From contig NZ_QTUV01000002.1 of the NCBI RefSeq assembly GCF_003435815.1, positions 496,001 through 560,000 of the forward strand: a stretch of DNA of 64,000 bases, read 5' to 3'. Numbering within the stretch: the first letter of the stretch is position 1; each line of letters starts with the position of its first letter. The notes beneath the pieces are model-generated. The model was not told the origin of the DNA. It worked only from the letters and a program-made list of their open reading frames with translations, and did not search any database. The position numbers were made by a program, and so were the translations under genes. Shown here in pieces: positions 1 through 64,000 of the stretch. This DNA comes from Dorea sp. AM10-31 (GTDB lineage Bacteria > Bacillota > Clostridia > Lachnospirales > Lachnospiraceae).

Positions 1-517
1 TATCTGCCGCAAGCTTTTCATTTGCCCACTCGGCAAGTGTATCGCAATCTTCTTCCGTAAGCGGGCGAATACAAATGCCTGCCGCTTCTTTCTTCGCCGC
101 ATCCGCTAAATTATATACTCTGCGTTTCTGTTCATAAACCGTCCGGAAATCATGTGGTGTATAGATTGCTTCTGCTGCCGGCATCAGGAATGTAAAATTC
201 TCTCCTGATGCATACATATCCTGAAGTGCCCTCCTTAACAGCGCCGCCATAAACCCACGTCCGCGATACTCTTTTCTTGTCGCTACTGCAACGATGTAAT
301 GCGCCTGTTTTTCCACACCATTTACCATTAACGTATATGGATTCAGATGCAGCATTGCGCAGATCTCACCATCTTCTTCCACTACATATATATCATTATC
401 TCTCGTTTTTTCTGAAAAATAATAATCCACAAATCCTTTGCTGTCCTCCGTAAATACTTCCTCATACAATGGACGCACTTTGTTATGCTCTTCCTGACTT
501 AACTTACGAATCTCCAT
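1..517 (-). CDS. GNAT-family N-acetyltransferase, C-terminus cut by window edge
   Basis: The minus-strand frame opens with ATG at 517 (MEIRKLSQEEH...) and runs without a stop off the left edge, so only the N-terminal 172 residues are visible. The middle holds the acetyl-CoA binding motif A of GNAT enzymes (ATRKEYRGRGFMAALLRRAL), preceded by the usual beta strands. The opening resembles Eis-like or YhbS-like acetyltransferases that carry an extra C-terminal domain, but that part lies outside the window. The substrate cannot be read from the sequence. It lies 86 bases downstream of ispF on the same strand. The fold is certain; the function within the fold is not. Confidence 0.85.
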   Translation of the reverse strand, partial: MEIRKLSQEEHNKVRPLYEEVFTEDSKGFVDYYFSEKTRDNDIYVVEEDGEICAMLHLNPYTLMVNGVEKQAHYIVAVATRKEYRGRGFMAALLRRALQDMYASGENFTFLMPAAEAIYTPHDFRTVYEQKRRVYNLADAAKKEAAGICIRPLTEEDCDTLAEWANEKLAAD

Positions 518-603
518 TCTTCTTCCAGTCCTTTATATTTCATATAATAATATAGTAATTTCCCAACTCAACTATAATACTTGCATCTTGTTCCTGCCCG
601 CCT

Positions 604-1152
604 TTACTTTCCCACATTCGGGCAGCCACCACATCCTGCGCAGCCGCCAGTCTGCGGACCGACCTGGTAACTGTAATTAGCAATCGTATCCAGTGATGCG
701 ATAGCCTGTGAGGAGATTCCTTCACCTGTTCCGGTAAATCCAAGTCCTTCTTCTGTAGTTGCTTTAATATTTACCTGATCTACATCAATGTGAAGTGCTT
801 CTGCCACATTTTTACGCATCTGCTCAATATGAGGTGCCATCTTCGGTCTCTGCGCAATAATGGTTGCATCAATGTTACCGATGACATATAATTTCTCGTC
901 GATCAGCTTTCCAACATGTTTCAGGAGTTCAATACTGGACGCTCCTTTATATGCCGGATCTGTATCCGGGAAATGTTTTCCGATATCACCAAGAGCTGCC
1001 GCTCCCAGAAGTGCATCCATAATCGCATGCAGCAGCACATCCGCATCCGAATGTCCCAGAAGCCCCTTCTCATAAGGGATCTCTACTCCTCCAAGAATCA
1101 GTTTGCGGTTCTCTGTCAGTTTATGAACATCATATCCCATTCCAACTCTCAT
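604..1152 (-). CDS. ispF: 2-C-methyl-D-erythritol 2,4-cyclodiphosphate synthase with Cys-rich tail
   Basis: IspF makes the cyclic diphosphate intermediate of the MEP isoprenoid pathway in the cytosol as a trimer. The metal-binding start (GMGYDVHKL), the [18 protein letters not shown] segment and the [14 protein letters not shown] segment near the C-terminus are all present. The family is usually about 157 residues; this protein has 182. The extra 25 residues end in a glycine/cysteine-rich tail ([14 protein letters not shown]) with CxxCxxC spacing that is not part of the catalytic fold and could bind a metal. The small membrane protein upstream shares its strand with a 30-base gap. Confidence 0.96.
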
Positions 1153-1182
1153 ACTGTTATTTCCTTTCCCAGAATATATTTC

Positions 1183-1569
1183 TTATTCTGTAACATTATT
1201 GTGATCTGTATTCTCTTCCTGTTTTTTGGCTTCACTGTGATCTGCTTCCACCGGTTCATCACTCTTCTGTGTATCTGTATTGCCTAACAACTTGTCCCGG
1301 TTCAGTTTACCGTCTTCATCCACATCGCTCTCTAATAATTCCTCGCGGTCCAGCTCTTCTCCGTCATTTTCCACATACTCATGCTTCACTGCCATCACGA
1401 CTGCCTTCGCACACCATACGATTCCAAGTACCGCAAATGCCACACCCAGTACCAGATAAAGCGTTGCATTCTCTGGCCTGTTTGTCATCGTCTTCTTTAT
1501 CAGATCAATTCCCAGATATCCAAGATATCCCCCTACAATAATTCGAAAAAATACGCGACCTTTTGTCAT
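1183..1569 (-). CDS. Small two-helix membrane protein, unknown function
   Basis: I do not recognise a named family. The start at 1569 is chosen because an AGGAGG sits seven bases upstream; a longer frame to 1674 has no such site. The 128-residue product has two hydrophobic helices (about residues 6-25 and 36-62) and then a charged, strongly acidic cytoplasmic tail rich in D and E. It is first in a probable operon with ispF and the acetyltransferase, under the minus-strand promoter at 1675-1704. The leader RNA between promoter and gene contains an imperfect hairpin of GCCGATTTAT paired with ATAAAATCGGC. Confidence 0.7.
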   Translation of the reverse strand: MTKGRVFFRIIVGGYLGYLGIDLIKKTMTNRPENATLYLVLGVAFAVLGIVWCAKAVVMAVKHEYVENDGEELDREELLESDVDEDGKLNRDKLLGNTDTQKSDEPVEADHSEAKKQEENTDHNNVTE

Positions 1570-1674
1570 TTCATGTCCTCCTGCCTGTGTTTTATTAGTG
1601 TCTGCCGATTTTATAACTTCTATAAAACTTCTTATAATTCGCATAAATCGGCTGTTTTTCGCACATCTGAGCAT

Positions 1675-1704
1675 ATTATATCACATACTTACAATTTTTT
1701 GCAA
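1675..1704 (-). promoter_or_regulatory. Sigma-A type promoter for the 1183-ispF-GNAT genes
   Basis: TTGCAA, an 18-base spacer and a perfect TATAAT read on the minus strand. It is back to back with the tRNA promoter at 1713, so the two transcripts diverge. Confidence 0.65.
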
Positions 1705-1712
1705 AAAAAGTG

Positions 1713-1742
1713 TTGACATTTCCTCACTTTTGATTGTATAAT
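1713..1742 (+). promoter_or_regulatory. Sigma-A promoter of the tRNA array
   Basis: Perfect TTGACA and TATAAT hexamers separated by 18 bases, ending 33 bases before the tRNA-Val gene. A strong promoter suits a stable-RNA operon. Confidence 0.9.
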
Positions 1743-1775
1743 AACGAAGTCGGTTTGAGAGAACCGGGTAAATAT

Positions 1776-1848
1776 GGGATCATAGCTCAGCTGGGAGAGC
1801 ATCTGCCTTACAAGCAGAGGGTCATAGGTTCGAGCCCTATTGGTCCCA
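1776..1848 (+). tRNA. tRNA-Val (anticodon TAC)
   Basis: A 73-base cloverleaf with acceptor GGGATCA paired to TGGTCCC, D arm GCTC/GAGC, anticodon loop CTTACAA giving TAC, and a T loop TTCGAGC. CCA is not encoded; the discriminator is A. Confidence 0.97.
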
Positions 1849-1871
1849 TACTTATAAAAATATTTCTTTAT

Positions 1872-1945
1872 GGCGGGATAGCTCAGTTGGCTAGAGCACA
1901 CGGTTCATACCCGTGGTGTCGCTGGTTCAAATCCAGTTCCCGCTA
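1872..1945 (+). tRNA. tRNA-Met elongator (anticodon CAT), copy 1
   Basis: A 74-base cloverleaf with anticodon loop TTCATAC. The acceptor stem GGCGGGA/TCCCGCT has a G-U first pair rather than the open C-A pair of initiator tRNA, and the body resembles Firmicute elongator tRNA-Met more than the lysidine-modified Ile2 tRNA. CCA is not encoded. Confidence 0.93.
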
Positions 1946-1949
1946 TTTT

Positions 1950-1977
1950 AAAAAGACTTGTTCTTGCAAGTCTTTTT
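1950..1977 (+). terminator. Intrinsic terminator after tRNA-Met copy 1
   Basis: AAAAAGACTTG pairs with CAAGTCTTTTT across a six-base loop, followed by the T-rich arm itself. Confidence 0.85.
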
Positions 1978-2018
1978 ACATCCGTAATATTAACAGTACT
2001 TACGGGCAATATTTTCAT

Positions 2019-2092
2019 GGCGGGATAGCTCAGTTGGCTAGAGCACACGGTTCATACCCGTGGTGTCGCTGGTTCAAATCCAGTTCCCGCTA
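2019..2092 (+). tRNA. tRNA-Met elongator (anticodon CAT), copy 2
   Basis: Identical to the copy at 1872-1945 over all 74 bases. No separate strong promoter is visible, so it is either read through from the first terminator or weakly transcribed. Confidence 0.93.
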
Positions 2093-2095
2093 CTT

Positions 2096-2126
2096 TAAAA
2101 AGACTTGCAATTGCAAGTCTTTTTTC
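2096..2126 (+). terminator. Intrinsic terminator after tRNA-Met copy 2
   Basis: AAAAAGACTTGCAA pairs with TTGCAAGTCTTTTTT. It is a close relative of the first terminator, with a perfected, longer stem. Confidence 0.88.
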
Positions 2127-2194
2127 AATTCATATCCGGAATATATTCCATTTATTTATCTTTTTATTCTAGTCTGCTTCTTTCGGATCATGAG

Positions 2195-2226
2195 TTTCAT
2201 ATATTCAGAAATTACCCTGCTGTCTC
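2195..2226. repeat. 32-nt direct repeat, distal copy
   Basis: This segment, beginning TTTCATATATTCAGAAATT, matches 5749-5780 at 30 of 32 bases in the same orientation. Here only the right arm of the hairpin seen at 5728-5781 remains. It lies about 20 bases past the stop of the pseudogene at 2247, just as the other copy lies 27 bases past the stop of the candidate immunity gene. Confidence 0.8.
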
Positions 2227-2246
2227 ATTTGCATTATACTAATACA

Positions 2247-2785
2247 CTAAAACACGTCCAGGCCCAGTTTCACTTTAAGTGTTGTAAACCATCCATATGC
2301 ATTCCACTTATCATATTTGATAGTAGCTTTTGATTCTATTAGCTGATTTGATTTATTGGTCCATTTGATGATAATAGGTATTTCCGTTTTTTCTTCCGCA
2401 CCGCTTTCCGCTTCTATAAAATCATATACTTTTTTCCCTTTTAATATATTTTTTCTGCTGGCGTTTCTAAATCATCAGCTATATACATTTTTGTAGTTGC
2501 TTTATCAAATGAACCATATTCTTTTGTTAAAACTGTAATCTCTTTTGGCATATGATTTTCTTTTGGAATTATGTAGCCTCGCACAAATCCTAATGAATCT
2601 GGAATTAAATATATTTTCCACACTTTATCATCACTCACTGATTCTGCATAATCACTTTTCATAACCGCAGAATTTAAATAAATAGGAAAAATATTAAAAA
2701 ATATAATTAAAATCAAATAGAATATAAATATTATTCCAACTATTATACATATCCATTTCTTTTTTCCTTTCATTACTTCATTCAA
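2247..2785 (-). pseudogene. Frameshifted membrane-anchored protein
   Basis: The intact frame from ATG at 2785 has one N-terminal membrane helix (about residues 9-33) and an extracytoplasmic region that stops at 2441 after 114 residues. Adding one base to the six-T run at 2449-2454 (six A on the coding strand) lets the reading continue through KGKKVYDFIEAESG and IKWTNKSNQLIESKAT to a stop at 2247, giving about 179 residues. The hydrophilic continuation has ordinary coding composition, so this is a recent one-base loss. No family is recognised. Its place downstream of an RHS locus suggests a former immunity protein. Confidence 0.7.
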
Positions 2786-2811
2786 CTTCCTTTGTGTTCA
2801 CCCCAAACACC

Positions 2812-3063
2812 CTACTTCAAAAAATCAACATCTGAAAAAAACTGATTTTTCTTCGCAATGTCATATGCCGTATTCCCATCACCGTCCTTCTTGTTCACAT
2901 CCGCTCCGTGCTTCACCAGATACTTTGCAATATCTTCGCTTGTGCACTCTGCCGCCACATGCAGAACGGTATGTTTTACTGCTGACTCGGCATCATCATC
3001 CGGCGAAATCTCTGTCAACACTTTCATATTCTTCTCTTTTGCATATCTTTCCCCACTTTGCAT
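2812..3063 (-). CDS. Short ankyrin-repeat protein, probably a 5'-truncated remnant
   Basis: The 83-residue frame carries one clear ankyrin repeat and part of a second (TVLHVAAE, then AKYLVKHGADVNKKDGDGNT). Ankyrin proteins act through protein binding and several serve as immunity proteins beside RHS or WapA toxins. The first ATG has no ribosome site; a GAGAAG sits before an internal ATG at 3027, which would give 71 residues. Intact family members usually have several repeats, so I read this as a C-terminal leftover. It is followed at 26 bases by the frameshifted membrane gene. Confidence 0.6.
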   Translation of the reverse strand: MQSGERYAKEKNMKVLTEISPDDDAESAVKHTVLHVAAECTSEDIAKYLVKHGADVNKKDGDGNTAYDIAKKNQFFSDVDFLK

Positions 3064-3167
3064 AAAATGATGTTATATATATAATAACGTTTGTTGCTCT
3101 TGTTTTGTTACAGAAAAGCTTAAAAAATCCGAAAGAATTTCTTAATTTTGGTCGAAATAGAAGAATT

Positions 3168-3649
3168 TTATTTTATAATTCCCCTTGTTTTTTTATTTTC
3201 AACTTTCACTCCTGCAAAATCTGTTGGATAAATACCTTTATGGCTTTTGTTATCTTTTATTATTACCGGTCGGAAATATTTTTTATTTGCCCATAATTTT
3301 TTCCCATTGCAAAATTTTAATATGTATTTATCCGATGTCTCTACCATACTCTCTAAATTATCTTTTTCAAATTTTCTTCCTTTTGTCTTGCAACCGCAAT
3401 AGCATATTATTTCATTATCCTCAATTTTAATTTGATAAATCATACGCGCATGCATTCGTCCAACACACACTATGACACTTAGCACTGCTGCAATAAAAAC
3501 ATACAAGAAGATTTGTTCTTCCAGTGTAATGTCGGTTATATAATTCATTGACACATAAAGTGTTACTATAACAAAAAACAACAAATAATTTCAAATATTT
3601 TATCAAAAATCAGAAACCATCGTGCGTTATTTATACATTCTTTTTTCAT
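3168..3649 (-). pseudogene. Frameshifted two-helix membrane protein with PH-like C-terminus
   Basis: ATG at 3649 follows a good GGGAGGAA site and encodes MKKECINNARWF... before stopping near 3566. The frame is recovered by restoring one base to the six-A run at 3573-3578 (six T on the coding strand), after which two membrane helices and a hydrophilic C-terminal half follow to 3168, about 160 residues in all. The second half (IKIEDNEIICYCG, then YILKFCNGKKLW) has the alternating strand pattern of bacterial PH/YcxB-like domains, which is only a resemblance. The 262 bases upstream to 3911 hold no convincing gene. Confidence 0.6.
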
Positions 3650-3911
3650 ATCTGTATCTTCCTCCCAAAAACTGCTTACTATAAATATAGCGGTAAACAT
3701 TGCCTTACTATAATTCATCCCCCGCAGAAACACTATATTCTGCATTAAATGTGCGCAACTATACCGCATTTGGTATTCTGTGGGGTATTACCCTATCTTT
3801 TTGGCAAAAGTAAAATATAAAATTCAGTATTTATGCTGCGTAGCACCACTTTCGCACATAAGTGTTCAACTATTATTTTACTCCTAGTTCAATTTCAAAG
3901 GGGTATCTATC

Positions 3912-4667
3912 TTAAAAATCCAATTTTGAATTTGCTATTTTCCTCATTTTCACAAACTCCTCTGCAAATTTTCTCGCGGTATCTCTATTATGATCTATGT
4001 CCCAATTTTCTTTATTATAATTTGCTGCGTTTGTAAAATTAAACGTTCCATGCATTGCTACATCCAAATCAATTACACAGAACTTTCTATGCATAATATT
4101 TTTATATCTGGATTCTATATCCACACGATATGTTTCAAAGTCATCTTCCAATTTAAATGGAGCACTATCATTTACCTCGTTATCATCAATAATAATTTTT
4201 ATATCCAGCCCCTTCTGCTTCTTTTTTAGCAATTCGTGGTATATTACCGGATTCGTAAACCAAGCCATCACTATCCAGATCAAAAATTTTGCATCCCTAA
4301 TTTCTTCTACAATTCTTTTTTGTATATCTTCAAACAAAATTTCTTGGCTCACATCTTCATATTCCGTATTCAAAATACCTGGTCGAAAAAAGATGCCCCA
4401 ATACTCATAATCGTCATTCGGCGGATAAATCTCTCTACATTTACTATCAATATAATCCTTATATTTTTTTATTTCTTGCAATTTTTCAGGAATAATACTA
4501 ATAATTATGTGCTCTTTTCTGTGATCCGGAAGATGATATGTAAACTCATATTCTTCCTGAAAAGAAATCGTCGAAATTTTTAACAACTCGATAATTTTAT
4601 CTTTATCTTCATTGTCCTCTATCTGAATTGTATCTATCAGTAATTTTTTATACTGTTTTTCTGTCAT
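3912..4667 (-). CDS. Phospholipase D-like domain protein
   Basis: The 251-residue protein has an uncharacterised charged N-terminal half. Its C-terminal half ends in one HKD motif (MHRKFCVIDLDVAMHGTFNF), where H, K and D have the spacing of the PLD active site followed by the usual G-x-x-N-x-(T/S). One HKD per chain is typical of PLD-like nucleases or phosphodiesterases that dimerise, so nucleic acid or phospholipid could be the substrate. Its ATG overlaps the stop of the Nudix gene (ATGA), which implies translational coupling. No signal peptide or membrane helix is seen. The pair may be a former toxin, defence or repair module stranded downstream of the RHS locus. Confidence 0.72.
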   Translation of the reverse strand: MTEKQYKKLLIDTIQIEDNEDKDKIIELLKISTISFQEEYEFTYHLPDHRKEHIIISIIPEKLQEIKKYKDYIDSKCREIYPPNDDYEYWGIFFRPGILNTEYEDVSQEILFEDIQKRIVEEIRDAKFLIWIVMAWFTNPVIYHELLKKKQKGLDIKIIIDDNEVNDSAPFKLEDDFETYRVDIESRYKNIMHRKFCVIDLDVAMHGTFNFTNAANYNKENWDIDHNRDTARKFAEEFVKMRKIANSKLDF

Positions 4668-5056
4668 TCACCTTCCTCCATTCTCATACCTATTTTTTCA
4701 ATCAACGCCAAATCTGCTGGCAACCATTGAACTGAATCCAGCTCATCTTTCCTTAACCACTTAGCAGCTTCTGCTTCCTTCAGTACCAGCTCTCCGGTTA
4801 TTGTCTCACACCAAAAACAATCCATAGAAAGATGGAAGTTCGGATAATCGTATTCAATGGTGTCTATCAAATCATACACTTCGATATCTGTATCTAATTC
4901 TTCCCTTATTTCACGTTTGAGCGCCTGCTCTGGCGTTTCTCCTTCTTCTATCTTTCCACCAGGAAATTCCCGTTGTCCTTTGAACTCCCCATATCCTCTA
5001 GCTGTAGCAAATATCTTACTCTTTTCCTGTATGGAATCACAGATAACTGCTGCCAC
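4664..5056 (-). CDS. Nudix hydrolase (MutT/NudG-like) with displaced 5' end
   Basis: The Nudix box is complete (GGKIEEGETPEQALKREI followed by REEL), as expected for a small MutT or CTP pyrophosphohydrolase-type enzyme of about 130 residues. Relatives begin with a few residues such as M-K-x-I before VVAAVI; here the sequence upstream of R-V-V is replaced by RHS-derived DNA. The only usable start is GTG at 5056, which overlaps the TAG of the orphan RHS frame (TAGTG), with an AGGA from the RHS sequence about nine bases upstream. Expression would therefore depend on translation of the RHS fragment. It is coupled to the PLD gene downstream. Confidence 0.85.
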   Translation of the reverse strand: MAAVICDSIQEKSKIFATARGYGEFKGQREFPGGKIEEGETPEQALKREIREELDTDIEVYDLIDTIEYDYPNFHLSMDCFWCETITGELVLKEAEAAKWLRKDELDSVQWLPADLALIEKIGMRMEEGE

Positions 5057-5625
5057 TACTCTAAGTCCTGGTAAGCGGATGCTGTTCCGGTTACTTTCCG
5101 TTCTGCATAGATCACATTGTCTTCCAGCCCGGACAGGTTCTGAATCAGCTTCTCTCCGGTGTCTGCTCCGGTTGTGTAGGATACCATGCCGTCCTCGTAG
5201 AAGTAGTTCGTCACTTCTCCGGCTTCTTTCTTCTGGATGCGCTGTCCGTCTCCATTGTACAGGTTTTCCTGTGTCAGGCTGACCGTCTCGTTGCCGGATG
5301 TACCGCTCTTCTTCGTTACAGTTGCAGTACTTAAGCGGTTTTCTACATCATAAGTATTCTCTACGCTGTCTCCCGTCTCCTTATCGGTCTCTTTGATCTG
5401 GTTTCCATTGACGTCATACTCATAAGAAATGTCATTCTTTACGGTATCGCCTTTCGTTGTTTTTACCCTTAAGAGCTGGTTCAGACCATTGTAGGTGTAC
5501 GCTGTCTCCTCTTCACCTTTGACTTTCTTTGTGCGGTTTCCTGCGGAATCGTAGCTGTAAGTCGTGGTGGTCTTTTCCTCATTCTTCTTATGGTCAGTCA
5601 CAACACTCTTCATCAGTCTTCCCAT
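5056..5625 (-). pseudogene. Orphan RHS/YD-repeat fragment
   Basis: The 189-residue frame is nearly the same as part of the intact RHS protein just before its core (YSYDSAGNRTKKVKGEEE, VSYTTGADTGEK). It lacks the N-terminus, the hyperconserved RYYDPENGRF core and any tip. Compared with the parent it has lost three codons (KDG) and a few other positions. It ends abruptly at YQDLE where the sequence passes into the Nudix gene. It is best read as what is left of a second RHS gene copy, in the manner of displaced RHS tips in other bacteria. Confidence 0.88.
5061..5622 (-). repeat. RHS segmental repeat, partner of 8047-8618
   Basis: About 560 bases match 8047-8618 inside the intact RHS gene with scattered substitutions and small deletions. 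Homology begins and ends sharply, at AAGTCCTGG on the left and near CAGTCTTC on the right. Confidence 0.88.
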
Positions 5626-5679
5626 TGTCTGGTATCATTTCTCATCCAACCACGTCCGAATAATTAATCCCACATATGC

Positions 5680-5709
5680 AGTAACAAACAATAGTTCCCT
5701 TTCGTGACA
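5680..5709 (-). promoter_or_regulatory. Bipartite motif site A (candidate ECF promoter)
   Basis: TGTCACGAA, 13 bases, TTGTTACT on the minus strand, identical in both blocks and spacing to the sites at 14710 and 15864. It points at the orphan RHS fragment, as expected if it is the leftover promoter of a second, mostly deleted RHS locus. Confidence 0.6.
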
Positions 5710-5727
5710 TATAATATTAAAGTTTTT

Positions 5728-5781
5728 AGAAACAGCAGGGAAATTCTGTTTCATATATTCAGAAATTGCCCTGCTGTTTCT
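5728..5781 (-). terminator. Hairpin after the RHS/immunity genes
   Basis: AGAAACAGCAGGG pairs with CCCTGCTGTTTCT across an imperfect inner helix. No clean T run follows on either strand, so termination is only likely. The direct repeat 5749-5780 is its right arm. Confidence 0.55.
5749..5780. repeat. 32-nt direct repeat, proximal copy
   Basis: Matches 2195-2226 at 30 of 32 bases. Together the two copies bracket the graveyard of displaced genes. Confidence 0.8.
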
Positions 5782-5807
5782 CTTTAACTATCGTACAGTT
5801 CTGTAAA

Positions 5808-7115
5808 TCAAATCTCTATCGCATCTAACAGCTTCATATCTCCATTTTGCTGCCGCACAAACACAAAGACAATATTTCCACAAGTCTGTACCGTATATTC
5901 TTCATTCCGCTTATAGCCGTTCACTTTGCTTTCTTTGATACATTTATCATCTTTCACCTGATAACGTTTTACAGTTCCTTTGCAAAATGTCGAATAATAG
6001 TTATCTGATACTGCAAGCACCTGCTCTTTGTCTTTGATTACTTTATGTGAAATCTTTCCTGTTGATAAATCAATCCCGGCAAATCCACTGCCTTCAAATT
6101 CTGCTAAAGAACCTGTTCGGTTCACGCCACGTCCATCATCTCCATAAGATATAAATCTCACAAGGGCAGTATTTTTCTTTACATCTGCCGACACGATGCT
6201 GTACTTGTCCGTAATACAATTTGCATAATCTTTCCATTTGTTTTCTCCGGATATTTTCAGCAAATCATCACGGACATATAAATCTTTGCCATCATAATTA
6301 ACTACCATATTCTCTGTTAATACAAGCCGTTTTTCATGTTTGTCTACAAATGCAACTCCAGCGATTTTACCGGTTATGTTCAACGCTTTCTCTTTGTCCA
6401 TCCATTGCACTTTGCTGTCCGACCGGTCAACAATAAGCCATAAATCCGGTAATTCCACTGCCCGGTATTCTTCTAACATCTTATTCCCATCTGCCGAATA
6501 GTCTGTTGTCTGATCTAAAATTTCCGAAGACATTTTGCCCGGTCTTGCCACATCGTCCAGATCAAAACTATACACATACCGTATTCCTTTTAAATCTTTC
6601 ACATAGCAATACAGATTCTTCTGTCCTGTATAAAGCCATATCTCCGATATACCCTGACTGATTTTCCTTTTCTGAAGAAGTTTTCCCGCTTTGTCATATT
6701 GCAGCACTCCGTCGGCTACTGCGCAGTATACATATTTTTCAGACACGGAAAAATTACGGCACTCATTTGGCACAGTCACAATGTGTTTCTTATCTTCCAG
6801 AGAAAATATCTTTTTACCTTCACGATAATAATGATTCTTTCCATCAAATGCCGCTAACTCCGTACCTTCATTTTCCAGAATATCTACTTCTATACCTAGT
6901 TCTCCTGAAACTGCTTTTTCACTGATTTGTGTCATCGTAAAGCCAGACAGACTTTTTACAATTAAATTAATTGCAATAATATTAGTCACAAAGAATACTG
7001 CCCAAATTTTCCAATTTTCTTTTCCTTTTTTCTTTATATAGCGTATCAATGCAAATATGCTTAAGATAATATATAAAACACCTATAAAAAATAATATCAT
7101 TCTTTCATAATTCAT
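5808..7115 (-). CDS. Membrane protein with large exported domain, candidate immunity protein for the RHS toxin
   Basis: No named family is recognised. The 435-residue protein has two N-terminal membrane helices (about residues 5-24 and 36-57), then roughly 370 residues outside the membrane with repeating short beta-strand units and Y-G, D-K turns (KYVYCAVADGVLQYD, YTGQKNLYCYVKD) that resemble a degenerate beta-propeller. It starts 15 bases after the stop of the RHS gene, where the cognate immunity gene normally lies. A membrane-fixed exported domain would fit a toxin that acts at or crosses the envelope. This role is inferred from position, and an accessory factor is possible. Confidence 0.6.
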   Translation of the reverse strand: MNYERMILFFIGVLYIILSIFALIRYIKKKGKENWKIWAVFFVTNIIAINLIVKSLSGFTMTQISEKAVSGELGIEVDILENEGTELAAFDGKNHYYREGKKIFSLEDKKHIVTVPNECRNFSVSEKYVYCAVADGVLQYDKAGKLLQKRKISQGISEIWLYTGQKNLYCYVKDLKGIRYVYSFDLDDVARPGKMSSEILDQTTDYSADGNKMLEEYRAVELPDLWLIVDRSDSKVQWMDKEKALNITGKIAGVAFVDKHEKRLVLTENMVVNYDGKDLYVRDDLLKISGENKWKDYANCITDKYSIVSADVKKNTALVRFISYGDDGRGVNRTGSLAEFEGSGFAGIDLSTGKISHKVIKDKEQVLAVSDNYYSTFCKGTVKRYQVKDDKCIKESKVNGYKRNEEYTVQTCGNIVFVFVRQQNGDMKLLDAIEI

Positions 7116-7130
7116 AAGACACCACCTAGT

Positions 7131-10100
7131 TTATGTTGCTGCAAATCCATTTTTATATTTAAACCCATTTTTCTTTAAGAAATCTTCAGTACTTTTAGCT
7201 GGTACTGTTTGATATTGATTACTAAACACATTATAAGCAACAATTTTTTTACTATTAATTCTTTCAATAGACACATAATGCGAATCTGTCGGATGTTTAT
7301 ATAATATAACCCCGGTTTTTCCTTTTTTTAGTGCTTTATCAAATTTTTTAACTGTACCACATTTTTTTGTTGATATATAGTGCTTTAGTCCTGCATTAAC
7401 AGTACTGTCCCTAATTCCCAAAATTCCCAATGATATCATATAGTAATCAAATTCTGTCACTAATTTCAAAAAGTTTTGAGCCTTATTTTTTGTAATTAAT
7501 GTATTATGTACTGCAATAATACCGCATCCATTTCTTTTAACATTTGTAGATCTAAATTTTACATGTCCCAATTTTGGTTGGTAATTTATATATCCCTTTG
7601 TATTAGCTTTATATTTTTTTCCTTTATCTGCTCGGCAATTCCCCCTATAATTTGTTATAGCAGCAATCGCTTTTCCATCCCCATCTATAGATTTTTTTCT
7701 TATTTCAGAAAATCCCAACCACTTATGTCCACTCGGATCTACATAATTGATCGGATTATTCTTGCAGTATGCATACAGATGTAAGGTGTCTGGATCATTT
7801 ACTTCTCCCCGGTAGGTATCTTCTGTCAGGAATCTTCCATTCTCCGGATCGTAGTATCTTGCATTCAGGTAATAGAGTCCGGTGTTTTCATCGTAGATGC
7901 CGCCTGTGTAGCAGATTTCATTTTTTAAAGCACTGCTTCCGTGGATACTGGTCTCTCCGAAGTCATCATACTCGTAGGAAAGTTCGCCTTTTGTATCCTT
8001 GTTCAGGATGCTGGAAGTGCTGCCCTGGATATCTTTCGTATACAGGAAGTCCTGGTAAGCGGATGCTGTTCCGTCTTTTCCGGTTACTTTCTGTTCTGCA
8101 TAGATCACGTTGTCTTCCAGTCCGGACAGGTTCTGGATCCGTTTCTCTCCGGTGTCTGCTCCGGTTGTATAGGATACCATGCCGTCTTCGTAGAAGTAGT
8201 TTGTGACTTCTCCGGCTTCCTTCTTCTGGATGCGCTGTCCGTCTCCATTGTACAGGTTTTCCTGTGTCAGGCTGACCGTCTCGTCGCCGGATGTACCGCT
8301 CTTCTTCTTCGTTACAGTTGCCGTACTTAAGCGGTTTTCTACATCATAAGTATTCTCTACGCTATCTCCTGTCTCTTTATCGGTCTCTTTGATCTGGTTT
8401 CCGTTGACATCGTACTCATAAGAAATGTCATTCTTTACGGTATCGCCTTTGGTTGTCTTTGCCTTTAGGAGCTGGTTCAGACCATTGTAGGTATACGCCG
8501 TCTCTTCTTCACCTTTGACTTTCTTTGTACGGTTTCCTGCGGAATCGTAGCTGTAAGTCGTGGTGGTCTTTTCCTCATTCTTCTTATGGTCAGTCGCAAC
8601 ACTCTTCACCAGTCTTCTCAGTGCATTGTACGTGTATTCTGTCGTCTTATCGGTATGGTCTTTTTCCTCTTTGGCGGTACTGTTCTTCTCGGTCTTCTTC
8701 ACGATGTTGTTATTCTTATCGTAAGAATAAGTATAGGCTTCCAGAACAGTCGATCCACTCTTATAGGTCATAGAAGATACACGGTCCAATGCATCATACT
8801 CATAGAACCTTGCCACATAGCTTTCGTTCTTATCTCTATAATCAGTAAAGTCAACGATCGTAAACAGTTTTCCTCGTTCGTTATAGCGGTATTTGCGGAT
8901 CAGTTTTTCCTCGTCACTGCCTTTGATCTTTGCTTTGATAGCGATCAGATACTGGTTCTTGTCATACGCATAGTGCAGGCTTTCCACTCTTCCGTCTTCT
9001 GCCAGCGCATAAGTAACTTCCGTGATCTTATCTTCCGTATCATAGCTGTAAGAGATCTTGTGTTTTGCGATCTGTGCATCAGTCGGCTCTGCTTCCTGTG
9101 AGACTTCTGCTGTCCAAGCAGTTCTTCCAAATCCATCATAACCGGTATATGTATAGCGGTATGCTTTCCTCTCACTGCCAGACTTCTTCGCATCCGTCAT
9201 CTTTGTAAGACGGTACTGGTCGTCATACTGATAGTTTGTCTGCAATGTCTGGGTTCCGTCTGCCTGATAGTATTTCGATACGGTCTTCAGATTTCTTGCA
9301 TCATAAGTATCTTCCCGGTAGTCTCCATTTTCATAAGTAACCTTTGTCTGGTTTCCACGGCTGTCATAGCTGTAAGCGGTTGCAATGCTTTCGTCTTCCT
9401 TCTCGCCCTGATCCTGACTGCTCTTTATGAGACCTGCCGCATCCGTGACTTCGATACTCTTTCTTCCGCCTGCATCGGTAACGGTTGTCTTATTCTTCTG
9501 GTTCTCTGTGTCCGTTTCATAGGAGGCTTTGGTTACAACAGCGCCATCTTTGCCTGCGTTCTGTGTCACTTCTGTCACACGGTCAGAAGCATCATAGGAA
9601 TATGCGGTTGCTGTTCCCATAGCATCGGTTTCTTTTGCGACATTTCCTTTTGTGTCATAAGACTGTTTGGTAACCAGACTGTCCTCACTGACCTGATAGG
9701 CTTCCCCGGATACACCCGGATTCACGATGGTTGCAAAGTTTCTGCCCTCTTCATCATAGAGTGCAAGTGTCACTTTTCCTTCTGCTGCGTCCGCACCGGT
9801 TCCATTCTCATATGCAACGACCTGATTGCCGGAGGCATCATAAGTGTAATCCGTATACAGACCGTTTGCTTTCTCTCTTACCACATTACCGGAAGCATCG
9901 GTATACGTCTCGGATGCTGTTGTTCCACTTGGATAGCTTTCCTTCTGGATCGATGCGTTCTTAACCGTTCTGGTTCCTCTGCCATCCTGTACCGTAACAT
10001 CCCCATAAGAATAGGCTGTAGTGTAAGTAAGGGATGTACCCTTTGTAACCGTTCTCTTTACCACACGGTTCAGGGAATCATATACATAATCTGTCTTTAC

Positions 10101-13100
10101 TCCATCGGTTCCAGTCTCGGAAACAACCGTTCCGTTGGCATCATAAGAGGATATCGTCGTCTGGCTTTTTCCATTCAGAGTGCTGACAGACTTGATCTGT
10201 CTTCCCAGTTCATCATAGGTATATTCGGTTACTTCTCCGGTATCCGGATCTGCCTTCTTTGTCACGCGCCCCATGACGTCGTAAGTATTCTTTTCCTGGC
10301 TTTCTACGTCTCCACTGGTGGTTGCAGATTCCGTTGCATTTCCGGAAAGGTCGTACTTGGAGGTCGTTTTGGAGGTCTCAATCCCGGCTACTGTAGTTGT
10401 GGATTCTAAGACATTTCCATCTCCATCGTAAGTATTCTCTGTTATGCTCTTATTGGAAGGATCGCCACTTTCCTCTTCTTTCTTCAGGTTTCCGGTCTTA
10501 TTGTAGGTATAACTTTCCTTGCTGATGACGGTTTCCCCTTTGGTCACAACTTCTGTCTTCGGCTGGTCTTCTGTCCACTCACTGGTCGTGTCATAGGTGT
10601 ACTCTGTTTTCGTTCCGTCTTCTTCCATCTCACTGATGATATTTTCCTGTTCATCATAGTTGGTCTCAGTAGCAGACTCTTTCGTCTTCCACTCGACTTT
10701 TCCGTTGTTCAGTTCTTCGTATCCCATCTGCTTCGTTGTCTTTGTCACAAGATATGGATTCTTTGCATAGCCATAAGTATACGTTGTTACGCTTCCATCG
10801 GCTTCGGTCTCTTTTGTGACTTTTCCGCTCTTTGTGTCATACTCCCGGCTGTTCGTGCGGACTTCTGTCCCGTCAGAAGCTTTCTTTGTTATGGTTGTCT
10901 TTCCACCTGCATATCCCCAGTTTTCTTTCTCTCCGTTCGGGTAAGTTACTGCGGATACTTTTTCACCATTATAAGTGATCGTATATTTCTGCACCTTGCC
11001 ATCCGTCACACTATTCAGGTGATCGCTGTCATAGCCATAAGCATAAGAAACCAGTGCTTTGCCATCCTTACCGCAATGGCTCATTTCCGTTAATCTTCCA
11101 TTACTGTAAGTATAGCAGAGTTTTGTTCCGTCTGGAAGTGTGATCTCTTCCAGAAGTCCGGAATCTTTCTGGTAACTCAGTTCCATTGTCTTTAACGCAT
11201 CCGAAGATACCCGTTTCAGTCTTCCATCTGCAGAATACTCATAGAGAAGGAACGTGCCATCCGGATCAAGCGCCGCTACCAGTTGTCCTTCTTTATTGAA
11301 ACGGTAGAGGACGCCCTTCTTGTCTTTGATCGTATAGGCATGTTTGCGGTTCTTTACGATATTTTCTTCTGCGATTGTTTCTTTATAAGAGTAACTCATC
11401 TCCCCAATCTGGGTACTCTTTACACTGGCTGCGGTATCACCGGAAGGTGTTTTTACACTTCCATCATTCAATGTCAGATCTTTCGTTTCTTTACAGACAT
11501 AAGTATCCCCACTCTTCTCGAAATGATAGATGCTTCCGTCACTGTCCAGATAGTACATCGTGCCATCTTCACCTTTAATCAGTTCTTTATGCAGGGTATC
11601 ACTCCATCCGGTTCCTAACATTCCAGTAAGAAGCGACTGGCTGTTATAAGTTCTCGCCATTTCAAATGTCAACTGACTTGCCGGAAGTGTTGCATCTTCC
11701 TGACTGTAAGTAAGATTTCCGCTCTGGTCTTCCACGGTTCCGTTTCCGGTCGGTGTCTGGAAACTCTGGTATCCCAGATAGTCCTGGCTTCCGGTATGTT
11801 TTTCAAACTCTTCCGGCGCGGTTCCTGTTCCGCTTAAGACAGTATCAATCAGTTCCTGCTCTTCGATCTCACCGGAGGAATCTGCACGGACAGCTTCTAC
11901 TTTATAATACCATTTCTCATCCTTTGCACTTTCCAGATCGATCCAGTAACCTTTGAACACTTTCTTACAGACCATGTTTTCTTCATCCGGTGTAAAGCCC
12001 TTTTCTGTTCCTCTGTAGATCCGGTAATACACCGTGTCATTTAACACTTTATCGGTCTCCCAGGAGATCAGGTTCTTGCCATAGTCTTTCCGCAGGGTGA
12101 GGGTTCCGTCTTTCGGAAGATAACCGTCAAATCCGGCTGTATTATCTTTATAATAATAGTCCAGCACTTCTTCTTTGACATTGCCTGCTTTGTCCACTGC
12201 ACGGACAGCGATCTTATGCTGTCCATTTCCGGTGATCGTGCCTGCCGGAAGTTCCACACTTCCACTGGTTCCGGTTCCCAGCTTCTTCCATGCGCCATCG
12301 TCGATCTTGTATTCCATCTGTTTGAGGTTTGCATCAGATACACCTGACCACTGGATCGTCGGATTCTGCACATCGGTCGGTTCTTCTTTTGTTGTCGCCG
12401 GTGTCAGTACTATTTTATTCATTGTCGGCGCCGTTCCATCGATCACAAATCTTGCACCTGCTCCAGGTCCTGCAAGGTTTCCTTTGTCTACACCACGGAT
12501 ACCGATCTTATAGCTGCCTTCTTTCCAGCCGGTACTCGCTGCGATCGTTGCCGAGCCGCTTCCGCTGGTTCCCAGTTTGGTACTGGAAGAATACGGAACT
12601 AATTCACTGACATCTTCCAGAGTTGTTGGATTCAATGTTACAATCTTGTACTGGACATAGGATAATCCTTTGGACGTGATCCCTGCCCAGTTTGCTTTGA
12701 TCGCTGTTCCCGGTTTTACATAAGACGGTGTTACGGATACGGAAGTTGCCTTGGTCGGTTTATCATAATAAGTAACAACCATTTTCGGGCGGAGACTGGT
12801 CGTGCTGTTTCTGGAACCTACAAACTCCGCATACTTTCCGGTCTCATCCGCGCCTTTTAACATCACGCCGTAATTGACAATCGAATCATTGGCAAGCCCT
12901 CTGGCAAAAGAAGTCAAATCTAACGTTCTGGCGGTCTTTGCTTTTCCAGTTGTCTTCACCGTGCTGTATAAAGTATTGTATCCCGGACGTTTGTTCCAGG
13001 TCACCTTGGAACGCTCCCATGCTTCTTTTACCCGGTATGCCTGTACCGTCTGCCCTTTCGTACTGTTCCCGGTCTCATACATTGTCAAGATGGCACTGTC

Positions 13101-14249
13101 TACATAGTTGCCTTTGATCTTGGATTTCATATCTTTGAAAGCAAGGTAGGTCCGGTAGATTCCTTTGGATGCTTTTCCTGCATTCATCACCGTTACACCA
13201 CTGGTGTAAAAGTTGTAATCTTTATAGGTAGAACCGCTTAAGATATACACGTCCCCAAGATCCGTGTTGCCTGTCCACTTGATCGTCGGATCGATCACAA
13301 CCGGATACTGACGGTCTTTGTCTTTCAGATAAGACCAGTCTGCGGTCACTGTTACACAATAGGTGTCTTCCCCTGCTTCCTCTACTTTGGTTGTCAGTTC
13401 TTCGCTGTATGCCTTCCCAATGGCATCGTTCATATTCGGAGCACCGACCGAACCAACAATCTCGTCGCTTTCTTTATCGTAGAGAGTCAGCCCTTCATCC
13501 ACCGGATTTTTTCTAAGCTTCAAGCCTTTTAATTTCAATGTATAAGAAAACGTATTTTCTTTCGGACACTTGGCAAGCCGAATCTCTTCCTTGATCCCGG
13601 ACTCACCGGAAGTATATGCATAAGTGACCGGTTCCGAGGTGTCATAAGCTGCTGTCAGCGGAACTTCTTCCGTCTCTTCATATCCGTTCGTGAAGTCCTC
13701 CTTCTCTACTTCAACAGCTTTGCTTTTCATGTCCGGACTGAGCGCAACACTGTAGCCGTCCTTTTCCATCAAAAGTGGCGTCGTATCCGACAGCTTCTCC
13801 GGAAAGTACTGTTTGGCATCCCCTTCTTCGTTCTCGTATGCATAGCCCTTCAGACTTTCCTTGTTCTCACTCTTCGCACTGTCCACTTTTACCAGTGACG
13901 GGTCATAATCAATGAGCTTCCCCGACTCATCTTTATACCGCACCGGTTCCTGATAGAATACGGATACTTTCTTACCATTCCCGATCTGGAACGTGGTGGA
14001 AGTCTCGGTATTCTCTTTCTTCACAGCATCCTCTTCTGTCACACCTTTTAATTCTTTTGGGCGTTCTACACTGTCATCCGCACCGGAAGCTGCTTCGGTC
14101 TGTGACGGATTCTCCGCTGTCTGTGCCGGTTCAGCAGCCAGTGATTCCAGTGATACGGAGGTGACGGATAGTGCCGCTATTAATGTAGTTGCTGTGATTC
14201 GTTTCCAATTTGAATAATATTTTTCTTTTCGCTTTTTGCTTTTTTTCAT
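7131..14249 (-). CDS. Secreted RHS/YD-repeat polymorphic toxin with cysteine-protease-like tip
   Basis: This 2372-residue protein starts with a basic signal peptide (residues 1-38, ending SLAAEP). It continues with a DNRLRE-like wall-protein domain (about 330-495), fibronectin-like beta regions (500-820), a DUF6531-like entry segment (GTGWSDTLHKEL, near 880) and a long YD-repeat shell. The RHS core (LYYLNARYYDPENGRF, then NPINYVDPSGHKW) lies at about 2120-2177. After the core comes a 195-residue tip that differs from the orphan copy. In it, KRNGCGIIAVHNTL (Cys 2242), DSHYVSIERI (His 2324) and AYNVFSN (Asn 2340) have the order and context of a papain or C39-like fold, so a protease, deamidase or transferase toxin is inferred. 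The secreted protein gene lies upstream and the candidate immunity gene 15 bases downstream. Confidence 0.9.
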   Translation of the reverse strand: MKKSKKRKEKYYSNWKRITATTLIAALSVTSVSLESLAAEPAQTAENPSQTEAASGADDSVERPKELKGVTEEDAVKKENTETSTTFQIGNGKKVSVFYQEPVRYKDESGKLIDYDPSLVKVDSAKSENKESLKGYAYENEEGDAKQYFPEKLSDTTPLLMEKDGYSVALSPDMKSKAVEVEKEDFTNGYEETEEVPLTAAYDTSEPVTYAYTSGESGIKEEIRLAKCPKENTFSYTLKLKGLKLRKNPVDEGLTLYDKESDEIVGSVGAPNMNDAIGKAYSEELTTKVEEAGEDTYCVTVTADWSYLKDKDRQYPVVIDPTIKWTGNTDLGDVYILSGSTYKDYNFYTSGVTVMNAGKASKGIYRTYLAFKDMKSKIKGNYVDSAILTMYETGNSTKGQTVQAYRVKEAWERSKVTWNKRPGYNTLYSTVKTTGKAKTARTLDLTSFARGLANDSIVNYGVMLKGADETGKYAEFVGSRNSTTSLRPKMVVTYYDKPTKATSVSVTPSYVKPGTAIKANWAGITSKGLSYVQYKIVTLNPTTLEDVSELVPYSSSTKLGTSGSGSATIAASTGWKEGSYKIGIRGVDKGNLAGPGAGARFVIDGTAPTMNKIVLTPATTKEEPTDVQNPTIQWSGVSDANLKQMEYKIDDGAWKKLGTGTSGSVELPAGTITGNGQHKIAVRAVDKAGNVKEEVLDYYYKDNTAGFDGYLPKDGTLTLRKDYGKNLISWETDKVLNDTVYYRIYRGTEKGFTPDEENMVCKKVFKGYWIDLESAKDEKWYYKVEAVRADSSGEIEEQELIDTVLSGTGTAPEEFEKHTGSQDYLGYQSFQTPTGNGTVEDQSGNLTYSQEDATLPASQLTFEMARTYNSQSLLTGMLGTGWSDTLHKELIKGEDGTMYYLDSDGSIYHFEKSGDTYVCKETKDLTLNDGSVKTPSGDTAASVKSTQIGEMSYSYKETIAEENIVKNRKHAYTIKDKKGVLYRFNKEGQLVAALDPDGTFLLYEYSADGRLKRVSSDALKTMELSYQKDSGLLEEITLPDGTKLCYTYSNGRLTEMSHCGKDGKALVSYAYGYDSDHLNSVTDGKVQKYTITYNGEKVSAVTYPNGEKENWGYAGGKTTITKKASDGTEVRTNSREYDTKSGKVTKETEADGSVTTYTYGYAKNPYLVTKTTKQMGYEELNNGKVEWKTKESATETNYDEQENIISEMEEDGTKTEYTYDTTSEWTEDQPKTEVVTKGETVISKESYTYNKTGNLKKEEESGDPSNKSITENTYDGDGNVLESTTTVAGIETSKTTSKYDLSGNATESATTSGDVESQEKNTYDVMGRVTKKADPDTGEVTEYTYDELGRQIKSVSTLNGKSQTTISSYDANGTVVSETGTDGVKTDYVYDSLNRVVKRTVTKGTSLTYTTAYSYGDVTVQDGRGTRTVKNASIQKESYPSGTTASETYTDASGNVVREKANGLYTDYTYDASGNQVVAYENGTGADAAEGKVTLALYDEEGRNFATIVNPGVSGEAYQVSEDSLVTKQSYDTKGNVAKETDAMGTATAYSYDASDRVTEVTQNAGKDGAVVTKASYETDTENQKNKTTVTDAGGRKSIEVTDAAGLIKSSQDQGEKEDESIATAYSYDSRGNQTKVTYENGDYREDTYDARNLKTVSKYYQADGTQTLQTNYQYDDQYRLTKMTDAKKSGSERKAYRYTYTGYDGFGRTAWTAEVSQEAEPTDAQIAKHKISYSYDTEDKITEVTYALAEDGRVESLHYAYDKNQYLIAIKAKIKGSDEEKLIRKYRYNERGKLFTIVDFTDYRDKNESYVARFYEYDALDRVSSMTYKSGSTVLEAYTYSYDKNNNIVKKTEKNSTAKEEKDHTDKTTEYTYNALRRLVKSVATDHKKNEEKTTTTYSYDSAGNRTKKVKGEEETAYTYNGLNQLLKAKTTKGDTVKNDISYEYDVNGNQIKETDKETGDSVENTYDVENRLSTATVTKKKSGTSGDETVSLTQENLYNGDGQRIQKKEAGEVTNYFYEDGMVSYTTGADTGEKRIQNLSGLEDNVIYAEQKVTGKDGTASAYQDFLYTKDIQGSTSSILNKDTKGELSYEYDDFGETSIHGSSALKNEICYTGGIYDENTGLYYLNARYYDPENGRFLTEDTYRGEVNDPDTLHLYAYCKNNPINYVDPSGHKWLGFSEIRKKSIDGDGKAIAAITNYRGNCRADKGKKYKANTKGYINYQPKLGHVKFRSTNVKRNGCGIIAVHNTLITKNKAQNFLKLVTEFDYYMISLGILGIRDSTVNAGLKHYISTKKCGTVKKFDKALKKGKTGVILYKHPTDSHYVSIERINSKKIVAYNVFSNQYQTVPAKSTEDFLKKNGFKYKNGFAAT
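8047..8618 (-). repeat. RHS segmental repeat, parent copy
   Basis: Internal part of the intact RHS gene duplicated at 5061-5622. It ends shortly before the RHS core. Confidence 0.88.
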
Positions 14250-14264
14250 AAGCTTTTTACCTCT

Positions 14265-14678
14265 TTATCTTTTTACAGAACTACTGTTTTTAGTAACTGT
14301 TTCATTTCCAACTTTGAAAGTTGTCCTTACACGATATGTTCCAGTTGCAATTGTGTAGTTTTTACTCAAGCTATATGTTTTACCAGTTGTTGAACCAGTC
14401 CATTCTTTTAATGTCTTCCATTCCCCAGATAAATACTTTTGTAATTTCATTGTAACTTTAATAGATTGTGAACTTTTACTGTTTACACTGCTTTTACATG
14501 TAGCTTCTTTTCCCGATATCGATAAATTACAATCGCATTTCGATACATTTACATACGCAAGCTCTATATCCTCCTTTCCATTCACTTGCGTTTCTGCTGC
14601 ATAGGACACTGGCGTAGCCACCACCAATCCCGTGCTCAAAATTAATCCTCCGAGTAACATTTTCATTCTTTGGTACAT
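14265..14678 (-). CDS. Small secreted protein, DUF6147-like
   Basis: The start at 14678 follows AAAGGAGG; an upstream in-frame start to 14717 would run through the promoter motif region. The 137-residue product has a clear signal peptide (MYQRMKMLLGGLILSTG, cleavage after SYAA). The mature part of about 110 residues has beta-rich S/T/K content and a C-x-C pair (SKCDCNLSISGKEATC). It resembles small exported proteins found beside RHS genes in Lachnospiraceae, and I attach the DUF6147 label only tentatively. The RHS gene begins 15 bases after its stop. It sits directly under bipartite motif site B, so it is first in the transcript that includes the toxin. Confidence 0.72.
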   Translation of the reverse strand: MYQRMKMLLGGLILSTGLVVATPVSYAAETQVNGKEDIELAYVNVSKCDCNLSISGKEATCKSSVNSKSSQSIKVTMKLQKYLSGEWKTLKEWTGSTTGKTYSLSKNYTIATGTYRVRTTFKVGNETVTKNSSSVKR

Positions 14679-14709
14679 AAAAAAGTACCTCCTTTCTGCT
14701 TTTACTATA

Positions 14710-14739
14710 AGTAACAATCGAAAGAGGTACTTCGTGACA
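14710..14739 (-). promoter_or_regulatory. Bipartite motif site B (candidate ECF promoter of the RHS operon)
   Basis: TGTCACGAA, 13 bases, TTGTTACT, followed by TATAGT. It ends 31 bases before the start codon of the small secreted protein, and the RHS gene and its downstream neighbour would be on the same transcript. The arrangement suits -35 and -10 boxes of the ECF sigma factor encoded just upstream. Confidence 0.68.
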
Positions 14740-14743
14740 CTTT

Positions 14744-15532
14744 TTATTTAATTTTTTTATTTTTTTCTAAAATACTTATGAGATTATCAATATTTTCATG
14801 TCCAGAAAGATAATATACATATCCATCGTTAACATATATCAGATGATTCCAGCCTCCCGTATCCTTAATCCAATATCCTTGTTTATTCTTTACATCTATT
14901 TTTTCCATTCTTTCTCCATTTGATGAAATAGTTGGATTAAAAAATTGTATTGCTGTCTGTTCATAGAAAAGTGAATAATCCTCTTCATTTACATAATCAG
15001 CCGAATACATTAAAAATGTTTCATCCGTCTCCTCATTCTCCAACACATACCCCTCCGGCACATACTCCAGCTTCTGTGGCTTAAATTCTTTGATTTCTTC
15101 TTCCTGTCCCTTGATCTCGCTTTGCACTTTCTCAAAGCTGATGTCTGTATGATCCGAAAAACATTTTTCAATCAGTTGGTAGATACCTTCACGAATCGGC
15201 TCTATTGCAAATACTGTCATACTCATACCGACCATCAGAAGAACGACTATCAAAAATAACCTCGGGCGAAGACGTGGTACGCGTGTTGATACGAATTGCC
15301 TCCGATTATCCGTTTCCGTTATTGGATATGTATATACCCTATATCTGTCCACAGGTTCTTCTGCCTTTTTTCTCTTCATCTTCCTGTATAATCGCCGCAT
15401 GCGTATCTGATGACGAATTGAGAAATGATGCTTCGCATCTTTTGTAAATTCTTCATAATAAGCACCTTCCCGCTCGCATGCCTGCTTCACTGCTTCTCGT
15501 AACAGTTCGTCACTGATTCTGTTCATTTCCAT
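14744..15532 (-). CDS. Membrane anti-sigma factor-like protein, DUF4367-like sensor domain
   Basis: The start at 15532 (MEMNRISDELL) is chosen for its AAAGGGGA site; it overlaps the end of the sigma gene by 23 bases, which implies coupling. The 262-residue protein has a cytoplasmic basic region (about residues 1-95), one membrane helix (LFLIVVLLMVGMSMTVFAI) and an exported domain. That domain begins with KLEYVPEGYVLENEE and ends with WNHLIYVNDGYVYYLSG, as in DUF4367 proteins. An anti-sigma role is inferred from gene order and topology: the cytoplasmic part would hold the sigma factor until the outer domain senses something. Confidence 0.8.
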   Translation of the reverse strand: MEMNRISDELLREAVKQACEREGAYYEEFTKDAKHHFSIRHQIRMRRLYRKMKRKKAEEPVDRYRVYTYPITETDNRRQFVSTRVPRLRPRLFLIVVLLMVGMSMTVFAIEPIREGIYQLIEKCFSDHTDISFEKVQSEIKGQEEEIKEFKPQKLEYVPEGYVLENEETDETFLMYSADYVNEEDYSLFYEQTAIQFFNPTISSNGERMEKIDVKNKQGYWIKDTGGWNHLIYVNDGYVYYLSGHENIDNLISILEKNKKIK

Positions 15533-16088
15533 CTGTGATTCCCCTTTCGCGCAATTGTTTTTCCAGTTTTTGTCTGGAACGGGCAGCGATCTGGCGCACA
15601 TTTTCTTCGGATAACTCCACGATCTTTGCTATCTCTACGAACGTCATATCCATATAATAGTGTAGATAAAGGATCTGCCGCTTTGGATAAGGCAGTTCCA
15701 GAATCAGCTCCTGCAATATGGTCGTTACATCTTTATAAAGATATGCGTCTTCCGGACTTTCCTGCTGTTCACATGGATAATTCCTGTAGTCCTGCTCCCG
15801 GGCTTCCCGTTCAGAACGTTTTCCTTTTCTTTGATAGATGTTAAATGCTCTGCTCTTAACTATAGTAACAATGTAACTCCATGTTTCGTGACAGTTTATT
15901 TTCTTAATTTTTTCTAAATTATCTATGATAGCAATAATACTGTCGTGTACTGCGTCTTCTGCGTCGTGTCTGTTGTGCAGGATCTGATATGCAACTTTGT
16001 ACATCTTTTTGCTGTACAGAGCATATAATTGTTCAAATTTTTCTTTGTCTTCCTGCGTATCAAGCAGGTTTAAGTATACTTGTAGCAT
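15510..16088 (-). CDS. ECF-type RNA polymerase sigma factor
   Basis: The 192-residue protein has region 2 (YSKKMYKVAYQILHNRHDAE, then DAVHDSI) and region 4 (MTFVEIAKIVELSEENVRQI, then AARSRQKLEKQL), with no region 1 or 3. ATG at 16088 follows GAGGGGGAAGAG. The linked membrane anti-sigma and the three local copies of TGTCACGAA-N13-TTGTTACT make it the likely director of the secreted RHS locus. One of those copies lies inside its own coding sequence (CHETWSYIVTIVKS), where it could drive extra expression of the anti-sigma gene. Confidence 0.92.
   Translation of the reverse strand: MLQVYLNLLDTQEDKEKFEQLYALYSKKMYKVAYQILHNRHDAEDAVHDSIIAIIDNLEKIKKINCHETWSYIVTIVKSRAFNIYQRKGKRSEREAREQDYRNYPCEQQESPEDAYLYKDVTTILQELILELPYPKRQILYLHYYMDMTFVEIAKIVELSEENVRQIAARSRQKLEKQLRERGITDGNEQNQ
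15864..15893 (-). promoter_or_regulatory. Bipartite motif site C, inside the sigma gene
   Basis: TGTCACGAA, 13 bases, TTGTTACT, then ATAGT, embedded in the codons for CHETWSYIVTIVK. The same spacing as sites A and B argues against chance. It points toward the anti-sigma gene. Confidence 0.5.
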
Positions 16089-16134
16089 GCGCTTCTCTTC
16101 CCCCTCGTGATCATACCGCTTGCATGCAATGTCG

Positions 16135-16749
16135 CTATCTTACAATTTCAATTCTTTTTCTTATATCTTCTTCTAACTTCAACTTACCAATCTCTTGCCC
16201 TTTTGAAAGGTATGTACATTTATTATAACATTTCTCTTTATAGCTTTTTGAAAAAATTGCAAGAACTTTATTTGTTGGGTTAGACAATCGTTTTACATCT
16301 TCATTGTATAATGTTACTGGATAATCCACACGATTTCCATTACGAAAACCAACACTTAATATCGCTTTTGTATCACCAACAAAATAATCTGCCCGAATAT
16401 ATACCCCACTATTAATAAATTCTCCAACTAGACAATGATGAGACATAAGCTTAGAAAGACATGGTAATACCATTAATTTCTGTTGCACCTTCCCTTTATT
16501 ATCAATTTCAAAATCTCTTTCTGCTAATTTAGACTCCAAACATGCCGCATAAAATTGTTGTGCAGATAACTTAGTCTTTACTCCTGTTAAATGTAAAAAG
16601 TTCATATCACGAAAACCGATTTCTACTGTTTTAGTAAGTGATTTTTTCTGATAAACAATCAAAAAGTGCTTATTATTCAATTTTTCTTCATATTCTTTTG
16701 CTGCATGTACAATAATTTTTATTGCTGATTTTTTATCATATTTTTTCAT
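16135..16749 (-). CDS. PBECR4-like protein, putative RNase toxin of an RNA-antitoxin system
   Basis: The 204-residue cytosolic protein matches my memory of the PBECR4 family, one of the phage-associated barnase-EndoU-colicin-RelE (BECR) nuclease folds. The segments FRDMNFLHLTGVKTK, AQQFYAACLESKL, YFVGDTKAILSVGF and NKVLAIFSKSYKEKC follow that pattern in order. BECR enzymes cut RNA, often tRNA. It has no signal peptide. ATG at 16749 follows a GGGGAA site. Directly upstream are an intrinsic terminator and a 200-base structured repeat RNA with its own promoter, as in type III toxin-antitoxin loci. The toxin role is inferred; an alternative is a stand-alone phage-derived nuclease with a regulatory leader. 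Confidence 0.68.
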   Translation of the reverse strand: MKKYDKKSAIKIIVHAAKEYEEKLNNKHFLIVYQKKSLTKTVEIGFRDMNFLHLTGVKTKLSAQQFYAACLESKLAERDFEIDNKGKVQQKLMVLPCLSKLMSHHCLVGEFINSGVYIRADYFVGDTKAILSVGFRNGNRVDYPVTLYNEDVKRLSNPTNKVLAIFSKSYKEKCYNKCTYLSKGQEIGKLKLEEDIRKRIEIVR

Positions 16750-16767
16750 TTGTATTCCCCACTATAC

Positions 16768-16797
16768 AAAAAAGGTTGCCCTCTCGGACAACCTTTT
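16768..16797 (-). terminator. Intrinsic terminator between repeat RNA and PBECR4-like gene
   Basis: AAAAGGTTGTCC pairs with GGGCAACCTTTT around a GAGA (GNRA) tetraloop, followed by six T. It stands 18 bases before the start codon, where type III loci place a leaky terminator. Confidence 0.9.
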
Positions 16798-16966
16798 CTA
16801 ATTCTGATATTGCTGATTTTACTGTTGTCTGCCAACGTTCCGCCCCACTATGTGCGGTTTAACTGTAGAGTTTTTCTGTTGCTCTCCAACCTGCCAGCCA
16901 ACGAACTGGCTAAAATGTCAGATTTTTAAGGTGTCAGCTCACCCAGACAGACGCATCTGTCTTTAC
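16768..16966 (-). ncRNA. Structured repeat RNA, candidate RNA antitoxin
   Basis: Three consecutive units (16912-16962, 16859-16911 and about 16804-16858, each 51-55 bases) share one plan. Each opens with hairpin A: AGACAGA-TGCG-TCTGTCT, AGCCAG-TTCG-TTGGCT, or CCGCAC-ATA-GTGGGGCGG. Hairpin B follows (GGTG..CACC, GTTGGAGAGCAAC or GTTGGCAGACAAC), then an A-rich linker ending in TC. The first two A loops are UNCG tetraloops. Units 2 and 3 also share sequence (GTTGG..AG.CAACAG.AAAA). No reading frame of note crosses it. Bounded by a strong promoter and a terminator, it should be a discrete RNA of about 200 nt. Confidence 0.65.
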
Positions 16967-16972
16967 AATATT

Positions 16973-17001
16973 ATTATACGAATCAATAATTTTAATGTCA
17001 A
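16973..17001 (-). promoter_or_regulatory. Sigma-A promoter of the repeat RNA
   Basis: Perfect TTGACA and TATAAT with a 17-base spacer on the minus strand, 30 bases beyond the stop of gdhA. Consensus strength suits a highly expressed RNA. Confidence 0.9.
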
Positions 17002-17030
17002 GTATATGACTAATTTTAAACTTTTTTCTC

Positions 17031-18410
<1,380 letters not shown>

Positions 18411-18420
18411 TTAAAAAGAA

Positions 18421-18464
18421 AACGGATGGACAAATCCACCCGTTTTTCTCTGACGTCTTTGTCC
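18421..18464 (-). promoter_or_regulatory. Terminator/antiterminator-like leader of gdhA
   Basis: On the minus strand ACGGGTGGA pairs with TCCATCCGT and is followed by TTTTCTTTTT, a terminator placed inside the gdhA 5' leader. The leader's first bases include GGACAAA (18458-18464), which can pair perfectly with TTTGTCC (18428-18434) and would break the terminator. It also stands where purL read-through would end. Confidence 0.55.
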
Positions 18465-18470
18465 TTTATC

Positions 18471-18499
18471 ATTGTAAAGGAAAAGAGTGCATATGGCAA
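18471..18499 (-). promoter_or_regulatory. Promoter of gdhA
   Basis: TTGCCA, 17 bases, TACAAT on the minus strand, upstream of the leader hairpin. Confidence 0.7.
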
Positions 18500-18630
18500 G
18501 TATTTTTTTTACAAATTTTGCAGTTTTTTGCAACATTTATTTGTACTACTTGCAAAAATATTGATTTTATTTCATTTTAGTTGATTCTTTTTCGCTTTTA
18601 GTGAAACAGATTGCGCTCTAAGTTTCACTT

Positions 18631-21600
18631 TTATTTAAAGTATGCAACACCGGATTCGAAGATCTTCAGATCCTGTTCTCCGTAAATATTCATAGCTACA
18701 CTTCTGTCACGTCTCTCGGAATGTGCCATCTTACCGAATACACGTCCGTCCGGACTTGTGATACCTTCGATCGCGCAGTAAGAACCGTTGACATTCCATT
18801 CTTCATTCATCGTAACATTTCCTTCCGGATCACAGTACTGTGTTGCTACCTGTCCGTTTGCAAAGAGTTTCTTAAGCCACTCTTCATTTGCTACGAATCG
18901 TCCCTCTCCGTGGGATGCCGGGTTCGTGTATACACCTCCAAGCTCTGCCTGTGCAAGCCATGGGGATTTGTTGGATACAACTTTTGTATACACCATCTTG
19001 GAGATATGACGTCCGATCGTATTGTAAGTCAGTGTCGGTGCATCTGTATTCTGTCCGGTAACTGCTCCGTTCGGAACCAGTCCCAGTTTGACAAGTGCCT
19101 GGAATCCATTGCACACACCGAGTACCAGTCCGTCTCTTTCATTTAACAGCTTCTCTACTGCTTCTTTCATCTTCGCATTCTGGAAAGCAGTTGCGAAGAA
19201 TTTAGCGGAACCGTCCGGCTCATCTCCTGCACTGAATCCACCCGGGAACATGATGATCTGGGACTGTGCGATTGCTTTTTCAAATACATCTACAGAATCT
19301 ACGATGTCGGCTGCATTCTGGTTGCGGAAGACTTTGACAATCGTCTTCGCTCCTGCACGCTCAAATGCTTTCGCGCTGTCAAACTCGCAGTTTGTTCCAG
19401 GGAATACCGGGATAAATACAGTCGGCTGTGCAATCTTGTGTGTGCAGATGTGGATATCGGATGCTTTGTATACATCACTCTTCACTGCTTCTTCCTGTCC
19501 TTCTGCTCCGGAGTTGGTTGGGAATACTTTCTCCAGTGGCTCTTTCCATGCTGCTTCTGCATCTGCTTCTGTCAGTTTCACCTCTTTGTATGCGAATACA
19601 GCATCTGCATTTACTTCACCGATCACCGTGTACGGGATTGTCAGTGTGTCTACTTTATCTGCCGGTACTTCTGCGATAATATCACCAAATGCCGGTGCAA
19701 ACAGGTCTTTTGCATCTACGCTGTCGCAGATGGTAACACCCATACGGTTACCGAATGCCATCTTGCTGACTGCGGATACGATTCCGTGTCTGTCTAATGC
19801 GTAAGCAGATACGATCTTGCCGCTTCTGATGTCGTCTGTGAATTTACCGTAAGCATCCATTACTTTTGCATATTCCGGTACGTCGTATTCATCTGTCGGA
19901 ATCTGCATCCATACGAGTTTATTTCCTGCTGCTTTTAATTCCGGTGTGATGATGTCTTTTTCTGTTGCCACATCTACTGCGAAGGAAACCAGTGTCGGCG
20001 GTACATCGATATCTTCAAATGTTCCGGACATACTGTCTTTTCCTCCGATAGATGGAAGTCCGAATCCGAGCTGTGCATTGTAAGCACCGAGCAGTGCTGC
20101 GAACGGCTGACTCCATCTGGTCGGATCTTCTGTCATTCTGCGGAAATACTCCTGGAATGTGAAACGGATCTTGCTGTAATCTCCACCTGCTGCCACAATC
20201 TTCGCAACAGACTCTGTCACTGCGTAAATAGCTCCGTGGTATGGGCTCCATGTAGACAGATATGGATCAAATCCGTAACTCATCATCGTAACGGTATCGC
20301 AGTCTCCTGTCAGTACCGGAAGTTTTGCAACCATTGCCTGTGTCTCTGTCAGCTGGTATTTTCCACCGTGCGGCATGAATACGGAAGCTGCTCCGATAGA
20401 ACCGTCGAACATCTCTACAAGACCTTTCTGTGAGCATACGTTCAGGTCTTTTAATGTCTCTAACCATTTTGCTTTGACATCTTTTACTTCTTCTCTTGTA
20501 AGAATCGTATCTTTGCGGCTTGGGATCTCTACAGTAACCGTTGTCTCCTGATGCGCTCCGTTTGTATCAAGGAAGGCACGGGATAAGTTGACGATCTCTT
20601 TTCCTCTCCAGGAAAGTACCAGTCTCGGCTCTTCTGTTACTACAGCTACCTTTGTTGCCTCTAAGTTTTCTTCTGCTGCATAGTTCATAAATGTATCGAC
20701 ATCTTTTGGATCTACGACAACAGCCATACGCTCCTGGGACTCGGAAATAGCGATCTCTGTTCCGTCAAGTCCGGCATATTTCTTCGGCACTTTATCCAGA
20801 TCGATCTGCAGTCCGTCTGCAAGTTCTCCGATGGCAACGGATACACCACCTGCACCGAAGTCGTTACATTTCTTGATTAATTTACTTACTTCTTCTCTGC
20901 GGAACATACGCTGGATCTTACGCTCTGTCGGTGCGTTACCTTTCTGTACTTCTGCACCGCATGTCTCGATGGACTCTTCGGTATGTACTTTGGATGATCC
21001 GGTTGCTCCACCGCATCCGTCACGTCCGGTACGTCCGCCGAGGAGAATGATGATATCTCCCGGATCAGATGTTTCACGGATAACGGCACGTCTCGGTGCT
21101 GCTCCGAGAACGGCTCCGATCTCCATACGTTTTGCAACGTAGTTCGGATGATAGATCTCTTTGACTGCTCCGGTTGCAAGTCCGATCTGGTTTCCGTAAG
21201 AGCTGTATCCATGTGCTGCTTCACGAACCAGTTTCTTCTGCGGCAGCTTTCCTTTCATCGTATCTTTGACAGATACGGTCGGATCTGCTGCTCCGGTTAC
21301 ACGCATTGCCTGATATACATAAGTACGTCCTGACAGTGGATCACGGATAGCTCCTCCAAGGCAGGTCGCAGCTCCACCGAATGGCTCGATCTCTGTCGGG
21401 TGGTTGTGTGTCTCGTTTTTAAAGTTTACGAGCCACTCTTCTTCTACACCGTCCACTTTGATCGGTACTACGATACTGCATGCGTTGATCTCGTCAGATT
21501 CTTCCTGATCTTCAAGCTTGCCTTCTTTTTTCAGTTTACGCATTGCCATCAGCGCAAGATCCATCAGGCATACGAATTTATCTTCTCTGCCTTTGAAAAT

Positions 21601-22398
21601 CTCACTGTGGTCTGCAAGATACTGTCTGTATGTCTCTTCCAGTGGTGCCTTATAGTCTCCGTCCTCGAACTTCACATCTGTAAGCTCGGTAGAGAATGTT
21701 GTATGACGGCAGTGATCGGACCAATAGGTGTCCAGAACACGGATCTCTGTCATGGATGGATCTCTGTCCTCTTCCTTTTTGAAATAATTCTGAATATGCT
21801 GGAAATCCTTGAATGTCATGGCAAGTCCAAGGGACGCATATAATTCTTTCAGTTCGGCTTCTGCCATATCTTTGAATCCGTCAAAGATCTTCACATCTGC
21901 CGGCTCTTCGAATTTTGTAACGAGTGTCTCCGGAATCTGCTCCTGTGCTTCTCTGGAATCTACCGGGTTGATGCAGTGTGCTTTTACTGCCTCGAACTCT
22001 TCCTCGGAGATCGCGCCCTCGGCGCCAACAATTACGTAAGTTGTCGCTGTCTTGATCACCGGCTGCTCATCCTCTTTGATAAACTGGATACACTGTACTG
22101 CAGAGTCTGCTCTCTGGTCGAACTGTCCCGGCAGGAACTCTACGGAAAATACTTTTGCATTCTCTGTCTCCGGGAATGCATTATGATATAAGATATCTAC
22201 CGGTGGTTCGGAAAAGATACCATTGCATGCTTTTTCAAATGTATCATCGGAAATATTCTCCACGTCATAACGAATCAGAATCCGGACTTCTTTGATATCA
22301 CGGATTCCAAGATAATTCTTGATCTCATGCTTAAGATCCTTTGCCTGTACTGCAAATTCAGGCTTTTTCTCCACGTAAACTCGTCTTACACTACTCAT
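18631..22398 (-). CDS. purL: Phosphoribosylformylglycinamidine synthase, single-chain type
   Basis: The enzyme converts FGAR to FGAM with glutamine and ATP in de novo purine synthesis. The 1255-residue chain is the large form in which the PurS-like N-terminus (IRDIKEVRILIRYDVENI), the two AIRS-like halves (HNHPTEIEPFGGAATCLGGA, GGKDSMSGTFE) and the C-terminal glutaminase are fused. The glutaminase keeps its triad context (LGVCNGFQALVKLGL for Cys, ASHGEGRF for His). ATG at 22398 follows GGAGG. About 160 bases upstream are AT-rich with a possible TACAAT box near 22440; no purine riboswitch fold was recognised there. Confidence 0.98.
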   Translation of the reverse strand: MSSVRRVYVEKKPEFAVQAKDLKHEIKNYLGIRDIKEVRILIRYDVENISDDTFEKACNGIFSEPPVDILYHNAFPETENAKVFSVEFLPGQFDQRADSAVQCIQFIKEDEQPVIKTATTYVIVGAEGAISEEEFEAVKAHCINPVDSREAQEQIPETLVTKFEEPADVKIFDGFKDMAEAELKELYASLGLAMTFKDFQHIQNYFKKEEDRDPSMTEIRVLDTYWSDHCRHTTFSTELTDVKFEDGDYKAPLEETYRQYLADHSEIFKGREDKFVCLMDLALMAMRKLKKEGKLEDQEESDEINACSIVVPIKVDGVEEEWLVNFKNETHNHPTEIEPFGGAATCLGGAIRDPLSGRTYVYQAMRVTGAADPTVSVKDTMKGKLPQKKLVREAAHGYSSYGNQIGLATGAVKEIYHPNYVAKRMEIGAVLGAAPRRAVIRETSDPGDIIILLGGRTGRDGCGGATGSSKVHTEESIETCGAEVQKGNAPTERKIQRMFRREEVSKLIKKCNDFGAGGVSVAIGELADGLQIDLDKVPKKYAGLDGTEIAISESQERMAVVVDPKDVDTFMNYAAEENLEATKVAVVTEEPRLVLSWRGKEIVNLSRAFLDTNGAHQETTVTVEIPSRKDTILTREEVKDVKAKWLETLKDLNVCSQKGLVEMFDGSIGAASVFMPHGGKYQLTETQAMVAKLPVLTGDCDTVTMMSYGFDPYLSTWSPYHGAIYAVTESVAKIVAAGGDYSKIRFTFQEYFRRMTEDPTRWSQPFAALLGAYNAQLGFGLPSIGGKDSMSGTFEDIDVPPTLVSFAVDVATEKDIITPELKAAGNKLVWMQIPTDEYDVPEYAKVMDAYGKFTDDIRSGKIVSAYALDRHGIVSAVSKMAFGNRMGVTICDSVDAKDLFAPAFGDIIAEVPADKVDTLTIPYTVIGEVNADAVFAYKEVKLTEADAEAAWKEPLEKVFPTNSGAEGQEEAVKSDVYKASDIHICTHKIAQPTVFIPVFPGTNCEFDSAKAFERAGAKTIVKVFRNQNAADIVDSVDVFEKAIAQSQIIMFPGGFSAGDEPDGSAKFFATAFQNAKMKEAVEKLLNERDGLVLGVCNGFQALVKLGLVPNGAVTGQNTDAPTLTYNTIGRHISKMVYTKVVSNKSPWLAQAELGGVYTNPASHGEGRFVANEEWLKKLFANGQVATQYCDPEGNVTMNEEWNVNGSYCAIEGITSPDGRVFGKMAHSERRDRSVAMNIYGEQDLKIFESGVAYFK

Positions 22399-22558
22399 AC
22401 AATTTCCTCCATTTGTACTCTTTTACTAGTCATTAGTTACATTGTAACACATTTTATTTTATTAATAAAATTAATATACATAAATATTTTTATTAGTATA
22501 TCTTATTAATCTATCTTATAATCTATGTAATATGTGTGGCTATATCTTATTTTACAAC

Positions 22559-23332
22559 TTATCTGTTCTTAGCCATATACGACCTTTTCCGGTTGCACAT
22601 ACAGTTCCATATAAATAGCATAGCCCACAATATGATCACAGCCACGCCAAATGTAAGCAGGATCCGAAATGCCATGTCCGAGAAGAACCCTTCCGGCAGC
22701 ATCCGGATCATATAATCCGTCCCCGCATCAAACAGCCACAGTTTATTTGTAAAAATCAATTCGTGAAATAAGGTAAATGTCGCCGAGAAATCTCTGACAC
22801 ATGCGGCGGCGATTACTGCTACGATTGCCACAAAGATTCCAAGTGCTGTCGTATATCCTCGAAAAAGGATTGTACGCAACCGCCACTGTTTTGCCTGTAC
22901 CCCTGCTGTCTGCCGATCTTTTATTTTCAGATATTTCTTACATACATATAATACTGCAAGCAAAAACGCTGCTACTGCTGTGGCAAATCTCCGTACGATT
23001 CTTCCTTTATGAAAGAGTACCTGTACATCTGCCATATGTTCCCGGTCCTGTCTGTTGAAGAAATCCTGCATTTTACCCTCCACCGGAACTTCCACAGAGA
23101 GTTTTTCTTCCTTTCCATCCAGATATGCCATCATATGTTCCGTAACTTCCATCAGATCAGATATTTTCATATCCAGTGCTTTCGCGACCGTATATTTCTC
23201 ATATTCTTTTTGATAAAAATGATACTCCGAATCACCGTATATGGCAATTTGAATACTTGTCACCAGTATGATGATAAGCAGAGCAAACATAGACATTGCC
23301 GCTAATACAGTATATATCATATTTCGTTTCAT
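22559..23332 (-). CDS. TIGR01906-type integral membrane protein (DUF1461)
   Basis: The 257-residue protein has four predicted membrane helices (about residues 8-28, 112-130, 163-184 and 222-246). The family landmarks are present: MMAYLDGKEE, REHMADVQVLF, TLFHELIFTNKLWLFDAG and MLPEGFF. The function of the family is unknown. It lies in a minus-strand run between purL and the divergent LysR gene but probably has its own promoter in 23333-23437. Confidence 0.82.
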   Translation of the reverse strand: MKRNMIYTVLAAMSMFALLIIILVTSIQIAIYGDSEYHFYQKEYEKYTVAKALDMKISDLMEVTEHMMAYLDGKEEKLSVEVPVEGKMQDFFNRQDREHMADVQVLFHKGRIVRRFATAVAAFLLAVLYVCKKYLKIKDRQTAGVQAKQWRLRTILFRGYTTALGIFVAIVAVIAAACVRDFSATFTLFHELIFTNKLWLFDAGTDYMIRMLPEGFFSDMAFRILLTFGVAVIILWAMLFIWNCMCNRKRSYMAKNR

Positions 23333-23437
23333 ATTTCTTGTTTTCTCCGTTTATTTTTTCGATTCTTCCTGCCTGATACCTGATTCTTCTAATAATCTGT
23401 ATTTTCACACTCTATTCTTATTCTAGCATATCCATTC

Positions 23438-23466
23438 TTGTAATTCACTTGTTTTTCACTTATAAT
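23438..23466 (+). promoter_or_regulatory. Promoter of the LysR gene
   Basis: TTGTAA, 17 bases, TATAAT, then a GGAGG site before ATG 23502. Confidence 0.75.
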
Positions 23467-23501
23467 AATTCCAATATTTATAAGGAGGTCTTATAAAATC
23501 T

Positions 23502-24395
23502 ATGAATAACAAAACAGATATTAATTTTGAGTTGTACAAAGTTTTTTATTATGTAGCGACTACCTTAAGCTTCTCCGAAGCTGCCGGTAAGCTTTTTATC
23601 TCCCAGTCTGCAGTCAGTCAGTCCATCAAGACACTGGAAAAGAAACTGAATCAGACGCTGTTTATTCGCAGTACAAAAAAAGTCCGTCTCACTCCGGAAG
23701 GGGAGATCCTCCTGCGCCACATTGAGCCTGCCGTACAGTTGATCGTGCGCGGAGAATCGCAATTATTGGAAGCCTCCTCCGGAATCGGTCAGCTCCGCAT
23801 CGGCGCAAGCGATACGATCTGCCGGTATTTCCTCGTTCCTTATCTGGAACAGTTTCACAAGGCTTTTCCTGGGACGCACATCAAAGTTACCAATGCTACT
23901 TCCATCCGCTGTGTAGAACTTCTGCGGAGCGGGCAGGTCGATCTGATTGTAGTGAATTTTCCGAACAGTCATCTGGACTCTATGTTCACGTCCACAACCA
24001 TACATGACTTTCAGGATGTATTTATTGCAGATGAAACTTTCAAGGAACTGCGCGGCCGGAAAATGTCCTATCAGGAACTGCTGAAGTATCCAATCCTCAT
24101 GCTGGATAAGAACAGCACGACCAGCGAATATCTGCATGCATTGTTCCAGCAGCATCAACTGGATCTTGTTCCGGAAGTGGAATTAAGCAGCAACGACCTG
24201 CTCATCGACCTTGCCCGCATCGGTCTTGGGATTGCATTTATCCCGGATTACTGCCTGACCAAAATGCCGGAAGATCTCTTTCTTCTGGAAATGAAAGAGG
24301 AACTTCCAAAAAGAAAACTGGCACTGGCTTATAACAGCCATGTACCAGTCTCCAAAGCCGCCGTAGAATTTATGCATCTGCTTCAGCCTGTATAA
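23502..24395 (+). CDS. LysR-family transcriptional regulator
   Basis: The 297-residue protein has the N-terminal winged helix (LSFSEAAGKLFISQSAVSQS, residues about 20-40) and a periplasmic-binding-like effector domain of two lobes (GIGQLRIGASDTICRYFLVP). Regulators with this pattern, the CysL/CynR type, control transport or sulfur and nitrogen genes; the effector cannot be read here. Its last 26 bases overlap the converging AlaX gene. The target is not evident, since the divergent neighbour is the membrane protein at 22559. Confidence 0.92.
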   Translation: MNNKTDINFELYKVFYYVATTLSFSEAAGKLFISQSAVSQSIKTLEKKLNQTLFIRSTKKVRLTPEGEILLRHIEPAVQLIVRGESQLLEASSGIGQLRIGASDTICRYFLVPYLEQFHKAFPGTHIKVTNATSIRCVELLRSGQVDLIVVNFPNSHLDSMFTSTTIHDFQDVFIADETFKELRGRKMSYQELLKYPILMLDKNSTTSEYLHALFQQHQLDLVPEVELSSNDLLIDLARIGLGIAFIPDYCLTKMPEDLFLLEMKEELPKRKLALAYNSHVPVSKAAVEFMHLLQPV

Positions 24396-25533
24396 ATGTT
24401 CTTATTTCGACTTCTTTTCCTTTCAGGGAACCCTGCGTCATCTCCGGTTTTCCGCCGCCTCTTCCCTGGAAGGAAGCATTAAGGTTCTTACTCATCGGAC
24501 GGACATCCGTCTCCCTGCTTCCGATGACGTAACGATAACCGTCTGCATCATTTCCCGCAAATACCGCAACAATCTTCGCTCCTCTTTCCAGAAGCTGATT
24601 CATCAGCTCCCGCGGTCCATTACCTGAAAGATCGGCGTCAAATACTGTCACAATCGGTACGTCCACCGGAATCTCTTTTGCACGGTAAGCAAGAAGCTTT
24701 CCTGACAGATCTGCCACTTTGCTTTTTAATGCTGTCTGCTCTTCCTTCATATGGTGGACTGCATCTGCAATCTCCAGTTCCTTCGCACAGAGCAGTGCGG
24801 AGATCTCTTTTCCATTTGCATCTTTTGCTTCGTAATCTTTCAGCGCACGCACACCACATAACATTGTGATACGTTCGCCGCCTTTATAATTTACCATATT
24901 TACCAGCTTGAGCATCCCGATCTCGCCGGTCTTCTTTACGTGCGGAGCACAGCAGGCACATACATCATACCCCGGAACCGTTACGATCCTTACCTGTCCT
25001 TCAATCTCGATCTTGCTCCGATAATCCATATTTGCCAGCTCTTCTTTGGACGGATAGGTCACTACAATGTCTATGTTCTTCCAGACTGCCTGGTTCGCTG
25101 CCAGCTCAATCTCTCTTAATTGCTCTTTTGTCAGTGTTCCATCAAAATCCATCGTGCAGTAATCACTCCCAAGATGAAATCCGACATTGTTATAACCGAA
25201 TCTTTCATGCACCAGCCCGGATACGATATGTTCTCCGGTATGCTGCTGCATCTTCTCAAAACGTTCTTCCCAGTTGATCTTACCGGTTACAGTTTTACCG
25301 GCTTCCAGTGCCTTCTCTGTCGTATGATAGATGATGCCTTCCTTCTCATGTACATCTAGCACACGTACATCATCCAGCATTCCGGTGTCTGCATACTGAC
25401 CGCCGCCTTCCGGGAAGAAGGCGGTGCGATCTAATACAACCTTATACTGTTCTTTATATGGTTCGCAGGAGATGACTTTTGCTGTAAACTCCTTCAGATG
25501 ACTGTCTTCGTAAAATAATTTCTCTGTCTCCAT
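24370..25533 (-). CDS. AlaX-L type alanyl-tRNA editing protein with DHHA1 domain
   Basis: Free-standing editing enzymes hydrolyse Ser- or Gly-tRNA-Ala. The start METEKLFYED at 25533 is chosen because the longer frame to 25623 has no ribosome site and begins in a palindromic spacer. The 387-residue protein has the AlaRS-like segment FFPEGGGQYADTG, the zinc ligands HTGEH and CCAPH, and a C-terminal DHHA1 domain ending in GGGKPEMTQGS. It lacks the aminoacylation domain. It follows argS on the same strand after a 123-base spacer with two hairpins, so co-transcription is likely. Confidence 0.88.
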   Translation of the reverse strand: METEKLFYEDSHLKEFTAKVISCEPYKEQYKVVLDRTAFFPEGGGQYADTGMLDDVRVLDVHEKEGIIYHTTEKALEAGKTVTGKINWEERFEKMQQHTGEHIVSGLVHERFGYNNVGFHLGSDYCTMDFDGTLTKEQLREIELAANQAVWKNIDIVVTYPSKEELANMDYRSKIEIEGQVRIVTVPGYDVCACCAPHVKKTGEIGMLKLVNMVNYKGGERITMLCGVRALKDYEAKDANGKEISALLCAKELEIADAVHHMKEEQTALKSKVADLSGKLLAYRAKEIPVDVPIVTVFDADLSGNGPRELMNQLLERGAKIVAVFAGNDADGYRYVIGSRETDVRPMSKNLNASFQGRGGGKPEMTQGSLKGKEVEIRTFIQAEADA

Positions 25534-25554
25534 ATTTTTCCTCACTTGTGTATT

Positions 25555-25626
25555 CAAGAATGCCCTCGGCATTCTTGCTGCGAGATGCACGTCATGCAAC
25601 GCATGACATATTCTTCTGTGCATCTC
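25555..25626. repeat. Two nested palindromes between argS and the AlaX gene
   Basis: CAAGAATGCC-CTC-GGCATTCTTG (25555-25577) is followed by a hairpin in a hairpin at 25582-25626: GAGATGCAC, inner GTCATGC-AAC-GCATGAC, then GTGCATCTC. No T run follows on either strand, so this is not a plain terminator. It may be a REP-like element or an RNA processing site. Confidence 0.7.
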
Positions 25627-25656
25627 TGCAATCCTGCCGGAGGCTATATCAGATGA

Positions 25657-27423
25657 TTACATTCTCTCCGGTGCTTCAAATCCTAATACGTCAATGCATG
25701 CTTCCAGTACTTCTTTTGTAAGGATCAGAAGTGAGATGTAGCTTTCTTTCTTCTTCGCGTCTTCTTCTGCAAGGATCTTCGTTCCGTGATAGAAACGGTT
25801 AAATGCATTGGAAAGATCGTAAATATATGCACAAATCTTGTGCGGTGCCAGTTCTTCAAATGCATTCTCCAGCACTTCGTTGTATTTTGCGACTTCCAAC
25901 ATCAGTGCTTTCTCACTGTCTGATGTTGCCGGAAGAAGTGTAATATCTTCTACATTACCGCCCTGCTCTTTGTACTTGTTCAGGATAGACTTGATTCGCA
26001 CGATCGTGTACAGAATGTACGGTCCTGTATTTCCTTCAAAGGAAGTGAAACGGTCTACATCGAATACATAGTCTTTGGCTGCCTGGTTGGACAGGTCTCC
26101 GTATTTGATCGCGGAAAGTCCGACAATCTTCGCTGTCTCTTTTGCTTCTTCTTCTGACACTGTACGATTATCTGTAATTTTCTTATACATCTCTTCATCG
26201 ATCTCTGCGATCAGATTCTCCAGACGCATAACGCCACCTTCTCTTGTCTTAAACGGTTTACCGTCTTTGCCATTCATCGTTCCAAAACCTAAGAATGACA
26301 GTTTTGTCTCTTCCGGTACGATTCCAGTCTTCTTGGCAGCGCGGAATACCTGTACAAAGTGCAGTTCCTGACGTTTATCTACTACATAAACAACCTGATC
26401 CGGATGGTAATCCTGTGTTCTCTGTACTAATGTTGCAAGATCCGTTGTTCCATATAAAGAAGCGCCATCTGATTTCTGGATCATACATGGTGGAATCTCT
26501 TTTGTATCGGACTCTTCCTGTACATCGATAACAAGTGCTCCATCATCAATGTGGGCATATCCTTCTTTTTTCAGGCGCTCGATCATATCCGGGATGTATG
26601 CCTGTGCATCAGACTCACCCTTCCAGAGATCAAATTCTACATTCAGATTCGCATAATTTTTCTTAAGGTCAGCTACAGAAATATGCATGATATGATTCCA
26701 GATTGCTGTATATCCGCGATGACCATTCTGTAATAAATATGTTGCATGCAATGCTTCTTCACGGTATGCATCATCTTCTTTGGCTTTACCGCTTGCAGTC
26801 GGATAAATCTCTTCCAGTTCTCCGATGGTAAATGGTGCTTCTTCCGGATACTCTCCTTCAAATGCATCATCAAAATATGGCAGATCCGGCTGTCTCTTGC
26901 GAAGCTCTGTGATAATCAGTCCCATCTGGTATCCCCAGTCGCCGAGATGAATATCTCCTAATACTTTATGTCCTGCTTTTCTTGCGATACGCTTCACACT
27001 CTCGCCGATAACTGCAGAACGAAGATGTCCGACATGTAACGGTTTTGCTACATTCGGTCCGCCGTAATCGATTACGATCGTCTTTGGTTCTTTTGCCTGT
27101 TCCAGTCCAAGATTCTCATCTTTTTTCATGTCATTTAAGTATGCAGCAACTGCATCTTCATTTAACTTAATATTGATAAATCCTGGTTTTACAACCTCGA
27201 TCTCTCCAATATATGTTTTATCTGTTAAATTTGCAAGAACATCCTCTGCGATCATAAACGGTGCTTTTTTATATTTCTTCGCTCCAGCCATTGCTCCGTT
27301 ACACTGATATTCACAGAGATCCGGACGGTTGGAAAGCGTTACTTTTGCCAGTGCACAATCATATCCTGCCTTGTCAAAGGCTGCGGCAATTTCCTGTTCC
27401 ACAAGATTAATAATTTTATCCAT
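25657..27423 (-). CDS. argS: Arginyl-tRNA synthetase
   Basis: The cytosolic enzyme charges tRNA-Arg. ATG at 27423 follows GTAGGAGG and gives a normal 588 residues; the frame extends upstream without a site. The N-terminal Add-1 domain is present, followed by the HIGH variant PLHVGHLRSAV, a KMSKS region in degenerate form (GKDGKPFKTREGG) as is common in ArgRS, and the DALR anticodon domain (SNAFNRFYHGTKIL) ending APERM. Transcription starts from 27515-27543. Confidence 0.97.
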   Translation of the reverse strand: MDKIINLVEQEIAAAFDKAGYDCALAKVTLSNRPDLCEYQCNGAMAGAKKYKKAPFMIAEDVLANLTDKTYIGEIEVVKPGFINIKLNEDAVAAYLNDMKKDENLGLEQAKEPKTIVIDYGGPNVAKPLHVGHLRSAVIGESVKRIARKAGHKVLGDIHLGDWGYQMGLIITELRKRQPDLPYFDDAFEGEYPEEAPFTIGELEEIYPTASGKAKEDDAYREEALHATYLLQNGHRGYTAIWNHIMHISVADLKKNYANLNVEFDLWKGESDAQAYIPDMIERLKKEGYAHIDDGALVIDVQEESDTKEIPPCMIQKSDGASLYGTTDLATLVQRTQDYHPDQVVYVVDKRQELHFVQVFRAAKKTGIVPEETKLSFLGFGTMNGKDGKPFKTREGGVMRLENLIAEIDEEMYKKITDNRTVSEEEAKETAKIVGLSAIKYGDLSNQAAKDYVFDVDRFTSFEGNTGPYILYTIVRIKSILNKYKEQGGNVEDITLLPATSDSEKALMLEVAKYNEVLENAFEELAPHKICAYIYDLSNAFNRFYHGTKILAEEDAKKKESYISLLILTKEVLEACIDVLGFEAPERM

Positions 27424-27514
27424 GTTTTTCCTCCTACTCATTCTTCCTTGCCATTTCAGAAGTCTTCCTTTTTTAATATATCTACGTCCAGACAGACTTC
27501 TGAACATAATATGT

Positions 27515-27543
27515 ATTCTAACACAAGACAATCCCCTCAACAA
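27515..27543 (-). promoter_or_regulatory. Promoter of argS
   Basis: TTGTTG, 17 bases, TAGAAT on the minus strand, about 90 bases before the argS start. No T-box leader sequence lies between them. Confidence 0.6.
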
Positions 27544-27702
27544 CCTCAATCCTCTCTCTTCTTGTAAAAAAATACAATTTGTGTTACGATATCAAGAATT
27601 TGATGCCAGGGTCAAAAAGCCTGAAATCGCGATGTGCTTGCGCAGGAGTAGTTTTATGGCTTAATGGTCCTCAATATAAATAAATACAAAAGGAGTATGA
27701 TT

Positions 27703-28608
27703 ATGTTACTAGGTTCACATGTCGGCATGTCCGGCAAGGCAATGCTCTTAGGTTCTGCGAAAGAAGCAGTCTCCTACGGAGCGAATACATTTATGTTCTA
27801 TACAGGTGCACCACAGAATACCCGCCGCAAAGACATTTCCGAATTAAATATTGATGCTGCATGGGAATATATGCATGCACAGGGCATTGAACAGATCGTT
27901 GTTCATGCACCATATATTATTAATCTTGGCAATTCCGTAAAGCCGGAAACTTTTGAACTGGCTGTCAATTTTCTACGGACAGAGATCGAACGGACGAGGG
28001 CCTGCAAAAGCCATGTGCTGATCCTGCATCCGGGCGCTCATGTCGGTGCCGGTACAGATGTCGGTATTTCACAGATTATCAAAGGATTAAATGAAGTACT
28101 TACACCTGACATGGATCTTCAGATCGCACTGGAAACAATGGCTGGAAAAGGATCTGAAATCGGCAGAAATTTTGAAGAGCTCGCACGTATTATCGATGGG
28201 GTTACTTACAATGAAAAATTAAGTGTATGTTTTGATACCTGTCACACGCACGACAGCGGTTATGATATCGCACATGATTTTGACGGTGTAATACAGAAAT
28301 TTGACCATATTATCGGGAAAGAACGTATTGCCGTTTTTCATATTAACGACAGCAAAAATGTCTGCGGTGCTGCCAAAGACCGCCATGCTAATATCGGCTT
28401 CGGCGAGATTGGTTTTGATGCATTATCCTATATCGTGCATCATCCGGATTTTGCTGATGTCCCAAAGATACTGGAGACGCCTTATATCCCTTCACAAGTC
28501 AAGGAGAAGAAATCTTACGCACCGTACAAATATGAGATTGAGATGTTGAAAGAAAATCATTTCAACCCAGATGTACAGGAACAGATTCTGCGCGATGCGG
28601 AAAAATAA
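27703..28608 (+). CDS. nfo: Endonuclease IV (apurinic endonuclease)
   Basis: A zinc TIM-barrel enzyme that cuts DNA at abasic sites in base excision repair. ATG at 27703 is seven bases after AGGAG; the earlier ATG at 27697 is too close. The 301-residue protein has GSHVGMSGK at the start, [11 protein letters not shown], the metal ligands in ILHPGAH and [21 protein letters not shown], and HINDSKN. Length and order match the family. The acetyltransferase gene begins 22 bases downstream. Confidence 0.96.
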
Positions 28609-28630
28609 CTGAAACGGGAGAACTGCCACT

Positions 28631-29254
28631 ATGGAAACTACTATGAACGAAAACCTCAAAGAAACTGACGTCAAAATTGAAACCGCTTCCGAAGATGATG
28701 CAAAAGAACTTCTCGATATTTATGCACCATACATTCTGGAAACCGCAATTACTTTTGAATATACGATTCCTTCTGTAGACGAATTTCGTGAACGCATCCG
28801 AAATACGCTGACAAAATATCCGTATATCAAAGCTGTTCATAACGGCAGTATCGTAGGTTATGCATACGCTTCTGCTTTCCATCCGCGGGCTGCCTATGGC
28901 TGGGCAATTGAGACTTCTATCTATGTGAAGAAAGATGCCAGAAAGATGGGACTGGGCAAGAAATTATATGCCGTTCTGGAAAGCATTCTGAAAAAGCAGG
29001 GCTTTCTGAATCTGAATGCATGCATTGCCTGCCCGAAGATTGATGACGAATACTTAACCCGCAACAGCATCAATTTCCATGAACATCTAGGTTATCGTTT
29101 TGTCGGTGAGTTTGAAAAATGCGGTTATAAATTTGGCCGCTGGTACAACATGGTCTGGATGGAGAAGCACATCGGCGAACATCTCACCGAACAGCCACCG
29201 GTTATTCCATTCCCGGAACTTAAAGATTTACCGGTACTTAAAGAATTATCGTAA
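28631..29254 (+). CDS. GNAT acetyltransferase, phosphinothricin/MnaT type
   Basis: The 207-residue protein has the pattern of PAT-like acetyltransferases: IETASEDDAKELLDIYAPY at the start, the hydrophobic ETAITFEY turn, then AIETSIYVKKDARKMGLGKK with the Q/RxxGxG-like acetyl-CoA loop, and the late GYRFVGEFEKCGYKFGRWYN. Relatives acetylate methionine sulfoximine or phosphinothricin-like amino acids; the true substrate here is unknown. It is 22 bases after nfo, sharing its promoter, and converges on the helicase gene with a one-base gap. Confidence 0.9.
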   Translation: METTMNENLKETDVKIETASEDDAKELLDIYAPYILETAITFEYTIPSVDEFRERIRNTLTKYPYIKAVHNGSIVGYAYASAFHPRAAYGWAIETSIYVKKDARKMGLGKKLYAVLESILKKQGFLNLNACIACPKIDDEYLTRNSINFHEHLGYRFVGEFEKCGYKFGRWYNMVWMEKHIGEHLTEQPPVIPFPELKDLPVLKELS

Positions 29255-29255
29255 T

Positions 29256-31667
29256 TTACGATTCTCTCATAATTTCAGGATTTATCCCGGAAGTTTTCGA
29301 AGCTTCTCTCACAGACCAAAAATTTTTCACATTTTCTGCAGCACTGTTCAGATTGCAGATTTGAAAGTCTTTCCATTCACGTGGGAAGACTTTTCTGTAT
29401 CTGTAATCCAGAAAGCGATCATCTAACAGCAGGATGAGTCCTTCATCTTCCTCTGTCCGGATCACACGTCCCGCAGACTGCAGGACTTTATTCATCCCAG
29501 GATAGAGATACGCATAGTCATATCCTGAAATTCCCTGCCCGTCAAAATAAGCTCTTAAAAGTTCCCGCTCTCTGCACACCTGTGGAATTCCCGGTCCAGC
29601 AATCAGCACACCGATCAGGCGGTCCGCTGTCAGGTCAATTCCTTCCGAGAAAATTCCACCCATCACGCAGAAACCAACCAGACCTTCTTCTGTATTTTCT
29701 TCAAAATTTTCCAGAAAAATCTCCCGTTCTTCTTCTGACATATACGGCGCCTGCATAACTGCCGGTATCTGCTCTCCCGGTAATTTCATAAACGCATCAC
29801 AGACATTTTCCATAAAACGATACGAAGGGAAAAATGCAATATAATTGCCACGCTTCGCCAGAGCGGTCTGCCGGATATATCTTGCGTAGCGCTCGTACAT
29901 GTCTTCTCCACGCTTTGTGTATTTGGTACTTACATCATTTCCTATCAAAAGCAGCCGGTTCTTCGTATCAAACGGTGATTCTGCATAGACTGCATAGTCT
30001 TCTTTCCCTGTACTTAAAAGTTTCTTATAGTACTGGATGGGAAGCAGTGTAGCTGAGAAAAAAATCGTACTATTCCCCTTATCCAGATATTCTTTAAGAT
30101 TTGCTGCCGGATTCACACAGAAGAGATGGATTCGGAATCTCCCATCATCCGTTATCTCCGAATAGATCAGGTAATTCTCATCCAGCCGGTCATGAATATA
30201 GAGAAACATCCGCACTTTAAAATAAAACTCCAATACTTCTTCCTTTAATGTTTCATCTCTGCAGTCTTCCAGAAAATGATCCATCTCTGTCACCAGGTTC
30301 AGTAACTTCAGATAAACGTGTGACACACTGTTCAGGATCTGGCAGTCTTCACATTCCCGTTTTAATGCAAGGAACTGCTTATTGCATTCTTCCAGCTTCT
30401 TTGCAAGCTTCGGTGCGGTACTCTTCACTTTCTTCTTCACTGCCAGAACATCTTCTTTGTATAGATCTGCGCTGTACATTGTCCTTGCACGCTCCACCAG
30501 ATTGTGTGCTTCATCGATCAGAAACAGATACTCTCCCGAATTGCCTTCTCCAAAAAAGCGGCGCAGATGTGCATTCGGATCAAATGCATAATTATAGTCA
30601 CAGATGATCGCATCCACCCAGTTTGATACATCCAGACTCATCTCGTAAGGACAGACATTCCATTTTTTCGCCTGCTCTTCCAGAATCTCTCTGCTCATTT
30701 CATCGGAAGTTGTCAGAAGTTCATATACTGCATCATTTACCCGGTCAAAATGTCCTTTGGCGTATGGACATGCATCCGGATTGCACACAGTCTCTTCGCA
30801 AAAACACGTCTTTTCTTTTGCTGTGAGAACAAGGACTTTCATCCGCAATGCCTGCTCCTTTAACGTATCAAATGCCTGCCATGCAACTGTTCTTGTAATC
30901 GTCTTTGCTGTCAGATAGAAAATCTTCTCTCCCAGTCCTTCTCCAACTGCCTTCACCGCCGGAAACACCGTTGCCATTGTCTTGCCGACTCCTGTCGGCG
31001 CCTGAATGAAGAGTTTCTTCTTCCTTGCGATCGTCCGGTAAACCGATGCCGCAAGGTTCTTCTGTCCTTCCCGGTAAGCAAATGGAAATTCAATTTCCTT
31101 AATAGAAGCGTTTCTCTTTTGCTTCCATCGCACCTGGTATCTTGCCCATTTTTCGTATTGTCCGGCTACATCCAGAAACCATCTTTTCAGATCTTCATAC
31201 GCATATACACTCTGAAAGCGCCGGATGTCTTCTGTCTCCAGATTGCAATAAGTCATCTGCACTCCGATCTCATCCAGATTCTTCTGTGTGGCATAAATGT
31301 ATGCATAACACTTTGCCTGCGCCAGATGAACAGAAACCGGTTCCTCAATCTGCTCCAGATCCCGCATAACTCCTTTGATCTCATCAATCACTATACCGGA
31401 TGCATTCTCGATAATTCCATCCGCACGTCCATCTATTACCAGCGTGAATCCATTACACGGAATCTCAATCTTAAGTGGAACTTCTGCATGGTAATCTGCC
31501 CCCATTCTTCTCTGGATCTTCCGGTGCATCTTGCCACCAAGAAGCATGGCATCTTTGTCCGCTCCCGCCACCCGGTTATCAATATCTCCGCTTCTTAAAA
31601 TAAATTCTACCAGATTCCGGACAGAGATATGCACCTGTTCCTCTGCCACTTCCATGTTCTTATCCAT
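29256..31667 (-). CDS. XPD/DinG-type Fe-S helicase with N-terminal PD-(D/E)XK-like nuclease domain
   Basis: The 803-residue protein begins with a RecB-like nuclease segment (LVIDGRADGII, then GIVIDEIKGV, giving the D and ExK residues). From about residue 205 it is a superfamily 2 helicase with Walker A APTGVGKT and box II DEAH. Between those motifs lie the four Fe-S cysteines (CFCEETVCNPDACP, then NVCPYEM). The end carries motif VI (QSAGRVIRTEEDEG). XPD-like helicases unwind 5' to 3' from single-stranded tails; the fused nuclease suggests repair or flap processing. ATG at 31667 follows GGAG. It is a single gene that converges with the acetyltransferase. Confidence 0.92.
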   Translation of the reverse strand: MDKNMEVAEEQVHISVRNLVEFILRSGDIDNRVAGADKDAMLLGGKMHRKIQRRMGADYHAEVPLKIEIPCNGFTLVIDGRADGIIENASGIVIDEIKGVMRDLEQIEEPVSVHLAQAKCYAYIYATQKNLDEIGVQMTYCNLETEDIRRFQSVYAYEDLKRWFLDVAGQYEKWARYQVRWKQKRNASIKEIEFPFAYREGQKNLAASVYRTIARKKKLFIQAPTGVGKTMATVFPAVKAVGEGLGEKIFYLTAKTITRTVAWQAFDTLKEQALRMKVLVLTAKEKTCFCEETVCNPDACPYAKGHFDRVNDAVYELLTTSDEMSREILEEQAKKWNVCPYEMSLDVSNWVDAIICDYNYAFDPNAHLRRFFGEGNSGEYLFLIDEAHNLVERARTMYSADLYKEDVLAVKKKVKSTAPKLAKKLEECNKQFLALKRECEDCQILNSVSHVYLKLLNLVTEMDHFLEDCRDETLKEEVLEFYFKVRMFLYIHDRLDENYLIYSEITDDGRFRIHLFCVNPAANLKEYLDKGNSTIFFSATLLPIQYYKKLLSTGKEDYAVYAESPFDTKNRLLLIGNDVSTKYTKRGEDMYERYARYIRQTALAKRGNYIAFFPSYRFMENVCDAFMKLPGEQIPAVMQAPYMSEEEREIFLENFEENTEEGLVGFCVMGGIFSEGIDLTADRLIGVLIAGPGIPQVCRERELLRAYFDGQGISGYDYAYLYPGMNKVLQSAGRVIRTEEDEGLILLLDDRFLDYRYRKVFPREWKDFQICNLNSAAENVKNFWSVREASKTSGINPEIMRES

Positions 31668-31709
31668 CTCTTACTCCATAACACTACTCTACTTATGATG
31701 ATTAAAATT

Positions 31710-31742
31710 GCCCCCGGATTTTGATGTTCAAAACCCAGAGGC
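31710..31742 (-). terminator. Terminator after the DCCP-like/Mrp operon
   Basis: GCCTCTGGGTTTTGA pairs with TCAAAATCCGGGGGC around ACA on the minus strand, followed by an AATTTTAAT tail. Confidence 0.7.
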
Positions 31743-31762
31743 TCTCTTCCGATATTTCTATC

Positions 31763-32914
31763 TTACAGCATCTCAATAAATGCAGTAATTCTTGTATTAA
31801 GCTGTCCAATATCTGCTTGCGAATAATCTGTCTCAACATTGATATACGGAATATGTTTCTCTTCATTTACAAATCTGCGTACAGATAATGTCTCTACATT
31901 GTATGTATGACATGCCTGTAAAGTCATCTCTACAACACCGTCTACCTGATATTCGTCAATCAGTCTGCCTAACAGTTCAAAACGATTCGGATTCGGAGTC
32001 ATAACCGAACATCCGATGTTCAGATATCTTCTTGCAATTGCATCATACACATCCGGATTGTTCTCATCTACCAGCTTATCGATAGATTTTGCACCGGAGC
32101 AGTTCTCGTAAGTTACAACGATTCCACCGTTATCCTCAACCGCACGGATGACCTTCTCCGTTGCACCTCCGATCGGACATCCCGTGATCAGGATTCTTGG
32201 TTTCTTCTCCTGCATCTTACCTTCGGCATACTCTTTCTCGATCTTATCTACAAGTGCATTTACCTCATCAGGAATCTGTTTGCGATCAAATTTAAATGTA
32301 CTTCCGTATAAAACTTTGAACAAATCATAACCGGAAATCGGCGCCGGATCATGGCGCATAACCTCATAAAGCTTCTTCAAAGATCTTCTCGCTTCATTAT
32401 TTACTTTAACTGCTTCTCTGATCTGTTCTTCTGTAATCTCTACATCAAACTTTTTCTCCAGATATTCTTTGAAACGGATGATCTCTTTCTTCCAGAGTTT
32501 TAAAGAGTTTTCACTCTGCGAATTAGGAAGCTCCATTACGAATGTATCCTTAAATTCGGACATTAATTCGTACATCTTCTTCTTTCCGTCACAGGTTGTC
32601 TCTCCGACTACAACATCGGAAAAATAAAAAAACGGACATTTGTCTGTCTTCGCAAATCCGTAGCTGGATTTGATCAGCGGACATAAGTTCTTTGGAAGAT
32701 CCTTTTCCGCTTCTGCAATTGTCTCATCCGATGTCGAACAGAGACTGACTGTTGCAGCTCCCATTGCCATTGCAATCTCCTGCGGAAAATAAGTACAATA
32801 AGATCCTACTACCGGTATCCCCTGATCTTTTAACTGTTTTACTGCAAGGAAAGAGTTCTTTCTCTGTTCTGCAAATTCTTCAAAAACCTCCGGCAGTTCT
32901 TTAATTACTTCCAT
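31763..32914 (-). CDS. HgdB/YjiM-type 2-hydroxyacyl-CoA dehydratase homologue, likely double-cubane cluster protein
   Basis: The 383-residue protein has the D-subunit fold with cysteines in SYCTYFPQE, LCPLIKSSYGF, KCPFFYFSD, ETTCDGKKKMYEL, TGCPIGG, ENCSGAK and GCSVMTPNPNR. It stands alone, with no alpha subunit and no classical ATP-dependent activator, which is the arrangement of the double-cubane [8Fe-9S] proteins rather than fermentative dehydratases. Those reduce difficult small molecules at very low potential; the natural substrate is unsettled. The start at 32914 has an AGAGGAG site; the ATG at 32935 has none. The Mrp carrier gene is immediately upstream. Confidence 0.82.
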   Translation of the reverse strand: MEVIKELPEVFEEFAEQRKNSFLAVKQLKDQGIPVVGSYCTYFPQEIAMAMGAATVSLCSTSDETIAEAEKDLPKNLCPLIKSSYGFAKTDKCPFFYFSDVVVGETTCDGKKKMYELMSEFKDTFVMELPNSQSENSLKLWKKEIIRFKEYLEKKFDVEITEEQIREAVKVNNEARRSLKKLYEVMRHDPAPISGYDLFKVLYGSTFKFDRKQIPDEVNALVDKIEKEYAEGKMQEKKPRILITGCPIGGATEKVIRAVEDNGGIVVTYENCSGAKSIDKLVDENNPDVYDAIARRYLNIGCSVMTPNPNRFELLGRLIDEYQVDGVVEMTLQACHTYNVETLSVRRFVNEEKHIPYINVETDYSQADIGQLNTRITAFIEML

Positions 32915-32935
32915 GGTTGTTCTCCTCTTTGACAT

Positions 32936-33766
32936 TTACAATTTATTTACAGCATCGGTCAAATAATCATTGCTGATCTCGTAGAAACGCTCTTCTTCTA
33001 CTGCTTCTGCCAGTCCTGCATCGATCGGCATCTTTCCAATTACCGGAATATCCAGTTCTTTTGCCGTCTCATCTACATGGCTCTCACCAAATACAGAAAT
33101 CTTCTTTCCGCAATCCGGACAGACAAGATAGCTGTAGTTCTCTACAATTCCAAGTACCGGAATATCCATCTGACATGCCATATTGTATGCTTTCTTAACG
33201 ATCATCTGTACCAGATCCTGTGGAGATGTTACAATCACGATTCCATCAACCGGCAATGACTGGAATACTGTAAGCGGAACGTCACCGGTTCCCGGTGGCA
33301 TATCTACAAAGAGATAATCCAGTTCTCCCCACATAACATCTGTCCAGAACTGTGTTACAACATTTGCAATGACCGGACCTCTCCATATAACCGGATCGGA
33401 TTCATTCGGCAAAAGTAAATTGACAGACATGATCTTTGTTCCGTCTTTTGCCTCTTCCGGAATGATTCCTTCTTCTGTTCCCATTGCCTGTTTGTGGATT
33501 CCATACATCTTCGGAATAGATGGACCTGTAATGTCCGCATCCATGATTCCGACATTAAATCCTTGTTCTCTCATAATACGAGCAAGAGAGGCTGTTACCA
33601 TAGATTTGCCAACCCCGCCTTTTCCACTTACAACTGCAATTACTTTATTCACATGTGAATGTGGATTTGCCGGTTTCAAAAGGCTCTGCGGTTTGCTTCC
33701 GCAGGAATCTGCATGTGCGCATCCGGCACAATCTGACGGCTTACATCCATTTTGTTCTTCTGCCAT
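32936..33766 (-). CDS. Mrp/NBP35-type Fe-S cluster carrier ATPase
   Basis: The 276-residue P-loop protein opens with a cysteine-rich stretch (NGCKPSDCAGCAHADSC), then the deviant Walker A VVSGKGGVGKS, the DMPPGTGDVPLT switch and the bridging CxxC (VCPDCGKK). Mrp proteins hold and hand over [4Fe-4S] clusters using ATP. Only 21 bases separate its stop from the start of the DCCP-like gene, so it may build or load that cluster; this is inferred from the pairing. ATG at 33766 follows GAGGAC. Confidence 0.93.
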   Translation of the reverse strand: MAEEQNGCKPSDCAGCAHADSCGSKPQSLLKPANPHSHVNKVIAVVSGKGGVGKSMVTASLARIMREQGFNVGIMDADITGPSIPKMYGIHKQAMGTEEGIIPEEAKDGTKIMSVNLLLPNESDPVIWRGPVIANVVTQFWTDVMWGELDYLFVDMPPGTGDVPLTVFQSLPVDGIVIVTSPQDLVQMIVKKAYNMACQMDIPVLGIVENYSYLVCPDCGKKISVFGESHVDETAKELDIPVIGKMPIDAGLAEAVEEERFYEISNDYLTDAVNKL

Positions 33767-33825
33767 TCTAACTGTCCTCTTTTCTTGATACTTTTTATTT
33801 CACTGCTCTGTGAAACAGCTCTTTC

Positions 33826-34203
33826 TTATTCTTCTACTGCTGCGATCAGTTCTACTTCGCATTTGACATTCTTCGGAAGTGTCTTTACAGCAACACAGCT
33901 TCTTGCCGGTTTAGATGTAAAATATTTTGCATATACTTCGTTAAATGCTGCGAAATCATTCATATCTGCAAGGAAGCATGTTGTCTTAACTACTTTGTCA
34001 AAAGATGTTCCTGCTGCTTCCAGAACTGCTGCCAGGTTCTTGCATACCTGTTCTGTCTGCTCTTCGATTGTCTCCGCTTCTACTGCATCTACAGCCGGAT
34101 TGATTGGAATCTGACCTGCAGAGTAAAACATTCCTCCATGAACATATCCCTGTGAATAAGGTCCTAATGCTTTTGGTGCTTTTTCTGTTGCTACTACTTT
34201 CAT
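33826..34203 (-). CDS. ridA: RidA-family enamine/imine deaminase
   Basis: The 125-residue protein has ALGPYSQG at the start, the arginine of the active site in KPARSCVAV, and the last strand KCEVELIAAV with the conserved glutamate. RidA hydrolyses reactive 2-aminoacrylate-type imines formed by PLP and dehydrogenating enzymes. The start at 34203 follows GGAG. It overlaps closely with the cyclodeaminase gene upstream (two-base gap), whose reaction passes through an imine, so a joint role is reasonable. Confidence 0.93.
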   Translation of the reverse strand: MKVVATEKAPKALGPYSQGYVHGGMFYSAGQIPINPAVDAVEAETIEEQTEQVCKNLAAVLEAAGTSFDKVVKTTCFLADMNDFAAFNEVYAKYFTSKPARSCVAVKTLPKNVKCEVELIAAVEE

Positions 34204-34205
34204 AA

Positions 34206-35156
34206 TTAGTTCTCCTTTGCTTTTTCTAATATTTTCTGTGCAATACACACATCAAAAAGTCCCATACCTACGGATTTAAAATAGGTGGTCTTTTTTGGGT
34301 CGGTAATTTCCTGCGGATTTCCTGCCAGATAATCACTCATTAAAATTGTCTGCTCTTCTTTCAGACGTCCATCTTTTATCGGCTGACTTAAGTCTCCACT
34401 CTCTTCGCATGCATATGGGAGCTCAATGTAGACTTCATTTGTCAAATCCCAGATCGCATCCGGAATCTCACGCATCTCAGGCGTGTAAGAACCGATTGCA
34501 ATGATACATTTTCCTTCTAACAAATCCTTGTCATCCGGTAATACCGGCTGCGTGGAAGGTGTTGTTGTACAAATGATCTCACTGTTTTTAACCATCTCCT
34601 CCGCTGTCTTACATTGTACTACCTTTACATCCGGGTTATCAATAGCTTTTTCCAGTCTTGCCAGATAATCTGTCAGATCTCTGTCACTGTGATTATACAC
34701 ATAAACCGTATCAATCGGTCTTGCCACACATGCATACAATGCCTGATAGAATCCCTGTACACCGGCTCCTGCGATTCCGACTGTATGACAGTCTTTTCTG
34801 GATAAATGCCGGATGCCGACACCTCCGACTGCTCCTGTTCTCCATGCAGTTACCCTCTGGCCGTCCATTACTGCCAGCGGTTTCCCTGTCTTATAATCAT
34901 TCAGATACATGATTCCATCGATAGATGGCAAACCAAGTTCTGCGTTATCTGGAAAAATACTTAAAATTTTTGTTCCAATAACTTCCTTCGTATAACATGG
35001 CATATACATCATTGTCTTGTTCGCATCTTCTACACACGGACGCGGCGGCATATAATAATCACCTGCTTTAAAAATCTTATAGGCTTCTTCAATCTGATTC
35101 ATCATCTCATTTCTGTCGATCAGCTTATCAATCTGTTCACTGTCTAAAACTATCAT
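34206..35156 (-). CDS. Ornithine cyclodeaminase/mu-crystallin family protein
   Basis: The 316-residue NAD-dependent enzyme has the substrate and cofactor residues of the family: KILSIFPDN, VMDGQRVTAWRTGAVGGV, Rossmann GIAGAGVQGF, and the catalytic region AIGSYTPEMREIPD. Members make proline from ornithine, oxidise alanine, or reduce cyclic imines; the exact substrate cannot be read. ATG at 35156 overlaps the MATE stop (ATGA) and is followed by ridA at two bases. It is therefore the third gene of a four-gene coupled operon. Confidence 0.88.
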   Translation of the reverse strand: MIVLDSEQIDKLIDRNEMMNQIEEAYKIFKAGDYYMPPRPCVEDANKTMMYMPCYTKEVIGTKILSIFPDNAELGLPSIDGIMYLNDYKTGKPLAVMDGQRVTAWRTGAVGGVGIRHLSRKDCHTVGIAGAGVQGFYQALYACVARPIDTVYVYNHSDRDLTDYLARLEKAIDNPDVKVVQCKTAEEMVKNSEIICTTTPSTQPVLPDDKDLLEGKCIIAIGSYTPEMREIPDAIWDLTNEVYIELPYACEESGDLSQPIKDGRLKEEQTILMSDYLAGNPQEITDPKKTTYFKSVGMGLFDVCIAQKILEKAKEN

Positions 35157-36547
35157 ACTACTTCTCCTTCCAATTCTTCTCTTTCTCTTGTGACATCTTT
35201 CAACCACTTATAGCTTAAATACCGCTTAATCGTAATCGGTATCTTGATCAATTCATCACTCATCAATATCATATAAACAACCGGAACACCGGCATGGAAG
35301 ATAAATGCTGCTGCCGCTCCCAATAAGATTGAGCAGCCCCACATCGTTGATACATCCATGATCATTCCAAATTTGGTATCTCCTCCTGACCGGAAAATTC
35401 CGATCACCATTGTCGTATTAAATGCCTGCGCCACAGTAAAATACGACATGACAAAAAACATAAAGCTTAAATAACTTCCCGCCTGTGCCGTAAGTGCCAA
35501 ATTCGCTCTTGCAAGCGGTGCCGCCAGTAGGATCAGAAGTCCTCCAAGTCCTCCGAGCAACAGGCTCAACCAGATAAAGCGGACTGCGTACGCTTTCGCA
35601 TGTTCCATCTTCTTCTCACCAATTGTCTTGCCTAGATAAATAGCCGCTGCATTTGAAATACCAAAAGCTACAACCGTTGCAAGCTGTCTTGCCACCTGTG
35701 CCACAGAATTAGCCGCAACTGCCGCGCTTCCAAGATGACCGATCACTGCTGTATTCGCAGAGCTTCCAAGTCCCCACATTAATTCGTTTAATACAACCGG
35801 AAGTGCATAAACAAGAAAGTCTTTCCACAAAACCGGATCAATGTGCAGCATATCCTGCAACCGGATCCGTACGATTTTATTTTTCAAGAATGCATAGAAC
35901 AGTACCATAATCGTCTCGGCACCTCTTGCACACAATGTTCCGATTGCCGCACCCGCAATGCCTAGTTTCGGAAATCCAAACATCCCAAAGATTAACACAG
36001 CATTGATAATAATATTCAGACCCAGCGACACTGCATAGATAAATGTTGCTATGACAACCTTCTCCATACTGCGGATAATATTCAGATATACCTGTGTTAC
36101 TGCCATAAATATGTAAGAAAGTGCCACGATTCTTAAATATTTCACACCTTCTGCTATGACAACCGGATCAGAAGTATAGATCCGCATCAGCAGCCCCGGT
36201 ATGCCAAGTGCCGCCACTGCAAATACAACCGCCGTTGTCAGTCCGGTACGAAGCCCGATACCAAGTATCTTTTCTATCGTTCTTGTGTCTTTCTTTCCCC
36301 AATACTGTGCGGTCAGCACCGTTGCTCCGGATGTCGTACCATAGAAAATCAGTGTCATAATAAACTGCACCTGTCCAGCAAGTGATGCTCCTGACAGTAC
36401 CTTTTCTCCGACTTTTCCAAGCATGATCACATCCGTTGCCGTCACACCGACATTAATCAGATTCTGTAATGCCATCGGGATTACCAGTGCAAATACGCTC
36501 TTATAAAAAAGTTTCCAGTCGATATTTAAGTTCTTCGTCTTATTCAT
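35153..36547 (-). CDS. MATE-family efflux transporter
   Basis: The 464-residue protein has twelve predicted membrane helices in two six-helix halves. It shows family traits such as the first-helix run FALVIPMALQNLINVGV and the loop GKVGEKVLSGASLAGQ. MATE pumps expel cations, drugs or metabolites with a Na+ or H+ gradient. It overlaps the alcohol dehydrogenase by eight bases upstream and the cyclodeaminase by four downstream, so it is translated within that metabolic operon. Export of a product of the enzymes is a guess. Confidence 0.93.
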   Translation of the reverse strand: MNKTKNLNIDWKLFYKSVFALVIPMALQNLINVGVTATDVIMLGKVGEKVLSGASLAGQVQFIMTLIFYGTTSGATVLTAQYWGKKDTRTIEKILGIGLRTGLTTAVVFAVAALGIPGLLMRIYTSDPVVIAEGVKYLRIVALSYIFMAVTQVYLNIIRSMEKVVIATFIYAVSLGLNIIINAVLIFGMFGFPKLGIAGAAIGTLCARGAETIMVLFYAFLKNKIVRIRLQDMLHIDPVLWKDFLVYALPVVLNELMWGLGSSANTAVIGHLGSAAVAANSVAQVARQLATVVAFGISNAAAIYLGKTIGEKKMEHAKAYAVRFIWLSLLLGGLGGLLILLAAPLARANLALTAQAGSYLSFMFFVMSYFTVAQAFNTTMVIGIFRSGGDTKFGMIMDVSTMWGCSILLGAAAAFIFHAGVPVVYMILMSDELIKIPITIKRYLSYKWLKDVTREREELEGEVV

Positions 36548-37724
36548 GATTTGCTGCTTTGTAGATTTCGTACATATCCTGCTTCTTCAGTTTCTTAAAG
36601 CTTCCAAGTTCTACAGTATCTCCTTTTGTCGCACTATCTGCCATCTGCATAAGAACATCATCTTCCAGTACGCCGGTCTTCATCTGTCCAATACATACTG
36701 GCATCTCGATTCGTTCAAAGAACTTCTCTGTCTCTTCAATCGCTGCCAGTGCAGCCTTTATATCATCCACTTCTTCAATCCCCCAGACTTTTCTTCCGAA
36801 ATGTGCAAATCTTGGGATGTCAATCTGGTAAACATACCGTGCCCAGCTTCCCCATACTGCGGAAAGTGTTGCTCCGTGTGCTTCATCAAACATGCCACCG
36901 ATCTCATGCCCCAGCTTGTGACATGCAAAATCTTTTGGTCTTCCAAGTCCTGTCATATTATTATGCGAAATGCTTCCGCACCACATGATTTCACTTAATG
37001 CATCATAATTCTGCTGGTCTTCATATGCTTTTAATCCATTGCGGATCACTGTGCGGAGAACACCTTCTGCAATCTCATCTGTCAGTTCATTACCATCTAC
37101 CGGTGTGAAATAACGCTCCATTGTATGCATCATAATATCTACAATTCCACATGTAAGCTGATACTTCGGCAACGTATACATCAGTTCCGGATTCATCATT
37201 GCAAACTTCGGACGCACAAGATCACTGTGTGCACCTGCTTTCTTTCCGGTCTCCTCATTTGTCAATACAGCAGAATCACTCATCTCACTTCCTGCTGCCG
37301 CAATCGTAAGTACAACTCCAACCGGAAGTGCCTTCTCAATTGGAATTTTACCACTCCAGAATTCTTCCAGATCTGTTCCCGGTTTTGCTGCTGCGATTGC
37401 AATTGCTTTAGCAGTATCAATACAGCTTCCTCCTCCAACTGCCATAACCAGATCAGCGCCAGAATTGATTGCCTTTTTCACGCCTTCTTTTGCAAGGGAC
37501 ATTCTTGGATTCGGCTTCACGCCTCCAAGTTCTTCCACTTCGATTCCTTCTGCTTTTAAAACCGCTTCAACCCGTCCGAGCAGCCCACTTCGAACGACAC
37601 TTCCACCACCATAAACAAGCAGAACTTTCTTTGCCTGCCATTCCTTTGCAAGTGTTCCTGCTTTCAGCTCTGCCTCTTTGCCAAACACAATCTTCGTTGG
37701 CATATATTGTTCAAAACTATGCAT
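36540..37724 (-). CDS. Iron-containing alcohol dehydrogenase, BdhA-like
   Basis: The 394-residue group III dehydrogenase has the NAD(P) turn GGGSVVRSG, GGGSCIDTAKAIAIAAA, and the metal-binding stretches with DIMMHTMERY and GLGRPKDFACHKLGHEIGG. Relatives reduce butyraldehyde or other aldehydes in Clostridia. ATG at 37724 follows GGAG; the frame extends to 37748 without a site. It is first in the operon with the MATE, cyclodeaminase and RidA genes. Confidence 0.93.
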   Translation of the reverse strand: MHSFEQYMPTKIVFGKEAELKAGTLAKEWQAKKVLLVYGGGSVVRSGLLGRVEAVLKAEGIEVEELGGVKPNPRMSLAKEGVKKAINSGADLVMAVGGGSCIDTAKAIAIAAAKPGTDLEEFWSGKIPIEKALPVGVVLTIAAAGSEMSDSAVLTNEETGKKAGAHSDLVRPKFAMMNPELMYTLPKYQLTCGIVDIMMHTMERYFTPVDGNELTDEIAEGVLRTVIRNGLKAYEDQQNYDALSEIMWCGSISHNNMTGLGRPKDFACHKLGHEIGGMFDEAHGATLSAVWGSWARYVYQIDIPRFAHFGRKVWGIEEVDDIKAALAAIEETEKFFERIEMPVCIGQMKTGVLEDDVLMQMADSATKGDTVELGSFKKLKKQDMYEIYKAANHE

Positions 37725-37762
37725 GATTTTTCTCCTTTCCGTTTCCAAATCCGTATCTTTTA

Positions 37763-38014
37763 TTATAACGGATAAGTCTTGTTCCGTCCACCGCTTACAT
37801 GTCGAATCATTCCCTGTACGGACTTATTTGCATTCCGCATGGTCAGTACAATCTCCGGATATCTGTTTTGGAACACACGGAATACTTCATCTGCAAATCC
37901 CTGTCCGAGAATTTCCACATCTCGAAAATCAAAAATAATCTCTTGAAATTCTTCCAGACGTCTCAATATACGTCTTGCCTGTGATCTGGCAACCGGATTA
38001 CCAAACGGACACAT
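37763..38014 (-). CDS. STAS-like DUF4325 protein, possibly 5'-truncated
   Basis: The 83 residues cover the DUF4325 fold (NPVARSQARRILRRLEEF, IIFDFRDVEILGQGFADEVF, then FRVF). The domain usually ends longer regulators, or small proteins of about 100 residues that begin before the R-S-Q helix. Here the ATG touches its AAAGGAG directly and an in-frame TAG lies upstream, so the N-terminus may be lost. It sits 38 bases before the alcohol dehydrogenase. Confidence 0.65.
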   Translation of the reverse strand: MCPFGNPVARSQARRILRRLEEFQEIIFDFRDVEILGQGFADEVFRVFQNRYPEIVLTMRNANKSVQGMIRHVSGGRNKTYPL

Positions 38015-38305
38015 CTCCTTTACTGGAATCTATGGTAATCTGCTATTTCTCTTATTATTCGTGCAACTGGTATATGTTGCAATCAGGTGGTATATAAAAG
38101 GCTGGCGGGATACAAGGAGTTATTATTAAAATTGCAAACAGATAGATAAAATATATAAATCTATCCATTTGCATATAGAATACTTTTATCTTTTGAACAT
38201 TGTAAATATGATGCATAAATAGTATATTGTCAGCATAATTGATACAGATAATATAACGAAAAACAACATCATCTCCAAATATTGTATGATTACAGAAAGT
38301 AGAAA
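38015..38305. other. AT-rich spacer without recognised features
   Basis: About 290 bases between the DUF4325 gene and the AraC gene. No frame, RNA fold or promoter pair was convincing. Confidence 0.5.
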
Positions 38306-39202
38306 TTAAGAAATTTCCTCTGTTTTCTTCTTTCTGTATTCATTTGGACTCATATGATAATATTGTCTAAACTTCCGGCAGAAATAGCCGGAACTTGTAA
38401 ATCCGGTTTCTTCTGCAATGGAAGAAACCGATTTTTGAGTGATATAAAGTTGTTCAGCAGCCTGTGCTAGTCTGTATTGAATTAGATATGCTACCGGAGA
38501 ACAGTGGATGCCAGTTTTAAAAATGTGTAAAGCTCCACTTTTGCTGATAGATGCCGATGCCGCAATCGTCTCCAATGTAATCTCTTCCATGTAGTGATCA
38601 TGAATATACTGCATCATAGCTTGTAATCTTGCTTGTTTGTGATTTAATCGATGAATACTGTTAGAATCAGAAGTCCAGTCCATATTTTTTTGCAATATGT
38701 TCCAAAGCTGAAATAAAAGTTGTATAGTACATAATTCATTATCCGGCTTAGTTTCCTGAATAGTACAAATTTGCGACAAAAGTTGTAGCACCTGTTTTCC
38801 AAATGTGTTGGATGGACTGAAAACTTGATATGGAACAGACGAGCTTATCACAGGAAGAATATATTTTTCGTAAATGAGGCTGTTTTCGGGTGCTAATAGG
38901 GTTGGCGAAAAAACAATATTAGGTGCAAATGTACTGCTTTGTGCTTCAAAACGATGCAGGACACCGCTATTGATAAATATGCCGCAACCTTTATGTAGTT
39001 CTATTTTACTTGTACCTATAAGGCAGAGCGCAGTACCTTCAGCAGTATAAAGAAATTCTAATTCATGATGCCAATGCCAGTCAATGCGATGGAAGTCAAA
39101 TTTCCAAATATTATCAGGATAGTATGCAAATGGATAACGATTGTTGCCATGCTGGATGGTTTCTCGTAGTGTTTCATCTGTAGTTATCTCAAAAGTCTCC
39201 AT
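38306..39202 (-). CDS. AraC-family transcriptional regulator
   Basis: The 298-residue protein has an N-terminal cupin sensor (WHWHHELEFLYTAEGTALCL, then GIFINSGVLHRFEA). Two C-terminal helix-turn-helices follow (ITLETIAASASISKSGALHI; SVSSIAEETGFTSSGYFCR). ATG at 39202 follows GAGGAAA. It diverges from the MFS transporter gene 115 bases away, which it probably activates. It and its neighbour are more AT-rich than the flanking genes, a sign of transfer. The ligand is unknown; sugars are usual for this cupin type. Confidence 0.9.
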   Translation of the reverse strand: METFEITTDETLRETIQHGNNRYPFAYYPDNIWKFDFHRIDWHWHHELEFLYTAEGTALCLIGTSKIELHKGCGIFINSGVLHRFEAQSSTFAPNIVFSPTLLAPENSLIYEKYILPVISSSVPYQVFSPSNTFGKQVLQLLSQICTIQETKPDNELCTIQLLFQLWNILQKNMDWTSDSNSIHRLNHKQARLQAMMQYIHDHYMEEITLETIAASASISKSGALHIFKTGIHCSPVAYLIQYRLAQAAEQLYITQKSVSSIAEETGFTSSGYFCRKFRQYYHMSPNEYRKKKTEEIS

Positions 39203-39236
39203 GCTATATTTCCTCATAAATAATAAAATTTGTTAT

Positions 39237-39266
39237 ATTGTACCATAAATATATGATTTTATACAA
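39237..39266 (-). promoter_or_regulatory. Promoter of the AraC gene
   Basis: TTGTAT, 18 bases, TACAAT. On the other strand a TATAAT near 39288 serves the MFS gene but has a poor -35 box, as expected for an activator-dependent promoter. Confidence 0.6.
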
Positions 39267-39317
39267 TGACTAGATATAAAGTTTACGATATAATCACATT
39301 TATTAGAGGAGGACAAA

Positions 39318-40520
39318 ATGAAAAACCAATATAATAAGACAATTACAGCCTGTTTTGTAGGTTATATTGTACAAGCTATCGTTAATAATTTTACACCACT
39401 GCTTTTTTTGTTTTTTCAGAAATGCTATCATATTCCAATTTCCCAAATTACATTGTTAGTGACTTTTAATTTTGGGATACAACTACTGGTTGATTTTCTT
39501 TCTGTCAGATTTGTTGATAAAATAGGATATCGGATATCAATGATTATAGCTCATGTTCTAGCAGCGGCAGGATTATTCCTTCTTACAGTTTTACCAGAGA
39601 TTTTACCAGTTTCCTTTATTGGAATTTTGATTGCTGTAATGATCTATGCGGTAGGTGGTGGACTTTTGGAAGTCCTAGTCAGTCCAGTTGTTGAGGCTTG
39701 CCCATCCGACAATAAAGAAAAAGCAATGAGCCTGTTGCATTCTTTTTATTGCTGGGGACACGCCGGAGTTGTACTCATATCAACCGTGTTCTTTTATGTA
39801 GTCGGTATAAATAACTGGAAAATATTAGCCATTATTTGGGCGGTTATTCCAATTGGAAATGCTTTTGTTTTTTCAAAGGTTCCCATTGCACCATTGCTTG
39901 AGAATGGAAATACCGGACTTGGATTAAAGGAATTGTTTCGGATGAAAATTTTTTGGATTTTGTTGATTATGATGATATGTGCAGGAGCAAGTGAGCAAGC
40001 AGTAAGTCAATGGGCCTCTGCTTTTGCAGAAAAAGGTCTTGGAATTTCAAAGGCAGCCGGCGACTTAGCAGGGCCGATGGCATTTGCGGTTCTAATGGGA
40101 ATATCAAGATTGTTTTATGGTAAGTATGGTGACCGTATCAATTTGGAACACTTTATGATTTATAGTAGTTTTTTATGTATTTTATCCTATTTAGGGATTT
40201 CATTATTCTCGATTCCGCTATTAAATCTGATTGCCTGCGCTGTCTGTGGGCTTTCAGTGGGAATCATGTGGCCTGGAACTTTCAGCAAGGCATCGGCAGC
40301 TTTGCCCAAAGGGGGAACAGCCATGTTTGCATTGCTGGCATTAGGTGGAGATATAGGTTGTTCAGGAGGTCCTACATTGGTTGGAATGGTATCAGGAGCT
40401 TTTGGGGATAACCTAAAGATGGGAATTTTGGCAGGAATTATTTTTCCAGTGTTGCTACTTATAGGAGTCATTCTTTGCAGAAGACAAAAGAAAATTACTA
40501 AATATTTTTGCTTCTTTTAA
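39318..40520 (+). CDS. MFS transporter
   Basis: The 400-residue protein has twelve predicted membrane helices and a loop 2-3 in the MFS manner (VDFLSVRFVDKIGYR). ATG at 39318 follows GAGGAGG. The helices resemble the FucP-like or unknown-sugar clade of Firmicutes, with an acidic loop EACPSDNKEKAMSLLHSF after helix 4. The substrate is unknown, but pairing with an AraC regulator with a cupin sensor makes a sugar or small organic acid plausible. Confidence 0.9.
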   Translation: MKNQYNKTITACFVGYIVQAIVNNFTPLLFLFFQKCYHIPISQITLLVTFNFGIQLLVDFLSVRFVDKIGYRISMIIAHVLAAAGLFLLTVLPEILPVSFIGILIAVMIYAVGGGLLEVLVSPVVEACPSDNKEKAMSLLHSFYCWGHAGVVLISTVFFYVVGINNWKILAIIWAVIPIGNAFVFSKVPIAPLLENGNTGLGLKELFRMKIFWILLIMMICAGASEQAVSQWASAFAEKGLGISKAAGDLAGPMAFAVLMGISRLFYGKYGDRINLEHFMIYSSFLCILSYLGISLFSIPLLNLIACAVCGLSVGIMWPGTFSKASAALPKGGTAMFALLALGGDIGCSGGPTLVGMVSGAFGDNLKMGILAGIIFPVLLLIGVILCRRQKKITKYFCFF

Positions 40521-40595
40521 CGGTCCTGCCACACAGACAAGCACAATTGCACAATTTCATCATCTGTTTTCTATCGCTAATAAGCAATTTTTAAA

Positions 40596-40654
40596 AACAG
40601 AAAGAGAATATGCATCGATATATCTCTATATCCAATTCACATTCTCTTTCTGTT
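40596..40654. terminator. Bidirectional terminator between MFS and dnaJ
   Basis: AACAGAAAGAGAAT pairs with ATTCTCTTTCTGTT around a 30-base loop. A-rich bases on the left and T-rich on the right let it serve both converging genes. Confidence 0.7.
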
Positions 40655-40684
40655 CATTATTCATCTATGGCTAATAAATCTCTT

Positions 40685-41881
40685 CTAATCCTCAAAAGCT
40701 TCTTTCACTTTATCCATAAAGCCTTTTTTCTTCTTTCCGCCTTTTGCAGAATCCTTTGGTTCGGATGATTCCGGTGTATGCAAAGTATTGCCGGAAAGCT
40801 CATCGAACTTGCGGAGTGCTTCTTTCGCTTCTGCACTTAAATGTTCCGGTGTCTGGATCACCAGTGTTACATAATGATCGCCACGGATGCTTGCACTTCG
40901 GATAGAAGGAACTCCCTTGCCTTTGAGACGTACTTTTGTACCGGTCTTGGTTCCCGGTTTTACAGTGTAGATCACATCTCCGTCTACGGTCTTGATCTTC
41001 ACATCTGCACCAAGTGCTGCCTGTGCGAATGAAATCGGTACCGTAGAAAAAATATGCATATCCTGCCGCTGGAAGATCGGATGTCTGGATACAACCACTT
41101 CTACCAGAAGATCTCCTCTTGGTCCGCCGTTCACGCCCGGTTCTCCTTTTTCACGGATTCTTACACTCTGTCCATTGTCAATACCTGCCGGAATGGATAC
41201 AGATATTTTCTTTCTGTTGGAAACATAACCGGTTCCACCGCAGCCTGAACACTTCTCACGGATGATTTTACCGGTTCCGTGACAGTCCGGACAGGTCTGT
41301 ACATTCTGTACTGTTCCGAAGAAGGACTGTTGTGTATAAACAACCTGACCTTTTCCTCCACATTTTGAACATGTCTCCGGGGATGTTCCCGGTTTTGCAC
41401 CTGTTCCATTACATTTCGGACATGAATCTTTTAATACAACATCCAACTCTTTTTCACAGCCAAACACTGCTTCTTCAAATGTAATTCTGACACTCTTGCG
41501 GATGTTTGCACCTTTCATAGGTCCCTGACTGGCACGACCGCCTCTTCGGCCGCCTCCAAACAGATCACCAAACATATCTCCGAAAATGTCACTGAAATCT
41601 GCGCCGTTAAAATCAAATCCGCCGAATCCACCGGCTCCGCCTGCGCCACCTTCAAAGGCTGCATGACCGTACTGGTCGTACTGACGACGTTTGTCTGCAT
41701 CGCTCAGTACCGCATAGGCTTCCGATGCTTCTTTGAATTTCTTTTCCGCCTCTGCATCACCAGGATTCATATCAGGATGGTATTTTTTAGCGACTTTTCT
41801 GTATGCTTTTTTAATTGTGGCTTCATCTGCATCTCTGCTTACGCCAAGCACTTCATAATAATCTCTCTTTGATTCTGCCAT
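40685..41881 (-). CDS. dnaJ: Chaperone DnaJ
   Basis: The 398-residue co-chaperone has the J domain ([23 protein letters not shown] in KYHPDMNPG) and a G/F-rich linker. Four CxxCxGxG zinc repeats follow ([39 protein letters not shown]), then the substrate-binding C-terminal domain. It stimulates the DnaK ATPase. It is last in the hrcA operon, separated from dnaK by a hairpin that may reduce its level. Confidence 0.98.
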
Positions 41882-41978
41882 CTCTTATCCCTTTCCACTG
41901 TAAATCTAATCTGCCTTTCCTGTATCTGTAAGCACCTGCCACTGACAGCTTCTTACGGATACTGTGAAACAGAAAGAA

Positions 41979-42014
41979 GTTCTGTGTGCCCGGCTTACAC
42001 CGGACACACAGAAC
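41979..42014 (-). terminator. Hairpin between dnaK and dnaJ
   Basis: GTTCTGTGTGTCCGG pairs with CCGGGCACACAGAAC around TGTAAG, followed by TTCTTTCTGTTT on the minus strand. It probably attenuates rather than blocks dnaJ transcription, or stabilises the upstream mRNA. Confidence 0.65.
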
Positions 42015-42032
42015 AACCTATCTTACCAGGTC

Positions 42033-43934
<1,902 letters not shown>

Positions 43935-43951
43935 CTATTTCTAAATAAATT

Positions 43952-44596
43952 CTAATTTGCTACTTTTACCATACTGTGTCTCACTACAGAGTCACGATAC
44001 ATATAACCTTTTTGGAATTCTTCGGCAATGATATTCTCACCGAGATTCTCATCTTCCACATGCATAACCGCATTGTGAAGATTCGGGTCAAATTCCTGAC
44101 CTACCGCTTCGATAGGTTTCACCTCGATTCCTTCCAGTGTTGTCATCAGTTGTTTGTAAACCTTCTCCATTCCCTGGATAAATGGATCCTCTTTGTCTTC
44201 TTCCTTCACTGCATCCAGACCTCTTTCGAAATTGTCTACAACCGGAAGAATCTTCTCTATGATATCTTTCGCACCAACTTCGTACATTTGGGATTTCTCC
44301 TTCTCTGTACGTTTGCGGAAGTTATCAAACTCTGCCATCTGACGAGTGAGTCTGTCAGTCAGTTCCTCAATCTTCTCGTCTTTTTTATCTTTCTTATCCT
44401 TCTTGCCAAATAACTTCTTGCCGGATTTCTTCTCTTCTGTATCGGATTCTTTGCTGTCCTCTTTCTCTGCTTCCTTCGCTTCGTCTTCGGCTGCCTCTTC
44501 TTTAGTGGCTTCAGCTGTCTTCTTTGCTTCCTCCACAGCTTCCTTTACCATCTCTTCCTGGCTCTTTTCTTTGTTATCTTCCAAGGGTACTTCCAC
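43952..44596 (-). CDS. grpE: Nucleotide exchange factor GrpE with long charged N-terminus
   Basis: GrpE releases ADP from DnaK. The dimer helix and beta domain are present (MAEFDNFRKRTEKEKSQM, VVDNFERGL, GQEFDPNLHNAVMHVEDE). The first 75 residues are a Lys/Glu/Ala-rich low-complexity arm, longer than in most relatives. No ATG is available: the frame opens with GTG at 44596 directly after AAAG, and TTG at 44584 lies at better distance from the AAAGGTGG site, so the true start may be 44584. It is six bases from the hrcA stop. Confidence 0.95.
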   Translation of the reverse strand: MEVPLEDNKEKSQEEMVKEAVEEAKKTAEATKEEAAEDEAKEAEKEDSKESDTEEKKSGKKLFGKKDKKDKKDEKIEELTDRLTRQMAEFDNFRKRTEKEKSQMYEVGAKDIIEKILPVVDNFERGLDAVKEEDKEDPFIQGMEKVYKQLMTTLEGIEVKPIEAVGQEFDPNLHNAVMHVEDENLGENIIAEEFQKGYMYRDSVVRHSMVKVAN

Positions 44597-44601
44597 CTTT
44601 C

Positions 44602-45645
44602 TTATTCATTCTTATGAAACATCTGATCCAGTTCTGTCTGGAGACGCTTCATAGATTTTAAAACATGCTCATAATCCATCCGCTTCGGTCCGATAATGCC
44701 TATCGTTCCCTTCATGCCCTCGCCTAATTCATAGGTTGCGGTCACGACACTGCAGTCCTTCATGTTCTGTACCGGTGCTTCATCACCGATATAAACCTGG
44801 ATTCCTGTATTCTCTTCATGAGAAAGTGTCTGGGTTACAAGCTCTGTAAGCTGTTGTTTTTCTTCAAATGCACTGATGATATCCTGAGCGCTCTGCTTAT
44901 CGCTGAGCTCCGGATATTTGAAAATGTTCGTCGCACCACTTGTATAGATCTGCATATCTTCATCGACCTGTATCGTATCTGCGACTGCATCCAGTACGTT
45001 GCCAATCACCACGCTGTGAATACCTGCCTGCTCTTTGAGTCTTGCGATCAGTCCTAAATTGATCTCCTCAATGGACATACCATTGAGTGTTGTATTCAAA
45101 AGCATATTCAGCTTCAGCAGGTTCTCATTGCTGAGCGGTTCTTCCAGATGAATGAGCTTGTTCTTAATCACATTGCCGCCGAGAACAATTACCGCGATCA
45201 CCTGTTCTTCATCCACCATAGACAACTGGAGGAACTTGATCTTATTGGAATTGTTCATCGGAGTGGAAACCATCGTTGCGTAATTCGTATTGTTCGCTAA
45301 AACTTTGGCTGCCTGTTTCAGAAGCTGATCCATCTTATCTGCTTTCTGAAGCATCTGATCCTGCATATCATTCAGTTCCTGCTCCTTCTCCTGCATCAGC
45401 ATATCTACATATAATCTGTAGCCTTTATCCGAAGGAATACGACCTGCCGATGTATGTGGCTGTATGATATAACCAAGTTCTTCCAGATCCGCCATCTCAT
45501 TACGAATCGTTGCTGAACTTAAATTCAAATCCGTATATTTGGAAATAGTTCTCGATCCGACCGGCTCGCCACTCTCTAGATAAGTCTGTATAATCGCATG
45601 TAAAATCTTAAGCTTACGATCACTCAGTCCATGTTCTTCTAACAT
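44602..45645 (-). CDS. hrcA: Heat-inducible repressor HrcA
   Basis: HrcA binds CIRCE operators and shuts off groE and dnaK operons, with GroEL helping it fold. The 347-residue protein has the winged helix at the start (KLKILHAIIQTYLESGEPVG, SSATIRNEMADLEELGYI, HTSAGRIPSDKGYR) and a GAF-like C-terminal region. ATG at 45645 follows GGAGG. It controls its own operon through the CIRCE at 45675-45701. Confidence 0.97.
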   Translation of the reverse strand: MLEEHGLSDRKLKILHAIIQTYLESGEPVGSRTISKYTDLNLSSATIRNEMADLEELGYIIQPHTSAGRIPSDKGYRLYVDMLMQEKEQELNDMQDQMLQKADKMDQLLKQAAKVLANNTNYATMVSTPMNNSNKIKFLQLSMVDEEQVIAVIVLGGNVIKNKLIHLEEPLSNENLLKLNMLLNTTLNGMSIEEINLGLIARLKEQAGIHSVVIGNVLDAVADTIQVDEDMQIYTSGATNIFKYPELSDKQSAQDIISAFEEKQQLTELVTQTLSHEENTGIQVYIGDEAPVQNMKDCSVVTATYELGEGMKGTIGIIGPKRMDYEHVLKSMKRLQTELDQMFHKNE

Positions 45646-45674
45646 CAGCTCTCCTCCTTTCGGATTTTTCTTTG

Positions 45675-45701
45675 TTAGCACTCATTAAAAAGGAGTGCTA
45701 A
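45675..45701. promoter_or_regulatory. CIRCE operator of the hrcA-grpE-dnaK-dnaJ operon
   Basis: TTAGCACTC, nine bases, GAGTGCTAA: a perfect match to the CIRCE consensus, downstream of the promoter and 30 bases before the hrcA start. Confidence 0.97.
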
Positions 45702-45716
45702 CATCTTTCGACTATT

Positions 45717-45745
45717 AATGTAGCACTCCTTTTTCTGTTTGTCAA
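45717..45745 (-). promoter_or_regulatory. Promoter of the heat-shock operon, with an extra CIRCE half-site
   Basis: TTGACA, 17 bases, TACATT on the minus strand. The spacer contains GGAGTGCTA, a third copy of the CIRCE half-site, which can also pair with the operator arm to form a larger inverted repeat. Confidence 0.8.
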
Positions 45746-45792
45746 CAGTATTTATTATTTTTTTAGATTCTTTTCAAACGCTTTAAAACAGT

Positions 45793-46086
45793 CTAGCTCA
45801 GTTCTACTTTTGCAGCCTCTTCCGGTTTGAAATCATTTGCCAAATCATAGATATTATGTCCTGTAGACTCACTTAATACACGTCCCTCTAATGAATAGCA
45901 GCGGATAAATCTTTTACCATCTACACTTGACCAGTGTTCTACATCCCAGCTCATGTATCCGTCTTCATCAGATTTCTTCTCTTTCAGATAAAGATCTACC
46001 TGACGGCCGTCTTTCATAAGCTGAACCAGTCCGTCTGTTCCATTTACTTCTACTTCTGCTTTGTTTACTGTGTCAAAAATTTTCAT
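45793..46086 (-). CDS. Conserved small protein of unknown function
   Basis: The 97-residue acidic cytosolic protein (MKIFDTVNKAEVEVNGT...) has alternating beta-strand patterns and a WDVEHWSSVDGKRFIRCYSL segment. I do not recognise a named domain. ATG at 46086 follows AGGAGG. It lies alone between the heat-shock promoter and the response-regulator gene. Confidence 0.7.
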   Translation of the reverse strand: MKIFDTVNKAEVEVNGTDGLVQLMKDGRQVDLYLKEKKSDEDGYMSWDVEHWSSVDGKRFIRCYSLEGRVLSESTGHNIYDLANDFKPEEAAKVELS

Positions 46087-46161
46087 TTTGCATTCCTCCT
46101 GCGTGGTTATATATTTCCTCTATTATAGCCTTTTTCTATGTAAAACACAACCGAACATCCC

Positions 46162-46779
46162 CTATCCTTCAAACATTTTCCGCAGATCTCTTCTTTTCTC
46201 CACCTCAAGTTTTGAAAATATGCGAGTAATTACATTTTTCACATAACCATAAGAATAATGATATTCCGCCGCGATCTCCCGGTTGTCCATCCCTTTTGCA
46301 ACTGCCTGCGCAATCTTCCACTCGATTGGGCTTAACACTTCCTGCATCTTTTTATACGTTTCATTCTCCTTTATTTCTTCCGTTCGTTCTTCTCTGGCCC
46401 GTCCTTCTTCATATTGTAAATGGCGTTCCACTCTTGCAAGCAGTACTTCTTTCACAAATGGTTTCACAATATAATCTACCGCGCCGGATTTTAATCCTCG
46501 CACTTCATAATCTGCATCGGAAAATCCGGTCAGGAAAATAATCGGCACACTGCCTGCCGCCGGAATCTTCTTCATCTCATTTAGTGTCTCATATCCATCC
46601 ATTCCAGACATAGCAATATCCAGAAGGATCAGATCCGGGATCACGCCTTTTTCCAGAAGTGCAATCGCCTGGCTCCCGGCTTTGGCTACACTGACACTGT
46701 AAAATTCTGACAGAATCTCTTCTGCTGTCTTTAATAAAATCAGATCGTCATCCACGATCAATACATGTTTTTTCTCCAT
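46162..46779 (-). CDS. Response regulator, REC plus LuxR-type helix-turn-helix
   Basis: The 205-residue protein has a receiver domain with the acidic pocket D10-D12 and phospho-acceptor D54 (LILLDIAMSGMDG), then the switch and lysine positions (FLTGF, YIVKPF). After a charged linker comes a GerE/LuxR-like helix-turn-helix (SPIEWKIAQAVAKGMDNREI). The start at 46779 overlaps the stop of the kinase gene (TGATG), so the two are made together. The hybrid kinase's terminal HPt domain would pass phosphate to D54. Targets are not seen. Confidence 0.93.
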   Translation of the reverse strand: MEKKHVLIVDDDLILLKTAEEILSEFYSVSVAKAGSQAIALLEKGVIPDLILLDIAMSGMDGYETLNEMKKIPAAGSVPIIFLTGFSDADYEVRGLKSGAVDYIVKPFVKEVLLARVERHLQYEEGRAREERTEEIKENETYKKMQEVLSPIEWKIAQAVAKGMDNREIAAEYHYSYGYVKNVITRIFSKLEVEKRRDLRKMFEG

Positions 46780-49226
46780 CAGTGTTCCTCCTTCCACTTT
46801 CTGAAAATACTCTCTGCTTCTTCAAAATCCAGCTCGCGGATTTTCTGTCCGATCTGTTCCAACAGCTTTCTTCTCTCCGGATCATTTTCTGTGTCCAGCA
46901 GCTTTTGATTCCAGGTGGAAGCTTCCTTCCCCTGATAACGCATCAATGCTTCCCGTAATGCTTTTTCATAGGTTTCTTTCAGGTTTATATCTGCTATGGT
47001 ACTCTCTGCTTCTTCGTTTTCTCTCTGCGGTATGAGCTGCACTATTTCTTTCCGGAACTGTCTGGCTCCTTTTACCGTTCTCTCCCATTCCAGATAAAGA
47101 AGCGGCATTGCATATTTGAAATAATCCGCATCCATTTCTTTGCCATGCACTTCCATCGCCTGTGCCAGCTCTGAGAGTTCTCCTGCGCCAATTGCTTTTG
47201 CATTGCTTTTCAGTGTATGCATTTCACCGGTCAGTGCCATCAGGATCTCAGTCCTTTTCTTTTCTGTATCTGCATATTCCAGTGCTTTTTCCATTTTCTC
47301 CATCTGCCTGCGATTCGGTTCATAATAATCTGTAAAAAATTCTATCAATTTTGCATATTGATATATATTTCCATCCAGTAAATGCAGTCCTTTTTCCATC
47401 TGGATCTCACAGACTTGCAGCTGTGCTTTCAGCCGGTTGTAATCTTTTCCTGATATTTTCCATTCTTTTCGGCTGCTTTTTGTAACCAGTATATCCGGCA
47501 GATAAGCCAGAAGCAGCTCTTCCATTCTCTCCCAGCGAATCGGTTTTGATAAATAAGCGGCAAATCCTTCTTTTTCAAACATCTGCTGGATTCCACTTGT
47601 AACATCTGCCGTCAGTGCGATCACCGGAACACGGATTTCCATCTCCTTCATACGCCGAAATGTTTCCAGCCCATCCATTTCCGGCATCATATAATCAAGA
47701 AATATCATATGATAATTTCCTTTTCTGACTTTCTCGATACATTCCAAGCCACTCACTGCTGTATCTGTGCGGATCTTGGTATGTTTTAACAGTGAACAAA
47801 TCACTCGCAGGTTCTCTTCCCTGTCATCCACAATAAGAACCTTTGCATCCGGTGCAACAAAAGTGCGCGCATGCTTTTCTTCTATTTCTTTCCTTGGATG
47901 CCATTCTCCGGATTTTTGTTTTCCTGCCTCTTCCAGAGGAAATGTTACCGTAAATCTGCTCCCTGTCCCGACTTCACTTTGTACTTCAACCTTTCCATCC
48001 ATCTCCCGGCAGAGTTCTCTGACAATTGCCAGCCCCAGACCGCTTCCTTCAATATTTCTGTATTTTTTCACATCCACTCTGGTAAATGCATCAAATAACG
48101 TATTCATTGCTTCTTTCTCTATGCCATATCCGGTATCTTTCACAGAAAAACGGATCTTTTCGCCACATCTTTCCACCTGGAATACAATAGAACCGTTCTC
48201 CGTGTATTTCACAGCGTTACTGATCAGATTCAGCATAATCTGTTTCATATGTAAAGCATCCCCGTTTATATATTCCGGCAGCGTTTCATCTATTTTCACC
48301 TGAAACTCCAGATTTTTATTTTCCGCCTGTCCGGATCCTAACAGCCAGATTTCCTGTACAAGTGCCGAAATAGAAAATGGTTCTTTTGTAATCTTTATTT
48401 TTCCGGATTCAATTTGGGAAATATCCAGCACGTTATTGATCAATGATAACAGATAATTTCCGGATTTTTCAATTCCCTGTGCGTATTGCCTGATATCCTC
48501 CGAATCACATTCCCTGAGTATCATTTCATTCATTCCAAGCATCACATTGATCGGTGTCCGTATTTCATGACTCATATTTGCAAGGAAAACACTTTTCGCC
48601 TGATTTGCTTTCATAGCTTCTTCTCTCGCTTCTGTCAGATAGATCTGCTGCCTGTTATACAGACGGAAATGCAGGTAAGTAACTGTACCGATAGCAAGAC
48701 TCGATACTGCAACGCCTACGATGGTATCAATAACGATCTCTTTCTCCGACAGAAACCAGATAACCGTCTGCGGGTATGCATAGGCAATTCCTATTGTTGC
48801 AATATAGATTATCAGTTCAATCAATACACAGCAGATCATCTGCAAACGTTCCAGCATAAATACAGTAAATAAAATTCCAAAGACATAAAAACATGGCATG
48901 CCACTTTTGTAACCGCCGCCTTTAAAAAACAGAATTGGAAACAGGATCATGAAGATCGCTATAATTGTTATAAAATAACAGAACTGATAATTTCGGCTTT
49001 TATATGCATAATATAAAAGTGAAAAAGATAAGACCGCTGTCACCCCATTGGTAAATAACAACACCGGATTTCCACTGTTCATATAAGAAAAAATACCATT
49101 CATCACACTGATCAGTACTCCCACGATCGCCAGTATATTAAACAGCCTTACACGAAACGGAAGCGCTGTATCTAAAAACAGTGATTCCAAAATATGCTGC
49201 ATTTTCTTGTCTTTTCGTTCCTTCAT
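46779..49226 (-). CDS. Hybrid sensor histidine kinase with receiver and HPt domains
   Basis: The 815-residue membrane kinase begins with six or seven helices (about residues 25-195) and no large outer domain, so it may sense a membrane state or a small hydrophobic signal. Next are the HisKA motif [20 protein letters not shown] (His near 220), HATPase boxes ([32 protein letters not shown]), a receiver ([13 protein letters not shown], Asp near 510) and a C-terminal HPt ([18 protein letters not shown], His near 670). The start at 49226 follows GGAGG. It is coupled to the response regulator gene downstream. Confidence 0.95.
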
Positions 49227-49294
49227 GCGACAATCCTCCAATTTGTTCTGTTTTCAGTATAAAATACTCCCTCTGAAATCATAGTGTCTTCCGG

Positions 49295-49945
49295 TCACAT
49301 TTCTTTTAACCAGAATTCATTCTTCCGGCAGTCCAGTATGCCTGTTTTTTTTAATTTACCAAGTTCCGCAGACATGGCACTTCTCTCCACGCAGAGATAA
49401 TCGGCAAGTTCCTGTCTGTCGAAAGGAATCGTAAAATGCATACTCTGTGCCTTCTTTGCACAATCCGAAAGATACGATAACAGTTTTTCTTTTGTACTCC
49501 GTCTGGAAATATGGCTGATTTTTTCATTCAATGCAACATTTTTTATTGCCATGATCCGGACAAGGTTGCTGATGAGCCGCTGGTGAAATGTACACGACAT
49601 CGGACATGTCTCGATCACTTTATTCATATTAATAAGAAGTATTCTGCAATCTGTCACCGCCATTACACTGACCGGACTCTTCTTAATTCCCGCGCAGGAA
49701 AATGCAGCCCCGTATAACTGTCCCGTTTTTACATGCTCCAGAATATTACGGTTGCCAAACACATCCTCTTCGGCAACCTGCACCATCCCTTCCAATACTA
49801 ATCCCGCACCTGCAGATGATTCTTCTTCCGTAAGGATCATCTCTCCTTTTCTGTAACTTTTTTCTCTTCCATCCAGACATTTTAACATTTCTGTCAGATT
49901 TTCCTCCCGGATTCCTCCAAATAATGGAATTTCATTTATTTTCAT
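49295..49945 (-). CDS. Crp/Fnr-family transcriptional regulator
   Basis: The 216-residue protein has a cyclic-nucleotide-like beta barrel (YRKGEMILTEEESSAGAGLV) and a C-terminal winged helix (FDRQELADYLCVERSAMSAE). Cys in FSCAGIKK and CPMSCTF do not form an Fnr-type Fe-S set at the N-terminus. It diverges from the Fe-S protein gene at 50061, and the region between has the inverted repeat TGTTG..CAACA. Members of this clade in Clostridia often control hcp-like or redox genes; that role is not shown here. Confidence 0.92.
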   Translation of the reverse strand: MKINEIPLFGGIREENLTEMLKCLDGREKSYRKGEMILTEEESSAGAGLVLEGMVQVAEEDVFGNRNILEHVKTGQLYGAAFSCAGIKKSPVSVMAVTDCRILLINMNKVIETCPMSCTFHQRLISNLVRIMAIKNVALNEKISHISRRSTKEKLLSYLSDCAKKAQSMHFTIPFDRQELADYLCVERSAMSAELGKLKKTGILDCRKNEFWLKEM

Positions 49946-49959
49946 AAAAAATCTCCTTT

Positions 49960-49975
49960 TGTTGGAAATACAACA
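49960..49975. promoter_or_regulatory. Candidate operator between the Crp/Fnr and Fe-S protein genes
   Basis: TGTTG-GAAATA-CAACA, a perfect 5-6-5 inverted repeat 15 bases before the regulator start. Confidence 0.5.
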
Positions 49976-50060
49976 TCTTTTTTATTTTTATTGTAGTAGA
50001 CTAAGCAAGACAAAACAAGTAAACCATTTAATTTTTATTATATGAAAAGGAGAATTTTAC

Positions 50061-50849
50061 ATGATCAGAAAAATTATTCAAATAGACGAAGAAAAATGTA
50101 ACGGATGCGGTGCCTGTGCAAACGCATGCCATGAAGGTGCAATCCAGATGATCGATGGGAAAGCACGGCTGATTCGTGACGATTATTGTGACGGACTGGG
50201 CGATTGCCTTCCTGCCTGTCCGACCGATGCCATCCATTTTATAGAAAGAGAAGCTGCAGCATATGACGATGATGCTGTGAAAGAACATTTGAAGAAAAAA
50301 GGCGGCGACGCGCTTAAAAGACACCTGGATGCAAAAGAGGCTCATAAACATGACACTCCTGTCGAAAAATCTTCCCACAAAGAGAAACCATCTACTTTCA
50401 CAGGCTGTCCGGGACAGCGCATCCGCTCCATCATGCACCGTAATGAAGAATCAGCTACCTCTGCTGATAATGGAACGGCTCCGGTAAGCCAGCTCAGCCA
50501 GTGGCCTGTACAGATCAAGCTTGCTCCGATCAATGCTCCTTATTTTGACGGTGCAAACCTGCTGATCGCAGCCGACTGTACTGCATACGCTTACGCTGAT
50601 TTCCACAACCGTTTCATCCGCAACCGCATTACTCTCATCGGATGTCCGAAGCTGGATGCTGTCGATTACACTGAAAAACTGACCTCGATCATTGCCGGAA
50701 ACGACATCAAGAGCGTTACCATTGTCCGCATGGAAGTGCCTTGCTGCGGCGGTCTGGAGTATGCCGCAAAAGAAGCTTTAAAAGCAAGCGGGAAATTCAT
50801 TCCCTGGCAGGTTGTCACTGTAAATATTGACGGTTCTTTACAGAAATAA
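50061..50849 (+). CDS. Fe-S binding protein with one 4Fe-4S and one incomplete cluster motif
   Basis: The 262-residue protein opens with a standard four-cysteine motif (CNGCGACANACHEGA). The second motif (CDGLGDCLPACPTDA) lacks the second cysteine, so it could hold a three-cysteine cluster or none. The C-terminal half (NLLIADCTAYAYADFHNRF, LIGCPKLDA, EVPCCGGLEYAAKEA) has more cysteines of unclear use. It is probably an electron carrier or maturation protein. It diverges from the Crp/Fnr gene and ends at a GC-rich terminator. Confidence 0.85.
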   Translation: MIRKIIQIDEEKCNGCGACANACHEGAIQMIDGKARLIRDDYCDGLGDCLPACPTDAIHFIEREAAAYDDDAVKEHLKKKGGDALKRHLDAKEAHKHDTPVEKSSHKEKPSTFTGCPGQRIRSIMHRNEESATSADNGTAPVSQLSQWPVQIKLAPINAPYFDGANLLIAADCTAYAYADFHNRFIRNRITLIGCPKLDAVDYTEKLTSIIAGNDIKSVTIVRMEVPCCGGLEYAAKEALKASGKFIPWQVVTVNIDGSLQK

Positions 50850-50872
50850 TTAAAAAGGGACAGGGGGATTTT

Positions 50873-50914
50873 AATTTGGGACGGGGATTTTCCAGAAAAT
50901 CCCCGTCCCAAATT
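50873..50914. terminator. GC-rich bidirectional terminator
   Basis: AATTTGGGACGGGGATTTTC pairs perfectly with GAAAATCCCCGTCCCAAATT around CA. A partial copy of the left arm (GGGACAGGGGGATTTT) precedes it at 50857, suggesting the element arose by duplication. It separates the Fe-S protein gene from rarA. Confidence 0.8.
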
Positions 50915-52230
50915 TATTCGCGAATATATTTCATCCACGCCTGTATGTCTTTTTCATGTCCATTATCACTTGGCACATAAAACTTCTCATCTTTAATCTC
51001 ATCCGGCAGATACTGCTGTTTCACATAATGTTTCGGATAATCGTGTGCATATTTGTAACCAACGCCATGTCCTAAATTTACAGAACCCTTGTAATGCGCA
51101 TCCTGTAAATAAGAAGGAACTGTTGTCTTCTTCTGTTTCACATTATCCATTGCTGCAAATACCGCATTGCATGCGGAATTGCTCTTTGGAGCAGTAGCTA
51201 CATACAAAACCGCCTGTGATAAAATAATCTGTGCTTCCGGCATACCGATCCGTTCTACTGCCTGTGCGGCAGACACGGCTACGGTCAGAGCCATCGGATC
51301 TGCATTTCCGACATCTTCTGACGCGCAGATCATAATTCGTCTTGCGATAAATTTGATGTCCTCTCCGGCATATAACATCTTCGCCAGATAATAGACTGCC
51401 GCATCTGGATCAGATCCTCTCATACTCTTAATGAACGCCGAGATTGTATCATAATGATTATCTCCCGTCTTATCATATTGCACGACTCGTTTCTGGATAC
51501 ACTCGGATGCCACATCCAGTGTAATGTGTATTTTCCCGTCTTCTTCACTTCGTTCGGTGGTCAGAATACCAAGTTCTATCGCATTAAGTGCACTTCTTGC
51601 ATCTCCTCCGGCTATATCAGCAAGGAAATCCAGCGCATCTTCATCAATCTCTGCGCGGTAGCTGCCCATTCCTTTTTCCACATCATAGACTGCTCTCTGC
51701 AATAATTTCTTAATGTCTTCTTTTTTCAGCGGTTTCAGTTCGAAAATACTGGAGCGGGAGATCAACGCACCATTTACTTCAAAGTATGGATTCTCCGTTG
51801 TCGCACCGACCAGGATGATCGTACCGTCTTCCACAAACGGGAGCAGATAATCCTGCTGCCCCTTATTAAAACGGTGGATCTCATCTACGAAAAGGATCGT
51901 CTTCTTCTGATACATTCCCAGCAGTTCTTTTGCCTTCTGCACCACTGTTTCCATATCTTTCTTACCGGCAACGGTTGCATTGATCTGCGTAAATTCTGCA
52001 CTTGTCGTATTGGCAATGACTTTTGCCAGTGTTGTCTTACCGGTTCCCGGCGGTCCATAAAAAATGACGGAACTTAATTTATCCGCCTTGATCGCCCGGT
52101 ATAGAAGTTTGTCTTTTCCTATAATATGCTCCTGCCCGACAACTTCTTCCAACGTCGTTGGTCTGAGTCTGGATGCGAGCGGTGCTTCCTTATCCATATT
52201 TTTCTCTCTGACATAATCAAATAAGTCCAT
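50914..52230 (-). CDS. rarA: Replication-associated recombination protein A (AAA+ ATPase)
   Basis: RarA (MgsA) acts at stalled forks together with SSB and RecA. The 438-residue protein has Walker A (YGPPGTGKTTLAKV), Walker B (FVDEIHRFNKGQQD), sensor 1 (LVGATTENP) and the C-terminal tetramerisation domain (NLGHGVGYKYAHDYP). ATG at 52230 is normal for the family. A short leader of about 130 bases separates it from the deacetylase gene. Confidence 0.97.
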   Translation of the reverse strand: MDLFDYVREKNMDKEAPLASRLRPTTLEEVVGQEHIIGKDKLLYRAIKADKLSSVIFYGPPGTGKTTLAKVIANTTSAEFTQINATVAGKKDMETVVQKAKELLGMYQKKTILFVDEIHRFNKGQQDYLLPFVEDGTIILVGATTENPYFEVNGALISRSSIFELKPLKKEDIKKLLQRAVYDVEKGMGSYRAEIDEDALDFLADIAGGDARSALNAIELGILTTERSEEDGKIHITLDVASECIQKRVVQYDKTGDNHYDTISAFIKSMRGSDPDAAVYYLAKMLYAGEDIKFIARRIMICASEDVGNADPMALTVAVSAAQAVERIGMPEAQIILSQAVLYVATAPKSNSACNAVFAAMDNVKQKKTTVPSYLQDAHYKGSVNLGHGVGYKYAHDYPKHYVKQQYLPDEIKDEKFYVPSDNGHEKDIQAWMKYIRE

Positions 52231-52369
52231 TCTTTATCGCCTCTCTATCTTATGTTTCTATCTATACATCCTGTACAGATTAACATTTCCTATTTATACT
52301 TTCTACTTCCTGTACGGATTAACTTTTTGTACTTTCTGCTTTCTATACAGTTAAAAGCTTTTCCGTTGA

Positions 52370-53182
52370 TTAATCAATAATCAGTTCTTCTGCCGTTACA
52401 AAAGCAAATCCTCTGTCCCTGAGCTGATCAATAATCCGAAACGCAGCTTTCACAGAGGAATCATAGCAGTCATGCAATAAGATAATATCATTTTCCTTTG
52501 TCCGCGTCACTACTTTCCGCACAATTTCATCCACATTTTTCGTCGTCCAGTCGAGTGGATCTACTGTCCATAGCACCGGCATCACTTCCAGTTCCGTCTC
52601 CATCTCTTTCTTCCATGCCCCAAACGGTGGTCGCATATAAGCCACATGTTCACCTGTGATCTTACTGATCGTCTGATCTGTCTGCTCTACTTCCTGCCTC
52701 GCCTTATCTTCCGGCAGTGATGTCAGCTCGACATGATGATAGGTATGATTCCCGATCAGATGTCCTTCTTTTTTCATCCGCTTTACAATTTCCGGATAGC
52801 GCTTCACATTTTCCCCAATCAGGAAAAATGTTGCCTTAACTTTCCTCTTTTTCAGACCATCCAGCAGTTTTTTTGTGTATTTTCCACTTGGTCCATCGTC
52901 AAATGTAAGTGCCACTTTCTTTGCTTCGTTATCTTTTCTTACATAATCACTCATCTGCTGTCCATCTTCCAATTGTAACTTTCCATCTAACGAAACTGAT
53001 TTTTTGCCGGCCTGCATCTTCCCGTCTGCCGGAACAGATTTATCACTGTTTTGTATGAGTCTGTCTTCCGGATGTGCTTCTTTCGCCACCGGACGCAGAG
53101 AAATTCCAAGTGCCAGACAAAGTCCCATCATATACAACAAAGCACACATCACTTTGATTTCTTTCTTCTCTCTTTTCTTCAT
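52370..53182 (-). CDS. Polysaccharide deacetylase, NodB/PdaA type
   Basis: The 270-residue exported enzyme has an N-terminal signal anchor (VMCALLYMMGLCLALGI) and a spacer with a KLQ/DGKL repeat. The NodB domain carries its motifs in order: TFDDGPSGKYT, GNHTYHHVELT, MRPPFG, VDPLDWTTKN and ILLHD. It probably removes acetyl groups from peptidoglycan N-acetylmuramic acid or a glycan outside the membrane. The start at 53182 has GGGAG; the ATG at 53197 has no site. It is transcribed alone. Confidence 0.92.
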   Translation of the reverse strand: MKKREKKEIKVMCALLYMMGLCLALGISLRPVAKEAHPEDRLIQNSDKSVPADGKMQAGKKSVSLDGKLQLEDGQQMSDYVRKDNEAKKVALTFDDGPSGKYTKKLLDGLKKRKVKATFFLIGENVKRYPEIVKRMKKEGHLIGNHTYHHVELTSLPEDKARQEVEQTDQTISKITGEHVAYMRPPFGAWKKEMETELEVMPVLWTVDPLDWTTKNVDEIVRKVVTRTKENDIILLHDCYDSSVKAAFRIIDQLRDRGFAFVTAEELIID

Positions 53183-53197
53183 GTTCTCCCATACCAT

Positions 53198-53480
53198 TTG
53201 ATTTGCACTTTGTAAAAATATATGTATCTGCCCAAAATCCTATGCGGCAGATTTAATGCTTGACAACCTATGTCCCCACTGCAATACCCTGTATGTATTA
53301 CTTCGTGTTATGTTGTATCGTGCTGTTTTCTACTATGATGTCCGAATCAAAAGATGCCATACGAATGTACTGTACTTCATACTCCCGCAATTCTGTCCCG
53401 TATTCACATATCATAAAACTTACGCTCCACTTTTATGCTCATATCAGAGACAAAGAAAAAGTATGTTATCATATTATGTA
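53198..53480. other. Spacer without recognised gene
   Basis: About 280 bases between the deacetylase and the promoter of the second MATE gene. A plus-strand frame (53256-53654) crosses it but overlaps the MATE start and has no coding character. Confidence 0.55.
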
Positions 53481-53509
53481 TTGTTAATTCCATCTGCAAA
53501 TGCTATAAT
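53481..53509 (+). promoter_or_regulatory. Promoter of the second MATE gene
   Basis: TTGTTA, 17 bases, TATAAT, then AAGGAGG before ATG 53558. Confidence 0.8.
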
Positions 53510-53557
53510 CAAATTTACGTGTACATTTACATGTTTTTATTCTAAAGGAGGATTTTT

Positions 53558-54934
53558 ATGGTACAAACAAAACCAAAAACAACACCTGTCCATGAAAATA
53601 AAATGGGAACCATGCCGGTTCCAAAATTGCTTATCTCAATGTCACTACCGATGATGTTATCCATGCTCGTCCAGGCATTGTATAATATTGTAGACAGCAT
53701 GTTCGTAGCCAAGCTAAGTGAAGACGCACTGACTGCCGTATCACTCGCTTTCCCAATCCAGACGCTGATGATCGCTGTCGCATCTGGAACCGGCGTTGGT
53801 ATCAACGCACTTCTGTCCCGTAATCTTGGTGAAAAAGATTATAAAGGTGCCAATCGTGCTGCAAAAAATGGTATTTTCCTTGCTGTTTTAAGTTTTATCA
53901 TATTTGCAATTATCGGCGGCATCGGTTCTCATTTTTTCTTTTCTGTCCAGACAAAAAATCCTGAGATCGTTGCTTACGGTACAGAATATTTAAGCATTAT
54001 CACAATCTGTTCTTTCGGAATTTTCATGCAGATTACCTTCGAACGTCTTCTGCAGTCTACCGGAAAAACAATTTACAACATGATCACACAGGGAACCGGA
54101 GCGATCATCAATATTATTCTTGATCCGATTATGATCTTCGGTCTGTTCGGATTTCCACGACTGGAAGTTGCCGGAGCTGCACTTGCCACCATTACCGGAC
54201 AGATTGTCGGTGTTATTTTAGCAGCATTTTTTAATCATACGAAAAATCATGAAATTGATATTAATATGAAAGGTTTTCGCCCTCACGGACGCACGATCGC
54301 CACTATTTACAAAGTAGGTGTTCCATCGATCATCATGCAGGCAATCACTTCCGTCATGACATTCGGTATGAATAAAATCCTGCTAATGTTCTCTTCAACT
54401 GCAACTGCTGTATTTGGTGTCTACTTTAAATTACAGAGCTTTATCTTCATGCCGGTATTCGGATTGAACAACGGTATGATTCCGATCGTTGCTTATAATT
54501 ATGGTTCCAGAAATAAACACCGTATTATACAGACAGCTAAATTCAGTGTTGCGATTGCAGTGACGATTATGATGATCGGTCTTGTATTATTCCAGACCTG
54601 TCCTCGTTTCTTCCTGTTCACACTGTTTGATGCATCAGAACAGATGCTTGCTATCGGCGTACCGGCACTTCGGATCATCAGCTTAAGTTTCCTGTTCGCC
54701 GGATATAACATCATTGTCGGTTCTGTATTCCAGGCTTTGGGAAATGGGGTCTACAGCCTGATCGTTTCTCTGGCAAGACAGCTTTTTGCGATTCTACCGA
54801 TTGCTTATATTTTCGCAATCCTGTTTGGACTGCATGCTGTCTGGTGGGCAATTCCTATCGCTGAGATTGTCTCACTCATCACGTCAACGATTCTGTTAAA
54901 AAGAATTTACCGTCTGAAAATCGCACCTCTTTAA
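53558..54934 (+). CDS. MATE-family efflux transporter
   Basis: The 458-residue protein has twelve predicted membrane helices (LLISMSLPMMLSMLVQALYN opens helix 1; DSMFVAKLSEDALTAVSLAF follows). It is of the NorM/DinF-like Firmicute MepA clade, whose members expel cationic drugs and dyes. It is a single-gene unit with its own strong promoter and terminator. It differs clearly from the operonic MATE at 35153 and is not a recent duplicate. Confidence 0.94.
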   Translation: MVQTKPKTTPVHENKMGTMPVPKLLISMSLPMMLSMLVQALYNIVDSMFVAKLSEDALTAVSLAFPIQTLMIAVASGTGVGINALLSRNLGEKDYKGANRAAKNGIFLAVLSFIIFAIIGGIGSHFFFSVQTKNPEIVAYGTEYLSIITICSFGIFMQITFERLLQSTGKTIYNMITQGTGAIINIILDPIMIFGLFGFPRLEVAGAALATITGQIVGVILAAFFNHTKNHEIDINMKGFRPHGRTIATIYKVGVPSIIMQAITSVMTFGMNKILLMFSSTATAVFGVYFKLQSFIFMPVFGLNNGMIPIVAYNYGSRNKHRIIQTAKFSVAIAVTIMMIGLVLFQTCPRFFLFTLFDASEQMLAIGVPALRIISLSFLFAGYNIIVGSVFQALGNGVYSLIVSLARQLFAILPIAYIFAILFGLHAVWWAIPIAEIVSLITSTILLKRIYRLKIAPL

Positions 54935-54953
54935 AAGAGGTGCTTTCTTTTTC
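54923..54953 (+). terminator. Terminator overlapping the MATE stop codon
   Basis: GCACCTCTT-TAA-AAGAGGTGC, then TTTCTTTTT; the TAA of the loop is the stop codon itself. Confidence 0.92.
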
Positions 54954-55083
54954 CTTATACGGATACTTTTGTGCATGAATTGTTTTTCTTACAGTTCATT
55001 ATCAAATAACTTGACATTATACTACAAAGAGTGATACGGTTACTGTGATATTTTTCAAAAAATTCAATAACGAGGTGTAAACA

Positions 55084-55956
55084 ATGCAGGAATTAAAGCC
55101 AATCAAAGAAGGTAAAGTACGTGAGATTTATGACAATGGAGACAGTCTGATCATGGTTGCTACAGACCGCATCAGTTGTTTCGATGTGATTTTACACAAT
55201 GAGGTTACAAAGAAAGGATCTGTTCTCACACAGATGTCCAAATTCTGGTTTGATATGACAGAAGATATTCTTCCAAACCACATGATCTCAGTTGACGTAA
55301 ATGATATGCCGGAATTTTTCCAGAATGAGAAATATGCCGGTAAATCCATGATGTGCAAGAAGCTCCACATGCTTCCGATTGAATGTATCGTCCGCGGATA
55401 TATCACAGGAAGTGGCTGGGCAAGCTATCAGGAGAATGGAACTGTTTGCGGAATCAAGCTGCCGGAAGGATTAAAAGAATCCGACAAACTGCCGGAACCA
55501 ATCTACACTCCGTCTACCAAGGCTGAAATCGGTGATCACGACGAGAATATTTCTTTTGAACAGAGTATTGCTCACCTGGAAAAATATTTCCCAGGAAAAG
55601 GTCGTGAATATGCCGAACTGCTTCGTGACAGCACTATCGCGTTATATAAAAAATGTGCAGAATATGCATTAAGTAAAGGAATCATCATTGCAGATACCAA
55701 ATTTGAATTTGGTCTTGACGAGAATGGTAGCCTTGTTATCGGTGATGAGATGCTCACACCGGACAGCTCCCGCTTCTGGCCGGCAGACGGTTATGAGCCG
55801 GGACATGGGCAGCCGTCTTTCGACAAACAGTTTGCCCGTGACTGGCTGAAAGCAAATCCGAACAACGACTGGACACTCCCTCAGGAGATCGTTGACAAAA
55901 CGATCGAGAAATATCTGCAGGCATACAAGATGCTCACAGGTGAAGACCTTGCTTAA
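55084..55956 (+). CDS. purC: Phosphoribosylaminoimidazole-succinocarboxamide synthase
   Basis: The enzyme joins aspartate to CAIR in purine synthesis using ATP. The 290-residue protein is the long, yeast-like form. It has [52 protein letters not shown] and [18 protein letters not shown] at 55011 with a weak TACGGT box likely drives it. ATG at 55084 follows a GAGGT site. It is a single gene between two terminators, away from purL. Confidence 0.97.
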
Positions 55957-55972
55957 TTTTAGAAGCATACGT

Positions 55973-56007
55973 AAAAACAGATCCCTCTGATAGAAGGATC
56001 TGTTTTT
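55973..56007. terminator. Terminator after purC
   Basis: AAAAACAGATCC pairs with GGATCTGTTTTT; suits both purC and the converging flavin reductase. Confidence 0.88.
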
Positions 56008-56013
56008 ATTATA

Positions 56014-56592
56014 TTATTTTATTCTATTTTTCTTCTTCACACTATAGCCAAATGTTCCAAGCTTCTTTCCCAGCGAATAATACTCTCCATGGGAATATGT
56101 CAGCAGTCTGCTGGAGGCAAGATCAAATTTTCCATTCTCCTGCATATATCTGTCATCTACCTGAACAGCCTGTACTTTCGCCGTGAACATGTGATGTGAA
56201 CCGAGTTCCAGTATCTGATCCACCTTACACTCAATATTCACCGGGCTTTCTTTAATACACGGTGAATATTGTAATGTCTCGCTTTTGCCACGGGTAAGTC
56301 CCATCTCTTTCCATTTATCTACATCCCTGCCGGAACGAACACCACACCAGTCTGTTGCCCTTGCCAGTTCCTCCGTCGTCAGATTTACAACAAATTCTCC
56401 GCTTTCTTTAATCATATGATAAGAATAGCGCTCCGGACGCACGGATATATAGAGCATAGCCGGATTCGTACAGATCGTTCCCGTCCATGCAACGGTAATA
56501 ATATTGTCTTCTCCGTTCTTATCTGCTGTACTAACCATAACTGCCGGAAGCGGGTAAACCATATTGCCCGGTTTCCATATCTGTTTTGCCAT
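56014..56592 (-). CDS. Flavin reductase-like FMN-binding protein
   Basis: The 192-residue protein has the split-barrel FMN-binding pattern (MVSTADKNGEDNIITVAWTG, CTNPAMLYISVRPERYSY, FVVNLTTEELA). Such proteins bind FMN and pass electrons from NAD(P)H or act within flavin-dependent systems; no partner enzyme is adjacent. Length is normal. It lies 34 bases downstream of the pyrophosphatase stop on the same strand and may be co-transcribed with it. Confidence 0.9.
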   Translation of the reverse strand: MAKQIWKPGNMVYPLPAVMVSTADKNGEDNIITVAWTGTICTNPAMLYISVRPERYSYHMIKESGEFVVNLTTEELARATDWCGVRSGRDVDKWKEMGLTRGKSETLQYSPCIKESPVNIECKVDQILELGSHHMFTAKVQAVQVDDRYMQENGKFDLASSRLLTYSHGEYYSLGKKLGTFGYSVKKKNRIK

Positions 56593-56626
56593 CTTCTCCT
56601 CCTGTATCAGATCATTTCTATATATC

Positions 56627-58273
56627 TTATTGTTGTAATGTCTCCACCAGTGCCGGGATCAGCTGTTTCTTTCTGGAAACAACTCCCGGAAGGATAATAT
56701 CCTGTGTATCCTCCGGCAGATCAAATGCTGCTGTAATATGTGCTTTTGCATTTGCTCCACAACAGAGTAATTCTGTTGACTCATTCAAAATATCTGTCAG
56801 CATATAGTAGATCATATGGAGATTCTGCTTCTCCAGCACCTGTTCCAGATGCGGTTCCAGCACTTCTTTGATCTCCTTAAGTTCTTCTCCGCTCATGGAA
56901 TTGATCTGTCCGACACCAAATACGACGTCATTTACCGTAAACTGTTTGAAATCCTGGAAGCAGATCTCTTCCGGCGTCTTGCCTTTCATGCTGCTACCTG
57001 CATTAAACATTTCTTTCGCAAGCTCTTCCATATCGACTCCGGCGATCTTTGCAAGTTTCGCCGCCGCTTTCTCATCAATGGATGTGCAGGTCGGTGAACG
57101 GAACAGCAATGTATCGGAAATAATCGCTGAACAGAGAAGACCTGCAATCTTCGGTGAAATGGAGATTTCTTCCTCTCTGTACATCTGATAAACGATCGTC
57201 GCCGTACAGCCTACCGGCTGATTCCGGAAAAATACCGGTCCTGTTGTCTCAATATTGCCCAGTCTGTGATGGTCAATGATCTCTACAATCTCTGCTTCTT
57301 CCAGCCCATCTACAGCCTGTGATTTCTCATTGTGATCTACAAGGATCACTTTCTTCTTGCTTGCATCCATAAAACGACGTCTGGAAATGAATCCACGGAA
57401 TCTGCCATGTCTGTCAAGGATCGGAAAATCACGGAATTTTGTCTTCGTCATAACTTCCTTAATCTCATCTACATAATCATTCATATGAAATGCAACCAGA
57501 GGTCCTTTACTCATAAAAAACTTCACCGGTATACTCTGATTGATCAGACGGGCTGTTGTAAATGTATCATGCGGTGTACTGATAATCACAATACTCTGTT
57601 CTTCTGCTCTGCGGAGCATCTCCGAAGAAACTTTCGCGTTCTGACATACAACAATACAGCTCGCATCAATATTGATCGCACACTCCTGTGCTTCATCACG
57701 GTTTCCAAGGATTACCAGATCATCCCGTTCGATAAACTCCTTCATCAAATTCGGATCCGATGCTCCGATCGTTACTTTTCCTTTGGTAAAATGTCCATGT
57801 TCATTTCCCGTAAGTAATGTACCATCCAATGTACGGATAATATTCCTATACTGCGTCCTTGCTCTTGCCAAAATGTTACTGTCATAAACATCCATATAAG
57901 ATGTCGCAATATCTCCGGTAGAGATCACTCCTACCAGTTCGTCTTCCTTCAATACCGGAACCGTCTTGATATTATTTTCTTTCATCTTTGCCCATGTATC
58001 TTTAATTGAAACATTCGGTGCAACCCCTTCAATCTTATGAATATCAAGATCTTTCGCCTGTAATTTGACATTTTTCAAAAGATCCGGCGCTTTCACATTA
58101 AATTTAGACAATATATACTGTGTTTCTTCGTTCACCTGACCTGCACGTTTTGCAACATACTCATCCCCTGTCAGTTTCTTTTTCAACTCTGCATATGCAA
58201 TTGCGGAACAAATGGAATCGGTATCCGGATTCTTATGTCCGACCACATACACTTTTCCAGTCTTTTTTCCCAT
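56627..58273 (-). CDS. CBS-domain manganese-dependent inorganic pyrophosphatase
   Basis: Family II pyrophosphatases split pyrophosphate with Mn. The 548-residue protein has the DHH half (VYVVGHKNPDTDSICSAIAY, VILVDHNEKSQA, IIDHHRLGNI) and the DHHA2 half with the substrate motif VSRKKQLIP. Between residues 70 and 310 two CBS domains and a DRTGG domain are inserted. In related enzymes this insert binds AMP, ADP or Ap4A and turns the enzyme down or up, so energy charge may set its rate. ATG at 58273 is normal. Confidence 0.96.
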   Translation of the reverse strand: MGKKTGKVYVVGHKNPDTDSICSAIAYAELKKKLTGDEYVAKRAGQVNEETQYILSKFNVKAPDLLKNVKLQAKDLDIHKIEGVAPNVSIKDTWAKMKENNIKTVPVLKEDELVGVISTGDIATSYMDVYDSNILARARTQYRNIIRTLDGTLLTGNEHGHFTKGKVTIGASDPNLMKEFIERDDLVILGNRDEAQECAINIDASCIVVCQNAKVSSEMLRRAEEQSIVIISTPHDTFTTARLINQSIPVKFFMSKGPLVAFHMNDYVDEIKEVMTKTKFRDFPILDRHGRFRGFISRRRFMDASKKKVILVDHNEKSQAVDGLEEAEIVEIIDHHRLGNIETTGPVFFRNQPVGCTATIVYQMYREEEISISPKIAGLLCSAIISDTLLFRSPTCTSIDEKAAAKLAKIAGVDMEELAKEMFNAGSSMKGKTPEEICFQDFKQFTVNDVVFGVGQINSMSGEELKEIKEVLEPHLEQVLEKQNLHMIYYMLTDILNESTELLCCGANAKAHITAAFDLPEDTQDIILPGVVSRKKQLIPALVETLQQ

Positions 58274-58441
58274 CTATCTCTCTCCAAACTTTCGTTAATA
58301 TTATATTTTATGATATTTTTAGCGCATTCCTTGCTTCTTTTTATATCATATATTTTTCATAAGTTCACTAGTTAGATTGCCATTTTTTTTTCGTTTCGTC
58401 AACTATTTCTTGCATACAGACGCAAAATCCTTGCACATTTT

Positions 58442-58471
58442 TTGAAACAACGGTCATTTTTATGTTATACT
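58442..58471 (+). promoter_or_regulatory. Promoter of the S1-domain gene
   Basis: TTGAAA, 18 bases, TATACT, 70 bases before the chosen start codon. Confidence 0.65.
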
Positions 58472-58540
58472 GTATACAGTTTCTATCGCCATATAGAAAA
58501 AACGTTTATCAAAATCATGTCAGGAAGGAACAAAAAAACT

Positions 58541-59218
58541 ATGAGTGAAGAATTAATGAAAGAAGACAACAACTTAACAATGGCAGATCTGGAAGATCAT
58601 TTTGACGATGCCAATCCTTGGAATGTCGTAAAAAGATATCTCGAGAAGAAAACTATACTACCTGTTAAGATTGAGGGGATCGTCAACGGTGGAGCAATTG
58701 CTATGGTAGAAGGACTGCGCGGATTCATTCCGGCTTCCAGATTATCTTTATCTTACATTGACGATCTGGAATCTTATCTTCTGAAAGATATTGAAGTCCA
58801 AGTCATTGACGTTGACCAGGCTGAAAATAAATTAGTCCTCTCTGCCCGCGAACTTCTGAAAGAAAAAGAACGCAAAGCAAAAGAAGAGAAGATTTCAAAT
58901 CTGCAGGTTGGCGCTGTTATGACAGGTACCGTAGACAGTTTACAGACTTACGGTGCATTTATCCAGCTTGAGGACGGTCTTTCCGGATTGGTTCACATTT
59001 CTCAGATCAGTCAGAAACGTATCAAATCTCCAAAAGATGTCCTGAATGTCGGGGATGAAGTTCAGGTCAAAGTAATCGGTATCAAAGATGGTAAGATCAG
59101 TCTCAGCATGAAAGCGCTGGAAGAAGTTGAAGAAGAGCCGGTTGAAAAAGTCGAGATTCCAAAAGCGGAAGAGATTGGAACAAGCCTTGGAGATCTCTTC
59201 AAGAATATCCAGTTATAA
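58541..59218 (+). CDS. S1 RNA-binding domain protein, short RpsA-like
   Basis: The 225-residue cytosolic protein has two S1 domains: a degenerate one (KIEGIVNGGAIAMVEGLRGF) and a canonical one (GTVDSLQTYGAFIQLEDGLS, then GLVHISQIS). An acidic tail and a final GTSLGDLFKNIQL follow. The start at 58541 has AGGAAGG upstream; an in-frame extension to 58442 lies over the promoter. Such two-domain proteins in Firmicutes resemble ribosomal S1 or YugI-type RNA-binding proteins. Which RNA it binds is not evident. Confidence 0.88.
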   Translation: MSEELMKEDNNLTMADLEDHFDDANPWNVVKRYLEKKTILPVKIEGIVNGGAIAMVEGLRGFIPASRLSLSYIDDLESYLLKDIEVQVIDVDQAENKLVLSARELLKEKERKAKEEKISNLQVGAVMTGTVDSLQTYGAFIQLEDGLSGLVHISQISQKRIKSPKDVLNVGDEVQVKVIGIKDGKISLSMKALEEVEEEPVEKVEIPKAEEIGTSLGDLFKNIQL

Positions 59219-59293
59219 TCTCATCTCCACGCTCTTTAATGAAATTCAGTTTCCTAATTACAATCGAATAGACTGACTCATTATATAAGGTAC

Positions 59294-59333
59294 AAAAAAG
59301 GTTTCGCTCACAACTGTGAATGAAACCTTTTTT
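59294..59333. terminator. Bidirectional terminator between the S1 gene and nadE
   Basis: AAAAAAGGTTTC..TCACA pairs with GTGA..GAAACCTTTTTT. Confidence 0.9.
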
Positions 59334-59352
59334 ATTATATTTCTCTATGTGT

Positions 59353-61266
59353 TTATTCCATCTCATCGAGATTTTTAAGCCATCCGGCTACGCACGCATC
59401 ACTTGGCATTCTCCAGTCACCTCTCGGTGATAATGCAACCGTACCAACTTTCGGTCCGTCTGGCAGGCAAGAACGCTTAAACTGCTGTGCAAAGAATCTC
59501 CAGCAGAAGGTACGAAGCCATTTATAAATCGTCTCATTATCATACTCTCCTGCAAAGGCTTCTTTGGCGATCCTGTAGATTTTTGACGGTTCGTATCCGA
59601 ACCGAAGCATATAATAAAGATAGAAATCATGCAGTTCGTAAGGACCTACCAGGTCTTCTGTTTTCTGTGAAATCTCGCCGTCTTTTGGTGGCAGAAGTTC
59701 CGGGCTTACCGGTGTGTCTAATACATCATACAGAATCTCTTTAAGTTCCTGATCCTCACAGGTATCTGCATAATAATGAACCAGATGACGAACTAACGTC
59801 TTTGGAACGGAAGCGTTGACACCATACATGGACATATGATCGCCATTATATGTTGCCCATCCAAGAGCAAGCTCCGACATATCTCCAGTTCCTATTACCA
59901 TGCCTCCTGCCGCATTGGCAATATCCATCAACACCTGTGTACGCTCACGTGCCTGTGAATTCTCATAAGTAACACTGTGATCCTCCGGATCATGCCCGAT
60001 ATCTTTAAAATGCTGTTCTACCGAAGCTGCGATCGGTACTTCCTTAAGTGTCGCTCCAAGCTTCTTCGACATCTTACATGCATTCTGATAAGTCCTGTCT
60101 GTTGTACCAAAGCATGGCATTGTGACCGCTGTAATTCCACTTCTGTCCATGCCAAGTGCATCAAATGCCTTCGCTGTCACAAGAAGTGCCAGTGTCGAAT
60201 CCAATCCTCCGGAAATACCTACTACTGCACTCTTTGCATGTGTATGTGCCAGGCGTTTCTTAAGTCCCATCGCCTGAATGGTAAGGATTTCTTCACATCT
60301 TCTGGCTCTCTCGCCCTCTTCTCCCGGCACAAACGGTCTGGAATAAAATGTTCTCGTAAGCTTTGTCTCCTGTATCTTCATATCAAACGGAACACGCATA
60401 AGCTTTCTGTCTTCCACAAGCTGGAATGTCGTATTCTTCCGTCTCTCACTGAGCAGACGTTTTATATCTATCTCTGTATAAATAACATTATTTACAAAAC
60501 GTTGTCCCATTGCAAGAGTTGTTCCGTTCTCAGCGATAATATTATGTCCGCCAAACACAACATCTGTCGTAGATTCGCCTTCTCCGGCATTGGCATAAAT
60601 ATAACCGCACAAAAGTCTTGCAGACTGCCCCTCGATCAGATTCTTTCTGTATGTTGCCTTTCCGATCGTCTCATCACTTGCTGAGCAGTTCACGATCAGG
60701 ACGGCACCTTCTCTTGCTGCCTGGATGCTTGGCGGAACCGTACTCCATACATCCTCACAGATCTCTGCAGCAATCACAAGCGACTGCATCTCTTCTGCCA
60801 CAAAAAGGATCTGTGGTCCAAACGGAATCATCTTACCGTCAAAAGAAATCATTCTTGCTTCCTTCGGACCCGCGCAGAACTGGCGCATCTCATAAAATTC
60901 ACCGTAATTCGGCAGAAATGTCTTCGTCGTAAATCCAAGAATATGTCCATGGTTCACTGCCGCCGCAACATTATACAACTCACCGTCTACAGCTAACGGC
61001 ATTCCGATAAAGAATATACCATCCTTATTACCGGTATGTGTCGCAATCTTCTGCAATCCTTTCTTTGCATTTTCCAGCAACAGATCCTGTGTAAATAAAT
61101 CTCCACACGTATATCCGGTAATACATAATTCCGGAAATACAACTACTTTTGCTTCCTCTTCTGCTGTCTCATCGATCAGTCGACAGATCTGCTCTGTATT
61201 ATACTCTACATCTGCAACCCGGATATCCGGTGTCGCTGCTGCAACTTTCACGAATCCATGTTTCAT
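59353..61266 (-). CDS. nadE: Glutamine-dependent NAD+ synthetase
   Basis: The enzyme converts nicotinate adenine dinucleotide to NAD using glutamine nitrogen. The 637-residue chain joins an N-terminal nitrilase-type glutaminase (VVVFPELCITGY, KTFLPNYGEFYE, LIVNCSASDETIG) to a C-terminal synthetase with the PP-loop VVGISGGLDSTLALL. Length and order are those of the long bacterial form. It is followed upstream on the same strand by hslO with a 16-base gap. Confidence 0.97.
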   Translation of the reverse strand: MKHGFVKVAAATPDIRVADVEYNTEQICRLIDETAEEEAKVVVFPELCITGYTCGDLFTQDLLLENAKKGLQKIATHTGNKDGIFFIGMPLAVDGELYNVAAAVNHGHILGFTTKTFLPNYGEFYEMRQFCAGPKEARMISFDGKMIPFGPQILFVAEEMQSLVIAAEICEDVWSTVPPSIQAAREGAVLIVNCSASDETIGKATYRKNLIEGQSARLLCGYIYANAGEGESTTDVVFGGHNIIAENGTTLAMGQRFVNNVIYTEIDIKRLLSERRKNTTFQLVEDRKLMRVPFDMKIQETKLTRTFYSRPFVPGEEGERARRCEEILTIQAMGLKKRLAHTHAKSAVVGISGGLDSTLALLVTAKAFDALGMDRSGITAVTMPCFGTTDRTYQNACKMSKKLGATLKEVPIAASVEQHFKDIGHDPEDHSVTYENSQARERTQVLMDIANAAGGMVIGTGDMSELALGWATYNGDHMSMYGVNASVPKTLVRHLVHYYADTCEDQELKEILYDVLDTPVSPELLPPKDGEISQKTEDLVGPYELHDFYLYYMLRFGYEPSKIYRIAKEAFAGEYDNETIYKWLRTFCWRFFAQQFKRSCLPDGPKVGTVALSPRGDWRMPSDACVAGWLKNLDEME

Positions 61267-61282
61267 TTTCTTTCGCCTGCCT

Positions 61283-62158
61283 TTACTTACTTCTCTTTAA
61301 AATATTTTTCAGTTCCTCTACACTGTAATGATAAGCGGTATTACAAAAATGACATTTGACTTCAATTGGTTTGCCATCATTGATCATTTCCTGAATATCT
61401 TTTTTACCTACACTTGCCACAGCCTGCTCCACACGCTCCTTGGAACAGTTGCAATAAAATCGTGTCGGCATTGTATCCGTAATTTCCAGACCGACATTGC
61501 CAAGCAGTTCTTCTAACAGCTGTTCCGGAGTATAGCCTTTGTCCAGAAGTTCTGTCACGGAAGTCACATGTTTTAAGTTCTCTTCAATCTGGCTTATTGT
61601 TGCATCCTCTGCAAATGGCATCATCTGGATAATAAATCCACCTGCAGTCTTAACTGTATTGTCCTTTTTCATCAATACTCCCAGACCTACTGAAGACGGT
61701 ACCTGTTCCGAATTTGCAAAATAATAAGTCAGATCTTCTGCGATCTCACTGCTCACCAGAATCGTCTGTCCGGAGTATGGTTCTTTCAGTCCCATGTCTT
61801 TAATAACCTGCAAAAGTCCGATACCTACTGCTCCGCCAACATCCAGTTTACCATTCTTTGGTGGAAGCATCACATCCGGATTCTCAACATATCCTTTTAC
61901 ATCTCCCTTGCTGTCTGCTGTTACGGTAATCCCACCGATTGGTCCGTCTCCGCGTACCTGTAATGTCAGCATGTCTGTCTCATTCTTCATCATACTTCCC
62001 ATCATCGTACCTGCTGTCAGCAGACGTCCAAGCGCTGCTGTCGCAACCGGACTTGTTCCATGGTGCTGTCTGGCTTCTTCTACTATCTCTCTCGTAATTG
62101 CAGCAAAAGCACGTACCTGTCCGTTTGCTGCTGTTGCTCTTACAATATAATCTTTCAT
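61283..62158 (-). CDS. hslO: Redox-regulated chaperone Hsp33
   Basis: Hsp33 becomes a holdase when oxidants release zinc from its four cysteines. The 291-residue protein has the N-terminal domain (IVRATAANGQVRAFAAIT, GDGPIGGITVTADSKG) and the zinc site FYCNCSKE with VKCHFCNTAYHY, so C-x-C and C-x-x-C are both complete. The start at 62158 is preferred to 62167, which touches the AAAGG. It forms a two-gene unit with nadE. Confidence 0.97.
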   Translation of the reverse strand: MKDYIVRATAANGQVRAFAAITREIVEEARQHHGTSPVATAALGRLLTAGTMMGSMMKNETDMLTLQVRGDGPIGGITVTADSKGDVKGYVENPDVMLPPKNGKLDVGGAVGIGLLQVIKDMGLKEPYSGQTILVSSEIAEDLTYYFANSEQVPSSVGLGVLMKKDNTVKTAGGFIIQMMPFAEDATISQIEENLKHVTSVTELLDKGYTPEQLLEELLGNVGLEITDTMPTRFYCNCSKERVEQAVASVGKKDIQEMINDGKPIEVKCHFCNTAYHYSVEELKNILKRSK

Positions 62159-62245
62159 ACTTAACATCCTTTTCTAATCTTATCTTCTAAACTTACCTTC
62201 TCGTTTGATTTTCTTATTATCCTCTGACATTCCACGTTCATGGAA

Positions 62246-63013
62246 TCATCTTACCATCTTCTGACATTCCTGTGCTACAACACAGATCCTCTGGCTTGTA
62301 TAAAGCGGTGCATCCTGCGTATATGCATCATAAGCGCCCAGATATGACAGTCCTGCTTTTTCAAGCAGTGTCTTTATCTTCTCCAATGTATATGCTTTCT
62401 GATAATGTACTTCCTGATATTTGCGATACAATTCCGGATCCTCTGCACTTCTTACAAATAAAGACAGTTCATATTCATTAATCCGGTCTTCCTCATCATA
62501 ATAATTATCCCAGATAAAACTGCATTCATCCCGGTCTTCTGCAAATACATTATCCGCAAGGATCTTCTGATATTTGTATTCTGTATTAAAATCAAACACG
62601 AAAATTCCGCCTGGATCGAGATAATTATTTACCAGCCGGAAAACTTCTTCCAGTTCGCTCTCCTCTGTAATATAGTTCACACTGTCACATACACTCACAA
62701 CTGCGCGGACCGTTCCATATAATTCAAACTCACGCATATCCTGCAACAGATAAAGGATATCTTTTCCACTTTCTACTCTTTTATCCAGCGCAATTTCCAA
62801 CATATCTTCGGAATTATCCACACCGATCATATCATATCCTCTGTCATTCAGGATCTCAGTCATTGTTCCGGTCCCACATCCCAGTTCCAGTACCAGTCCG
62901 TCTTTAATCCCATATTGTTCTAATACCTTCAGCAAATATTCTGCCCATTCTTCGTATGGAACATTATCCATGAATGTATCATAAACTTCTGCAAAATTCG
63001 TATATGCCTTCAT
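62246..63013 (-). CDS. Class I SAM-dependent methyltransferase
   Basis: The 255-residue cytosolic protein has the SAM-binding glycine loop LVLELGCGTGTMTEIL, the acidic end of strand 2 (MIGVDNSEDML) and the late VVSVCDSVNYI and FVFDFNTEYKY segments. It resembles YqeM/YodH-like methyltransferases of Firmicutes, whose substrates are largely unknown. The start at 63013 follows AAAGGAG. It lies 87 bases upstream of hslO and may share its transcript. Confidence 0.92.
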   Translation of the reverse strand: MKAYTNFAEVYDTFMDNVPYEEWAEYLLKVLEQYGIKDGLVLELGCGTGTMTEILNDRGYDMIGVDNSEDMLEIALDKRVESGKDILYLLQDMREFELYGTVRAVVSVCDSVNYITEESELEEVFRLVNNYLDPGGIFVFDFNTEYKYQKILADNVFAEDRDECSFIWDNYYDEEDRINEYELSLFVRSAEDPELYRKYQEVHYQKAYTLEKIKTLLEKAGLSYLGAYDAYTQDAPLYTSQRICVVAQECQKMVR

Positions 63014-63093
63014 TGATGCGCTCCTTTCTTCTGTCACAAGCTTTCCATATTATAACATAAGCATTAAACTTTTCAAATAGTTACTGCCAAAAG

Positions 63094-63126
63094 AAATGCT
63101 CACCACAACTGTTGTGATGAGCATTT
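63094..63126. terminator. Terminator between the NlpC/P60 gene and the methyltransferase
   Basis: AAATGCTCA..CACAAC pairs with GTTGTG..TGAGCATTT, with T-rich bases on both sides. Confidence 0.85.
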
Positions 63127-63165
63127 TCTATTATACATGTTCATATATATTACAATCCAGACTCT

Positions 63166-64000
63166 TTAAGGTCTGCGTACATACCACATTCCGGACTGTA
63201 CACTGGATACCTTAACAACGTCTCCTGTATGTGGTGCATGGATCATCTGTCCTCCACCAATATAAATTCCTACATGGCCAGAACGTACACATACGTCTCC
63301 CGGCTTTGGATTGCTTACACGTGGCCATCCTGCAAATGTACCTGATGTACCGATACGTGCATACCGTCCTGTCAGACAATAACTTACGAAACCGGAACAG
63401 TCAAATGTGTTCGGTCCGCACGCGCCCCATACATATGGGCACCCAAGCTTTCCGTACGCACGGCTTACAACTGCGCTTCCTGAAGAATAATGTCCACCGC
63501 TGTTACCACCGCTATTATTACCACTGTTATTGCTTCCGCCATTATTGTTGCTTCCGCCATTATTGTTGCTTCCACCGTTATTCTTGTTGCCACTGTTGCT
63601 GTTTCCGCTATTGCCGCTTCCACCGTTGTTCTTATTACCGCTGTTACTGTTATTATTGCTTGTATTGTTCTTGTTGCTGCCGCTTGTCTTCTGAGCCGCC
63701 GCTGCTGCAGCTGCTTCCTGACGCTGTTTTGCTTCGGCTGCTTTCGCTGCCGCTTCAGCCGCTTTCTGAATCTCGGAATCCAAATCTGCAACTTCTGACT
63801 TCTTGGAAGTCAGCACTTTATCAAGATCATCCTGTTTTGTTTCGAACTGTGTCTGCTTCTTCTCCAGACTCTTCTGTTCTTTCTCAAGGTTCGTCTTCAG
63901 AGTTGCAACTTTCTTCTTTGTAGCAACATACTCAGCCAGTTTCTTTCTGTCATAATTATGTACATTCGTAACATACTCGGCTTTGTTTACCATATCAGAG
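63166..64000 (-). CDS. NlpC/P60 peptidoglycan endopeptidase with coiled coil, N-terminus cut by window edge
   Basis: The visible 278 codons start inside a coiled coil (NVHNYDRKKLAEYVATKKKV, then LEKEQKSLEKKQTQFE). An Ala-rich hinge and a 60-residue Asn/Gly/Ser low-complexity linker follow. The C-terminal C40 domain holds Cys in NTFDCSGFVSY, His in RSGHVGIYIGGG and a second His in MIHAPH. Enzymes of this type cut D-gamma-Glu-diaminopimelate links in the wall during growth or division. The reading frame is open through base 64000, so the signal peptide and first coil lie outside. An ATG at 63993 is probably internal. Confidence 0.93.
   Translation of the reverse strand, partial: SDMVNKAEYVTNVHNYDRKKLAEYVATKKKVATLKTNLEKEQKSLEKKQTQFETKQDDLDKVLTSKKSEVADLDSEIQKAAEAAAKAAEAKQRQEAAAAAAAQKTSGSNKNNTSNNNSNSGNKNNGGSGNSGNSNSGNKNNGGSNNNGGSNNNGGSNNSGNNSGGNSGGHYSSGSAVVSRAYGKLGCPYVWGACGPNTFDCSGFVSYCLTGRYARIGTSGTFAGWPRVSNPKPGDVCVRSGHVGIYIGGGQMIHAPHTGDVVKVSSVQSGMWYVRRP

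Follow-up and report, generated by a model that had tools for sequence, protein, structure and literature searches.

A covarying triple-pseudoknot RNA upstream of PBECR4 genes: a putative type III-like toxin-antitoxin module

Type III toxin-antitoxin systems are arranged in the order promoter, RNA, terminator and gene, which yields much RNA and little toxin (PMC5086642, in its available sections). In the AbiF/RCd22 pair of C. difficile, an upstream structured RNA reportedly binds the toxic protein directly and so neutralises it (available text of PMC12373285), a precedent for an upstream structured RNA acting as the direct antitoxin of a protein. The PBECR families of polyvalent proteins are predicted RNases with solo versions in phages; the accessible part of the paper describing them reports no RNA partner, and the terms ncRNA and PBECR4 are absent from it (PMC5512222). 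The literature searched, with subscription papers and most preprints outside its scope, contains no paper naming PBECR4, and only one for the term “drum RNA,” the available portion of which concerns structure prediction (PMC7657543).

The locus described here lies in a window, i.e., the whole 64,000-nucleotide stretch of Dorea DNA that was analysed. The first-pass annotation had proposed a promoter, a non-coding stretch, a terminator and a gene for 204 residues, and this order is present on the minus strand (Table 1). It is the type III order, which is also seen by eye in 12 of 12 homologues. We consider it likely that such loci are type III-like modules in which a new toxin family, PBECR4, is combined with antitoxin RNAs of several classes; the toxicity and RNase activity of PBECR4, RNA binding, inhibition, transcription and phage defence are predicted roles. 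The RNA of the window belongs to what is here called class A. An Rfam scan of the window returns three matches, all tRNAs, and none in the RNA stretch, and Rfam holds no family corresponding to class A. The end of a glutamate dehydrogenase-like gene adjoins the module both in the window (17031-18398) and in the homologous locus L010. Elsewhere in the window (7131-14249, minus strand) a 2372-aa protein is encoded that by eye resembles an RHS/YD-repeat protein carrying a distinct C-terminal domain and is possibly a polymorphic toxin.

Table 1. Components of the RNA-PBECR4 module, in window coordinates.
Feature	Position	Strand	Basis and remarks
Promoter TTGACA-17 nt-TATAAT (consensus)	16973..17001	-	TTGACA 17001-16996, TATAAT 16978-16973; sequence
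Structured RNA including terminator, ~198 nt	16768..16966	-	5' end estimated from promoter; core 16807-16945 in alignment A1
5' hairpin A1	16945..16962	-	Sequence; by eye absent from Selenomonas-order relatives
Hairpin B1 and loop 1	16930..16943	-	Loop bases 16938-16934 (GCTGA) pair with tail 3; helices 1, 2
Tail 1 (TCTG)	16919..16922	-	Partner loop 3; helix 3, 28/28
Hairpin A2	16893..16910	-	Helix 4
Hairpin B2 and loop 2	16878..16890	-	Loop bases 16885-16882 pair with tail 2; helices 5, 6
Tail 2 (CTCT)	16867..16870	-	Partner loop 2; helix 6, 25/28
Hairpin A3	16840..16857	-	Helix 7
Hairpin B3 and loop 3	16824..16836	-	Loop bases 16831-16828 pair with tail 1; helices 8, 3
Tail 3 (TCAGC)	16812..16816	-	Partner loop 1, closes the RNA; helix 2, 28/28 over four pairs
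Intrinsic terminator, GAGA loop, T6	16768..16797	-	Sequence
Shine-Dalgarno-like GGGG	16760-16757	-	Sequence
PBECR4 protein gene, 204 aa, presumed RNase toxin	16135..16749	-	ATG 16749, stop codon 16137-16135; PF18813 E 3.9e-48

The protein matches PF18813 with 164.8 bits, well above the cut-off of 27 (residues 12-183, profile positions 1-187 of 188), which bears out the proposed likeness to PBECR4. At the level of sequence, its unlikeness to the known type III toxins is also upheld: a Pfam scan to E 10 names PBECR4 only, with no sequence relationship to ToxN, and a PDB sequence search to E 10 is empty. NCBIfam and PADLOC give no credible match, and the PHROGs match is to a family with no assigned function (18856, E 1.5e-06). 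His53 and Gly56 are invariant in an alignment of 62 sequences. In the structure model (pLDDT 92.9, pTM 0.88) His53 falls in the second helix (48-55), the BECR-fold criterion being a histidine in the N-terminal helix together with a Ser/Thr in strand 4. A PDB structure search with this model finds no clear resemblance to solved structures, and the RNase call therefore rests on the Pfam family and on the 2017 prediction, in the available text of PMC5512222, under which PBECR4 is a predicted BECR-fold RNase.

The fold of the class A RNA was derived from alignment A1, for which 32 upstream regions were inspected. After L044 (truncated at its contig end) and L046 (which lacks hairpin B1) had been set aside, segments were taken from the other 30, and removal of two identical ones (L009, L032) left 28 distinct RNAs. 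Each unit comprises hairpin A, hairpin B, an A-rich linker and a short tail; hairpin A of unit 1 is present only in part of the family, and in units 2 and 3 most hairpin B stems are GTTG/CAAC. The tail that closes each A-rich linker base-pairs with one of the hairpin loops, and two of these three pairings join different units; the first-pass annotation has none of them. All nine loop-tail combinations were tested for four base pairs with G-U allowed, and pairing is complete in 28/28 RNAs for loop 1-tail 3 (28/29 if L046 is counted as well), in 25/28 for loop 2-tail 2 and in 28/28 for loop 3-tail 1, against 0, 0, 8, 0, 3 and 0 of 28 for the six wrong combinations. These true pairs occur in 5, 9 and 6 sequence versions, respectively. 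In the 34 pairs that make up the 8 helices, 98.4% of the cells are paired (83.9 +- 0.7 when shuffled, at most 51.1% when slid), 27 of the 34 pairs have changed on both sides (15.2 +- 2.0 when shuffled), and the covariation score is 0.490 (0.206 when shuffled, at most 0.124 when slid by 1-3 columns). The number of further pair types shows no excess in A1 (44 vs. 42.8 shuffled).

The covariance model built for this family, R1, describes hairpins only, the loop-tail pairs being left out. With R1, 29 RNAs not in A1 were aligned from 28 loci of our own choice, the two-unit or cut forms (L133-L137, L153), L168 and L046 being excluded and some of the 29 being near relatives of A1 rows. By Watson-Crick pairs only, loop 1 pairs with tail 3 in 26/29, loop 2 with tail 2 in 24/29 and loop 3 with tail 1 in 26/29 (27/29 with G-U allowed), the wrong combinations reaching 0 to 4, or 0 to 12 with G-U. 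Versions new to the family appear here, e.g., TTGG in loop 1 matched by CCAA in tail 3, and CAAG in loop 3 matched by CTTG in tail 1. The loop 2-tail 2 helix fails the four-base-pair test in 3/28 RNAs of A1 and 5/29 of the others. The failures of loop 1-tail 3 outside A1 are L129, L130 and L171, none of which has a PBECR4 match directly downstream, a PBECR4 remnant being present in L130.

Because loop-tail pairing holds both in and outside A1, including the new versions, the fold with pairing order a-b-c-c'-b'-a' is conserved: unit 2 is self-closed, and around it units 1 and 3 are tied to each other. Hairpin B, the loop-tail helix and the A-rich linker together supply the components of an H-type pseudoknot whose second loop is A-rich. 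As first claimed, the non-coding stretch holds three similarly planned units, but they are not independent repeats of the ToxI kind, since they are knotted together across units. The observation that they keep shape more than sequence was correct, and loop-tail pairing is its likely reason. Four solitary RNAs contain units 1 and 3 only (L134, L136, L137, L153), which agrees with unit 2 closing on itself; no PBECR4-like sequence was found alongside them, and L136 and L137 have, by eye, lost one loop 1-tail 3 pair. It is very improbable, in our estimate, that the RNA serves chiefly as a decoy, or as a substrate for cleavage by PBECR4, without a stable inhibitory complex: PBECR proteins are indeed predicted RNases (PMC5512222, available text), but the long-range pairing retained in every unit speaks for an RNA that is bound in folded form.

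Class A RNAs are widely spread. A scan of genome contigs gives homologues at 12 loci in Lachnospiraceae, Butyrivibrio, Anaerotignum, Selenomonas and others, with proteins 34-75% identical; by eye the same RNA precedes the gene in 12/12, the genes of L010 and L011 being broken. A PF18813 search covered two genome sets, one from the order of a Butyrivibrio (392 genomes, 55 of them matching) and one from that of Selenomonas felix (189 genomes, 38 matching). The covariance search suggested by the first-pass annotation was carried out with R1 and yields matches upstream of PBECR4 homologues. Class A RNAs are found in both of these orders, in Erysipelothrix phage phi1605 (84.1 bits, two places), in Streptococcus phage Javan100 (76.9 bits), in the Enterococcus phage record Efs 1-1-1 (89.7 bits) and on an E. 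faecium resistance plasmid (74.6 bits). A PBECR4 gene is adjacent at 30 of the 54 R1 places, a linkage that is partly by construction because R1 was trained on PBECR4-linked RNAs (20/30 are training rows or identical to them, 10/30 are not). A conserved RNA upstream of other PBECR4 genes, on which the original proposal had been made to depend, was thus looked for and found, and the pairing of structured RNA and PBECR4 is strongly supported by its recurrence across two orders, phages and a plasmid. The two RNAs of phi1605 (MF172979.1, 12813-12949 and 84517-84653) score equally, and the PBECR4-like frame after the first is stop-interrupted. Beside the class A RNA of an Enterococcus phage record there are three matches to the RatA antitoxin RNA (RF01776; L233:1101-1188, 2178-2263, 2618-2703).

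Another RNA, drum (RF02958), stands above its cut-off upstream of PBECR4 in ten of 19 scanned loci. Its source is said to be Weinberg 2017. The window does not reach the gathering threshold of drum, and 14 class A loci give no match to it at E 1. A drum search of the 392 + 189 (=581) genomes finds 54 places, 47 of them over the cut-off, and PBECR4 lies at most 400 nt downstream on the same strand in 41/54 (37/47 over the cut-off), a linkage unaffected by the training bias of R1. Drum also precedes PBECR4 on plasmids of Enterococcus casseliflavus, E. faecalis and Streptococcus suis. Alongside two Enterococcus plasmid drum-PBECR4 pairs there are an AbiH family gene (L229) and genes for TIR, DUF6414 and an AAA ATPase (L228), respectively.

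The upstream RNAs were sorted at 92 PBECR4 places, counted when the match covers at least 150 profile positions with no stop, although this stop-free set includes at least one frameshifted gene (G011). Class A accounts for 26, drum for 35 and neither for 31, of which 27 were read, 3 lie at contig ends and 1 was not fetched. All 27 carry, by eye, a promoter-RNA-hairpin element; they fall, also by eye, into classes C (6), D (7) and E (4), a drum-like group (5), a class A variant (1, L168) and 4 outside these classes, the names C, D and E being our own and only D having been aligned (9 sequences). An RNA-like element is therefore found upstream of 88/88 readable stop-free PBECR4 places (of 92), 27 of the 88 being judged by eye. 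On a protein tree of 65 rows chosen by us, in which near-copies inflate clustering, RNA class changes 6 times, one above the minimum, against a mean of 32.7 when shuffled (0/200 with as few). A single branch separates each of classes C, D and E from the rest of the tree, while A needs 3 changes and drum 4. This shows that RNA class is co-inherited with the PBECR4 protein clade. Upstream of a shorter or partial PBECR4 match (L173, G122:C80), two tandem H-type pseudoknots are seen by eye from loop-tail complementarity, a layout that is the closest to classical type III antitoxins. In L078, where an RNA-like element outside the named classes stands upstream of the PBECR4 gene, a DUF3800-VIII RNA (RF03075, 44.1 bits, cut-off 40.2; 1361-1423, plus strand) lies just beyond the 3' end of this opposite-strand gene.

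Upstream regions were compared for 85 PBECR4 places (84 of the 92, plus L187 with 149 positions) and 79 controls, which are open frames of at least 150 aa and not annotated genes. For the best 46-nt fold within 140 nt, the median is -21.3 kcal/mol before PBECR4 and -10.4 kcal/mol before controls, and -12 kcal/mol is reached in 83/85 and 28/79, respectively. The two weak regions are L023, whose match starts after a frameshift, and L165, with a hairpin further upstream by eye. Eight of the 92 are not in this set: four were unreadable or unfetched, and four (L032, L089, L095, L107) were tested separately and pass both the hairpin and the promoter test, which brings the hairpin result to 86/88. 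A promoter-like site lies 140-420 nt upstream in 76/84 PBECR4 regions and 28/76 controls. A T-run terminator by a strict rule occurs in only 37/85 PBECR4 regions, against 5/79 controls; in one class A group, to which L030-L034 belong, the hairpin is strong but no T-run follows it.

RNAs also persist where the gene is broken or missing. No PBECR4 match is adjacent to 24/54 class A places and 13/54 drum places. Among the 24, L135 and L139 lie at contig ends, G281:C221:3592 and one overlapping G349:C62 match are second matches beside another, and L148 and L171 have PBECR4 sequence upstream of the RNA rather than downstream; L111, L116 and L130 retain a remnant and most others show none. Seven RNAs pass all three loop-tail tests with no PBECR4-like sequence found (L117, L124, L138, L143, L144, L146, L147). 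Of the 13 drum places, six keep downstream remnants (L094, L096, L196, L200, L206, L209; tblastn E <0.01), and tblastn finds none at the remaining seven. The converse, a stop-free PBECR4 gene with a readable upstream region and no RNA-like element, does not occur among the 88, the nearest case being G156:C92 (L046), in which hairpin B1 is not recognisable. A harmless RNA and a harmful protein would be expected to leave just such an asymmetry, which does not amount to proof, 27 of the 88 having been judged by eye. In two genomes, a solitary class A RNA (L143, L149) lies directly before a gene whose product by eye resembles a type I restriction specificity subunit.

Two further explanations were weighed. 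The RNA could act in cis as a leader or attenuator, setting PBECR4 expression via PBECR4 or another signal, rather than as a separate antitoxin; it does stand upstream of the gene, its 3' part is a terminator or strong hairpin, and covariation would be expected of a structured leader too. We nevertheless consider this unlikely, given the seven fully paired RNAs without PBECR4-like sequence, for which recent gene loss could still account, and the different RNA classes at the same site in different protein clades, which would be unusual for one regulatory leader. Somewhat less probable again is that RNA and PBECR4 make up a permanent ribonucleoprotein effector of defence, the RNA having a sensing or guiding role and not an inhibitory one. 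Plasmid and phage copies would fit such an effector, as would the AbiH gene in L229 and the TIR and AAA ATPase genes by L228; no long variable guide-like stretch stands out in A1, however, and RNAs kept beside broken protein genes fit an antitoxin better.

In the favoured reading as a type III-like module, the strong promoter would produce much RNA, and the terminator would pass little transcription into the PBECR4 gene. The RNA would fold into three hairpin-loop pseudoknots, tying a single chain into a closed scaffold, and would bind and block PBECR4, the predicted RNase. As two of the three pseudoknots form across units, one closed scaffold is expected rather than cut repeats. Loss of the RNA, e.g., when a phage stops host transcription, may free the toxin, and other PBECR4 clades may work likewise with other RNAs, including drum. 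On balance we lean towards a broader reading, in which PBECR4 would be the toxin of a large, unrecognised type III-like group with at least four antitoxin RNA classes, roughly one per clade and drum among them. The class of the window would then represent a new kind of antitoxin, its first and last units cross-tied round a self-closed middle one, in a scaffold that possibly holds three toxins and is not assembled from cut repeats. If true, one toxin family and several RNA classes would be added to the small group of RNA-controlled toxins, and the orphan drum RNA would gain a directly testable protein partner. The three pseudoknots in nested order are an RNA fold supported helix by helix by covariation, and the copies on Enterococcus plasmids and in phages make mobile-element stability and phage defence direct questions.

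Among described systems, AvcID too has an RNA antitoxin and a different kind of toxin, in its case a deaminase, and an anti-phage role is reported for it (PMC10511110, in the accessible text). AbiF/RCd22 shares the structured RNA upstream of a protein gene, whereas its protein belongs to the Abi_2 family and its RNA has two short abiF motifs, in place of PBECR4 and a triple pseudoknot. Drum likewise stands upstream of PBECR4 genes, but of other clades, and is an RNA family separate from class A. ToxIN, AbiQ, CptIN and TenpIN have in common with the module one promoter, a repeat RNA, a Rho-independent terminator and an RNase gene (here predicted), a pseudoknotted RNA, evident here from the covariation of loop-tail pairs, and an antitoxin type conserved with the toxin clade (PMC5086642, PMC4627078, in their available sections). 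Judged from sequence, the module appears to work like a type III system, yet its toxin lies outside the ToxN family, PBECR4 being the sole family named by Pfam. Each repeat of ToxI and CptI folds its own pseudoknot, and type III repeats are tandem, near-identical and cut into monomers; by contrast, class A has three units of one plan but different sequences, tied to one another by pairing across units.
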